Assembly (NCBI GenBank): GCA_937146805.1
Contig: CAKZRR010000019.1
Location: 1 to 42,461, forward strand
Direction of reading: 5' to 3'
DNA from: an uncultured Owenweeksia sp.
GTDB taxonomy: Bacteria > Bacteroidota > Bacteroidia > Flavobacteriales > Schleiferiaceae
DNA: 42,461 nt
Shown: positions 1 to 42,461 of the stretch, one piece after another
Position numbering within the stretch: position 1 is the first letter of the stretch
Layout: the number at the start of each line of letters is the position of its first letter
The notes under the pieces: model-generated
The model's database searches: none
Told to the model about the DNA's origin: nothing
The model's input: only the letters and a program-made list of their open reading frames with translations
Made by a program: the position numbers and the translations under genes

Positions 1-58
1 ATTAGAAAGTTCGATTACATTAGCCCTATTGAAAAACTAAAAAACCGATGTGTTGCAT

Positions 59-850
59 TTATGGGTTGAACACAGCAAGTTCTTTAATTTTCTCATAATC
101 CGTTTCACGATAAGGAGCAGTCCAACCATTGTGCTTTATTGCAGTATATGAAGGAATATAGAGTTTATTGCGACTTAGTTCCTTTAATTCTAATAGATAA
201 TCATCTTCAAACATCCAATACTGCTCTTCTTTCTCGATTAAATTGTTTACTTTTTGAAAATAATTTTTCAAAAAACCGGGTTTATAATTAAAAAAAAAAT
301 CCTTAGAATACATAGAAGCAATAATAGTCTCCATGTTTTGATATTTTGAATTAATAAAATCATCTTTTCGAAACAGATTAAAGCGAGCAACTCTAATTTC
401 ATGATTATTGATAATTTTTTCTTTTTTCTTTGCCTTTTCTACTGGTGAGAGCTTATTAATTTTTTCGAAAATAACTTCATTATTATATAGTTTAAAATCT
501 ATATAGGTATACAATTGAGCAGTTGAATAACTTCCTTCCGATTTTATTATTCTTTTATGTGCAGACAATTGAGCTATTGAATAGTTGTCATTCAAATAAT
601 CCTCAATATTAAAGTCTTTTATATTTACTATTCTAAATGGAGTAACAGTCCAAGAGGCCTTCAATATTTTTTCATAAGTAGCTTTATCATAAATATTGGA
701 TAATACAAAAATCGTTTCGGTATTTTTAAATTTTTCGAATGTTCCTTTTTCGAATTTTTTAGGTTTCGCAACGTGTCTCGGGTCTACCGAAACTTGAGAG
801 AAACCTTGACAGCAAAAAAATAACAGAATAAGTAATGATTGTGTCTTCAT
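59..850 (-). CDS. Secreted hypothetical protein, AT-rich orphan
   Basis: I do not recognise this family. The ATG at 850 is preferred over an upstream TTG at 868 because it places a textbook signal peptide (MKTQSLLILLFFCCQGFSQ) at the N-terminus, giving about 263 residues. The mature part is rich in Lys, Tyr, Asn and Phe, with no transmembrane segment, no repeat and no recognisable catalytic motif. A basic stretch (VEKAKKKEKI) lies near the middle. The gene is visibly more AT-rich than the genes that follow and uses AAA, AAT and ATT heavily, which suits a fast-evolving or laterally acquired accessory gene. It is probably a periplasmic or secreted protein; its function is unknown. Confidence 0.6.
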   Translation of the reverse strand: MKTQSLLILLFFCCQGFSQVSVDPRHVAKPKKFEKGTFEKFKNTETIFVLSNIYDKATYEKILKASWTVTPFRIVNIKDFNIEDYLNDNYSIAQLSAHKRIIKSEGSYSTAQLYTYIDFKLYNNEVIFEKINKLSPVEKAKKKEKIINNHEIRVARFNLFRKDDFINSKYQNMETIIASMYSKDFFFNYKPGFLKNYFQKVNNLIEKEEQYWMFEDDYLLELKELSRNKLYIPSYTAIKHNGWTAPYRETDYEKIKELAVFNP

Positions 851-1081
851 TATAATTGATTTTAACAATTGATAAATTTCTCTTTAATACCTCAAAATGT
901 GTGGTTCAGTATACCTCCACAATAAGCCATTTAGCTTGTGTTTTCTTCGGGAGGAAGATAGTAAGAAAAGAGTATCGCAAAATAACCAAATTCACTTTGC
1001 TGTTAAAAAAATAGAGAGGTGTTTGGTGAGCTTTTCAATTTTTAGCTGGAACTTCCGTTTTCTTAAAAAAACAAATACGCT

Positions 1082-1666
1082 ATGAAAAAGTTAGGGCTGA
1101 GCTTGTTGCTGTTGTTGAGTTTAAGTTTGGGTGCGCAAACTTCATTTTATACCCAGTTGGCACATTCGGCCGAAAGACTTACCAAACAAACGGTAGAATA
1201 CGATCCTAGCTATTTTAGCATAAAATACCCTAATGGTGATGTGCCTAAGGGCAAAGGGGTGTGTACCGATGTAGTAATACGGGCTTACCGCAAGGTGGGC
1301 TTGGATTTGCAAAAACTGGTACACGAAGATATGAGTCGCAATTTTTTGGCTTACCCCAATATTTGGGGTTTAAAAGGCCCTGATAAGAATATAGATCATA
1401 GGCGGGTGCCTAACCTTATGGTATTTTTTGCCAGCTATGGCGAAAGCCTGTCTATTGAAACCGACCCTAGTATTTATTTGCCCGGAGATGTGGTTTGCTG
1501 GAGTTTAGGAGGTGCCATTACTCATATTGGTATAGTGTCTAGCAAAAAATCGAATGACGGGGTGCGCTACTTAATTGTGCATAACATTGGTAGCGGTCAG
1601 GAGTTTTCGGATTGCTTACTTGATTATAGAATTATAGGGCATTACCGTTATAAAGGTCCGCAATAG
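1082..1666 (+). CDS. DUF1287 family secreted protein (NlpC-like fold)
   Basis: A 194-residue protein with a signal peptide (residues 1-19, ending GAQT) followed by a full DUF1287 domain. Family hallmarks are visible: DVPKGKGVCTDVVIRAYRKVG with the probable nucleophile Cys at about residue 60, the HEDM and NIDHRRVPN blocks, the PGDVVCW strand, the HIGIV histidine, and the VHNIGSG and GHYR blocks at the end. The Cys/His arrangement resembles NlpC/P60 and CHAP cysteine hydrolases, so a cell-wall or amide hydrolase role in the periplasm is plausible, but the biochemical function of DUF1287 is not established as far as I know. It is a lone gene, divergent from the AT-rich orphan and closed by a strong terminator. 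Confidence 0.85.
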   Translation: MKKLGLSLLLLLSLSLGAQTSFYTQLAHSAERLTKQTVEYDPSYFSIKYPNGDVPKGKGVCTDVVIRAYRKVGLDLQKLVHEDMSRNFLAYPNIWGLKGPDKNIDHRRVPNLMVFFASYGESLSIETDPSIYLPGDVVCWSLGGAITHIGIVSSKKSNDGVRYLIVHNIGSGQEFSDCLLDYRIIGHYRYKGPQ

Positions 1667-1675
1667 TGAACGCAT

Positions 1676-1713
1676 AAAAAAAGCGGCTACGCAAATGCGC
1701 AGTCGCTTTTTCT
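1676..1713. terminator. Bidirectional intrinsic terminator
   Basis: The arms AAAAAGCGGCT (1678-1688) and AGTCGCTTTTT (1701-1711) pair with one G-T wobble. They are extended inward by CGC/GCG around an AAAT loop, with one A/C mismatch. The A-tract on one side and T-tract on the other make it function on both strands. It lies between convergent genes: DUF1287 ends at 1666 (+) and the TlpA-like gene ends at 1733 (-). Confidence 0.85.
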
Positions 1714-1732
1714 ATTTTGTAATTGGGGGGAA

Positions 1733-2944
1733 CTAGGAGTTTCCTTCAATTAGTTCTTTTACTTTGGCTTCCAATTCAGGGCCTCTTAAGCGCGTGGCAA
1801 CAATGTTTCCATCGCGACCTACCAATACGGTAAAAGGAATACCTTGAAAGGCAAATTTATCTACAACCGAAGTTTCCCAACCAGTTAGTTCACTTACATG
1901 ATTCTCCCATACTAGGCCATCTTGCTGTATCGCTTCCAACCACTCGGCCTTAGGATCTTGCTGTTGTGGTAAACCATCTAGGGATACGCTAAATACATCA
2001 AAACCTTGATCCTTGTATTGGTTGTACAGTTTTACAACGTTCGGGTTTTCGGCACGGCAAGGGCGACACCATGCGGCCCAAAAATCTATCAATACTACTT
2101 TACCTTTTAAATCCGCCAATTGGCGGATAGCACCATTGACATCTGTCATTTCAATGTTAGGTACAGGCATTCCTTCCTTAATGTTTTGGCTGGCCGCTTC
2201 CATTGCTTTTTGGCGCTCAAGGCTTTTGGCAATATTGGTAATGCTAGCATGAAAGTTTTTGGTGTGCTTTAAGTCGGGGTACTTAGCGTCTAAGGCTTCA
2301 TCTACCTTGGTGAAATACTCAAAATCCGTCATTGAGTTTAAAAAGGCATTTTTACCCAAAGCTTGTGAAAAGATAAAAATGTTGGCTACACTACCAGGGT
2401 TTTCATCAATCATGGCTTTGTACTGGTTGGCAGTACTCGTCATAATACGCTTAAAAGCGGCATCCAACATATTCTTTTTCTCGTTTATTTGAGGATCGTT
2501 GTTCATGGCCTCTTGGGTCATAATCTCCTCGCTGGCCGTGTTAAGGCTGTCAATTCTATCACGCGCACCAATCATAATATCGGTAATCATTTGCAACCTT
2601 TTTGATTCTTCGCTGCCTTCCACCACATACGATGGACGTTCAACGGTACCGGTAAGTTTTACATCTACTTTTTCGCCCGGTTGAATAAATAAGGGCACGT
2701 TGTATTTTTCGCTGGCTTGCAACAAAATAAAGTCCGCTGAGTCTAACTCTAATGTACTTTCTAAGTTGCCATCGGTTACAGCTACAGTATCTAAGGCATC
2801 AATCCCGGTAGGGGCAATGCTAAAAATAATAGCTTGTTCGGTTTGTAAATCGCCTAAGTTGGCGGTTATTCGAGTACTTTCATCGCTTTGGCATGATAGC
2901 CCAATAAGGGTGGTAGCTATAGCGGCAATAGGTGCTAATTTCAT
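1733..2944 (-). CDS. TlpA-like thiol-disulfide lipoprotein with DUF4369-like N-terminus
   Basis: A 403-residue predicted lipoprotein; its signal peptide ends at LIGLSC (Cys18), a loose Bacteroidota-type lipobox. Residues about 25-115 resemble the DUF4369 beta-domain and residues 115-250 are a helical linker. Residues 256-403 form a TlpA/ResA thioredoxin fold with the redox motif WCRPC (292-296) in VLIDFWAAWCRPCRAENP, and a probable cis-Pro in the GIPFTVLV block. Such proteins act outside the inner membrane, reducing or exchanging disulfides, for instance in cytochrome maturation; the partner here cannot be inferred. It follows gatB by 21 bp and is probably cotranscribed with it, although the functions look unrelated. 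Confidence 0.88.
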   Translation of the reverse strand: MKLAPIAAIATTLIGLSCQSDESTRITANLGDLQTEQAIIFSIAPTGIDALDTVAVTDGNLESTLELDSADFILLQASEKYNVPLFIQPGEKVDVKLTGTVERPSYVVEGSEESKRLQMITDIMIGARDRIDSLNTASEEIMTQEAMNNDPQINEKKNMLDAAFKRIMTSTANQYKAMIDENPGSVANIFIFSQALGKNAFLNSMTDFEYFTKVDEALDAKYPDLKHTKNFHASITNIAKSLERQKAMEAASQNIKEGMPVPNIEMTDVNGAIRQLADLKGKVVLIDFWAAWCRPCRAENPNVVKLYNQYKDQGFDVFSVSLDGLPQQQDPKAEWLEAIQQDGLVWENHVSELTGWETSVVDKFAFQGIPFTVLVGRDGNIVATRLRGPELEAKVKELIEGNS

Positions 2945-2965
2945 AGTTAAATTAATGAGGGGTTC

Positions 2966-4417
2966 TTACTTTTCTAATTCTTGTTGTACTAATTTGGTGG
3001 TAACCTTTGGGTCCGCTTTTCCTTTCGAGAGCTTCATTACTTCGCCCATAAACAGTCCCATTAAACCTTTTTTACCTCCTTGGTATTCGGCTACCTTGGC
3101 AGGATATTTTTGCAATACACTTTGTACCAATTCCAATAGTGCATCGCTATCGCTTTCTTGCATTAAGTTGAGCTCCTGTGCCAATTGCTTGGGAGATGTA
3201 TTGGGTTGCTCTAAAAGGGCTTTAAACAAATCACCATTAGCAGCAGAGTTGCTTACCGTGCCAGCATCTACCAACGCAATAAGTTCGGCAATAGTTTTAG
3301 CGCTAAGCGGAAAATCTTTAATGGCAACCGCTTTTTCGTTGAGGTACGATTTAATGCTTCCCATAAGCCAGTTGGCTGCTTGCTTATGATTTTTGGTGTG
3401 GCCAATAATAGCCTCAAAATACAAAGCAATGTCCTTGCTCTCGGTAAGCAATTTGGCATCGTATTCACTTAAACCCAAACCCAAATACTTGGCCAAAAGC
3501 TCGCTAGGTAAAGGGGGTAACTCTGCTTTTACGCTGTTTATATAATCTTGCTTTACGCTAACAGGTTGAATATCGGGTTCTGGAAAGTAACGATAGTCAT
3601 GGGCATCTTCTTTGGCTCTTAGCAAAATAGTTTTGCCTTTGGCGGCATCAAAAGTGCGCGTTTGTTGATGTACCTCTTCGTTGTTTTCGTATAACTCGTA
3701 TTGGCGCTTTATTTCATAGTCAATAGCGCGTTGTACATTTCTAAACGAGTTCATGTTTTTTACCTCTACCTTGGTGCCAAATTTTTCACGACCTATTGGT
3801 CGTATCGAAACATTTACATCGCAACGTAAACTTCCTTCTTCCATATTACCATCTGATATTTCGAGGTAACGAACCAGCTTACGCATTTCGCTAAGGTAGT
3901 TGTAGGCTTCTTGTCCCGTTCTAAAATCAGGCTCACTTACAATCTCTAAAAGCGGTGTGCCTGCCCGGTTTAAATCTATCAGTGTGTTAAAAGGGTCAAT
4001 GTCGTGAATGGATTTACCACTATCTTCCTCCATGTGAATACGGGTAAGCCCGATTCTTTTGGGGTCTCCATTGGCATCTTCAATATCTACAAACCCACCC
4101 GTACAAATAGGGGTGGTATCTTGCGTTATTTGGTAACCCTTGGGTAAATCGGCATAAAAGTAATTTTTACGGGCGTACTCATTGCGCTCGCGTATTTGGC
4201 ATGAGCAAGCCAAACCTAGCCTTACAGCAAACTCATAAACCGTGGCATTGGGCATAGGTAAAGTGCCTGGGTGCCCTAAAGATATAGCGTTGGTTTGAGT
4301 GTTGGGCATGGCACCATAAGTAGTACCATCGCTGCTGTAGGCCTTGCTAGCCGTACTTAGCTGGGTATGTATTTCTAAACCAATAATTGGCTCGTACTTC
4401 TCAAGTATTTTTTTCAT
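2966..4417 (-). CDS. gatB: Asp-tRNA(Asn)/Glu-tRNA(Gln) amidotransferase subunit B
   Basis: GatB of the GatCAB complex, which amidates mischarged Glu-tRNA(Gln) and/or Asp-tRNA(Asn) in the cytoplasm. The N-terminal catalytic fold opens with YEPIIGLEIHTQLST. The kinase-like core includes LNRAGTPLLEIVSEPD and the family signature HDYRYFPEPD. The C-terminal helical and YqeY-like domain ends with GKADPKVTTKLVQQELEK. The ATG at 4417 (MKKILEKYEP, 483 residues) is chosen over a TTG at 4462 because the conserved sequence begins right after it and a -7 promoter box lies between the two. gatA and gatC are not in this window. Confidence 0.97.
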   Translation of the reverse strand: MKKILEKYEPIIGLEIHTQLSTASKAYSSDGTTYGAMPNTQTNAISLGHPGTLPMPNATVYEFAVRLGLACSCQIRERNEYARKNYFYADLPKGYQITQDTTPICTGGFVDIEDANGDPKRIGLTRIHMEEDSGKSIHDIDPFNTLIDLNRAGTPLLEIVSEPDFRTGQEAYNYLSEMRKLVRYLEISDGNMEEGSLRCDVNVSIRPIGREKFGTKVEVKNMNSFRNVQRAIDYEIKRQYELYENNEEVHQQTRTFDAAKGKTILLRAKEDAHDYRYFPEPDIQPVSVKQDYINSVKAELPPLPSELLAKYLGLGLSEYDAKLLTESKDIALYFEAIIGHTKNHKQAANWLMGSIKSYLNEKAVAIKDFPLSAKTIAELIALVDAGTVSNSAANGDLFKALLEQPNTSPKQLAQELNLMQESDSDALLELVQSVLQKYPAKVAEYQGGKKGLMGLFMGEVMKLSKGKADPKVTTKLVQQELEK

Positions 4418-4440
4418 AGTAAAATCGAAGGGCAAAGAAA

Positions 4441-4448
4441 CAAAATTA
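4441..4448 (-). promoter_or_regulatory. Bacteroidota -7 promoter box upstream of gatB
   Basis: Read on the - strand the sequence is TAATTTTG, an exact match to the Bacteroidota -7 consensus TAnnTTTG, ending 23 nt before the gatB ATG. A TTTG lies only about 11 nt further upstream, closer than the usual -33 spacing, so the -33 element is uncertain. Confidence 0.45.
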
Positions 4449-4486
4449 CCACCCGCCTGCAAAGCTTAAACTCTTCGCTTTGGGGC

Positions 4487-5497
4487 TTATAGCATTTTGT
4501 GTAGCGTATTTAAAAAATTGGCCTCTTGCTTAAACAAAAACTGGGTCTGAATGGGTAGGTAATAGCATCGCTCTAAATGCTTTTCATCCAGCAACGATAA
4601 AAGGCGGACCCAGTCCTTTTCGGTGCAAACCAGAGGCAACCCTGTTGTCTCCATCTCATGCTGTAGCGCCTTAATTTCTTCCGCGCTAAATGCGTGATGA
4701 TCTTTAAAAATCCATTGCTTTTTAATAGTAAAGTAATTTTCTATTTCGTTTAAAAAAAAGTGAGGTTTAGCAATACCACATAGTGCCAAAATCTCTTTAT
4801 GCTCAGCATTAATAGTTTGGTTTAGATGATTGATACAACTGCTGTAACCAATACTTGTAAAAAAAATAGATTGATCCTTTTGCGGCTTAATGCGGACTTT
4901 TATTTCGGCCGCTTTTTCGCTACTTAAATCAGGCGGACATTTGGTAATTATAATAAGTTGGGCACGTTTTTTTCCGCTGCGGCTTTCGCGCAGATGACCA
5001 GCTGGCAAAACTAAATCGCGGTAAAAGGGTTTATCGTATGAGCTTAGTAAGATATTCACTTTGGGTTGCACGGAGCGGTGCTGAAAGGCATCGTCCAGTA
5101 AAATAAGCTCTGGCGCAAATTTTTGCTCTAAGGCATTAATACCCACGGCTCTTTTTTCGCTTACTGCGAGATGAATTTCTGGGAACTTTTTAAAAACCTG
5201 TAAGGGCTCATCACCAATATCTTTGCTTTGATGGCTAGGCTTAGCTACTAACAAGCCTTTTGTTTTTCGGCCATAGCCTCGGCTTACCAAGCCTATTTTT
5301 TTATAGGGTAAATGATTTAATAAAAACTCTACAAAAGGTGTTTTTCCAGTGCCACCAGTGCTTAAGTTGCCAACGGCTATAATGCTGGTTTTAAATGTTC
5401 TACTTTTTAAAATTCCTTTATTAAATGCCTGGTTACGCAAGCCAGTTATGGCTTGGTAAAGCAACGAAAAAGGCCATAAAATTTTTAGTGGCTTCAT
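4487..5497 (-). CDS. lpxK: Tetraacyldisaccharide 4'-kinase
   Basis: LpxK phosphorylates the 4' position of the lipid A disaccharide precursor at the inner membrane, the sixth step of lipid A synthesis. The 336-residue length is typical. An N-terminal hydrophobic membrane-associated segment (about 8-20) precedes an unusual Walker A, GNLSTGGTGKTP (43-54). It is followed by GLVSRGYGRK, the Walker B-like ELILLDDAFQHR, and FYRDLVLPAGHLRESRSG. It overlaps the end of miaA by 4 bp (ATGA) and is the last gene of a coupled - strand run. Confidence 0.96.
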   Translation of the reverse strand: MKPLKILWPFSLLYQAITGLRNQAFNKGILKSRTFKTSIIAVGNLSTGGTGKTPFVEFLLNHLPYKKIGLVSRGYGRKTKGLLVAKPSHQSKDIGDEPLQVFKKFPEIHLAVSEKRAVGINALEQKFAPELILLDDAFQHRSVQPKVNILLSSYDKPFYRDLVLPAGHLRESRSGKKRAQLIIITKCPPDLSSEKAAEIKVRIKPQKDQSIFFTSIGYSSCINHLNQTINAEHKEILALCGIAKPHFFLNEIENYFTIKKQWIFKDHHAFSAEEIKALQHEMETTGLPLVCTEKDWVRLLSLLDEKHLERCYYLPIQTQFLFKQEANFLNTLHKML

Positions 5498-6405
5498 GCT
5501 TTTTGTGGCAATTGGGTTTTAGTATATTCTAAAATAGCGGCTGTATTTTGAGGGTTGAACCAAGGCATTTCGATTTGGTGTTTAAACCAAGTAAGCTGCC
5601 TTTTAGCATACCTGCGGCTGTTTTTCTTTATTTCCTCCACAGCGGTATCTAAATCGTATACGCCATTAAAATGAGTAAAAAGCTCTTTGTAGCCTACCGT
5701 TTGTAAGGCATTAGCGCTTTCCCATTTAACTAAACTTTTTACTTCGGCCACTAAGCCAGCGCTTACCATTTTGTCTACACGCAAGTTAACACGTTGGTAA
5801 AGTTCTTCGCGCGGAAGCGTTAAACCAATAGGCAATGCATTAAAATTTCGAGTGGCTTTTGTGCCTTTTCGTAAACCGCTGTATTTGTTGCCTGTACTCC
5901 TAATTACCTCTAAGGCGCGTATTACGCGTTGTGGGTTTTTTAAATCAATTACGGCAAAGTGTTCGGGGTCTTTTTCTTCTAATTCCCTTTGCAGTGGAGC
6001 TAAACCATGTTGCTCAAACGTAGTTTGTAATTCAGCACGAATTTCATTGGAAATAGTGGGCATCTCATCAAAACCGTTAAGCAATGCTTGCAGGTACATA
6101 CCGCTTCCACCCACCGCTACAATTACGGAATGTTCTTTAAAAAGTTTGTTTAAAAGGGTAATGGCTTCTTTTTCAAAAATACCAGCATTATAGTTTTGAT
6201 TAATGCTCAGCTGGCCTATAAAGTGATGGGGCGCTTCTGCTAATTCTTCCAAACTGGGCGGGGCGGCACCAATTTGCAGTTCTTTAAAAAATTGCCTCGA
6301 ATCGAAGGATACAATGGGGCAATGGTATTGTTTGGCAATGTTTATTGCAACGGTTGTTTTTCCCACAGCAGTGGGGCCACATACACAAATTAGGGTAGGT
6401 TTCAC
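5494..6405 (-). CDS. miaA: tRNA dimethylallyltransferase
   Basis: MiaA transfers a dimethylallyl group to N6 of A37 in tRNAs reading UNN codons. Residues 10-18 are the P-loop GPTAVGKTT. SFDSRQFFKELQIGAAPP contains the Asp/Ser/Arg substrate loop, with Phe where many homologues have QVY. AVGGSGMYLQALLNGF, LKNPQRVIRALEV and the C-terminal RRYAKRQLTWFKH block are all present. The 303-residue length is normal. It overlaps both lpxK and the upstream channel gene by 4 bp. Confidence 0.96.
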   Translation of the reverse strand: MKPTLICVCGPTAVGKTTVAINIAKQYHCPIVSFDSRQFFKELQIGAAPPSLEELAEAPHHFIGQLSINQNYNAGIFEKEAITLLNKLFKEHSVIVAVGGSGMYLQALLNGFDEMPTISNEIRAELQTTFEQHGLAPLQRELEEKDPEHFAVIDLKNPQRVIRALEVIRSTGNKYSGLRKGTKATRNFNALPIGLTLPREELYQRVNLRVDKMVSAGLVAEVKSLVKWESANALQTVGYKELFTHFNGVYDLDTAVEEIKKNSRRYAKRQLTWFKHQIEMPWFNPQNTAAILEYTKTQLPQKA

Positions 6406-7238
6406 AGTTCGCTGCCGCAGTGTTTACAATAGTTAGAATCTACGGGTAAGTAGTCCGTGCCACAGTGAACACAGGTGTTTTCCGTTTTGTTGTTTTCGGT
6501 TTCTTTTTGCTGGGCTTTGGTCATCTGCGCAGTAACAATTCCTGTAGGTACAGCAATAATTCCGTAACCCACCACCATTAATAGAGAGGCGAGTGCTTGA
6601 CCCAAAACAGTTTGGGGTGAAATATCTCCATAACCAACGGTGGTAAGGGTTACAATGGCCCAGTAAATACTGCGTGGAATGCTGGTAAAACCATTTTCGC
6701 CACCTTCTATAATGTACATTACGGTGCCCATAATAATCACCACGCAAAACACAAAAATCAGGAAAACGGAAATCTTCACGCGACTATCGCGCAGCGCAGT
6801 AGTTAATACTCGTGCTTCGCCTAAAAAACGCACCATTTTTAGTACTCTAAAAACACGTAATAAACGGAGCGCTCGTAAGGCTGCAAAATATTGGGGGCCC
6901 ACAAACAAAAAGGCTAAAAAAGTAGGGAGGATAGAGATTAAATCTACCAATCCATAAAAACTAAAAATATACCGCCTTTTAACACGTACTACCATTAGCC
7001 TCACTATGTACTCGATGCTAAATATGGCGGTAAAAAACAACTCAATATTCCTAAATAGGTTTTCGCGCCCTTCTGAAATAGGGCCTACTGTTTCGAGCAT
7101 TATACTGAGTAAGCTCAATATAATAGCCACTAGTAAGATAACATCAAAGAGCCTTCCTTTAGGTGTATCGGCTCCAAAAATGATGTCGTACCAACGTCTA
7201 CGCCAAGTGTTTTCTTCTAAAGGTCTGTTACTAATCAA
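6402..7238 (-). CDS. Voltage-gated-type potassium channel with C-terminal zinc ribbon
   Basis: A 278-residue six-helix ion channel. S1 lies at about 31-50, S2 at 66-84 and S3 at 96-113. The S4 voltage-sensor helix (122-137) carries a basic residue at about every third position (RALRLLRVFRVLKMVRF). S5 is at 154-177, a pore helix follows, and TVGYGD (200-205) is a canonical K+ selectivity filter; S6 is at 212-236. After a short polar linker the protein ends in CVHC...CKHC (Cys256, 259, 271, 274), a small zinc ribbon that is not part of the classic Kv core. The channel presumably sits in the inner membrane with the ribbon in the cytoplasm. It overlaps miaA and the ABC permease gene by 4 bp each. 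Confidence 0.93.
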   Translation of the reverse strand: MISNRPLEENTWRRRWYDIIFGADTPKGRLFDVILLVAIILSLLSIMLETVGPISEGRENLFRNIELFFTAIFSIEYIVRLMVVRVKRRYIFSFYGLVDLISILPTFLAFLFVGPQYFAALRALRLLRVFRVLKMVRFLGEARVLTTALRDSRVKISVFLIFVFCVVIIMGTVMYIIEGGENGFTSIPRSIYWAIVTLTTVGYGDISPQTVLGQALASLLMVVGYGIIAVPTGIVTAQMTKAQQKETENNKTENTCVHCGTDYLPVDSNYCKHCGSEL

Positions 7239-8047
7239 ATGTCACGTTTTTTCAATAATAAAAAGCCACCAGATGCAAAAGCAAAGGTATAAAGGCTCGC
7301 TGAAAGGAGGTGTTTTGTAGGAATTCCTTCTTGGCTCTTAATACCTAATAATCCATCGGCTCCCACCATGGTGCTAAAAGGTTCTAGATTGAATTCGCGC
7401 GAAGACGCTGCTGGTAGCAGCAATTTTAAATAATCAGGACCTGCCGCAACAGCAATGGGCTCAATAATGTAGTAATAGGCCAAAACCACAATAATGGCAA
7501 TGGCACTGCGCCTAAATAAAATAGCCATAAAAAAGGCCAAAATCATCATGAAGAATACTTCCACAAAGTAATTGAGCAAGTAGGAGGAACCATTAAAATA
7601 GTCAATTACAGAGCTATCTGAGTTGTAAATGGCAATAACGATTAAAGAGGTAATCATTAAGGTAACCAATCCTATAAGTGTGATAAAAGTTAGCCCCATA
7701 ATTTTAGACCAAAAGAATTGGCTTCTGCTGAGGCCGTCAATTACATTTTGACGTAAGGTTTTGTAAGAATATTCGTTGGTTAAAAAAAACACCACCAAAA
7801 AGGCTGGTATAAACTTAAGAAACAGTGAGATATAGGTAACGTTTCGCCACACATTTGGCAATCCGTAAAAACCAGCTTCTGCTAGGTTTTTGGGTAGCTT
7901 TATCATGGCATCGTCTGTTTGTGCAAGGAAGGGGGCTGTTCCAAACATGGTTACTAGCAGTACAATACAAAGTACGTATAAGCCTATGCCAATCCAAAAA
8001 AAGTTGTGATTTTTGAGTTTATGCCACTCAATTAAAAATAGTTTCAT
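7235..8047 (-). CDS. ABC-2 type transporter permease
   Basis: A 270-residue membrane protein with about six hydrophobic segments (roughly 15-37, 65-85, 110-135, 150-170, 175-198 and 245-262). It has an N-terminal MKLFLIEWHKLKNHNFFW cytoplasmic helix and the NEYSYKTLRQNVIDGLSR block typical of ABC-2 permeases of the bacitracin or Nod-factor export type. It overlaps its partner ATPase gene by 4 bp. The substrate cannot be read from the sequence. Homologous pairs handle antibiotics, lipids or peptides, or act in cell-envelope maintenance. Confidence 0.9.
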   Translation of the reverse strand: MKLFLIEWHKLKNHNFFWIGIGLYVLCIVLLVTMFGTAPFLAQTDDAMIKLPKNLAEAGFYGLPNVWRNVTYISLFLKFIPAFLVVFFLTNEYSYKTLRQNVIDGLSRSQFFWSKIMGLTFITLIGLVTLMITSLIVIAIYNSDSSVIDYFNGSSYLLNYFVEVFFMMILAFFMAILFRRSAIAIIVVLAYYYIIEPIAVAAGPDYLKLLLPAASSREFNLEPFSTMVGADGLLGIKSQEGIPTKHLLSASLYTFAFASGGFLLLKKRDI

Positions 8048-8934
8048 GCTTGGGTAAGGTTTAGAAATTGGGTTTCGAGACTGGTTTTACGGTACACTAA
8101 ATGGCTGGCGTATTGATTGTTTTGCGCCAAATATTTGTTTAGCTCGTGGGTTGCCAATGTTTCTGTAAGTTGTAAAATAAGCAGTCCGCCTTTTTCTTCA
8201 ATTTTGCCGATGGCACTATGGTTACCAAGAGTAGCTTTTAGTAATGTATTGTCCTCACTCGCTATTTCGATAATACCTTCTTGTCCTGTAAGCTCGGCCA
8301 CAGAACCGGAAAACAGAAGTTTACCAAATTTTAGCACGGCTGCATGGGTGCACACCTTTTCAATTTCGTCTAATAAATGACTGGCAATAATAATGGTTAT
8401 GCCCTGCTCCGAAATATTTTTTATTAAAGCCCTTATTTCAGCAATTCCTTGTGGATCTAATCCGTTGGTTGGCTCATCTAAAACCAGCACTTCGGGCTGG
8501 CAAAGTAGGGCAGAGGCAATGGCCAATCGCTGCTTCATTCCTAAACTAAAGGCTTTAAACTTACTATTGGCCCGTTGCGAAAGATTTACCTGCTCTAATA
8601 CTTCACTTATTCTGCTTTTTGGCACTTCCTTTACTTTGGCCACCAACTCCAAGTTTTGTTGAGCGGTCATGTAAGGATAGAAATTGGGTGTTTCTAAGAT
8701 GGCGCCAATTTTTTGCTTGCTTTCAAAGTCCAGTGGTTTACCAAACCATCTGTAATTTCCGGTGGTGGGTTTAGTAACCCCCAACACCATTCCTAGGGTG
8801 GTGGTTTTGCCGCTGCCATTGGGCCCGAGCAAACCAAAAACGCTTCCGCGGCCTACCTTTAACTGTAAATTTTCTACGGCTGTTAGACTTCCGTAGCTCT
8901 TTTTCAGTCCGTTAATTTCTAAAATGTTCTCCAA
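8044..8934 (-). CDS. ABC transporter ATP-binding protein
   Basis: A 296-residue DrrA/CcmA-type ATPase. Walker A is GPNGSGKTT (37-45), the Q-loop region is GAILETPNFYPYMT, the signature is SLGMKQR (130-136), Walker B is VLVLDEPTNGLD (149-160) and the switch His is in ASHLLDE (His186). About 85 C-terminal residues form the accessory domain seen in this subfamily. It is the first gene of the coupled run ATPase-permease-channel-miaA-lpxK on the - strand. No exact -7 box was found just upstream. Confidence 0.95.
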   Translation of the reverse strand: MENILEINGLKKSYGSLTAVENLQLKVGRGSVFGLLGPNGSGKTTTLGMVLGVTKPTTGNYRWFGKPLDFESKQKIGAILETPNFYPYMTAQQNLELVAKVKEVPKSRISEVLEQVNLSQRANSKFKAFSLGMKQRLAIASALLCQPEVLVLDEPTNGLDPQGIAEIRALIKNISEQGITIIIASHLLDEIEKVCTHAAVLKFGKLLFSGSVAELTGQEGIIEIASEDNTLLKATLGNHSAIGKIEEKGGLLILQLTETLATHELNKYLAQNNQYASHLVYRKTSLETQFLNLTQA

Positions 8935-9025
8935 AATTTGTATATTTCAAGCTCACAAGCTAATTGATTTTATCGAATATTAGCCCGAACAAACACATTT
9001 TACCACTTAAAAACAGACATTAATT

Positions 9026-9322
9026 ATGGCACTAGCACTACAAAGCATCCCTTTGATAAATAAAGAAATAATTGAAAACTTGTCTTTCCCCAAAACGGAA
9101 GTTTTGAATGATAAAGTGGCCATTCAAGAAAGGACAGAAAACTTACATAAGGCCACCAGTTTAGGTAATTTACACAAGCATAAGGTAGAAATACTTTTTG
9201 AAGATAGAGAAGGGTTAAAGCGAGTAAACACCACTATATGGGCGGTGTTAGGTCAGCGTATTTATTTAAAAGGTGCACGTATTATTCCAGTGCAGCGCAT
9301 TCATAGCGTAGAGCTGGATTAA
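9026..9322 (+). CDS. Conserved small protein of Bacteroidota, function unknown
   Basis: A 98-residue soluble protein without signal peptide or membrane segment. The layout is a short helical N-terminus, FPKTEVLNDKVAIQERTENLHKA, then a predicted beta-rich half (HKHKVEILFEDREGLKRVNTTIW and GARIIPVQRIHSVEL). I recall similar roughly 100-residue proteins as common in Flavobacteriia, but not any assigned function. Its TAA (9320-9322) interlocks with the TAA of the convergent gene (9319-9321 on the - strand), so the two transcripts must overlap. Confidence 0.75.
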   Translation: MALALQSIPLINKEIIENLSFPKTEVLNDKVAIQERTENLHKATSLGNLHKHKVEILFEDREGLKRVNTTIWAVLGQRIYLKGARIIPVQRIHSVELD

Positions 9323-9819
9323 GACCAATCTTCCGAGCTTCCAAAATCGGAGTCGTCAAAATCATCAATGTTAGATTCTAAGTCTTCGGATTTAGGATCT
9401 ATTTTTTTTTCGGGTGCCTTGTTTGGCGTTCTGCCTAAACTTGCCAATACCGAGGGGTAAGTTTCAGCCGTTTTAGGTTCATCTATTCTTCGTGCTTCCA
9501 AGTAAAAAGTCCAAAGGTTTAAAAAGTCGTAAGCAAACAACATTTTAGCTTTAGGAGCATCAAAAATATCCTGTAATAGCACTCCCTCCAAGGCATTGGT
9601 GCCCGTTTCAGGATTAAAATCCATCATGCTAATTTCTTCGCCTTGATCCCAGTTTTCATTACTTTTAAAAAAGGAAGACATCTCGCCAATACTCAATTCA
9701 AAAGCATCTACCAATAGTTTGTGCAAATCGTAAAGGGTACTGTTTCCAGCGATGGCCACATCTCTAATTACATCTTCATCTGCATCTAAAATGGCACGTA
9801 TTACTATAATCTGATTCAT
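9319..9819 (-). CDS. pRiA4b ORF-3 / IS1096 passenger-like protein
   Basis: A 166-residue protein of the plasmid pRiA4b ORF-3 fold, often labelled IS1096 passenger TnpR. The core is IRAILDADEDVIRDVAIAGNSTLYDLHKLLVDAFEL, then FDAPKAKMLFAYDFLNLWTFYLEA. The tail is very acidic (about 140-166, rich in Asp, Glu and Ser). Despite the family label there are no transposon ends or transposase here, so it reads as a resident chromosomal gene. It begins 5 bp after the CCA-adding enzyme stop. Function unknown. Confidence 0.8.
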   Translation of the reverse strand: MNQIIVIRAILDADEDVIRDVAIAGNSTLYDLHKLLVDAFELSIGEMSSFFKSNENWDQGEEISMMDFNPETGTNALEGVLLQDIFDAPKAKMLFAYDFLNLWTFYLEARRIDEPKTAETYPSVLASLGRTPNKAPEKKIDPKSEDLESNIDDFDDSDFGSSEDWS

Positions 9820-9824
9820 TTCAA

Positions 9825-11237
9825 TTACTTTTTAGGGGTTAAACCTAGTTTTTGAGCCTCGCTCAGCATTAGCTCCCAAGCTTCTCCGCGCTCGTTTTTA
9901 ATGGTGCCTTGTAAAATAGCTTCTTTAATAGTCTCCTTAATAGTTCCAATTTCTCGGCAAGGAGGTAAGCCAAAAGTTTCCATAATTTCTTCTCCAGTTA
10001 CCGGAGGCTGAAAGTTACGAACCTTGTCGGACTCTTCTACCTCTTGTAGTTTGGCACGTACCTTCTTAAAATTAGCTAAAAAGCATTGTTTTTTCTTTTG
10101 ATTTAGCGTGGTAATATCGGCTTCACAAAGTAGCATAAGGTCGTTTAAATCGTCACCGGCATCAAAAAGTAACCTACGTGCAGCACTATCGGTAGCTTGG
10201 CTTTCGGTAACCGCAATAGGGCGACTACTAAGGCGAACTATTTTCTGGGTATATTTTAGTTTTGGCCCTAGAGGTAGTTTAAGGCGTTTAAATATTTTAT
10301 ATACCATTTTGGCACCTACAAATTCGTGGTTGTGAAAAGTCCAACCGGTAGGTTTAATAAATTTTTTGGTAATGGGTTTTCCAATATCATGAAAAAGAGC
10401 GGCATAGCGGAGCCACATTTTTTCGCTGGTTTCCGCTAAATTATCAACTACTTGTAGGGTATGGTAAAAGTTATCTTTATGTAGCTGCCCATCTACTTCT
10501 TCAACACCTTTAAGTGCTACTATTTCGGGTATAAAATGCGCCATTAACCCCGATTGATAGAAAAGTAATAGGCCAATAGAGGGCTTTGGCGATTGCATAA
10601 TTTTATGCAGTTCATCAGCTACACGTTCTACGCTAATTATTTCAATGCGCTCCTGCGTATTTTTAATAGCGTCAAAACTTTCACTTTCAATGGTAAATTG
10701 CAGTTGGCAAGCAAAACGAATGGCGCGCATCATGCGTAAAGGGTCATCCGAATAGGTTTGAACAGGTGCCAAAGGTGTTTTTAGTAATTTTTCTTGAAGG
10801 TGTTGTTGCCCCTTAAAAGGATCAATCAAAGTTCCAAAGTCGGCCTTATTAAGGCTAATAGCCATGGCATTGATTGTGAAGTCTCTGCGCTCTAAATCTT
10901 CTTCTAGCGTGCCGTCTTCCACTACTGGTTTTCGGCTATTTCTATCGTATGATTCTTTTCGGGCGCCTACAAATTCCAATTCAATATTTCCATATCTAAA
11001 TTGGGCAGTACCAAAGTTTTTAAAGGTGTTTACCTTTTTTACATTTAGCTTTTTAGCCACGGCCTTTGCCAAAACAATACCGCTGCCTACACAAACCAGA
11101 TCAATATCTTTAGATGCACCTGGGCGTTGCAATATTTTATCGCGCACAAAACCGCCCACCACGTACGTTGGCAGCTGTAGCTCCTGAGCTACTTCGCTTA
11201 TTTTTTTAAAAATGCTATCCGAAACAAAGGTTTTCAA
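9825..11237 (-). CDS. CCA tRNA nucleotidyltransferase / poly(A) polymerase family with HD domain
   Basis: A 470-residue class II nucleotidyltransferase that adds or repairs the tRNA 3' CCA end. The catalytic head has VVGGFVRD (27-33) and the metal-binding DID (44-46). RRDFTINAMA (117-126) and the SDDPLRMMRAIRFA block follow. An HD hydrolase domain with LFHDIGKP (281-288) gives the bifunctional architecture known from gamma-proteobacterial CCA enzymes with phosphohydrolase activity. No second enzyme of this family is in the window, so it probably makes the whole CCA end. It lies 10 bp downstream of a small membrane protein gene. Confidence 0.94.
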   Translation of the reverse strand: MKTFVSDSIFKKISEVAQELQLPTYVVGGFVRDKILQRPGASKDIDLVCVGSGIVLAKAVAKKLNVKKVNTFKNFGTAQFRYGNIELEFVGARKESYDRNSRKPVVEDGTLEEDLERRDFTINAMAISLNKADFGTLIDPFKGQQHLQEKLLKTPLAPVQTYSDDPLRMMRAIRFACQLQFTIESESFDAIKNTQERIEIISVERVADELHKIMQSPKPSIGLLLFYQSGLMAHFIPEIVALKGVEEVDGQLHKDNFYHTLQVVDNLAETSEKMWLRYAALFHDIGKPITKKFIKPTGWTFHNHEFVGAKMVYKIFKRLKLPLGPKLKYTQKIVRLSSRPIAVTESQATDSAARRLLFDAGDDLNDLMLLCEADITTLNQKKKQCFLANFKKVRAKLQEVEESDKVRNFQPPVTGEEIMETFGLPPCREIGTIKETIKEAILQGTIKNERGEAWELMLSEAQKLGLTPKK

Positions 11238-11247
11238 TAGTAGCGGC

Positions 11248-11607
11248 TTATTGGACTTGTACAGGAAATACCTTTTCCGAAAATATTCCGAAAATAATTA
11301 ATGCAATGAGTAATAGATAAATACCAATATGTATTTTTTTAACCTTCCTTTTTATTTGATTGAGTCGCTCATCTTTCTCGTTTAACTCAATAGGGTAAAG
11401 CATTGGGAAAAGTAAAAAAGCCTGTCCTCTTAATTTTCGTGAGGTGGCATCTTTAAGATCAAATTGAAGGAAATCCAATACCGTTCCAGTCTTTTTCTTC
11501 GCTTTAAGCTGAAGATACTGCAATTGCAAACCCGCCTTAAAAACAAATAAGCAAACGGCTAGTAGCAAAAGGAGTACTACAAGAGCAGTGAATATTATTT
11601 TAATCAT
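11248..11607 (-). CDS. Small two-helix membrane protein, function unknown
   Basis: I prefer the ATG at 11607 (MIKIIFTALVVLLLLLAVCLF), which opens directly into a transmembrane helix and gives about 119 residues. A start ten codons upstream would add a short extra N-terminus. A cytoplasmic, Lys-rich middle part (LKAKKKTGTVLDFLQFDLKD) leads to a second helix near the C-terminus (IHIGIYLLLIALIIFGIFS). I recognise no domain. It sits in the - strand run between a glycosyltransferase and the CCA-adding enzyme. Confidence 0.65.
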   Translation of the reverse strand: MIKIIFTALVVLLLLLAVCLFVFKAGLQLQYLQLKAKKKTGTVLDFLQFDLKDATSRKLRGQAFLLFPMLYPIELNEKDERLNQIKRKVKKIHIGIYLLLIALIIFGIFSEKVFPVQVQ

Positions 11608-11657
11608 GAAAAAAAATGTGGCGCAAAAGTAAGGCAAGCAATGCAGTGCCCCAACTT

Positions 11658-12755
11658 TTAGTCTAAAACCTCGTGGTAAATAGCCATAATTTTTTGCGCG
11701 GTTATTTCTTTAGAAAAGCTTTGTACTTTTTCAAAGGCATTTTCTACTAACTTTTCAGAAATACGTTGATCTTTTAAAACCAATTGTACTTTTTCGGCAA
11801 ACTCCGTGGCGTTCTTCGGGCTAGCCAAGTAACCTGTTACGCCACTTTCTACCAGCTCAGGAATTCCGCCTACGCGGGATGCTACCACTGGTACTTTAGC
11901 CGTAAAGGCGTCTAAAATAGTGGTGCCTAGTCCTTCCATTTCTGAGGTAAATAGCAATAAGTCCAAGCTGGGCAATAACTTGTTTATATCGGTGCGAAAA
12001 CCGGTAAACGTAAAGTGTCCTTCTAATTGCATGGTCTTTACCTTTTCCTTAATGAGTTCTTCTTGGTCTCCAGTTCCAACTACAAAAAAGTGCAAATCGC
12101 TGTTTTTTTGTAGGAGGAGCGAAGCTGTATCAACAAAAGTGAAATAATCTTTTTGCTGGGTAATGGCGGCCACATTGCCAATAATTTTAAGCTTTGGGTC
12201 TAGCCTAAATTCTTCGCGAAGTGCATTGGTAGCTAAGGAGGGAAATTTTTCAAGATCGACACCAGAATGCACCACAACCGCTTTTTCGGGTTGGCGTATT
12301 CCTGCTTTAACCAAGCGTTGTACTTCCGTGGAAACGCAAATGATACGCTGTATTTTGGAATAGTTGTATTTGAATTGAGAAATTGGAGAACGCCTTAATT
12401 TAAAATCTACCCTTCGGTGAAGAACAATGCGAATGGGTAGCCTGTATAATAGGCTGGCCCATACACTTAAGCTATGGGCATGACTATCATGTGGGTGTAA
12501 AATTTGAATGTTTTCAGATGTTACTAGCTCTTTAATTTGCTTGCAAAAGCTTAAATCAAAAGCATGTCGCAAGCGGTAGGCTAGGTAAGGAACTTGGTGG
12601 GTTTTACAGAAATCGGCCATTTGGCTGCCGGCCTTGCAAATTACTTTTTGATAAACGCCTTGCCGTTGTAACTCTAGTATTAAGTAACCTAACTGTTGTT
12701 CGCCTCCACGCCAACTGCTGGGTGACGAAACGTGCAATATTCGCAGCTCTTTCAT
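11658..12755 (-). CDS. GT4-family glycosyltransferase
   Basis: A GT-B fold retaining glycosyltransferase of about 365 residues from the ATG at 12755 (MKELRILHVSSPSSWRGGEQ). The start overlaps the upstream stop by one base (TGATG), which supports it over a start twelve codons earlier. The N-terminal donor loop WRGGEQ, the IGNVAAITQQKDY block, and the C-terminal EMEGLGTTILDAFTAKVPVVAS are present. The EX7E motif ends in Asp instead of Glu. It probably acts on LPS core or surface glycan at the cytoplasmic face. It is the third gene of a coupled glycosyltransferase trio. Confidence 0.9.
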   Translation of the reverse strand: MKELRILHVSSPSSWRGGEQQLGYLILELQRQGVYQKVICKAGSQMADFCKTHQVPYLAYRLRHAFDLSFCKQIKELVTSENIQILHPHDSHAHSLSVWASLLYRLPIRIVLHRRVDFKLRRSPISQFKYNYSKIQRIICVSTEVQRLVKAGIRQPEKAVVVHSGVDLEKFPSLATNALREEFRLDPKLKIIGNVAAITQQKDYFTFVDTASLLLQKNSDLHFFVVGTGDQEELIKEKVKTMQLEGHFTFTGFRTDINKLLPSLDLLLFTSEMEGLGTTILDAFTAKVPVVASRVGGIPELVESGVTGYLASPKNATEFAEKVQLVLKDQRISEKLVENAFEKVQSFSKEITAQKIMAIYHEVLD

Positions 12756-13513
12756 CAGCGTTTTAGTTTTTCGCCTTGTTGAATTCGCCACATTTTTAAT
12801 GCTCTAATAAACAAATAGGAGGCATATTGACCCGCAATGATAAGACCTACTTTACCATCTAAAATCCCCAATTGTATAATGTACTTTTTAAAAAATCCCG
12901 CAAAGGGCTTTACTATAAAATGGTAGGCGGTTACATTTTTTGTTTTTTCAATTCTATCATAAGCGCCCCAAGTTGAGTAACGATTCGATTTTTCGAGATA
13001 ATGCTCTAAATCTTTGTACGTGTAATGATCCAGCTTATTTTTTAATTGACCTGTTGTACCATTTACGATTACTTCGGAGTGTACATTTTTTTCTTGGTAA
13101 GAACAGGAGTCGCGTTTAAACAAACGAATTACTTTATCGCCTTGCCAACCGCTGTAATTCAGCTTTTGGCCCATAAAATAGTTTTGCCGTTTTAGCCAAT
13201 AAGCATTGTGTTTTGGATTTTTTAAAGTGTCTTTAATTTCTTGTTGCATGCGTTCGTTTATCCGTTCATCGGCATCTACAAGAATAATCCAATCATGGGT
13301 AGCTTGTGGTATGGCCCAGTTTTTTTGCGAGGCAGAGTTGCCGTATTCGCGCTGAATAATGCGTGCATTTTTGGCTTTGGCTAACTCTACCGTTTTATCG
13401 GTAGAAAAAGAATCTACCACCAATATTTCATCAGCAAATTGAACTGAATCTATAGCTGCTTCAATGTTGTGTTCCTCGTTTCCGGTGGGTATAATGGCCG
13501 TAATTTGCTGCAT
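12755..13513 (-). CDS. GT2-family glycosyltransferase (WaaE/KdtX-like)
   Basis: A 252-residue GT-A fold enzyme. ITAIIPTGNEEHNI, then FADEILVVDSFSTDKTVELA, the DxD metal motif in ILVDADERI, and the RLFKRDSCSYQEKNVHSEV acceptor region are characteristic of the WaaE/KdtX lipopolysaccharide-core glucosyltransferase subfamily. A hydrophobic C-terminal stretch suggests membrane association. It shares one base with both neighbouring glycosyltransferase genes (13513 and 12755), so the trio is translated as a unit. Confidence 0.9.
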   Translation of the reverse strand: MQQITAIIPTGNEEHNIEAAIDSVQFADEILVVDSFSTDKTVELAKAKNARIIQREYGNSASQKNWAIPQATHDWIILVDADERINERMQQEIKDTLKNPKHNAYWLKRQNYFMGQKLNYSGWQGDKVIRLFKRDSCSYQEKNVHSEVIVNGTTGQLKNKLDHYTYKDLEHYLEKSNRYSTWGAYDRIEKTKNVTAYHFIVKPFAGFFKKYIIQLGILDGKVGLIIAGQYASYLFIRALKMWRIQQGEKLKR

Positions 13514-14628
13514 TAGTTTTTTAGAAGACTTTGATAAAGATTAATCCAATGCCAGGCAATGGATGGATCATTGAAATTATGCGCAAAGGTAAAGCCATCT
13601 TCGGCTATTTGTTTACAAAGTTTAGGGTTTTCCCAAAGTTGGGTTTGAGCTGCAGCAATTTCATCCGCATTTTTTGGGTTTACCAAAATACTACTGGGGC
13701 CAGCTACTTCGGGTAAACTGCTTATGTTAGATGTTATTACTGGAGTTTTACTCGTTAGAGCTTCTAGAACAGGAATACCAAAACCTTCGAAAATAGAAGG
13801 GTACAAAAAGAAATTTGCCAACTGGTAAATATGAGCCAGCTCTGTATTGCTTTTTACGGTTGGGTTGTAAATCAGGTTTTTAATTTGTTGATTTTCAGAA
13901 AGTTTTAGTTGGCTCTCCCAAAAGGCCGTTTTTCGTCCAATAAATACCATAGGTACTCGGCTTATTCTAATGGCTTCTAAAATTTTATCAACGCCTTTGC
14001 GGGTTTCTAGTGTGCCTACAAATAGCCCAAATTTGGTGGGTAGTTTGTATTTCGCAAGCGTGTTAGTAAGGGTTTCAGTATTAAAATCTTCCCAGTATAC
14101 GGGATTTACTCCTTGGTAAATGACGCTTATTTTTTCTTCGGGGATGTTTAAAAATTGTTGTAAATCACTTTTGGTTTGCTGGCTTATGGCCACAATTTTA
14201 TCAGCACGTTTACAAGCCCATTTTGCTTTTTTGGTGTAAATTTTCCTATCAACATTTTTATAAAGCTCGGGGTATCTTAAAAAAATAAGATCGTGTATGG
14301 TAACTACCGAGGGGATTCCTGCTTTATCAAGTCCCTTTGGTAATTCAGCCGAAAGGCCATGAAAAATGTTGACCTGTTTTTTTTTGGCATGTTGGCTTAC
14401 CAAGTTTTGCCGCCACCATTGAGCATACAATGCATTTGTATAGGGAGGTAATACCTCCGAAACATGAGACCACTCGTTTCCAAAAGTGTAAACACCTTTT
14501 TTTGGGTTAAATAGTTGGTATTGATGCTGTGGAAAATGTTGCGCCAAGGCACGCAATAAATTACGTCCGTAATTACCTAATCCGCTAGAATTATGAAATA
14601 TACGCTTTGCTTCGAATCCAATATTCAT
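13513..14628 (-). CDS. GT4-family glycosyltransferase (mannosyltransferase-like)
   Basis: A 371-residue GT-B enzyme. The start MNIGFEAKRIFHNSSGLGNYGRNLL contains the donor-side glycine loop. IFHGLSAELP and VTIHDLIFLRYPELY are typical of the mannosyltransferase-B subgroup. FVGTLETRKGVDKILEA and the intact EX7E motif in PSIFEGFGIPVLEAL follow. A role in LPS or other surface-glycan assembly is likely, and manC about 17 kb away could supply GDP-mannose. It starts 10 bp after the dihydroorotase-like gene. Confidence 0.91.
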   Translation of the reverse strand: MNIGFEAKRIFHNSSGLGNYGRNLLRALAQHFPQHQYQLFNPKKGVYTFGNEWSHVSEVLPPYTNALYAQWWRQNLVSQHAKKKQVNIFHGLSAELPKGLDKAGIPSVVTIHDLIFLRYPELYKNVDRKIYTKKAKWACKRADKIVAISQQTKSDLQQFLNIPEEKISVIYQGVNPVYWEDFNTETLTNTLAKYKLPTKFGLFVGTLETRKGVDKILEAIRISRVPMVFIGRKTAFWESQLKLSENQQIKNLIYNPTVKSNTELAHIYQLANFFLYPSIFEGFGIPVLEALTSKTPVITSNISSLPEVAGPSSILVNPKNADEIAAAQTQLWENPKLCKQIAEDGFTFAHNFNDPSIAWHWINLYQSLLKN

Positions 14629-14638
14629 AAGGCAGCTG

Positions 14639-15919
14639 TTAGGTAGGCATTAAAACAAGCATTCCTTTATTAATTATGCCAAGTGCCCGTCCTTTTAGTT
14701 TTTGTCCAATAAGGGGTGTGTTTTTAGATTTACTTTGGATGTGTTCTTTTTCAAAAGCCCATTCTAAGTCTGGGTCAAAAAGTGTAAGCTCGGCCCAGCT
14801 ACCCTCGCTAATACTGGCAACGGGTAGGTTTAATATGTTTCGAGGATTTATACTAATACACTCAATTATTTTTTCAAGAGTTAATCCTTCCTCACGGAGC
14901 AAACCCAAGGCACCAAACATTGCTTCCAAACCAATCATCCCGAACTGGGCCTGCTCAAACTCACACAGTTTATTTTCAATATCAACAGGGCTGTGATCGC
15001 TGGTAATGGCTTTAATATGGCCGTTTATCACTGCTTTAACAAGCGCTTTTCTGTCGCTTTCACTTCTTAAAGGCGGCAATACTTTGTAGTTAGCATCGTA
15101 ATTTTGAGTGGTTTTGTCGGTGAAAAGTAAGTTGCACCAAGCTACATCGGCACTGTGGGTAATTTTATCTTTTTGAGCTTGTTTTAAAATTTTAACGGCT
15201 TCTTTGCTGGCCACACCCATAATGTGAAGGGGGCACTCGCAATATTTAGCAAGGTGTAAATTGCGTAGTAAGCTAATTTCTTCGGCTAAAGCCGGAATAC
15301 CCTTAAGCCCTAAAGTAGTGCTTGTAACTCCTTCGTGCATTTGGCCATTTTTAGCCAAGTTACTTTCGTTGCAAAATATGTGTGGGGCGGGTGCAAACTC
15401 TTTTCCATAAAGCAATGCTAGCTTTAATAAGGCAGCATTGTTTAAGGAATTTTTAGCTTCAGAAAATCCAACAGCCCCAGCTTGAAACATATCGTACATT
15501 TCGCTTAGCTCTTTGCCTTCTAGGTTTTTACTGATGTTACCCATTGGTAGCACGTTTACCGGGAAATCTTCCGCCTTTTGGTACACGTACTCAATTTGCG
15601 CTTTACCATTAATGCTCGGGTAAGTATCTGGGCTAAGCGCCACTGCTGTAAAACCTCCAAATATGGCAGCATGAATTCCGCTTTCCAAATCTTCACGTTC
15701 TTCGTGGCCAGGGTCACAAAAGTTGGCTCTTAAATCAAACCAACCAGGGCTCAGATGTATGTTCTTTAAATCAATTATTTCATCAGCTTTAACCTTTAGG
15801 TTTTTCCCGATTTTTACAATTTGATCGTTGCTTATCCATACATCCACCACTTGCTGGTTAAAGGGTGAGTTAGGATCTACAATTTTGGCTTTTTTAATAA
15901 GGATGTTGGTTGATTCCAT
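14639..15919 (-). CDS. Dihydroorotase-like amidohydrolase lacking the HxH metal motif
   Basis: A 426-residue protein aligned over its whole length with class I dihydroorotases: PGWFDLRANFCDPGHEEREDLESG, GGFTAVALSPDTYPSI, YKVLPPLRSESDRKALVKA, ITSDHSP and FGMIGLEAMFGAL. The metal-binding HxH that normally follows PG.xD is replaced by R-A-N. The later PHH/PHYL segment reads AWCNLLFTD, with no His. HIM and SDHSP persist. It may be a non-catalytic partner of aspartate carbamoyltransferase, as known for PyrC-prime proteins, or an altered enzyme; similar degenerate PyrC proteins occur in Bacteroidota. The ATG at 15919 lies 2 bp after the upstream stop and is preferred over a TTG at 15931. Confidence 0.88.
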   Translation of the reverse strand: MESTNILIKKAKIVDPNSPFNQQVVDVWISNDQIVKIGKNLKVKADEIIDLKNIHLSPGWFDLRANFCDPGHEEREDLESGIHAAIFGGFTAVALSPDTYPSINGKAQIEYVYQKAEDFPVNVLPMGNISKNLEGKELSEMYDMFQAGAVGFSEAKNSLNNAALLKLALLYGKEFAPAPHIFCNESNLAKNGQMHEGVTSTTLGLKGIPALAEEISLLRNLHLAKYCECPLHIMGVASKEAVKILKQAQKDKITHSADVAWCNLLFTDKTTQNYDANYKVLPPLRSESDRKALVKAVINGHIKAITSDHSPVDIENKLCEFEQAQFGMIGLEAMFGALGLLREEGLTLEKIIECISINPRNILNLPVASISEGSWAELTLFDPDLEWAFEKEHIQSKSKNTPLIGQKLKGRALGIINKGMLVLMPT

Positions 15920-15921
15920 AT

Positions 15922-17919
15922 TTACTTCCAAAATTTAATTAGTAAAATCTCAATAGTCAAAAAGCCAAGCGCGGCTAAAACAAACCACTTCCAAAGCATA
16001 GTGCCTTTTAGCAATTTATTTACCGCTAAGCTAGCGGTTGAAGATGAATCATCAAAAATATTTTCGGGTACTATACCTAAGTTGGTCTGTAACATTTTTT
16101 TGCTTAAAAATCGCCAATCACTTTCGCTCGGAATAGAATTTACCGCTACAGCACCCAATTGTTTGTCCTCTTGAAACAAAGGATATAGCTGGGGTTGAAT
16201 TTTGCTGGGTAGGTCGTAAATCTCTAAGTAGCCTTCGCCCGATTTTTGCTTGGGAATAAGGGCTTCGCCATCCGCTAAAACCATGCTTACCGGAATTTCG
16301 GTGTTTTCCGTATAAACTACCGGACCCTTGTTTTTTCCTGCCAAGGTATAAAGTAAGGGTGCTTTGCCACTGTACAAAGCAGCGTTAAGCATTAAGGGAA
16401 CAAAAATGGGATGTTCGGCCAAATTGGTATGTTGTAAATCGCTGGCCAGTACAAAAATATTGCCTTCTTTTTTTGGGAACCTAGAGATAAGTGCATTGCC
16501 ATTATCGAGGACTATTAAAGGAAAACCGTAGTTTTTGTTTAAGCTTAAGCAGGAGTCGCATTGAGGCAATAGCGCTTGGTTAGGAGCTTGACTAAAGACA
16601 TCTTTAAAGTGTGGATCTTCATAATTTATTTGGCTACCCACGCCTTTACTTAATTGGTTTTGCAGTGCATTTATACCAAGCTGTTTCAATAAGGAGATGG
16701 CACTAGCAGGCTGATTGATATTAGGCAGTATTAGCACATTTTTTGAGAGCGTAAGGTTGTTTTCTAGTCCAGCGATAAGTCCGCTACTGTACTCTTTTGG
16801 ACTATTTAAAACCACCAAATCATACTCAGAAAGCTGCGAATAATCAAGTGCGTTAATTTCATTTTGGTGTACTTCAAATAAACTGTCGTTAAACAATTTG
16901 CTAAAAGCAACAAGGCTTTCCGGATTACCGGCCAACAAAACTTTTACCTTTTTATTGGCTTGGTAGGTAAAGTAAAAAGTGTTGTCAAAATAGGGTGCTT
17001 CCGCTTGAATTTTCAGTTCGCCCAATTGTTCCACCTCGGTATTAATAGGTAAGCTAAACTTGGCGGTAGAGCTTCCGTTGGCTTGTACCGTTACTTCTTG
17101 GCTGCTAATATTACTGTTATTCAGCTTTAAGCTCAAAGTAGTATTTTGATCTTGATCGCTGCCAAAGTTGGAGAGTTGTACTTGTAACACTTGTTTGAAG
17201 CCCGCTTGCAAAACGGGAGAATCGAACCAAACGCTATCAATAGCGATGTTGCTGGCTGTTTTAAATTGCTGAAAAACGAATGCGGATTGTTTCCAGCTTT
17301 CGGGGGTGTTTTGTACTTGATTAAAAGCGGGTTGTTGAAAATCGGAAAGCCAAAAAACATGAAGAGGTTGGGCGCTTTGCTGTTGTTGCAATTGTTTAAT
17401 GCGTTCTGATATTTCTTGCTGGCTTCTAAAAGCAAAGCTGGGCGATATACCGTCAATTAAATCCTTGGCTTGTTCGCGAGCGTAATACCGCTGCTCGCGG
17501 CCATTAAAATGGTTGGTTACTATTTGAATTTTGGCATCAGCCGGTAAGGCATCAATAATTTGGGCCGCCTTATTTCGGGCTAAGTTTAAATCGGTATTAA
17601 GTCCATCGCCACTTTGCATACTGGGCGAGTTATCTATATATAAGCTAAAAAATTGCTCGGGTGAGCTACTGGCTTGGGTTGCCGGAATAAAGGGTTTGGC
17701 AAAAGCCAAAACAAGAGCCGCTAATGCCAGCATGCGCACGGTCATTATAAGTAGTTGCCTAAGCCTATTTATAGATTTAGATTGCTTAACTACGCTTTGT
17801 AAAAAGCTATTGTTGCTAAAAAATAGAGTGCGGTATCGCCTAAAGTTGAAAAGGTGAATTAGGAGTGGTATGGCGAGAACCCCTAGTGCCCATAGAAATT
17901 GAGGGAATAAAAATTTCAT
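15922..17919 (-). CDS. BatA-domain / VWA membrane protein
   Basis: A 665-residue protein. The N-terminus is the aerotolerance-regulator BatA domain: a first helix MKFLFPQFLWALGVLAIPLLIHLFNF is followed by RYRTLFFSNNSFL and a second helix (57-75) ending AFAKPFIPA. A von Willebrand A-like domain follows with the MIDAS DxSxS (Asp96, Ser98, Ser100 in DNSPS). A beta-rich region and a glutamine-amidotransferase-like middle part (YDLVVLNSPKEY) come next, then a C-terminal helix (LWKWFVLAALGFLTIEILL). Most of the protein probably faces the periplasm. The Bat name refers to aerotolerance in Bacteroides; the molecular role is unproven. It heads the run leading into the dihydroorotase-like gene. Confidence 0.87.
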   Translation of the reverse strand: MKFLFPQFLWALGVLAIPLLIHLFNFRRYRTLFFSNNSFLQSVVKQSKSINRLRQLLIMTVRMLALAALVLAFAKPFIPATQASSSPEQFFSLYIDNSPSMQSGDGLNTDLNLARNKAAQIIDALPADAKIQIVTNHFNGREQRYYAREQAKDLIDGISPSFAFRSQQEISERIKQLQQQQSAQPLHVFWLSDFQQPAFNQVQNTPESWKQSAFVFQQFKTASNIAIDSVWFDSPVLQAGFKQVLQVQLSNFGSDQDQNTTLSLKLNNSNISSQEVTVQANGSSTAKFSLPINTEVEQLGELKIQAEAPYFDNTFYFTYQANKKVKVLLAGNPESLVAFSKLFNDSLFEVHQNEINALDYSQLSEYDLVVLNSPKEYSSGLIAGLENNLTLSKNVLILPNINQPASAISLLKQLGINALQNQLSKGVGSQINYEDPHFKDVFSQAPNQALLPQCDSCLSLNKNYGFPLIVLDNGNALISRFPKKEGNIFVLASDLQHTNLAEHPIFVPLMLNAALYSGKAPLLYTLAGKNKGPVVYTENTEIPVSMVLADGEALIPKQKSGEGYLEIYDLPSKIQPQLYPLFQEDKQLGAVAVNSIPSESDWRFLSKKMLQTNLGIVPENIFDDSSSTASLAVNKLLKGTMLWKWFVLAALGFLTIEILLIKFWK

Positions 17920-17927
17920 CTAAAGAG

Positions 17928-17935
17928 CAAAGATA
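17928..17935 (-). promoter_or_regulatory. -7 promoter box upstream of the BatA-domain gene
   Basis: The - strand sequence is TATCTTTG, an exact TAnnTTTG match ending only 8 nt before the ATG at 17919. If used, the transcript would be almost leaderless. No TTG at -33 spacing is visible. Confidence 0.4.
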
Positions 17936-18005
17936 AACATTGACATTTACGAGCCATTATAATTAAGCGTTGAAATGAGATTTTTGTTCATGAGGTTCCT
18001 CTAGA

Positions 18006-18464
18006 TTACTTTTTAAGCGGAATAGCCTCTTGCAAGATATAATTAAAGTTCTCTAAATCAGAGTCATTTAGTTTTAAGATTCCCGTAAAATTTACTAAGT
18101 CATCGGTTTTCCATTTTTTAGGAGGATTTTTAAACTCAAGGGTCATTACACTTTCTGGCCCCGCATTGCCGCAAAAAAAGCAGGAGCTAAAAGGGTAGGC
18201 GGATAACGCATATAGGTTGTCCTCCACATCAATAGGAATAATGTAACCTTTAATGATAATAGGTTGGTTGTTTAGGGCTTTTACGCTTTCTGAAAAATTG
18301 GGAAACAGAAACCAGCCTTCATAATCGGGGTAATATTTATCCTCAAAATCAACTTTAGAAAGGTCTTCCCAAGTTACTAGTTTGGCCGTGCCGCTTTGCG
18401 CTACTGCGGATAGTTGCAACGAGGTAAGTATAATTACTAGGTATTTGCACCAATGTTTAACCAT
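18006..18464 (-). CDS. Secreted DUF3299-like protein, second of a tandem pair
   Basis: About 152 residues from the ATG at 18464 (MVKHWCKYLVIILTSLQL); an ATG at 18476 is also possible. The signal peptide ends near AVAQ. The mature protein holds TWEDLSKVDFE, a GYIIPIDVE strand pair, and the hallmark CFFCGNAGPESVMTLEF with a CxxC, then FTGILKLND. This matches the DUF3299 type, usually encoded beside MacB/LolCDE-like ABC transporters. The CxxC could bind metal or form a disulfide. It is clearly paralogous to the gene just upstream and overlaps it by 8 bp. Confidence 0.82.
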   Translation of the reverse strand: MVKHWCKYLVIILTSLQLSAVAQSGTAKLVTWEDLSKVDFEDKYYPDYEGWFLFPNFSESVKALNNQPIIIKGYIIPIDVEDNLYALSAYPFSSCFFCGNAGPESVMTLEFKNPPKKWKTDDLVNFTGILKLNDSDLENFNYILQEAIPLKK

Positions 18465-18888
18465 GAATTTCAGCATTTTGTAAGATGTAAAATATGCCTC
18501 CGCCATCTCGTCTTAGTATTAGTTTACCTTTTATCATTAAAAAGGCATCAGTAGCAAAGCGACCCGGAGGTTTGGTAAATCGTAATTCTATAACGGTTTC
18601 GGGGCCTGCATTTCCACAAAAAAAGCAAGCCGAAAAGGGATTTTTGGACAGGGCATAGGTCTGTGCCTCCAAATCAATAGGAATGAGATAACCGCTAATA
18701 GCAACTTCTACTTGCTCAAAATCATTTTCTAGATTGGACGGAAATTTAGGGGTGTACTGAAGATTTCCGTATTCGTCTAAATCGGTTTGATAGGTGGTTA
18801 GGGCCAATAATTCCCACACTAGTGGCTTTTGCGCCAAAGCTGCACTGCTAAAAAATATACAAGTTAATAAGGCGAGTATTTTAGCCAT
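18457..18888 (-). CDS. Secreted DUF3299-like protein, first of a tandem pair
   Basis: About 143 residues from the ATG at 18888 (MAKILALLTCIFFSSAALAQ), a clean signal peptide. An earlier start would add a non-conserved extension reaching back into the permease gene. Core blocks are SGYLIPIDLEAQTYALSKNPFS, CFFCGNAGPETVIELRF and IKGKLILRRDG, colinear with the downstream paralogue. It overlaps the permease gene by 8 bp (the permease stop lies inside ATGGCTAA). It probably works in the periplasm as a partner of the adjacent ABC transporter. Confidence 0.83.
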   Translation of the reverse strand: MAKILALLTCIFFSSAALAQKPLVWELLALTTYQTDLDEYGNLQYTPKFPSNLENDFEQVEVAISGYLIPIDLEAQTYALSKNPFSACFFCGNAGPETVIELRFTKPPGRFATDAFLMIKGKLILRRDGGGIFYILQNAEIHG

Positions 18889-20062
18889 GAGACAGCGTTT
18901 TTGAAATATTAATTTTGGATGCTTGCCAAGCTGGAACAAAGGCTGCTAAGGCTCCTAATAAAATAGATAGAGGAAAAAGCAAGGCATCTAAAGAATTGAA
19001 ATAGGCTATTTGCAGTTGGTATTGAAAATTGCTTTGCGCCAAGCCGCTTAAGGCCAATAACCCCAATTTTCCTAAAATAATTCCGAGGACATAACCCATT
19101 AACGCTACCCAAACTCCTTCTAATAAAATGGTGAATAGGAGTTGACCCCTAGTGGCGCCCATAGTACGCATTAAAGCCAGTTCAAACTTACGATCCTTAA
19201 GCGATTGAAGTAATGAAAGAAAAACGCTGATACCCGAAATAATAACAATTAAAATTGCCAAAATGCGCAAGCTTTGCATTCCGCTGCCCATTAACGAAAA
19301 CAGTCTATTTACCTCTATGGCGGGCAGTGCGGCTTGCATGGAGGTGTTTTTATTCACCATCCGTGGCACCGTTAGGTTAGCCATAGGCGATTTGAAACTG
19401 AAAAAGGCGGCTGTAATTTCAGGCTCACTTTTGTTGGAATGACCTTCGGTAGCGTGTACGGCCCAAACGCTGTTTATATCGGTTAAAATGAGTTTATCTA
19501 CTACCGTTCCTGTGCTTTTTATAGTACCTACAACCTTGTAATGGAAATGGTCATGATGGTCGATAGATTGTGTTAATCCATGGCTCCCGCTAAAGGAATC
19601 GCCTATTTTTAAACCAGTATTTTGAGCAGCTTTAGCGCCAATAACTGCTTCACCGGTTTTTAAAAACCAGTTTCCATTTTCCAGTTCGGCTTCATAGTGT
19701 TTAGGGTAGTCAAGTGTGGTGCCCACCATACGGTATCCCTTATAATTGTCGCCATAGGCCAGGGGTATAGCTGTTTCTACTAAAGGGTTGCGTTTTAATT
19801 TTTCGTATTCGCTAAGCGGGATGTTTCCAGTGGGGTCATCAATATGATAAACGCTGCTCAAAATTAATTGGAGCGGGCTTCCTTTGGCGCCTACTACCAT
19901 GTCAATCCCCCCCACGTTGGTAGTAAATTGCTTTTCGAATTGCTTTGAGAAATTAACCAACAAAACAATAATGCCAATGCCAAATGCTAGCAAAAGCACA
20001 CTTAAAATACTGCTGAGCGGTTTATAGCCGATGTTTTTAATGCTAATTTTTGCCAGTTTCAT
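18881..20062 (-). CDS. FtsX/MacB-type ABC transporter permease with His-rich periplasmic loop
   Basis: A 393-residue four-helix permease. TM1 is at about 17-38. A large extracytoplasmic MacB-PCD domain (about 40-265) follows, then three C-terminal helices (about 268-290, 310-340 and 355-380). LMRTMGATRGQLLF is the coupling-helix region typical of FtsX-like permeases. The periplasmic domain contains a histidine cluster, GSHGLTQSIDHHDHFHY (His161, 169, 170, 172, 174), which suggests metal binding. It overlaps the ATPase gene by 4 bp and the first DUF3299 gene by 8 bp. Confidence 0.9.
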   Translation of the reverse strand: MKLAKISIKNIGYKPLSSILSVLLLAFGIGIIVLLVNFSKQFEKQFTTNVGGIDMVVGAKGSPLQLILSSVYHIDDPTGNIPLSEYEKLKRNPLVETAIPLAYGDNYKGYRMVGTTLDYPKHYEAELENGNWFLKTGEAVIGAKAAQNTGLKIGDSFSGSHGLTQSIDHHDHFHYKVVGTIKSTGTVVDKLILTDINSVWAVHATEGHSNKSEPEITAAFFSFKSPMANLTVPRMVNKNTSMQAALPAIEVNRLFSLMGSGMQSLRILAILIVIISGISVFLSLLQSLKDRKFELALMRTMGATRGQLLFTILLEGVWVALMGYVLGIILGKLGLLALSGLAQSNFQYQLQIAYFNSLDALLFPLSILLGALAAFVPAWQASKINISKTLSHG

Positions 20063-20688
20063 AAAGTTAGTTTTTTAGAGAAACTAGTCTGAAGTCTTTT
20101 GTCGTGGGTAACCACAATAAGGTTGGCACCTACTTTTTGAGCGGTATCGCAAAGGAGCTGGCAAACGGCAGCAGCATTTTTATCATCTAAGGCACTAGTA
20201 GGTTCATCTGCCAAAATAAGCGCAGGTTTATTAATAATAGCACGTGCTATAGAAACACGTTGTTGCTCACCTACACTTAGCTCGTAGGTTTTTTTAGAGG
20301 CGCTAAAGCCCATGTTTAGCTCATTTAATATTTCAAGTGCAAAATCAGGGATGCATGGTTTACCACCCAATTTTTGGGCCAATAATAAATTATCCATAAC
20401 GCTAAGCGATTTCACAAAATGCGCCTGCTGAAACACCAAACCAATATTTTGTCCTCTAAATTTATCGAGCGCTCTTTTTTTAAGTGATTTTAAAGCCGTT
20501 TTATTAATATGGATGTCGCCACCTTGTAAGGGTAATATCCCTGCCAATAGGTGCAATAGAGTGGTTTTACCTCTTCCAGATTCGCCTAATAAAAGTAGTT
20601 GCTCCTTGTCTTTCAATTCAAAATTGGGAAAGGCAATAGGCACATTTGATAAATACTGATGTGTAAGTTGATTACAAACTACCGACAT
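20059..20688 (-). CDS. ABC transporter ATP-binding protein (LolD/MacB-type)
   Basis: A 209-residue ATPase. Walker A is GESGRGKTT (35-43), slightly atypical with Arg for Ser. QQAHFVKSLSVMDNLLLAQ is the Q-loop region, LSVGEQQRVSIARA the signature, LILADEPTSALD the Walker B, and VVTHD the switch. The short length fits the LolD/FtsE class that powers mechanotransmission rather than bulk import. It is first in the operon ATPase-permease-DUF3299-DUF3299, with a palindromic promoter region just upstream. Confidence 0.94.
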   Translation of the reverse strand: MSVVCNQLTHQYLSNVPIAFPNFELKDKEQLLLLGESGRGKTTLLHLLAGILPLQGGDIHINKTALKSLKKRALDKFRGQNIGLVFQQAHFVKSLSVMDNLLLAQKLGGKPCIPDFALEILNELNMGFSASKKTYELSVGEQQRVSIARAIINKPALILADEPTSALDDKNAAAVCQLLCDTAQKVGANLIVVTHDKRLQTSFSKKLTL

Positions 20689-20698
20689 TTGCAGGGTG

Positions 20699-20716
20699 TT
20701 AGATTTGCAAATCTAA
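20699..20716. promoter_or_regulatory. 18-bp perfect palindrome with -7 boxes on both strands
   Basis: TTAGATTTGCAAATCTAA is a perfect inverted repeat in the 52-bp gap between the divergent ABC ATPase (start 20688, -) and CoA-binding gene (start 20741, +). Each strand contains TAGATTTG, an exact TAnnTTTG box: 20700-20707 on + and 20708-20715 on -. The boxes end 33 nt and 19 nt before the respective ATGs. It may be a symmetric divergent promoter, a dimeric-regulator operator overlapping both promoters, or both. Confidence 0.55.
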
Positions 20717-20740
20717 ATTTAAAACGCATAAAAATCATCT

Positions 20741-21097
20741 ATGAAAACATTGGTTTTAGGAGCGAGTCCAAAATCAGAACGCTATTCGAATAAAGCTGTG
20801 CTGAGATTGCAACAACTAGGCCACGAAGTGGTAGCAGTAGGTTTACGAAAAAGTGACATAAATGGTATAGCAATTTTGGAAGGAATGCCTGAGGTAGAAG
20901 GGGTTGATACGGTGACGATGTATTTAGGAGCTAAAAATCAAAAGATGTACTATTCTTATATATTAAGCTTAAAACCGAAGCGCGTATTGTTTAACCCAGG
21001 AGCCGAAAACCCTGAGTTGGTAGCTATTTTAAAAGAGGCGGGTATTACTTACGAAAATGCTTGTACGCTGGTATTGTTGGCTACGAATCAATATTAA
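20741..21097 (+). CDS. CoA-binding domain protein (YccU-like)
   Basis: A 118-residue single-domain Rossmann protein. It starts TLVLGASPKSERYSNKAV, the nucleotide loop of the CoA-binding (succinyl-CoA ligase-like) family, and continues with GHEVVAVGLRK, DTVTMYLGAKNQ, LKPKRVLFNPGAENPEL and YENACTLVLL. Such stand-alone proteins bind CoA or a related nucleotide in the cytoplasm; their physiological role is mostly unknown. It is monocistronic and converges on a lipoprotein gene with a 4-bp TTAA overlap. Confidence 0.9.
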   Translation: MKTLVLGASPKSERYSNKAVLRLQQLGHEVVAVGLRKSDINGIAILEGMPEVEGVDTVTMYLGAKNQKMYYSYILSLKPKRVLFNPGAENPELVAILKEAGITYENACTLVLLATNQY

Positions 21098-21573
21098 CGA
21101 TTAATCCTAATGGGATTTTTGAGATTGTTAAGATATAGATTCTTATCTGTAGCAATCCATTTGGTTAAATCAAAACAAGCATTCTCTTCTAGCAGCATCT
21201 CACATAATCCCGCTTCGGCCACGCGAAGAGTTAAAATTAAATCTTTAGTAGTTGTATCTGCCGGAGCTAAAAGTAATAACTCACCATTTTGGCAGCCGCT
21301 GTAGCCAAAGTTTACTTGTAATTGCTGCTGGTCATCCTTGAAATTAATACTTAAAATATGTGTTCTGGCTAAGGATGACAACACGAAATCATCTTCTGAA
21401 TATGTGGCCAAGCAAGGCATTTCCTTTACCAAATCATTTTCATCCATCACCATTTGCTCTGTGTCGGCTTTTTGGGCAGGAGTAGATCCACTTTGATTAG
21501 TGTTTGCAGTATTATTAGAGGTGCTTTTACAAGCGATTAATAATGTAAACGCTGCAATGGTGTAAAACTTCAT
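21094..21573 (-). CDS. Putative lipoprotein, function unknown
   Basis: A 159-residue predicted lipoprotein: MKFYTIAAFTLLIACKSTSNN has a lipobox with Cys15, followed by a Ser/Thr/Asn-rich linker (about 16-40). The folded part reads MPCLATYSEDDFVLSSL, VNFGYSGCQNGELLLLAPA and LCEMLLEENACFDLTKW, containing four Cys that could form disulfides. I do not recognise the family beyond that. It begins 4 bp after the protease gene stop and is probably the last gene of the receiver-protease-lipoprotein operon. Confidence 0.7.
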   Translation of the reverse strand: MKFYTIAAFTLLIACKSTSNNTANTNQSGSTPAQKADTEQMVMDENDLVKEMPCLATYSEDDFVLSSLARTHILSINFKDDQQQLQVNFGYSGCQNGELLLLAPADTTTKDLILTLRVAEAGLCEMLLEENACFDLTKWIATDKNLYLNNLKNPIRINR

Positions 21574-21577
21574 TTAC

Positions 21578-23158
21578 CTATGGATTGGTGATTAGTAATT
21601 TTCGCTCATGGCTGCCTTTTTTATTTTTAAGCTGCAAGGTATACATCGCATTGCGCCATTTTGATACATCAATTTCTAGTTTAACTCCCGGTACCGGGAC
21701 TAATTCTTTATGATACATAAGCTTGCCTTGTGTGTTAAAAATAGATACGGTTACTATTTCGGTTGACTTACCTAGCCCGTTTAGCATCAGCACACCAGTG
21801 CTAACAGGATTAGGCCCATACACAAAATCAAAATTTAGCGGAACAACAGTGTCTGTTTGGTAGGAGCCACCAAGTGCTAAAGTACCCGTTCCAGCAGGGT
21901 CTAACCAATTTTGAAGTTTTCTATTGCTAGTCGTGCCATTCTCATTCCAGTGGTATGATAGTTTACCAAAGTAATCCGCATATTGTGGGGCACTACAGCT
22001 GGCTCCGCCCCCCGTAAGCGTTCCTACTACTAAGCCTTGGGTATCAAATAATGGTGAGCCACTTGAGCCAAACTCCGTAACACCATGTCCGTTTGTGGTA
22101 GCGGTCCAATTAACGGCCCAGTGTGTACCTGGTATAGTGTTGTAGGTGTCGCTGGTAGCTGGGCTGCCATATGTTGATATTTTTTTAATGTCCCCTTCCG
22201 GGTGATGTAATACTACTCCTTTTTGGGGTGCTTGGTTGGCACGAATCCATCCGGCATAATAAGGATGGAAACTGGCCGGTACGGGGTTCATTAATTTAAG
22301 AAGTAAAAAGTCGCTGCCATCATTCCCTCCGCCATCATCACTTCGGGCAATTATTGTTGCTCCTGTAATTCTGTTACTATCTAAAAAACCTTCAGTCGCA
22401 GGGTTACTGCAATCGGGGCTTTCGTAATTAAAGTAGAACACCCATTCTTCTAGATCTTGGGAGCTTACAATGTTATTGCCTTTTAGTCCACAATGCTCGG
22501 CCGTTAATAAATAAGGCTCAAAAGTATAGCCCGTATTGTTAAGAAGAGTACCGGTGCACCAGGAGTAATTAGGTCCTTGTTTAATCAGAATTCGTGCTAA
22601 GGCATTTTTTACATCTTGGTAATTAGCCCCTTCACTGCAATTAACATTTACCTCACAGGGTTTAGAATCTCCAAAATCGGCTGCTTTCTTTTTAACCGGG
22701 TTAAGCTTTTCTAAGCTATAATGAGAAATGGAAACATTAGGAGCGTTTTTCCCCTTGTATGAAAGAATTACCGAATGGTGATAAACTCTACTATTCCATT
22801 TTTTTTGCATTAATCTATCAAAGGTGAGGTATTCGCGTTTCGCCTTGTTTTCATCTAAAACAAAAAGTGTATCACCAAATGGTATATCGGCTTCTAAAAA
22901 AACTCGAATCCCAAACTGAGGAGCAGAGAGTGTCCATTGGTAGCCTGTTTCGGATGGGAACTCGCTTAATTTTTTTTGCAAATTATAAGCCCTCGCATGA
23001 AAATGAAGGGGAGATGCTTCGGAGGCTTCGTTAATTTCTTTAGTAAAGTTTTGGAGGGTTTCGGTAACCTTGTAAAGATGTGTTTGAAAAGGGGGCTGTT
23101 GCCCCCAAAGGGCAATGGTAAAACATAGGAATAGGTAGGTTAACAGGCTTTTTTTCAT
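21578..23158 (-). CDS. T9SS-exported trypsin-like serine protease (lysyl endopeptidase type)
   Basis: A 526-residue exoprotein. The signal peptide (1-20) ends ALWGQQ and a propeptide follows to about 165. The protease domain has an S1-type triad: His222 in LLTAEHC, Asp283 in DGSDFLLLKL and Ser366 in GSSGSPLFD. The GSSGSP form and paired cysteines resemble lysyl endopeptidases (S1E). The last 75-80 residues (from YGPNPVSTGVLMLNGLG to ERKLLITNP) are a type A T9SS sorting domain, so the enzyme should cross the outer membrane and be anchored or released. Its start overlaps the receiver gene stop by 4 bp. Whether specificity is for Lys would need the S1 pocket checked. Confidence 0.92.
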   Translation of the reverse strand: MKKSLLTYLFLCFTIALWGQQPPFQTHLYKVTETLQNFTKEINEASEASPLHFHARAYNLQKKLSEFPSETGYQWTLSAPQFGIRVFLEADIPFGDTLFVLDENKAKREYLTFDRLMQKKWNSRVYHHSVILSYKGKNAPNVSISHYSLEKLNPVKKKAADFGDSKPCEVNVNCSEGANYQDVKNALARILIKQGPNYSWCTGTLLNNTGYTFEPYLLTAEHCGLKGNNIVSSQDLEEWVFYFNYESPDCSNPATEGFLDSNRITGATIIARSDDGGGNDGSDFLLLKLMNPVPASFHPYYAGWIRANQAPQKGVVLHHPEGDIKKISTYGSPATSDTYNTIPGTHWAVNWTATTNGHGVTEFGSSGSPLFDTQGLVVGTLTGGGASCSAPQYADYFGKLSYHWNENGTTSNRKLQNWLDPAGTGTLALGGSYQTDTVVPLNFDFVYGPNPVSTGVLMLNGLGKSTEIVTVSIFNTQGKLMYHKELVPVPGVKLEIDVSKWRNAMYTLQLKNKKGSHERKLLITNP

Positions 23159-23616
23159 GATAATAATCTTTGGCGCAGCAAAAATTCAAGCTGATCGTTT
23201 GCGCGCTCTAATTTATGAAGAAGTTCTTTGTTTTCCCTTCGTAAATTAAAAACCTCCGCAGCGCTCTCTATAGTGCTTTTCAATTCGTCCTCCTGCCAAG
23301 GTTTACTTAAGTAGCGATATACTTGTCCTTTATTAATAGAATCTACCACTGCATTAATATCCGAGTAACCCGTTAGTAGTATGCGCATAGGGTTGGGATT
23401 GTGTTTTCTGATTTCTACTAAAAGTTCAATGCCTGTCATTCCAGGCATGCGCTGATCGGTAATAATTACTTCAAAATCTTCTTTTTTAAATAATTCCAAA
23501 GCTTCGGATCCCGATTCTGCAATGCTAACATCAAATATTCTTCTGAAGGTGGCTTTGAAGGATTGTAGGTTGTTTACTTCATCGTCAACATAAAGCACCT
23601 TAATTTTTTGCTCCAT
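23155..23616 (-). CDS. Single receiver-domain response regulator with coiled-coil tail
   Basis: A 153-residue protein. The receiver domain (5-122) has acidic Asp11 and Asp12, phosphoacceptor Asp54 in IITDQRMPGMTG, the TGYSD switch and Lys in YLSKPW. A C-terminal helix (about 122-153, FNLRRENKELLHKLERAND) likely forms a coiled coil; there is no DNA-binding domain. The receiver is a close paralogue of the hybrid at 27.7 kb (VDDEVNNLQSFKATFRR versus LDDEENNLRSFKAAFRR). It is coupled to the protease gene by a 4-bp overlap and divergent from the ThiF operon. A near-match promoter, TTG then 16 nt then TATTTTG, lies upstream on the - strand. Confidence 0.9.
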   Translation of the reverse strand: MEQKIKVLYVDDEVNNLQSFKATFRRIFDVSIAESGSEALELFKKEDFEVIITDQRMPGMTGIELLVEIRKHNPNPMRILLTGYSDINAVVDSINKGQVYRYLSKPWQEDELKSTIESAAEVFNLRRENKELLHKLERANDQLEFLLRQRLLS

Positions 23617-23732
23617 TTTTATATTTAGATTAAATCTTCAGACAAAATAAGCGATATTTTTTAGACAATGTTTAATTTGGGCACTCTAACCTTTCAACAA
23701 CACAACAGGATAAAATTACACATTACTCTCTC

Positions 23733-24815
23733 ATGGAATTTCTTGCAAACTTAAGGCGCCCCGAAACCGGATGTTATAGCCCCATAATTTACCAGCCTAA
23801 TCAAACTGCTCAGTTGGAAAAAATGGTGCTGGAAAACCAACCCATTCTTCACGATGAGTTGGAGGGAATGGTAAAGGAGCTATTAAAAATCAGAAACCCT
23901 CAAAAAAAGTTGAGTGAGAGTGACCTGGCCGATATGTTTGTGGAGTGGTCAAAATCCAATGATTTAAGCCGGATAAGTAATTATGTGTACTATCCTTGGA
24001 CAAATAAATTAGTAAGGATGCTACGAGAGGATGAGTTTACCGAATTACGAACCTCTCGAAATAAATTTAAAATTACCAATGAGGAACAAAAAAACCTGGC
24101 CAATAAAAAGGTAGGTGTAATTGGTTTGTCCGTTGGACAATCGGTAGCCTTAACCATGGCCATTGAACGCAGTTTTGGAACTCTTAGGATTGCGGATTTC
24201 GATATTTTGGAGCTTTCCAATTTAAATCGAATTCGTAGTGGAGTAGCCAGTGTTGGATTAAAAAAAACAACCATGGTAGCGCGTGAAATAGCGGAGATTG
24301 ATCCCTATTTGAAATTAGAAATATTTGATGAAGGGATAACGCCTGAAAATTTAGATGAGTTTTTAACAGGAAATGGACCTTTGGATTTGTTGATTGAGGA
24401 ATGTGATTCCTTTCAAATTAAAGTCTTAGCAAGACTAAAAGCGCGAGAAAAAGGAATAGCTGTACTAATGGATACAAGCGATAGAGGAATGCTAGATGTT
24501 GAGCGGTTTGATGAGGACTCCACACGCCCACTTTTTCATGGAAAGCTTAGTATAGATAGTTTAGAAGCTTTTCAACAATTGAATGGGGATGAAATTAAAT
24601 CTCTTCTATTTTCGGTTGTAGATTTCCCTTTAACTTCGGAAAGACTAAAATTATCATATGGAGAGATTGGGAAAACCATTACTACTTGGCCTCAATTGTC
24701 GTCAGCGGTAACTTTAGGGGGCGGTGCCACCGCCCATTTGGCACGTAAAATATTACTAGGCCAAAAGGTTCCTTCGGGGAGATTTTATTGCGATATTGAT
24801 CAAATTGTAAATTAA
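23733..24815 (+). CDS. ThiF/E1-like adenylyltransferase family protein
   Basis: A 360-residue protein with a helical N-terminal part (1-120) and a ThiF/MoeB/E1 Rossmann domain (about 120-355). The nucleotide loop is KVGVIGLSVGQSVALT (126-141). LRIADFDILELSNLNR (151-166) carries the Asp, Asn and Arg that contact ATP in E1 enzymes. DLLIEECDSFQIK follows, then a conserved-looking DTSDRGMLDVERFDED. The CxxC zinc site of MoeB/ThiF is missing and no thioester Cys is obvious, so it may adenylate a carboxylate without sulfur or ubiquitin-like transfer. It resembles the N-terminal half of Rv1355c-like proteins. First gene of a five-gene + operon. Confidence 0.85.
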   Translation: MEFLANLRRPETGCYSPIIYQPNQTAQLEKMVLENQPILHDELEGMVKELLKIRNPQKKLSESDLADMFVEWSKSNDLSRISNYVYYPWTNKLVRMLREDEFTELRTSRNKFKITNEEQKNLANKKVGVIGLSVGQSVALTMAIERSFGTLRIADFDILELSNLNRIRSGVASVGLKKTTMVAREIAEIDPYLKLEIFDEGITPENLDEFLTGNGPLDLLIEECDSFQIKVLARLKAREKGIAVLMDTSDRGMLDVERFDEDSTRPLFHGKLSIDSLEAFQQLNGDEIKSLLFSVVDFPLTSERLKLSYGEIGKTITTWPQLSSAVTLGGGATAHLARKILLGQKVPSGRFYCDIDQIVN

Positions 24816-24821
24816 AGAACG

Positions 24822-25598
24822 GTGAAAGAGGGAGTTGTAAAAATAAGAGCATTTCGAGCAATGGATGACGTACGATCCAGCGAAAAGTTTGTAGAAGGTC
24901 ATCAAAAGGTACTAGCCGCCCATGGAGTTAAAAAAGTTACTTCTTTAAATTTGGAATGGATTAGTAATCCCGCTGTTTTTGTTATTAATGTGGAATCGGC
25001 AGATGGCAAGAAGGTTTATGGTGGAGCTAGAGTACAAGCAGCTGGAGGTACAAGTAGATTGCCAATCGAGGAGGCTACGGGGTACATGGATAATAAAGTA
25101 TATGATGAAGTAGAGAAACAATCTATTCACGGCACTGGGGAATTATGCGGTTTGTGGAATTCAGTGGAAGTAGCTGGGCTTGGAATAGGAAGTTTTTTTG
25201 CCACTCGAGCAGGCGTAACACTTTGTAGTCAAATTGGTATAGATTCTTTGTTTGCGCTATGTGCACCGTACACAGTTAGATGGGCGGAGCGAGTAGGTTG
25301 CAAAGTGTTAAGTCATTTAGGAAATGATGGTACGTTTTACTATCCTAAGCTAGACCTACTAGCCACGGCAACGCTTTTGCATGATACAACTACCATGGTT
25401 AATGCAAGACCTGTTGAGCGACAAAAAGTTTTTAATTTACGTAACAATCCAAAGCAAATTTTAGCGGAGAACCCACCGGGAAAAAGATTTGAAGTTGAAA
25501 TAGATTACGATTTGTTTTTACCTACCGCCAATCCGAAAGAGTTTAAGTCACCGATTATGCCCGCGATAAAAAATGCAGAGAATTTCCCTTCCATATAA
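24822..25598 (+). CDS. GNAT/acyltransferase-like protein, possible acyl-signal synthase
   Basis: 258 residues from a GTG at 24822, 6 bp after the thiF stop; the first ATG would cut into the N-terminal strand (VVKIRAFRAMDD). The core resembles a GNAT or autoinducer-synthase/N-acyl amino acid synthase fold: GGARVQAAGGTSRLPIEEATGYMD, then GTGELCGLWNSVEVAGLGIGSFFATRAG, whose VAGLGIG (117-123) matches the acyl-CoA pyrophosphate loop, then LFALCAPYTVRWAERVGCKVL. The C-terminal about 70 residues, with no assigned domain, follow a run of Thr residues (LLHDTTTMVN). The assignment rests on pattern only. It overlaps the sensor kinase gene by 26 bp. Confidence 0.65.
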   Translation: MKEGVVKIRAFRAMDDVRSSEKFVEGHQKVLAAHGVKKVTSLNLEWISNPAVFVINVESADGKKVYGGARVQAAGGTSRLPIEEATGYMDNKVYDEVEKQSIHGTGELCGLWNSVEVAGLGIGSFFATRAGVTLCSQIGIDSLFALCAPYTVRWAERVGCKVLSHLGNDGTFYYPKLDLLATATLLHDTTTMVNARPVERQKVFNLRNNPKQILAENPPGKRFEVEIDYDLFLPTANPKEFKSPIMPAIKNAENFPSI

Positions 25599-27705
25599 AT
25601 TCAAGAATCGCTCATTTGTTTTTTTGTGTCTCGCGTTAGCTTTGAGTTTTTTCAGCAATGGTCAAGACGTAAAAGTTTTATTTCAAATTAACGAGGGCGC
25701 ACCTTATTCGATTGATGAGGCCGTGTCCAGCTCGGCTTTTGAGGCAACTGAAAATATGTCTTTAAATTTTCAGAATGTAACCGGTGAACTGTGGGTGAAG
25801 ATTGAGTTAGACAGTGTTGAAACGGATAGTTATTTGATTTTAAGTAACCCACTTATTGATTCCATTTGTTATTATCAATATGTTGATAACCGTGCGGTAG
25901 ATACCATTTACGCGGGTGATTTTTATTTATTTAAAGAAAGGTCAATTACTCATCCTAAGTTCATATTTCCTATTTCTCCCTCAAATAAGTCGATATCTAT
26001 TTTTTTGAGACTTAAGAGTGAAGATCAGCTATTTGTTCCGATTGAAATTAAAAGTAAGGAGGAGCTAACAGAAACACTATCAAGTTTTAACTTGATTAAA
26101 GGAGTTTACTTTGGTATTGTAATAGTAATGTTTTTATACAATCTTTTTATCGGATTAACAACCAAAGAGAAGAGCTATAATTTGTACGCTGCGTATATCT
26201 TTTTTATTGGTAGCGCACAGGCCTCACTTGAAGGTTACCTTTTTCAATATATCTTTCCAAACTCGCCTATTCTTTTCAATCATTCTATAATAGCAACTTC
26301 GGCTATGGGTGGGATAAGTGCTCTGTTGTTTACAAAAGAATTTTTGCAGGTTAAAAAGTATGCTCCCAAATGGATTGCTGGACTAAATGTATTTATTGGG
26401 GTGTATATGGCGGCTTTGGTCTTTGACTTAATGGGATTTAAAAGCATTAGTAATAACCTGCTAAATACGGGAGGTTTGACTGTTGGGATATATGCACTTT
26501 CAGTTGCAGGAGTTATAGCAAAGCAAAAATTTAGACCGGCCTATTTCTTTCTCATAGCATGGTCGTTTTTTATGGCACTTTTAATTGTCTATGTGCTTCG
26601 TAATTTGAATGTTGTAGATGGTAATGTTTTTACCAATAACTCATTCATGATTGGTAGCGCCATCCAAATTGTGCTACTTTCAATTGCTTTGGCAGATCGC
26701 ATTAATGTTTTGCGAAGAGAAAAGGAGGAGTCGCAGGCAGATGCGCTCAGAGTGTCTCTTGAAAATGAGAAAATAATTAAGGAGCAAAATGTAATGTTAG
26801 AGCAACGTGTGGACGAGCGCACTATGGAATTGCAAGAAACCAACGAAGAGCTAACAGTTACCTTAACCAATCTTAGAGAGACGCAAAGCCAATTGGTAGA
26901 TGCGGAAAAAATGGCCTCATTAGGTCAGCTTACAGCCGGAATTGCGCATGAAATCAACAATCCGATTAACTTTGTCACCTCTAATATTGGCCCCCTTAAA
27001 AGGGATTTAGAGGATGTATATGAGTTGATTGATGCCTATGATAAAATTGAAGATGGACAGCCAAATACTATTGATGAGGCAAGAAGAGTTAAGAAGGATA
27101 TAGACTATGATTTTGTAAAGGAGGAGATTGATACATTGGTAAACGGAATATCAGATGGAGCAGAACGAACTTCTGAAATAGTAAAAGGTTTGCGAAATTT
27201 TAGCAGGTTAGATGAAGACGCCTTAAAAGTGGCAGATATACATGAAGGGCTAGACAGTACCTTGGTTATTTTAAAAAGTAAAATGGGGTCTGAGATTAAT
27301 GTGGTTAAAGATTTTGATAAAGATTTACCGCTCGTTGAGTGCTTCCCTGGTAAGTTGAATCAGGTATTTATGAATATTTTGAACAATGGTATTTATGCCG
27401 TTCAAACTAAGGTGTACGAGAGGGGGAAAAGGCCAACTATTACGTTAAAAACGCGGCAAGAAAATAACGCTGTGGTTATCACTTTAAGCGATAATGGAGT
27501 AGGCATGGACGAACAAACTAAAAATAAAATTTTCGACCCATTTTTTACAACAAAAGATGTAGGAGAGGGAACAGGTCTTGGTATGTCCATAGTATATAAA
27601 ATTATGGATAAACACCGTGGAACAATGAATGTAGAATCTACTGTTGGTAAAGGTTCGGACTTTATAATAACTTTACCGTTACGACAGCCAAATAATTTTG
27701 AATGA
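25573..27705 (+). CDS. 7TMR-DISM sensor histidine kinase
   Basis: A 710-residue kinase. The signal sequence is at 13-30. A 7TMR-DISMED2-type extracytoplasmic beta domain (about 32-165, with GELWVKIEL and ISIFLRLKS) precedes the seven-helix DISM membrane unit (about 176-377). A coiled coil follows (380-445). The HisKA block LGQLTAGIAHEINNPINFV has phosphoacceptor His459. The HATPase domain has the N-box in FMNILNNGIYAV, LSDNGVGMDE, FDPFFTTKDVGEGTGLGMSI and a typical end. The DISM sensor class is known to bind carbohydrates or other small ligands. It overlaps the upstream gene by 26 bp and the downstream hybrid by 4 bp. Confidence 0.94.
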   Translation: MQRISLPYKFKNRSFVFLCLALALSFFSNGQDVKVLFQINEGAPYSIDEAVSSSAFEATENMSLNFQNVTGELWVKIELDSVETDSYLILSNPLIDSICYYQYVDNRAVDTIYAGDFYLFKERSITHPKFIFPISPSNKSISIFLRLKSEDQLFVPIEIKSKEELTETLSSFNLIKGVYFGIVIVMFLYNLFIGLTTKEKSYNLYAAYIFFIGSAQASLEGYLFQYIFPNSPILFNHSIIATSAMGGISALLFTKEFLQVKKYAPKWIAGLNVFIGVYMAALVFDLMGFKSISNNLLNTGGLTVGIYALSVAGVIAKQKFRPAYFFLIAWSFFMALLIVYVLRNLNVVDGNVFTNNSFMIGSAIQIVLLSIALADRINVLRREKEESQADALRVSLENEKIIKEQNVMLEQRVDERTMELQETNEELTVTLTNLRETQSQLVDAEKMASLGQLTAGIAHEINNPINFVTSNIGPLKRDLEDVYELIDAYDKIEDGQPNTIDEARRVKKDIDYDFVKEEIDTLVNGISDGAERTSEIVKGLRNFSRLDEDALKVADIHEGLDSTLVILKSKMGSEINVVKDFDKDLPLVECFPGKLNQVFMNILNNGIYAVQTKVYERGKRPTITLKTRQENNAVVITLSDNGVGMDEQTKNKIFDPFFTTKDVGEGTGLGMSIVYKIMDKHRGTMNVESTVGKGSDFIITLPLRQPNNFE

Positions 27706-28802
27706 CATCTAGTTTAAATAGAAAGAATATTAGGGTATTGTACCTTGATGATGAAGAGAATAATTTACGCTCATTTAAAGCAGCATTTAGGCGTGATTAT
27801 GATGTATATATAGCTTCTACTTCTGAGAAGGCTTTTGATATTGTTAAATCGGTAAAACCTCAGGTTATTTTTTCCGATCAACGAATGCCGGTTACCACTG
27901 GTGTTGAATTCTTCAATGCGGTACGCCAAGTATTTCCGGATCCTGTACGTATTTTAATAACCGGGTATACGGATGTAAATGATATTATTGAGGCCATTAA
28001 CAAGGGGCATATTCATAGATATATTACTAAACCTTGGAGTGAGCAAGAGATTAGAGTAGCCATTGATAATGCCTATGATCTTTTTCAAACAAGAAAGTCT
28101 TTGGATAGCAAGATTACTGAGCTAGAAAAATCGAATTACGAGTTAAGCAGGTTTATCTATAGTGCTTCACACGATTTAAGAGCCCCCATTGCCTCAACCC
28201 TAGGTTTACTTAGAGTGGCAAAGCATGATGTAACAGATGAAGCGGCTTTAGGCTATTTTGATAAAATGGAAGAGACCACCAACACTTTGGATATGTTTGT
28301 TTCCAATATCATTGATTATTATAAAAATGCACGCTTAAATGATGAGTCAGAAGATGTTGATTTTGAGCTGATGATAGAAGATGTGATAGAATCTGTGAAA
28401 AGTTATTTAAATACCAATGATGTTCACATTGATTCTAGCATTAATCAAAAACATAGCTTTAAAGGAGATATTTTTAGAATAAGGGTTATTTTAAGTCAGC
28501 TTATAAGTAATGCTATTAAATTTAAGAAAGAAGACCAAAAACAAGCTCGGATAAAAATTGAGATTGAAGCCGATTTAAATGAGGTAAATATTAATGTTAG
28601 AGACTCAGGTGTTGGGATTTTAACGGATCATGTTCAAAAGGTTTTTCAAATATTTTTTAAAGGTTCTAGTAAATCAGCAGGAAGTGGTATAGGTTTGTAT
28701 ATTGTAAAAGAGGCTTTGGATAGAATGGGAGGAGAGATTTCGGTAGATTCAAAGCCAGGAGAAGGCACTTTATTTTCAATAAAAATTCCAAACAAATTAT
28801 GA
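27702..28802 (+). CDS. Receiver-histidine kinase hybrid (response regulator fused to kinase)
   Basis: A 366-residue cytoplasmic protein. The receiver (about 9-127) has phosphoacceptor Asp59 in VIFSDQRMPVTTG and Lys in YITKPW. A short coiled linker leads to a HisKA domain with His157 in YSASHDLRAPIASTLG. The HATPase has LISNAIKF, VRDSGVGIL and GSGIGLYIVKEALDRMGG. No transmembrane helix. Presumably the upstream DISM kinase phosphorylates Asp59, which gates this kinase, passing phosphate to the following receiver. The receiver is paralogous to the divergent regulator at 23.2-23.6 kb. Confidence 0.94.
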   Translation: MTSSLNRKNIRVLYLDDEENNLRSFKAAFRRDYDVYIASTSEKAFDIVKSVKPQVIFSDQRMPVTTGVEFFNAVRQVFPDPVRILITGYTDVNDIIEAINKGHIHRYITKPWSEQEIRVAIDNAYDLFQTRKSLDSKITELEKSNYELSRFIYSASHDLRAPIASTLGLLRVAKHDVTDEAALGYFDKMEETTNTLDMFVSNIIDYYKNARLNDESEDVDFELMIEDVIESVKSYLNTNDVHIDSSINQKHSFKGDIFRIRVILSQLISNAIKFKKEDQKQARIKIEIEADLNEVNINVRDSGVGILTDHVQKVFQIFFKGSSKSAGSGIGLYIVKEALDRMGGEISVDSKPGEGTLFSIKIPNKL

Positions 28803-29203
28803 CAGTTTCCGAAGTTGGAAGTGTGATGCTAATTGATGATAATCTAACAGATCGCTTTATTCATAAAAAATTATTAGCCATTCATGAGTTCACCAGTGAA
28901 ATTATAGAATGCGAGTCGGCTAGGGAAGGTTTGGAATTTTTTAAGGCAAACAAAGAGTCAAAAGATCAGCTGCCCGATATTATTTTGTTGGATGTTTTGA
29001 TGCCTGAAATGAATGGCTTCGATTTTTTAATTCATCTAGAGGGTATGGAAGATGAATTGGCTAAAAAGCCAATTATTTTTATGCTGAGCTCTACAGATGA
29101 TGAAAGTGACTTACGTAAGGCACGAAGCGTTAGAATGGTAAACAAAATGTTGCGTAAACCCTTCTCACCCGAAGCACTAATTAGCGCTATATCAGAACTC
29201 TGA
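28799..29203 (+). CDS. Single-domain response regulator (Rcp1/CheY-like)
   Basis: A 134-residue stand-alone receiver. The acidic pocket is in [17 protein letters not shown], the phosphoacceptor is Asp65 in [16 protein letters not shown], the switch region is [12 protein letters not shown], and Lys lies in MLRKPFSPE. There is no output domain, so it acts by protein contact or as a phosphate shuttle. It is the last gene of the ThiF operon, overlapping the hybrid kinase gene by 4 bp. Its 3' end overlaps the convergent prfC by 12 bp. Confidence 0.92.
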
Positions 29204-30775
29204 TTTTAGGTGAAAAGTAATATCGTTGAATTTTTCCTGAGCCATAGTTAGGCTAAAGGAAGAGTCGGCTAAAAACACCAAGCGGTCAAATTTATCTTTT
29301 GCTAAGTATCGGTATTTCAGCTTTTTAAATTCTTCTAGTTGCTCTTCATTGCTGCTTTCAATCCAGCAAGCCTTAAATGCAGCGTAGTTTTCGTAAGAGC
29401 ATTTTGCTGTGTATTCGTGCTCAAGGCGGTACTGTATTACTTCGTATTGCAGAGCACCCACGGTACCAATAATTTTACGATTGTTACTCACCAACGTAAA
29501 TAATTGTGCTACCCCTTCATCCATTAGCTGATCAATCCCTTTATTAAGCTGCTTGGCTTTTAAAGGATCGGCATTGTTTATAAACCTAAAATGCTCTGGC
29601 GAAAAGCTAGGAATACCCTTAAACTCAAAAGCTCCACCTTCGGTAAGTGTATCTCCAATTCTAAAGTTACCACTGTCATGTAAACCTACAATATCACCGG
29701 GGTAAGCAATTTCTACCACACTTTTTTTGGAAGCCATAAAGGCGGTAGGGTTACTAAACTTTAAATTTTTTCCTTGCCTTACATGGTAGTAGTTGGTATT
29801 ACGTTTAAATTCTCCCGAAACAATCTTTAAAAAAGCCAATCTGTCTCTATGTTTAGGATCCATGTTGGCGTGAATTTTAAAAATAAAACCCGAGAACTTA
29901 TCGTCATAGGGATTAATCAAATCCTGCGATGATTGCTTGGGTAAAGGCTCTGGAGCAATTTCAATAAAGCAGTTTAACAACTCCTGTACCCCAAAATTAT
30001 TAAGTGCCGAACCAAAAAATACGGGAGATAAATTTCCATCCAAATACTTTTGTTTCGAAAAATCGGGATAAACTTCACTTACCAGCTCTATTTCCTCACG
30101 CAGCATTTCGGTATCACTTTCTCCTAAATGCTTTTCAATTTCGGGCTCGTTAATGTCTTCAATCTTAATACTCTCGCCAATTTTTTGCTTACTGCTATCG
30201 GTAAATAGTTTTAGGTTTTTCTCCCATAAATTGTAAACACCTTTAAACTCAGCCCCCATACCAATAGGCCAACTTAAAGGACATACGCGTAAGCCTAGTT
30301 TAGACTCTACCTCGTCTAGTAAATCATAAGCATCCTTTCCTTCGCGATCTAACTTATTGATAAACACGATGATAGGAGTGTCTCTCATGCGGCATACCTT
30401 CACCAGTTTCTCGGTTTGGGCTTCCACTCCCTTTGCAACATCAATTACTACAATTACACTGTCTACGGCAGTAAGAGTGCGGTAGGTATCTTCTGCAAAA
30501 TCTTGGTGACCAGGGGTATCTAGAATATTTATTTTTTTACCACCATACTCAAAACCCATTACGGAAGTGGCCACGGATATTCCTCTTTGGCGCTCAATTT
30601 CCATAAAATCGGAAGTAGCTCCTTTTTTTATTTTGTTGGACTTCACAGCACCTGCCTCTTGAATAGCGCCTCCATAAAGAAGTAACTTTTCAGTTAAGGT
30701 TGTTTTACCCGCATCGGGGTGCGAAACAATACCAAAGGTACGTCTCCTCTTAATCTCAGAATTTTTATCACTCAT
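29192..30775 (-). CDS. prfC: Peptide chain release factor 3
   Basis: A 527-residue translational GTPase that recycles RF1 and RF2. G1 is SHPDAGKTT, the switch I/G2 region is [21 protein letters not shown]3 is [13 protein letters not shown] and G4 is [10 protein letters not shown]. The RF3-specific C-terminal domain includes [17 protein letters not shown]. The start ([24 protein letters not shown]) matches the family N-terminus. It is monocistronic, with a -7 box very close to the ATG, and its 3' end overlaps the receiver gene of the signalling operon. Confidence 0.97.
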
Positions 30776-30785
30776 AATTGGCGAG

Positions 30786-30793
30786 CAAAAGTA
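30786..30793 (-). promoter_or_regulatory. -7 promoter box upstream of prfC
   Basis: TACTTTTG on the - strand, an exact TAnnTTTG box ending 10 nt before the prfC ATG. If active it implies a very short 5' leader of perhaps 5-8 nt. No matching -33 TTG is seen. Confidence 0.4.
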
Positions 30794-31039
30794 CTAATTG
30801 TAGTTCGTAGTAACACGTTTGGAGTTGGTTCAATTTGGATAGGCTATTTAGTAGGAAAAGAAGCAGCCTCAAAGATAAAGTTGATGGAGTGGAGGGATGA
30901 GCTTAACATTAAAATCGTGCTATTTGAAGTAAATAACCTAACTGATTTACTTTAAAAGGGGACTAAAATCTGTTAATTTGCAATGGAGCTTAGATTAACT
31001 ACTTAATGTTACTTTGAGCGCTAATATTAAATTATTGAG

Positions 31040-31567
31040 ATGGAAGAACAGGTAGTATTAGTAGATGAAAAAGACGTAGAAAAGGGGCTTATGGGCAAAA
31101 TGGAAGCCCATGAAAAGGGACTTTTACACAGAGCTTTTTCAATATTTGTATTAAACTCTGATGGCGACATGATGCTACAGCAAAGAGCAGTTGCAAAATA
31201 TCATTCTGGAGGCCTGTGGACAAATACCTGTTGCAGTCATCCAAGACCCAATGAAAAACCGGAACTAGCTGCCCATCGAAGATTAATGGAGGAGATGGGT
31301 TTTGATTGTGAAGTGCGTAAAATGTTCGATTTTGTATATCAATCGGAGTTGGATAAAGGGTTAACGGAGCATGAGTTTGACCACGTTTTTGTGGGCTATT
31401 ATAATGGAATACCTCAAATAAATAAAGAGGAAGTAGAATCTTGGAAATGGATGAGTTTAGATAGTATTTCTGAGGATTTAAAAATAAACCCCGATAATTA
31501 TACGGAATGGTTTAAAATAGTTTTTGAGCGATTTGCAACCAACATTAAATCAGGCATGTGGAAGTAA
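31040..31567 (+). CDS. idi: Isopentenyl-diphosphate delta-isomerase, type I
   Basis: Type I IDI interconverts IPP and DMAPP in isoprenoid synthesis. The 175-residue NUDIX-fold protein has the active-site Cys in GGLWTNTCCSHPRPNE (Cys65), the NUDIX-like RRLMEEMGF, and the catalytic Glu region TEHEFDHVF. The final W-rich part (VESWKWMSLDSI) matches the family. The preceding 264-bp gap holds near-matches to the -7 box (such as TTACTTTG at 31009-31016) but no other feature. It fits the HMG-CoA reductase and GHMP kinase found at 38-40 kb. Confidence 0.96.
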   Translation: MEEQVVLVDEKDVEKGLMGKMEAHEKGLLHRAFSIFVLNSDGDMMLQQRAVAKYHSGGLWTNTCCSHPRPNEKPELAAHRRLMEEMGFDCEVRKMFDFVYQSELDKGLTEHEFDHVFVGYYNGIPQINKEEVESWKWMSLDSISEDLKINPDNYTEWFKIVFERFATNIKSGMWK

Positions 31568-31965
31568 CGGTAAGCAGACATGCCCATTTTAACGCTGCTC
31601 ATCGTTTGCATGTTGCATCGTGGAGTTTAGAAAGGAATACCCAAGTTTTTGGAAAATGTGCTAATCCCAAGTATCACGGGCATAATTATGAGTTGATAGT
31701 GTCGGTTAGAGGAGCGGTAGATCCTATAACCGGATTTGTGGTTGATTTAAGTTGGTTAAGCGTCCTTATCAATAAAGAGGTGGAAGAGCGCCTAGATCAT
31801 AAAAATTTGAATGAGGAAGTAGCCGAGTTTAAAACACTAAATCCCACAGCAGAAAACATTGCTATGGTAATATGGCAATGGCTTCAACCTCATTTTAATG
31901 AAAACCAAAAACTAAAGGTAACTCTGTATGAAACCCCACGAAATTTCGTGGAATTTAGTGGCTAG
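31558..31965 (+). CDS. 6-pyruvoyl-tetrahydropterin synthase / QueD family enzyme
   Basis: A 135-residue PTPS/QueD-family T-fold enzyme. It must start at the GTG at 31558, inside the last codons of idi (10-bp overlap), because the conserved N-terminal strand (EVTVSRHAHFNAAHRL) begins at once and no in-frame ATG fits. Zinc ligands are His15, His40 and His42. The catalytic Cys34 is in GKCANPKYHGHNYEL, spaced Cx5HGH, which is the PTPS-II (tetrahydrobiopterin type) pattern, not the Cx3HGH usual for QueD. HKNLNE and LYETPRN complete the active site. Product could be 6-pyruvoyl-tetrahydropterin or 6-carboxy-tetrahydropterin. Confidence 0.9.
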   Translation: MEVTVSRHAHFNAAHRLHVASWSLERNTQVFGKCANPKYHGHNYELIVSVRGAVDPITGFVVDLSWLSVLINKEVEERLDHKNLNEEVAEFKTLNPTAENIAMVIWQWLQPHFNENQKLKVTLYETPRNFVEFSG

Positions 31966-31967
31966 GT

Positions 31968-33053
31968 TTAAAGGTGTCGATCGCCAAGCTTTAACTTAAT
32001 ATCACTTACAAAGGATTTAATAAGTTGCTCATTTTCCATTTTGCAGATAAGTAAAGCATCGTCTTTATCAACTACAATATATCCTTCAAGTCCTTCAATA
32101 ACAGCTAGTTTGTCTTTTGGTAAATGTACCAAAGTGTTGGCTGTATTGTAGCTTAATACCTTTGGAGCCAAAGTGGCATTTCCGTCTTTATCCAACTTTG
32201 CATGCTCGTATAAACTTCCCCAAGTGCCTAAGTCACTCCAACCAAAATCCGAAGGAATTACAAATACATTTTGCGATTTTTCCATCAAGCCATAATCGAT
32301 ACTTTCATTCTCGCAGGCAGGATATATTTCATCTACAAAGGCTTTTTCTTCAGCCGTTCCAAATTTATTGGCTCCGGCCTCAAAACTGTTATATAAATCA
32401 GGTAATGATTGTGAAAGCTCACTCATAAAGGTATTTACAGACCAGATAAAAATGCCGCTGTTCCATAAAAAGTCGCCACTATCCAAAAACTTTTGAGCCA
32501 TCTCTAAATTGGGCTTCTCGGTAAAGGTTTTTACTTCTTTAATTTCGGAATTTGTGCTGTCCTCAGCTTCTTGGTACTGAATGTACCCATAGCCTGTATC
32601 CGGGCGGTGTGGTTTAATCCCTAAGGTAAAAAGTTTATTAGTGGCTTCGGCCTCTTCGCAGGCTAGTAGTGCAATCCTAGCAAATTCATTTTCGTTGCTA
32701 ATTAAATGATCGGCAGGAGCTACCGCCATCACGGCCGTTGGGTCTTGCGATTTTATTCTATAGGCCGCATAGGCAATACAGGGAGCCGTGTTTCTTCTTG
32801 CCGGCTCCGATATAATATTCTCAACAGGCAAATCAGGAAGCTGTTCCTGTACCAGATGGATGTAGTTTTTATGGGTAACTACTAGAATTTTTTCGGGAGT
32901 AGAAAGTTTTAACAAACGTCTGTATGTCTGCTGAATAAGAGTTTCACCGGTTCCTAATATGTCGTGAAATTGCTTGGGAAATTTGGAAGTGCTTACGGGC
33001 CAAAATCGGCTCCCAATACCACCTGCCATTATCACACTAAAAATGTTTTGCAT
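31968..33053 (-). CDS. manC: Mannose-1-phosphate guanylyltransferase
   Basis: A 361-residue nucleotidyltransferase that makes GDP-mannose from mannose-1-P and GTP. The signature MAGGIGSRFWPVSTSKFPKQF begins at residue 9. ISEPARRNTAPCIAYAA, VAPADHLI, GYGYIQY, FTEKPNLEMA, FLWNSGIFIW and IPSDFGWSDLGTW are all present. It lacks the C-terminal phosphomannose isomerase domain, so it is monofunctional. The stop lies 2 bp from the convergent PTPS-family stop. GDP-mannose would feed surface-glycan glycosyltransferases such as those at 11.7-14.6 kb. Confidence 0.95.
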   Translation of the reverse strand: MQNIFSVIMAGGIGSRFWPVSTSKFPKQFHDILGTGETLIQQTYRRLLKLSTPEKILVVTHKNYIHLVQEQLPDLPVENIISEPARRNTAPCIAYAAYRIKSQDPTAVMAVAPADHLISNENEFARIALLACEEAEATNKLFTLGIKPHRPDTGYGYIQYQEAEDSTNSEIKEVKTFTEKPNLEMAQKFLDSGDFLWNSGIFIWSVNTFMSELSQSLPDLYNSFEAGANKFGTAEEKAFVDEIYPACENESIDYGLMEKSQNVFVIPSDFGWSDLGTWGSLYEHAKLDKDGNATLAPKVLSYNTANTLVHLPKDKLAVIEGLEGYIVVDKDDALLICKMENEQLIKSFVSDIKLKLGDRHL

Positions 33054-33070
33054 AGAATGTACTTGAACCG

Positions 33071-33078
33071 CAAAAATA
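33071..33078 (-). promoter_or_regulatory. -7 promoter box upstream of manC
   Basis: TATTTTTG on the - strand, exact TAnnTTTG, ending 17 nt before the manC ATG and followed by CGG. It is paired with the divergent adk box. Confidence 0.45.
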
Positions 33079-33125
33079 GAAAATTGATTAGGCTAAACCA
33101 CGGAAAAACGCCTCTTAATATTTCG

Positions 33126-33133
33126 TAGTTTTG
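33126..33133 (+). promoter_or_regulatory. -7 promoter box upstream of adk
   Basis: TAGTTTTG on the + strand, exact TAnnTTTG, followed by CGG and ending 48 nt before the adk ATG. No TTG at -33 spacing is visible. Confidence 0.45.
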
Positions 33134-33181
33134 CGGCCTTTGCCCAATGGGCAGTTTTACTTAAAATAGATTTAAATATAG

Positions 33182-33754
33182 ATGCGAAATATTGTTCTTT
33201 TTGGCCCTCCAGGAGCTGGTAAGGGTACCCAATCCGAGTTAATTGTTAAGGCATTTAATCTAATTCATCTTTCAACAGGAGATTTGTTACGTTCTGAAAT
33301 TAAGGATCAAACTCAATTGGGTTTAGAAGCCAAATCATTGATGGATGCTGGTAAATTAGTTCCGGATAACGTTGTTATTGGTATGATTAGAAATAAAATA
33401 GAGGCCAATAAAAATGCCGCAGGTTTTATTTTTGATGGTTTTCCGCGTACCCCGGAACAAGCACAAGCTTTGGATACTTTATTGGAAGAGCACAACGAAG
33501 CGATAAGCGCCATGATTTCGATGGAAGTGGAGGATGCCGAATTGATAGCGCGATTACTAGAGCGTGGAAAATTAAGCGGTAGAGTTGATGACCAAAACGA
33601 AGAAGTTATTGGCAATAGATTAAGTGTTTATAAAGAACAAACGGAAGTAGTAAAAGATTTTTACCTCAAACAAAATAAAACCAAAACCGTAAATGGTTTA
33701 GGTACAATTGAGGAAGTATTTGGAAGAATTAAAGCTCTAATATCACAAGCCTAA
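33182..33754 (+). CDS. adk: Adenylate kinase
   Basis: A 190-residue adenylate kinase, interconverting ATP, AMP and ADP. The P-loop is [11 protein letters not shown] (7-15). The AMP-binding region is HLSTGDLLR, then [15 protein letters not shown]. The LID is the short zinc-free form ([24 protein letters not shown]), which explains the short length compared with the roughly 214-residue long form. Its stop overlaps the obg start by one base, giving an adk-obg-PAP2-crcB operon. Confidence 0.97.
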
Positions 33755-34758
33755 TGGCCGGTAACTTTGTTGATTACGTAAAAATTTATTGTAAATCCGG
33801 AAAAGGAGGAAAGGGATCGGAGCATTTGCACCGGGATAGACTAACCTCTAAAGGAGGTCCTGATGGGGGCGATGGAGGTAGAGGTGGCCATGTTGTTTTA
33901 CGTGGCAACTCGCAATATTGGACATTACTTCACCTTAAATACCGCAAGCATGTTAAGGCCGTAATGGGTGGTGATGGCAGCCGTGGCGAAAGTACCGGAA
34001 AGGAGGGCAAAACTGTGTTTTTGGATGTTCCGTTAGGTACGGTGGCTCGCGATGGTGAAACGGGTGAAATGCTATTTGAGATTACAGAAAATGGCGAAGA
34101 AAAAATTCTACGAAAAGGCGGCAGAGGCGGTTTAGGAAACGTTCACTTTAAATCGGCTACATTTCAAACACCTCGCTTTGCACAACCAGGCGAAGATGGT
34201 GAGGAAGGCTGGAATATCCTGGAGTTAAAGATATTGGCTGATGTAGGTTTGGTAGGTTTTCCAAATGCAGGTAAATCTACCTTGTTATCCTCTCTTTCAG
34301 CTGCCAAGCCCGAAATTGCCGATTATCCTTTTACCACTTTAACCCCTAACCTAGGTATCGTGCCTTACCGTGATTATCGCAGTTTTGTGATGGCAGATAT
34401 ACCCGGTATTATTGAAGGTGCGAGCGAAGGCAAAGGTTTAGGACATCGTTTTTTACGCCATATTGAGCGTAATTCTATTTTGCTTTTTATGGTACCTGCG
34501 GATGAAGATGATATTTTAGGTGCGTATAATATACTTTGCAGCGAGTTGAAGAAGTACAACCCCGAATTATTGGATAAGGATCGGATATTGGCTATTTCTA
34601 AAGCGGATATGTTGGATGAAGAACTTATAGCGGAGATGAAAGATTTACTTAAAAAGGATCTTTCTGAACAAATTGAGCCTTTGTTTATTTCATCGGTTTC
34701 AGGTTACGGAATACCGGAGTTAAAGGATAGAATTTGGAAAGCCATACATGCTGACTAA
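33754..34758 (+). CDS. obgE: Obg family GTPase
   Basis: A 334-residue ribosome-associated GTPase involved in 50S assembly and stress or growth control. The glycine-rich Obg fold (1-160) has [14 protein letters not shown] and [22 protein letters not shown]. The G domain has G1 [12 protein letters not shown]2 TTLTPNLG, G3 [18 protein letters not shown] and G4 SKAD. The extended C-terminal OCT domain is lacking. adk lies immediately upstream and the PAP2 gene overlaps its end by 11 bp. Confidence 0.97.
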
Positions 34759-35311
34759 TATACTAAACTGGGATACTGCGCTTTTTTTGAAACTCAATAA
34801 TTTGGGTGTAGAGCAATGGGATCAAATGTGGATTGTTATATCCCATGGTTTAACCTGGATACCGCTTTATGCTTTCCTCTTATTTTTGGTTTTTAGGACG
34901 ATAAAAGGCAAAAACAGATGGTGGGCTATTGCCGCTTTAGCTTTAAATGTGGTCGCCACCGATCAAGGGAGTGTTCGTTTGTTTAAAAATCAATTTGAAA
35001 GACCACGTCCTTGCCATGAAGAGGTTTTAAAACCAAAAATGAGGCAAGTTAAAGAGGGTTGTGGCGGAAAGTACAGCTTTGTTTCATCCCATGCCTCCAA
35101 CACCTTTGGCTTGGCTACATTTATTGGTTTATTACTTATGGGACGCTATTCAAAATTACGCTGGTATTTATGGGCGTGGGCTGCCTTGGTAAGTTACAGC
35201 CGCATTTATTTGGGAGTGCATTACCCCTTGGATATTTTATGCGGCAGCCTCTATGGTATTTTATGCGGATCACTATTATTTATGGCCTTTAAAAGAGTAA
35301 AGGTGTCATGA
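34748..35311 (+). CDS. PAP2-family membrane phosphatase
   Basis: A 187-residue integral membrane phosphatase. The three-part catalytic signature is present: [21 protein letters not shown] and [16 protein letters not shown], with hydrophobic helices between them. Substrates in this family include undecaprenyl pyrophosphate and phosphatidylglycerol phosphate; which applies here is not decidable from the sequence. It overlaps obg by 11 bp and crcB by 4 bp. Confidence 0.93.
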
Positions 35312-35691
35312 CGGGTTGGAGCTTATTAGCTGTTTTTGTTGGAGGTGGTTTGGGTAGCGTTGGCCGTTTTTCTATTTCTAAATTGGTGATTTATATAGGT
35401 GCCGCTTCAGGTAAATTTCCATTAGCAACCTTTGTTTCCAATGTTTTAGCTTGTTTAGTAATGGCTTCGCTGCTGTACTTTGGTAGTAGATATAAATCAT
35501 GGGGAGAGACCACGCAATTATTTTGGTTGGTAGGCTTTTGCGGAGGATTCAGCACCTTTTCTACCTTTAGCTATGAAAACTGGATACTTTTAAAACAAGG
35601 AATGGGAATGATGGCTTTGTTAAATGTATTAGTTAGCCTTGCTATGTGTGGCCTTGTTTTTTTTGCAGCTTTTAAATGGCTACCTAAGTAA
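35308..35691 (+). CDS. crcB: Fluoride channel (Fluc)
   Basis: A 127-residue four-helix protein that works as a dual-topology homodimer exporting fluoride across the inner membrane. Typical motifs are GGGLGSVGRF near the N-terminus, FPLATFVSNVLAC, and GFCGGFSTFSTFSYE containing the fluoride-lining Phe and Ser/Thr. As an internal operon gene it has no space for a fluoride riboswitch, and none is seen before adk. It converges with the PKD protein gene (12-bp overlap). Confidence 0.94.
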   Translation: MTGWSLLAVFVGGGLGSVGRFSISKLVIYIGAASGKFPLATFVSNVLACLVMASLLYFGSRYKSWGETTQLFWLVGFCGGFSTFSTFSYENWILLKQGMGMMALLNVLVSLAMCGLVFFAAFKWLPK

Positions 35692-37863
35692 AGCTATATA
35701 TCCAGTAACCTCATCTAAAACAGCCCCTTCTTTTACTAATACATGCATGGTAAAAGCGTAAATACCTGTAGGTAAAACGTCTCCTTTTCCATTTGATTTT
35801 CCATCCCAGCGGGCATCTAAGGCCGTTGAACTAAACAAAATACCACCCCATCTATCGTAAATTGTAAAGTGTACGGAACTTACACCGCTCAGTTTAAACT
35901 CGAAATAGTCATTCAATCCATCGCCATTAGGCGTAAAAGCATTGGGCATAAACAGTGTATAGGGAGCCGTTACCCGTATGGTGTCAAGAATCGTATCCGT
36001 ACAGTTATGTTCGTTTAGCGCGGTATGAATAATTACAAAGGTGCCCGTATCCTTCATACTAAACTCATACTGGCTTAAATTTGTAATAATCTCACCGTTA
36101 GGTAAATAGGTGACTGAGCTTAGGTGTCCGCTGTTTCGATTGTAAACATTAAATACAGGATTGTATATGGCTTGTTCATGCGGGTCAACTGCTAGCCCAG
36201 CTGTGGGGCTAGGTAATACTTCAATTACGTTAGGATAAAGAGCACTACCCGTATCTACACATCCATCTAATGATTTAATGCTGTGCGATACTGTGTATAC
36301 CCCAGGATTGGTGTAAAGGTGGGTAGGATTGGGATCGGTTGAAAAACCACCATCTCCAAAATACCACCAATGTTGCACCCTACCAACGGCTACTGTTTGA
36401 TCATAAAACTCAGCCAAATACGGAGCGCATTTAACTACTTTCGGCACTGTCTCACCAATAATAGGATTGGGGTGAATAGTTATGGTATCTCCAAAAACAT
36501 CATTGCACTTAAAGTCATTTACTGTAATTGTAACATAGAATTTACCCGCGCTAGGCCAATGCACATTTTTTGGGGACTCAACAGTGGAGGTAGTCCCAAG
36601 GTTGGTGGTAGCTCCAAAATCCCATTCAAAAGTGGCATTGCTCGAATAAATGCCCGAGGTATTAAAGTTTAAAGAATTGGTTTTTTGGCAAAGGTCTCCG
36701 TTAAAGGTATAGCTAACATCGGTGCTATCATAAATTTCAAAAATACTTAAAACCGTATCCGCGCAAACCGTGTTTGGTTCGGCTATTAACGTAACTATGT
36801 AAGTACCCGTATCTTGATAAAAATAGGAGGGATGCTTTAAACTACTGGTATCGTTTAATACGGTGGTGTCGCCAAAATCCCAAAAATAAGTTGAAGCAAA
36901 TTGACTCAGATTGGTGAATTGCACATAACCACCATCGCAAATACTTATAGGGTCTAAGTGTTGTGCCTTAACTCTACTAATAATGGCTTTACAATTATCA
37001 CTTACGTTGAATTGAAAATCTCTTCGGGTACTACCCAAATACACCCCGTTTTTATATTCACTTACGCAAATGGCAAAAACAAATTGCCCTGCCGACCGGG
37101 GTGTGCCTGTTAAAATACCTGTATGGGGATGGATAGAAAACTGAGGTGCACTTGTAATAGGGTTGTTTGCGCTAAAGCCATTTACAAAAGGTACAGTTTG
37201 GTAGGGAGGAGGCGCTGCGGGATTGGGAGAAACCATTCCGGTGCTATTAGCACCTCCGTTTAACACGGGGCATAATTCATAATAAAGGCTGTCGTTGTTA
37301 ATATCAGAGGCGCTCAAATCCAATGTTACATCAATGTTGTTGCATAAAACCACGGGTGGGTCGTCATTAAATTTGGGGCTTGAATTACAGTTGGCACCAA
37401 ATGGTGGAATGTTGGTAGTAAAAGTGGAGCCCCATTGCGAATTAGCGTTGTTTATATTGGTGATACTATTGTTTCGACAACAACGCTGGTGCGTGATGGT
37501 GTAACCGGTTGCCGATGGCGGTAAATTAAGTGTGAACCTATAAATACCCTTCTCGGTACAAACCGAGGGAGGTAAAAAGGTACAATTGTTTGGCGCAATA
37601 AGTGGTAGGGGTAAAACGGTATCAATGGGTACACTATCATTGGCAACTAACTGACCTAAACCATTATAGGTGGAAATGATGGCCTCGGTGTCAAAACCAG
37701 CTAATCCATTAAGGCAATCGCGGTAAATAATTAAGGTAATTTGATAGTTATTGTTTCCAAGGCATTGGTAGGTCATTTCTCCTCCCACCAAATGGGTTGC
37801 CGCACTTTTAAAGCCACAAAGGCTCCAAAGTAAAATAAAGGCAAATTGGAAAAAGGATTTCAT
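35680..37863 (-). CDS. Large PKD-repeat surface protein with type B T9SS sorting domain
   Basis: A 727-residue exoprotein. The signal peptide (1-21) ends GFKSAAT. The N-terminal part opens HLVGGEMTYQCLGNNNYQITLIIYRDC, a module common in gliding-type surface proteins of Bacteroidota, and continues to about 290. At least three PKD domains follow, recognisable by YFWDFGDTT, FEWDFGATT and WWYFGDGGFSTDPNPTHLY. The end (MPNAFTPNGDGLNDYFEFK, YDRWGGILFSS, GIYAFTMHVLVKEGA) is a gliding-motility/CHU_C type B sorting domain. It would be secreted by T9SS and may serve adhesion. It is monocistronic. Confidence 0.93.
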   Translation of the reverse strand: MKSFFQFAFILLWSLCGFKSAATHLVGGEMTYQCLGNNNYQITLIIYRDCLNGLAGFDTEAIISTYNGLGQLVANDSVPIDTVLPLPLIAPNNCTFLPPSVCTEKGIYRFTLNLPPSATGYTITHQRCCRNNSITNINNANSQWGSTFTTNIPPFGANCNSSPKFNDDPPVVLCNNIDVTLDLSASDINNDSLYYELCPVLNGGANSTGMVSPNPAAPPPYQTVPFVNGFSANNPITSAPQFSIHPHTGILTGTPRSAGQFVFAICVSEYKNGVYLGSTRRDFQFNVSDNCKAIISRVKAQHLDPISICDGGYVQFTNLSQFASTYFWDFGDTTVLNDTSSLKHPSYFYQDTGTYIVTLIAEPNTVCADTVLSIFEIYDSTDVSYTFNGDLCQKTNSLNFNTSGIYSSNATFEWDFGATTNLGTTSTVESPKNVHWPSAGKFYVTITVNDFKCNDVFGDTITIHPNPIIGETVPKVVKCAPYLAEFYDQTVAVGRVQHWWYFGDGGFSTDPNPTHLYTNPGVYTVSHSIKSLDGCVDTGSALYPNVIEVLPSPTAGLAVDPHEQAIYNPVFNVYNRNSGHLSSVTYLPNGEIITNLSQYEFSMKDTGTFVIIHTALNEHNCTDTILDTIRVTAPYTLFMPNAFTPNGDGLNDYFEFKLSGVSSVHFTIYDRWGGILFSSTALDARWDGKSNGKGDVLPTGIYAFTMHVLVKEGAVLDEVTGYIALLR

Positions 37864-37946
37864 GAAATACTAGGGGGTTAGCTAACTAAAGCTTAAAAAT
37901 ACTAAAAATTAAAAGGCTATAGTATCCCCAATATGTTAAAGAGTAA

Positions 37947-38834
37947 TCAGACGGGGGTTAAAGCCATTTGGTTATATGGAATTATAGTGTGGTATCCCTT
38001 TGCTTTAAAGTAGTTGACCACATTTTTGCCACAGGCCCAAACAAAGTCACCACCCCAGGCACCCAATGATTTTACGGCACCATCAAAGTCATTAAACAAT
38101 GCATTTTGTACGGTTGGGGTATCAAGCCAGTTGGCTAAAATGGCTTCGTGTTGCCTAAACAATTCTTGCAGCTCCGTGCTTTTGCCAACGGTTAAAAACT
38201 GGCTAGCAATCGCCTCTAAATTTTGGAGGTCTCGCCTCTCTATTTCTTGCTCTAAAAATTGGGCTACTGCTGGGCGGCTATTTTGTTTTTTATTGAGATG
38301 TACAAAATAAGTTTCCTTAAAAATGCTAGGTGTGTTTACCAGTTTATATTCCGCATTAGCGGCCTTACGTTTATATAAAATAGGAGTGTTGGCCTCTGCG
38401 CAAACTACATCGTAGCCACTTCCATTTTGAGTTTCAAACAGTAGGTTGATAGCAGAGCAATTAAGCCATTGCGCAATTAAAGAGGTTAAGGTACTGCTGC
38501 TACCCAATCCCCAATTTCTTTCAAACTCTAGTTGTGTAAATACTTCACCACTAGGTAATTCTGCTCCATTCAATGCGGCTTGTAAAAGGTTTTGTAAAAA
38601 CTCAGCGGTTGCACGATCACTGCTTTTTACAACTTGAGCCTGTGCATCAAAAGTGGCCTCAAACCAAATTTCATTTTGTACATTTTTACTTTGCCAGTGC
38701 AAATGTTCGCCTCCCCAATTGTAAACCAATTGTTGCCCCCTTTTACAAGGAATAGCTAATGCTTCTACTCCCTTTAAAACGGCATATTCGCTGGTAAGGA
38801 GTAGCTTTCCGTGCGCGTAAAACTGTTTGGTCAC
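37947..38834 (-). CDS. GHMP kinase (mevalonate-pathway kinase)
   Basis: About 295 residues from the GTG at 38834 (MTKQFYAHGKLLLTSEYAVLKG), which follows the HMG-CoA reductase stop almost directly (TAATGTG); an earlier GTG at 38873 would add a non-conserved overlap. The N-terminal YAHGKLLLTSEYAVL matches the mevalonate/phosphomevalonate kinase group, the ATP motif is WGLGSSSTLTS (108-118), and SGYDVVCAE is the third conserved block. Context next to HMG-CoA reductase supports mevalonate or phosphomevalonate kinase; the sequence alone does not choose between them. Confidence 0.88.
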   Translation of the reverse strand: MTKQFYAHGKLLLTSEYAVLKGVEALAIPCKRGQQLVYNWGGEHLHWQSKNVQNEIWFEATFDAQAQVVKSSDRATAEFLQNLLQAALNGAELPSGEVFTQLEFERNWGLGSSSTLTSLIAQWLNCSAINLLFETQNGSGYDVVCAEANTPILYKRKAANAEYKLVNTPSIFKETYFVHLNKKQNSRPAVAQFLEQEIERRDLQNLEAIASQFLTVGKSTELQELFRQHEAILANWLDTPTVQNALFNDFDGAVKSLGAWGGDFVWACGKNVVNYFKAKGYHTIIPYNQMALTPV

Positions 38835-38835
38835 A

Positions 38836-40185
38836 TTAGGCGTTTTTAGACAAGCTCTCTGGGTTTTTAACACCTCTAATTTCGCAGAATTTGGCTACCG
38901 CAGCACTGTGTGTTACGGTGTTATTTTTAAAGTGATCTACAATTTGTTCCTTTTCGGTATCGGTCGCTTCCAGCTGATTTAAAATATTAAGTAAGTGCAT
39001 TTTCATGTGCCCTTTTTGGATTCCGGTGGTAACCAAAGCTCTAAGTGCGGCAAAGTTTTGGGCCAAGCCTGAAGCAGCAATAATGGACATCAACTGTTGC
39101 GCATTGGGTCGTCCTAATAAATCCAATGAAAATTTAACCATAGGGTGCAAGGAAGTAAGGCCACCCACGGTACCGAGGGCTAATGGCACTTCAATCCAAA
39201 ATTTGAAAATGCCATTTTTCACCTCGCAATGGGTTAAGCTTTGGTATTTACCGTCTTTAGCTGCGTAGGTGTGGCAAGCGGCTTCAATGGCTCTATAGTC
39301 ATTACCAGTAGCTACCACCACGGCATCAATACCGTTCATAATTCCTTTGTTGTGCGTGGTAGCGCGGTAAGGCTCTATCTCTGCAATGCGAACGGCACGG
39401 CTAAATTTTTCTACAAACTCTTCTGGGCTAACTCCGTTTCCTTCGTCAAGTTGGGCAATTGGGCAACTAACCTCCGCTTTAACAACACATTGAGGTGTGT
39501 AGTTAGATAGGATGCACATTACAATTTGAATTTGCTTTTCAGCATCACTAAACAAATCACTTTGGTTTACAGCGTTTTGCAAGGTTTTAGCAAATTGCTC
39601 TAAACAGGAATTAATAAAATTAGCCCCCATCGAATCGCAAGTTTCAAAACGAGCTTCTAGCTGAAAGTAATTGGCCAATTCAGCGCTTTTATCCTTTAAG
39701 TCAATTTTTAGAATACCACCACCACGTGCTTCCATATTAGCGGTAATATCTTGAGTATCACTCCAAAACTGTGTTTTTATTTGTTCAAAGAAGTTGGCTA
39801 GTTTTTGAACATCACCCTTATACATAAAATGTACATGTCCTATTTTGGTAGTAGCTTGTATGGTAGTTTTAAAACCACCACGTTGCAACCAAAAGCTCGC
39901 ACTTTTAGAGGCGGCAGCCACCACACTACTTTCTTCTATGGCCATGGGTATAGCCAGCATTTTACCATCAATTAAAAAGTTGGGAGCCACACCATAAGGA
40001 GTATAAAAATTACTTAAGGTGTTTTCTATAAAGTCATCATGTAATTGTTGCGTTTTTGCCTCATCGTGCCAGTAACTCTCCAGCAAAGCAATAGCCTCCT
40101 CTTTGTTATCAAAGTATTGATTTACTATCCATTCAATTTTGGCTTTTTTGGAAAGCTTTGAGAAACCTTTAATTGGATTCGTCAT
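38836..40185 (-). CDS. Class II hydroxymethylglutaryl-CoA reductase
   Basis: About 449 residues from the ATG at 40185 (MTNPIKGFSKLSKKAK); upstream in-frame codons are rejected because the -7 box lies there. Class II (bacterial, soluble) features are EESSVVAAASKSASFW with the catalytic Glu (about 84-99), CDSMGANFINSC (184-189 core), HNKGIMNGIDAVVVATGNDYRAIEA with the catalytic Lys and Asp, and GIQKGHMKMH with the C-terminal catalytic His. It lacks the class I membrane domain. The name degradative is often attached, but with idi and a GHMP kinase nearby a biosynthetic role in mevalonate formation is likely. Confidence 0.96.
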   Translation of the reverse strand: MTNPIKGFSKLSKKAKIEWIVNQYFDNKEEAIALLESYWHDEAKTQQLHDDFIENTLSNFYTPYGVAPNFLIDGKMLAIPMAIEESSVVAAASKSASFWLQRGGFKTTIQATTKIGHVHFMYKGDVQKLANFFEQIKTQFWSDTQDITANMEARGGGILKIDLKDKSAELANYFQLEARFETCDSMGANFINSCLEQFAKTLQNAVNQSDLFSDAEKQIQIVMCILSNYTPQCVVKAEVSCPIAQLDEGNGVSPEEFVEKFSRAVRIAEIEPYRATTHNKGIMNGIDAVVVATGNDYRAIEAACHTYAAKDGKYQSLTHCEVKNGIFKFWIEVPLALGTVGGLTSLHPMVKFSLDLLGRPNAQQLMSIIAASGLAQNFAALRALVTTGIQKGHMKMHLLNILNQLEATDTEKEQIVDHFKNNTVTHSAAVAKFCEIRGVKNPESLSKNA

Positions 40186-40204
40186 ATATAAGGGAATATT
40201 TGTG

Positions 40205-40212
40205 CAAATATA
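40205..40212 (-). promoter_or_regulatory. -7 promoter box upstream of HMG-CoA reductase
   Basis: TATATTTG on the - strand, exact TAnnTTTG, ending 19 nt before the ATG at 40185. It would drive HMG-CoA reductase and the GHMP kinase. Confidence 0.5.
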
Positions 40213-40278
40213 CAAAGCCAATTGGCGCTGTTTATTTTATTTTGTACGTGAAAAAAGTGTTAAAGATCAACTGGTAGG

Positions 40279-40551
40279 ATGAAACAAGTAAAATGCGAGC
40301 ATTGTAAAAAATGGACCAATGGCGAACTCAAGGCGTGTGAATTTTGCCAAGGGAGGCTCAATGAAAAATATTTGGAAGAGCAAGAAGAGATGAAAAAGGT
40401 GGATGTAAGGGTGAAAATGCCCCTTCTCAAGATTGATCCACAATCTCCATGGTACATTAAATTACCGCTTCATTTGGTACGTATTGGGCAAATAATATTT
40501 TTAGCCATTGTTACATTTTTAGCCTACATGGGCGCTAGCCTTTCCGGTTAA
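40279..40551 (+). CDS. Small zinc-ribbon membrane protein
   Basis: 90 residues: an N-terminal zinc ribbon, CEHC...CEFC (Cys6, 9, 20, 23), a charged helix (LNEKYLEEQEEMKKVDVRVK), then one transmembrane helix (about 64-85, LVRIGQIIFLAIVTFLAYMG). No further domain is recognised. Its stop shares one base with the start of the next gene (TAATG), so the two are likely translated together. Function unknown. Confidence 0.75.
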   Translation: MKQVKCEHCKKWTNGELKACEFCQGRLNEKYLEEQEEMKKVDVRVKMPLLKIDPQSPWYIKLPLHLVRIGQIIFLAIVTFLAYMGASLSG

Positions 40552-40925
40552 TGCCGTATTTCTCTTCACTTTTTTGGATTTGCAGTTCCATTTTTTTACT
40601 CCATCAAGTAGTTCAAAAATGGATTATGGTGATTCCCTTTTTAAATAGCTATTTAGATGATTTTTTGAGCGGCCCCATTGTAATGGGAATTGCCCTTTTT
40701 GTACAGCAGCAATTTACTTTTAGAAATAAGGACTACCGCTTTAGTCCATACCATAGCTTGTTTTTTGCCTTGTGGTTTTATGTTTTATTCGAATGGATTT
40801 TCCCGCCTTACTTTAGTTATGCCGTTAGCGATATTTGGGATTTAGCGGCTTACGCTGCCGGAGCTTTTGTATTTCATAAGTATGGGAACCTAAGTGCCGG
40901 TAAGCTGCTTCTTGCTGGCAAATAG
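40551..40925 (+). CDS. Small four-helix membrane protein, function unknown
   Basis: 124 residues with about four hydrophobic helices; conserved-looking SYLDDFLSGPIVMGIAL, YRFSPYHSLFFALWFYVLFEWIFP and DIWDLAAYAAGAFVFHKYGN. Similar proteins in Flavobacteriia are sometimes named magnesium citrate secondary transporter, a label I consider unsupported for so small a protein. The paired acidic residues and aromatic pattern resemble VanZ-like small membrane proteins only weakly. Partner of the zinc-ribbon membrane protein upstream. Confidence 0.72.
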   Translation: MPYFSSLFWICSSIFLLHQVVQKWIMVIPFLNSYLDDFLSGPIVMGIALFVQQQFTFRNKDYRFSPYHSLFFALWFYVLFEWIFPPYFSYAVSDIWDLAAYAAGAFVFHKYGNLSAGKLLLAGK

Positions 40926-41006
40926 TTCTATTCTTAGCAGACTATTAATGGTGGTAAAAGTTGTTTTTCCAGACAGATGGGCTGTCAGGTGTAGATAGAA
41001 GCTTAG

Positions 41007-41585
41007 TCAGGGATTAAAATCCAAACAATAATCTTGAAACTGTTGAAGGCGTTTGGCATAGCGCTCAATAATTCTTCCTTTACTGAGGCTTACTAGGCTA
41101 AAAAAAATATACTGTCTTTCAAAAAAAGGAAAAGGAGCGGCTAATTGCTGGTAATTTTCATCAAACAAAACCAGCCCATCAATACCCACTACCGATGTTT
41201 CGGAAAACTCTGCAATGTAAAAAGTAGGGGACTTTGTTTTAAAATTGATGAACTCTAATTTGGCATTAAAAACAGCACTGTCAAATAGGCCTTGTCTAAC
41301 CTTTTCTAGATGATGATCGTAAAAGAAATATACCGGGCAAAAACTAAAACCATTGGTAAAGGACAAAATGATTTCCTTGTTTTTTTGATAGACTTCTCGC
41401 TCCAAGCGCTCAGCCTCGCTCTTCTTGCCTAATTCGTTTAAAAGTTTAATGTTTTGATCTTCAGTAAAAAGCTGTACCAATATGCTCCCATTTTTTAAGT
41501 TGTTTACCTGATTACAGGAAACATCTAGTTTGGTTTGACCAAAGGAGTTAAACATCCATAAAAGCAGAAACAGCGTACGCCACAT
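41007..41585 (-). CDS. Secreted hypothetical protein
   Basis: 192 residues from the ATG at 41585 (MWRTLFLLLWMFNSFGQTK), a clear signal peptide; the open frame extends upstream over a terminator hairpin, so the longer form is unlikely. Residues about 35-75 (DQNIKLLNELGKKSEAERLEREVYQKNKEIIL) are helical and charged; the C-terminal half has aromatic strands (YFFYDHHLEK, FYIAEFSETSVVGIDGLVLFD). No known family recognised. Confidence 0.65.
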   Translation of the reverse strand: MWRTLFLLLWMFNSFGQTKLDVSCNQVNNLKNGSILVQLFTEDQNIKLLNELGKKSEAERLEREVYQKNKEIILSFTNGFSFCPVYFFYDHHLEKVRQGLFDSAVFNAKLEFINFKTKSPTFYIAEFSETSVVGIDGLVLFDENYQQLAAPFPFFERQYIFFSLVSLSKGRIIERYAKRLQQFQDYCLDFNP

Positions 41586-41634
41586 AATTTTTAACAAGTT
41601 AAACTTTAGACAAATTAAACGCAAAAGGTTGCAT

Positions 41635-41660
41635 AAAGAAGAAAAGCCCGCTACGGGCTT
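41635..41660 (-). terminator. Intrinsic terminator after the phosphatase gene
   Basis: Perfect 7-bp stem AAGCCCG/CGGGCTT (41644-41650 and 41654-41660) with a 3-nt loop. On the - strand it is followed by TTTTCTTCTTT. It starts about 13 nt beyond the phosphatase stop at 41673 and separates it from the secreted orphan. Confidence 0.8.
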
Positions 41661-41672
41661 GTGCAACGGCTA

Positions 41673-42164
41673 CTATTGTTGTAAGGCGTATTTTTGTCCT
41701 TTAATCCATTCAATTTGTTCATCAGTATCGGGAACGGAGAGTGTTCGCTTTTCGCTCAGAAAGTCAAATACACTTTCAGGTTCATGACCGTTTTTTATCA
41801 ATGCGCCAGCGGTAACCATAGAAGTTCTTCCGATTCCCATTCGACAATGAATGACAATTTTTTTATCATTCCTTAAACTCTGATCAATAGTTGAGATTAG
41901 TTGAAGAAAGGAATCAACATCCTCAGGAACTCCTCTATCTTTAATTGGAAAGTTAATATAGCCGATATTTTGCTTTTGGCAGAGCTCATTTTCCTTCTCA
42001 ATATCGAGTTCAACTTCTTCGTGCTTCTCCAACAAGGATACAACCATGTTAACTCCTGATATGCTAAGTTTCTGTATTTCACCTTCTAACCAATCATTTC
42101 CTCTTGGTCGAGCCATCATTCCAATATTCCCTTTTTCAAAGGTGTTAATCCAATAAATTCTCAT
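41673..42164 (-). CDS. Dual-specificity / tyrosine phosphatase-like protein
   Basis: A 163-residue cysteine phosphatase of the CX5R class: the P-loop is VIHCRMGIGRTSMVTAG (Cys about 107, Arg about 113), with a preceding general-acid loop INFPIKDRGVPEDVDSF (Asp about 81). The N-terminal MRIYWINTFEKGNIGMMARPRG resembles the CDKN3/KAP-like and bacterial swiss-army-knife groups. It is a cytoplasmic protein with no signal peptide; the substrate may be a phosphoprotein, phosphoinositide-like lipid or nucleotide. Monocistronic, with its own terminator. Confidence 0.88.
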   Translation of the reverse strand: MRIYWINTFEKGNIGMMARPRGNDWLEGEIQKLSISGVNMVVSLLEKHEEVELDIEKENELCQKQNIGYINFPIKDRGVPEDVDSFLQLISTIDQSLRNDKKIVIHCRMGIGRTSMVTAGALIKNGHEPESVFDFLSEKRTLSVPDTDEQIEWIKGQKYALQQ

Positions 42165-42461
42165 TTTTCGTTTATATTATTTTGACCTGAGACACCCCTT
42201 CTATCTTATGAATAATGTTCGTAAAGGCATAACCACTTGATTTTAATAACCCGTTGTGCATTTAGGGGTTAAACTTTGGACTGCCAGCTCCCCGTTTATT
42301 CACATTAACCTATTTAGGAATAAGTTTTCTTTGGAAGGAAGGTGGCAATAAAATAGGAGTGAGCCAGGCAAACGCCAGCCGTTCTGTTGTAAGCTCCCCC
42401 AAAACTAGTACAGTTTAAAAATAGAATTTTCTAATTTTAAAACCTGTAATATGAGAAAGAG
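42165..42461. other. Unassigned right-end region
   Basis: 297 bp with no supportable gene. It contains the upstream region of the phosphatase gene and, at 42451, an ATG (ATG AGA AAG) that could open a + strand gene running out of the window, but 11 nt is too little to call. Two TAnnTTTG-like boxes were looked for; only TAGTTTTG on the - strand about 240 nt upstream of the phosphatase start was found, too distant to assign. Confidence 0.5.

Follow-up and report, generated by a model that had tools for sequence, protein, structure and literature searches.

A candidate make-and-sense operon in Bacteroidota joins a predicted oxazolone-type cyclase and a probable acyltransferase to a 7TMR-DISM kinase

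We analysed a stretch of 42,461 nucleotides from an uncultured Owenweeksia sp. (contig CAKZRR010000019.1; hereafter the window), which carries an operon for two enzymes, a 7TMR-DISM sensor histidine kinase, a hybrid kinase and a receiver. It is reasonably likely that this operon is a make-and-sense circuit, in which the enzymes would make a compound and the DISM kinase would sense the product or a derivative of it. A circuit of this kind had been proposed in a preliminary description of the sequence, and the support added here is comparative and not biochemical: the clustering of the acyltransferase (AT) with the kinase, their co-occurrence across genomes and, within one family (f1), the co-variation of AT with the sensor half of the kinase, all of which, like the gene content, are observed directly.

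In the proposed circuit, AT would N-acylate an amino acid, and the ThiF protein, judging from TrzS and TyzB, for which this reaction has been shown, would spend ATP to activate the carboxylate of the N-acyl amino acid, leading to closure to a 5(4H)-oxazolone. Because there is no flavin oxidase, the product would be a saturated, reactive oxazolone or something derived from it. The DISM kinase would sense this oxazolone-type compound or a derivative and would phosphorylate the REC domain of the hybrid kinase, the two single receivers, or both. Relatives retain AT and the kinase but alter the tailoring step, so that signal and sensor would diversify together.

Results

Gene arrangement and the kinase arm

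Five plus-strand open reading frames occupy positions 23733-29203, separated by a gap of 6 bp and then by overlaps of 26, 4 and 4 bp, exactly as the tightly packed genes had been described before. A divergent gene for a 153-aa receiver, which had not been counted, lies 116 bp upstream of the operon. The features are as follows.

23155..23616, minus strand: divergent receiver protein, REC domain with a short tail, 153 aa (PF00072, 9.9e-24; NF053512, 2.2e-50 over the REC part)
23617..23732, no strand: divergent intergenic region of 116 bp, likely the promoter region for both arms
23733..24815, plus strand: gene 1, ThiF-fold cyclase/adenylating enzyme, 360 aa (PF00899, NF005901)
24822..25598, plus strand: gene 2 (AT), probable amino-acid N-acyltransferase of a conserved family, 258 aa, GTG start
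25573..27705, plus strand: gene 3, 7TMR-DISM sensor histidine kinase, 710 aa (PF07696, PF07695, PF00512, PF02518)
27702..28802, plus strand: gene 4 (REC-HK), soluble REC-HisKA-HATPase hybrid, 366 aa (PF00072, PF00512, PF02518)
28799..29203, plus strand: gene 5, single receiver domain with no output domain, 134 aa (PF00072, 1.3e-15)

Gene 3 contains 7TMR-DISMED2 (PF07696, 3.5e-17), 7TMR-DISM_7TM (PF07695, 1.2e-45), HisKA (PF00512, 3.8e-06) and HATPase_c (PF02518, 5.2e-23), so that the extracellular DISM, 7TM, HisKA and HATPase_c parts of a 7TMR-DISM histidine kinase are all present. It was divided into a sensor half (residues about 1-390) and a transmitter half (about 400-710). The Pfam domains of genes 3-5 bear out the kinase, hybrid kinase and receiver called previously, although the term full phosphorelay applied to them was generous, because the operon encodes neither an HPt nor an output domain by Pfam. 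The divergent receiver is 45% identical to the REC domain of the hybrid kinase and contains no HD-GYP domain.

Orthologous kinases accompany AT

AT was present in 27 of 296 genomes of an order sample and in 13 of 395 genomes of a phylum sample, the window's own genome being included in both counts. An orthologous 7TMR-DISM kinase was clustered with AT at 35 of 41 AT loci from nine Bacteroidota families (23 of 29 order loci and all 12 further phylum loci), with gene order and flanks that vary. This tabulation of neighbours across Bacteroidota disposes of the possibility, raised in advance, that the enzymes are usually found away from any kinase. The six kinase-free AT neighbourhoods were among the 29 order loci, and for five of them a kinase ortholog was encoded elsewhere in the same genome; four of these unlinked kinase loci retain the DISM kinase together with REC-HK, and the fifth runs off its contig. 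REC-HK lay beside the kinase at 17 of the 29 order loci and at 12 of the 12 further phylum loci, one phylum match covering the REC part only, and the divergent receiver lay beside 27 and 9 of these loci, respectively.

The presence of the sensor followed that of AT. At a cut-off of at least 140 bits, which was set after the scores had been seen, a sensor ortholog was detected in 26 of 27 AT carriers and in 1 of 269 AT-lacking genomes of the 296 in the order sample; the corresponding numbers of carriers and other genomes were 26 and 2 at 130 bits, and 27 and 7 at 100 bits. AT carriers also gave the top 11 best-per-genome scores in the phylum search. The phylum profile, to which 7 of the 13 AT carriers had contributed sequences, was less selective, with genomes lacking AT scoring up to 335 bits and exceeding two AT carriers (322 and 284 bits). 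With an HMM of the whole kinase built from 24 order units, the high-scoring kinases of genomes without AT (14 loci in 12 genomes) reached at most 504 bits, as against 750-897 bits for the 12 further AT loci.

The tailoring enzyme beside AT differs between loci, and may be a ThiF protein, a ThiF-oxidase fusion, a carboxyl methyltransferase or an FAD oxidase. AT and the kinase are kept where the tailoring enzyme is swapped, for an ICMT-family methyltransferase in two loci and for a FAD_binding_4 oxidase in three (Pfam-tested in one). The cultured relative Phaeocystidibacter luteus (L003) also has AT and ThiF.

Co-variation of AT with the sensor half

Within f1, the window's family (19 units), AT and the sensor half were correlated with r of 0.90, and the partial correlation given the transmitter was 0.85 (0 of 2000 permutations); the partial correlation of AT with the transmitter given the sensor was -0.10. 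When the test was repeated with a 20th f1 unit (G253), which had not been in the 31-unit test, the AT-sensor partial correlation was 0.84 in f1 and 0.54 over all units. In the 12 units outside f1, no signal specific to AT and the sensor was seen (partial 0.03; 828 of 2000), and AT with the transmitter given the sensor gave 0.35 (32 of 2000). Of the features that mark a quorum-sensing pair, the co-occurrence of synthase and sensor is found in the order sample and their co-variation in f1; the co-variation is not found in the 12 outside units. In these comparisons, the pairing of two AT copies with two kinases in G178 was assumed, as was that of the pieces on two contigs in G033; G218 was left out of the AT distances (AT in two frames) and G015 out of the sensor distances (kinase split over contigs). 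In the sets thinned to one unit per genus, g1 is still represented by two units (20 units from 19 genera; 11 units from 10), and G150:C80, in which AT is fused to an endonuclease domain, was omitted from the profiles.

To accommodate the groups defined by AT, the sensor tree needs 2 changes and the transmitter, REC-HK, divergent-receiver and ThiF trees need 4 each; tree supports are modest (0.68, 0.75). Three units in which AT and the kinase are unlinked fell into the same group on the AT and sensor trees. The window's kinase itself is a mosaic, with a transmitter close to that of the same-genus genome G116 (72% identity) and a sensor that is about 31% identical to its counterpart there; its nearest sensor is that of genus g5 (42%), as is its nearest AT (64-67%, against 49% for G116). 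AT lies next to the sensor half in the DNA, so that one neutral recombination could have shifted both.

The kinase could instead serve regulated biosynthesis, sensing an external or envelope cue and controlling an oxazolone or N-acyl amino acid for another use, such as in the membrane or as an antimicrobial, so that the product would not be its ligand. Biosynthetic clusters often contain regulators, regulation alone would also lead to a kinase retained even when unlinked, and DISMED2 is a carbohydrate-binding-like domain. N-acyl tyrosines have been reported to be antimicrobial, and oxazolone production to be antibiotic-inducible (PMC12856293). However, regulation alone predicts neither that AT should co-vary with the sensor half rather than with the transmitter half, nor that a changing tailoring enzyme should stand beside a constant sensing arm, and no DNA-binding regulator was found among the genes of the window's cluster. 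We consider this explanation unlikely, though by no means far-fetched.

The correlation could also be a by-product of adjacency and fast sensor evolution, with shared ancestry and block recombination as its only causes. AT directly adjoins the sensor half, the sensor is the fastest-evolving part of the kinase (mean identity 32%, against 55% for the transmitter), and the sensor-specific signal disappears outside f1. Against this, kinase orthologs persist at separate loci for five AT loci, the three unlinked units are grouped alike on both trees, and ThiF, which in f1 adjoins AT equally closely on its other side, does not track the AT groups (4 changes). An origin of the pattern by shared ancestry and block recombination only is improbable.

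Assignment of the two enzymes

Gene 1 matched PF00899 (1.3e-17) and, in NCBIfam, the Rv1355c family model NF005901 (2e-125; model positions 20-339 of 722). Its score of 419.7 bits is under the curated cut-off of 476, as expected for a half-length protein; a fused relative (L058) scored 822 bits and covered the whole model. Gene 1 is 40-54% identical to Rv1355c-family proteins and stand-alone relatives. In a comparison of six proteins, two of them of the Rv1355c family, the ATP-site residues G131, G135, D155, D157, N163, R166, K178 and D225 were kept in gene 1, and Asp225 lies within the ECD motif common to Rv1355c-family proteins. Gene 1 is assigned as the cyclase half of the Rv1355c/TrzS family, a clade acting ATP-dependently on N-acyl amino acid carboxylates (PMC12856293), which refines the ThiF-like adenylation proposed earlier. 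The C-terminal flavin-dependent oxidase domain of Rv1355c/TrzS is absent from gene 1, in which the match stops at position 339, and a search of the rest of the genome found no flavin oxidase of the fused type (best E 0.17); this domain is present in 14 of 25 ThiF-bearing order units. Two PF00881 proteins are encoded elsewhere in the genome and look unrelated.

Gene 2 matched no Pfam family at E<=1. Among 20 members of the AT family, weak GNAT-type matches were obtained for four (best 0.016) and a FeeM match for one (0.28), and the 8 families matched at E<=10 included no LuxI-family model. When AT was aligned by hhalign with a TrzA-like pair from Rhodococcus and Nocardia, the score was 34.7 over 160 columns with a probability of only 40%, and the best of 231 decoys stayed below it (29.6 over 54 columns). 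PDB searches with gene 2 and its 20-row profile gave nothing significant, and the pLDDT of an AlphaFold model from 3 sequences was 38. AT is probably a remote relative of TrzA and an N-acyltransferase on amino acids; the former acyltransferase-like call is refined to this narrower form. No AT relative was found in the viral contigs or plasmids searched. In a Streptomyces plasmid, a GNAT is encoded next to a stand-alone ThiF, but no relationship of this GNAT to AT could be detected, and the pair is therefore an analogy only.

Enzymes that acylate or adenylate might in principle also inactivate compounds, and the operon could then, as the preliminary description also allowed, remove or modify a signal or toxin from other cells while the kinase measures it; this is very improbable, given that the characterised members named in the available text of the cited papers (including PMC12856293 and PMC12479983) are all biosynthetic and that the swapped partner enzymes are likewise of tailoring types. 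Gene 1 also matched TcdA, UBA5 and E1-E2 models in PDB and PADLOC, as might be expected if it activated a protein in the manner of an E1 or modified tRNA, but these matches were 2.9e-10 or worse against 2e-125 for the Rv1355c family, the operon holds no ubiquitin-like or E2 gene, gene 1 adjoins AT, and relatives of gene 1 carry a fused nitroreductase-type domain; a protein-conjugation role was rejected on the scores, and either role is hardly conceivable here.

Discussion

In mycobacteria, TrzS (Rv1355c) and the neighbouring acyltransferase TrzA (Rv1356c) make N-acyl oxazolones (PMC12856293). TrzA/TrzS of mycobacteria and Rhodococcus, which form the tryptazolone pathway, resemble the window's enzymes in that an acyltransferase is found next to a ThiF cyclase, and the cyclases belong to one NCBIfam family. 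Bacteroidota relatives share the ThiF-oxidase fusion with TrzS, whereas the window's protein is without the oxidase half and its AT is only remotely similar to TrzA. The word kinase has 0 occurrences in the TrzA/TrzS paper, in which cyclic-di-GMP genes are neighbours instead (PMC12856293). According to the available text, TyzACB of M. tuberculosis (PMC10404671) and OxzAB of Pseudoalteromonas also combine an acyltransferase with a ThiF cyclase, but differ from the window in having an oxidase, separate or fused, and no sensor kinase is mentioned for them there. The clusters for N-acyl tyrosines (stieleriacines, thalassotalic and kyonggic acids) resemble the window's operon in pairing an N-acyl amino acid synthase with ThiF, and hold nitroreductase and sometimes methyltransferase genes as well; kinase again has 0 occurrences in the paper, in the available text of which none of these clusters comes from Bacteroidota (PMC12479983).

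The physiological role of oxazolones was called a major unresolved question in a 2025 paper on tryptazolone, according to which these compounds do not survive acid or alcohol (PMC12856293). A search of literature text, with subscription papers and preprints outside its scope, found no paper pairing 7TMR-DISM with ThiF and none joining 7TMR-DISM, acyltransferase and Bacteroid-, and the available text on quorum sensing in Bacteroidota yielded nothing specific. To our knowledge, few cognate pairs of small-molecule signal and receptor are established in Bacteroidota, and a make-and-sense circuit, if true, would supply this phylum with a receptor and with a candidate class of signals. More tentatively, with somewhat less than an even chance, Bacteroidota would have cell-cell circuits in which derivatives of N-acyl amino acids are the signals, each with its own dedicated 7TMR-DISM kinase, synthase and kinase diversifying together in the manner of pherotypes. 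Such signals may be an oxazolone, a desaturated oxazolone, a methyl ester or an oxidised form, depending on the tailoring enzyme. This would be the first physiological role for oxazolones, and since the operon links enzymes of the oxazolone type to a single, dedicated receptor kinase, that role can be tested in one strain.

In the quorum-sensing operons CqsA/CqsS, LqsA/LqsS and RpfF/RpfC/RpfG, the gene for a small-molecule synthase adjoins those for a membrane sensor kinase and a receiver; the window differs from these in its synthase chemistry, in its 7TMR-DISM sensor and in having a candidate ligand only. In ComX/ComP and the agr pherotypes, in which the signals are peptides, the signal gene and the sensor half co-vary and the transmitter is conserved. 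The same pattern of co-variation is seen for the window's operon, here in one family only.

Gene content of the cluster

The preliminary description had reported five closely spaced or overlapping genes. Our ORF check confirmed their positions, their gap and their overlaps, and Pfam and NCBIfam searches together with the neighboring minus-strand genes gave the following features.

21578-23158, minus strand: trypsin-like protease bearing a T9SS (type IX secretion) sorting domain
23155-23616, minus strand: divergent receiver protein of 153 residues, upstream of gene 1
23733-24815, plus strand: gene 1, ThiF (PF00899, 1.3e-17; NF005901 'Rv1355c family protein', 2e-125, model positions 20-339 of 722)
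24822-25598, plus strand: gene 2, probable amino-acid N-acyltransferase (AT), no match in Pfam or NCBIfam
25573-27705, plus strand: gene 3, 7TMR-DISM histidine kinase
27702-28802, plus strand: gene 4, REC-HisKA-HATPase (REC-HK)
28799-29203, plus strand: gene 5, lone REC

The REC part of the divergent receiver resembles the one in RpfG/NosR-type regulators. The protein is without their output domain, and none is encoded in the window's gene set. The protease gene comes after the divergent receiver gene with a 4-base overlap and is a possible target of the proposed circuit.

AT and the DISM kinase form a constant pair

AT was found in 27 of the 296 genomes of the order sample, at 29 loci (one AT gene lies in two frames), and in 13 of the 395 genomes of the phylum sample, namely the window's genome and twelve others. 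When cluster membership was counted from stop-to-stop frames, a DISM kinase lay within the AT cluster at 23 of the 29 order loci (two cut by contig ends) and at all 12 further phylum loci. These 35 of 41 loci span nine families (f1, the window's family, and f2, f5, f15, f17, f18, f21, f22 and f47). REC-HK was present at 17 order loci and all 12 further loci (one through the REC part only), and the divergent receiver adjoined 27 and 9, respectively. The gene order (ThiF-AT or AT-ThiF) and the flanking genes were variable. A similar protease gene occupies the same place in at least two of the relatives tested (L082 and L075), and in relatives G051 and G021 the gene set is succeeded by genes for an additional kinase and a winged-helix response regulator.

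Homologues of gene 1 (E<=1e-20) occurred in 24 of the 296 order genomes, every one an AT carrier, and a ThiF gene accompanied AT at 25/29 order and 10/12 further loci (counting one gene split over contigs and another truncated where its contig ends). Its place was taken by a 213-residue ICMT/PEMT-family methyltransferase at two f18 loci and by a FAD_binding_4 oxidase at three f15 loci (one assigned by Pfam, the others by HMM). Since ThiF is replaced while AT and the kinase stay, this pair is the constant element, combined with a variable tailoring step; each substitute is an enzyme that might plausibly accept an N-acyl amino acid as substrate. At the remaining ThiF-less locus (L063:7393-8562, G150:C80), AT forms a fusion with a restriction-endonuclease-like domain of the Mrr_cat type (5.2e-27), and neither ThiF nor a kinase was found nearby.

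Six AT loci were without a nearby kinase. For five of these loci, a sensor ortholog (193-231 bits) was located at another place in the genome, followed by REC-HK in four cases, in two of them with REC also; the fifth place runs off the contig. A sensor match of >=140 bits was present in 26 of the 27 AT carriers and in 1 of the 269 other order genomes. The missed carrier, G015, has its kinase gene split between contigs, and the single non-AT genome with such a match, G283, is 88% complete. The counts were 26 versus 2 at 130 bits and 27 versus 7 at 100 bits. Because the 140-bit cut-off was chosen once the scores were known and the genomes share ancestry, Fisher values for this co-occurrence are not to be taken literally.

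AT co-varies with the sensor half of the kinase within family f1

Patristic distances of AT, the sensor (about residues 1-390) and the transmitter (about 400-710) were compared over 31 locus sets (units) by partial correlations with 2000 permutations. AT correlated with the sensor given the transmitter at 0.52 (0/2000) and with the transmitter given the sensor at 0.12 (172/2000). Within f1 (19 units) the values were 0.85 (0/2000) and -0.10, with an AT-sensor r of 0.90; for 11 f1 units representing 10 genera they were 0.86 and 0.01. Among the 12 units outside f1 the AT-sensor signal was not found (0.03, 828/2000), and the AT-transmitter value given the sensor was 0.35 (32/2000). A thinned set of 20 units from 19 genera gave 0.30 (9/2000) and 0.21 (71/2000). 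Adding genome G253 changed the figures little. The three f1 AT groups require two changes on the sensor tree, which is the minimum, versus four on each of the trees for the transmitter, REC-HK, the divergent receiver and ThiF.

The window's own locus is a mosaic. Its REC-HK (73%), transmitter (72%) and divergent receiver (81%) are closest to those of G116, a member of the same genus, but its AT (64-67% versus 49% for G116) and sensor (39-42% versus 31%) are closest to those of genus g5. ThiF gave a near tie between G116 (53) and G213 (53). Within the kinase the nearest relative switches at residues 330-390, the end of the 7TM domain. Such a mosaic is the trace expected if recombination or selection had acted on a synthase and sensor that match each other; for this one case, the main alternative is that the adjoining AT and sensor segments were exchanged once, as a neutral block.

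Predicted oxazolone chemistry

NF005901 takes its name from Rv1355c (TrzS), which with the acyltransferase TrzA (Rv1356c) gives N-acyl tryptazolones (PMC12856293); PMC10404671 reports the related tyrazolone pathway. Gene 1 is the cyclase half only of an Rv1355c-type protein. Aligning it with other relatives and two Rv1355c-family proteins of actinobacterial plasmids showed no variation at the ATP-site residues, and this region can be aligned with the TcdA and UBA5 structures. ThiF carries a fused oxidase in 14 of the 25 ThiF-bearing order units; the fusion at L058 scored 822 bits against the 476-bit NF005901 cut-off. In the tryptazolone pathway cyclisation precedes desaturation, and an impaired oxidase leads to build-up of the saturated cyclised intermediate (PMC12856293). 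A search of the window's genome found no fused-type oxidase (best E 0.17), and neither of its two PF00881 proteins adjoins the cluster. Since gene 1 is the cyclase half and this oxidase was not found, the expected product would be a saturated oxazolone or what arises from it. A 610-residue ThiF protein at L073:8555-10387 (G178:C55) has an additional C-terminal part that matches neither Pfam nor the oxidase HMM and is perhaps a decayed fusion.

Among 20 AT family members, four touched a GNAT model (best E 0.016), two AstA and one FeeM (0.28), none significantly. In hhalign, a profile of 38 ATs scored 34.7 over 160 columns (probability 40%) against two TrzA-like proteins beside Rv1355c-family genes on Rhodococcus and Nocardia plasmids, versus 29.6 over 54 columns for the best of 231 decoys. 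We regard AT as a probable remote relative of TrzA.

In the mechanism that we propose, AT would acylate an amino acid, and ThiF would activate the carboxylate of the N-acyl amino acid with ATP, leading to ring closure. The ring compound or a derivative would reach the DISM kinase, which would hand phosphate on to both the hybrid kinase's REC and the single receivers.

Relation to other systems

Synthase-kinase operons are already known as a kind. The window's enzymes fall within or beside a known pathway, and its kinase within a known class. The apparent novelty is the presence of oxazolone-type enzymes together with a DISM kinase: our literature search found no paper joining 7TMR-DISM with ThiF, or with acyltransferase and Bacteroid-, and the word "kinase" is absent from the searched text of PMC12856293, PMC10404671 and PMC12479983. 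The tryptazolone authors suggested a signalling role on the grounds that the compounds resemble acyl homoserine lactones and that cyclic-di-GMP genes lie nearby, and termed the role of the oxazolones unresolved (PMC12856293).

On Rhodococcus plasmid NZ_CP042915.1 (L116:3847-8049), a GGDEF gene lies two genes away from TrzA-like and Rv1355c-family genes, like the cyclic-di-GMP neighbors reported for M. tuberculosis. Streptomyces plasmid NZ_CP109451.1 (L115:5833-7631) carries a stand-alone, half-length Rv1355c-type ThiF (421.8 bits) at a locus without an oxidase domain; it overlaps by 4 bases a GNAT gene, whose product has no detectable relationship to AT. On Streptomyces plasmid NZ_CP109497.1 (L120:4128-7042), a longer ThiF gene overlaps that of a beta-ketoacyl-ACP synthase 3, possibly another acyl-handling partner. 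Outside the AT carriers, the kinase's best relative (504 bits; L133:3292-11954, G414) lies amid a REC-HK-like gene, a 714-residue RPE65/carotenoid-oxygenase-family gene (PF03055, 8.4e-30) and a 1095-residue hybrid kinase gene, and this single case is perhaps a second make-and-sense operon with different chemistry.
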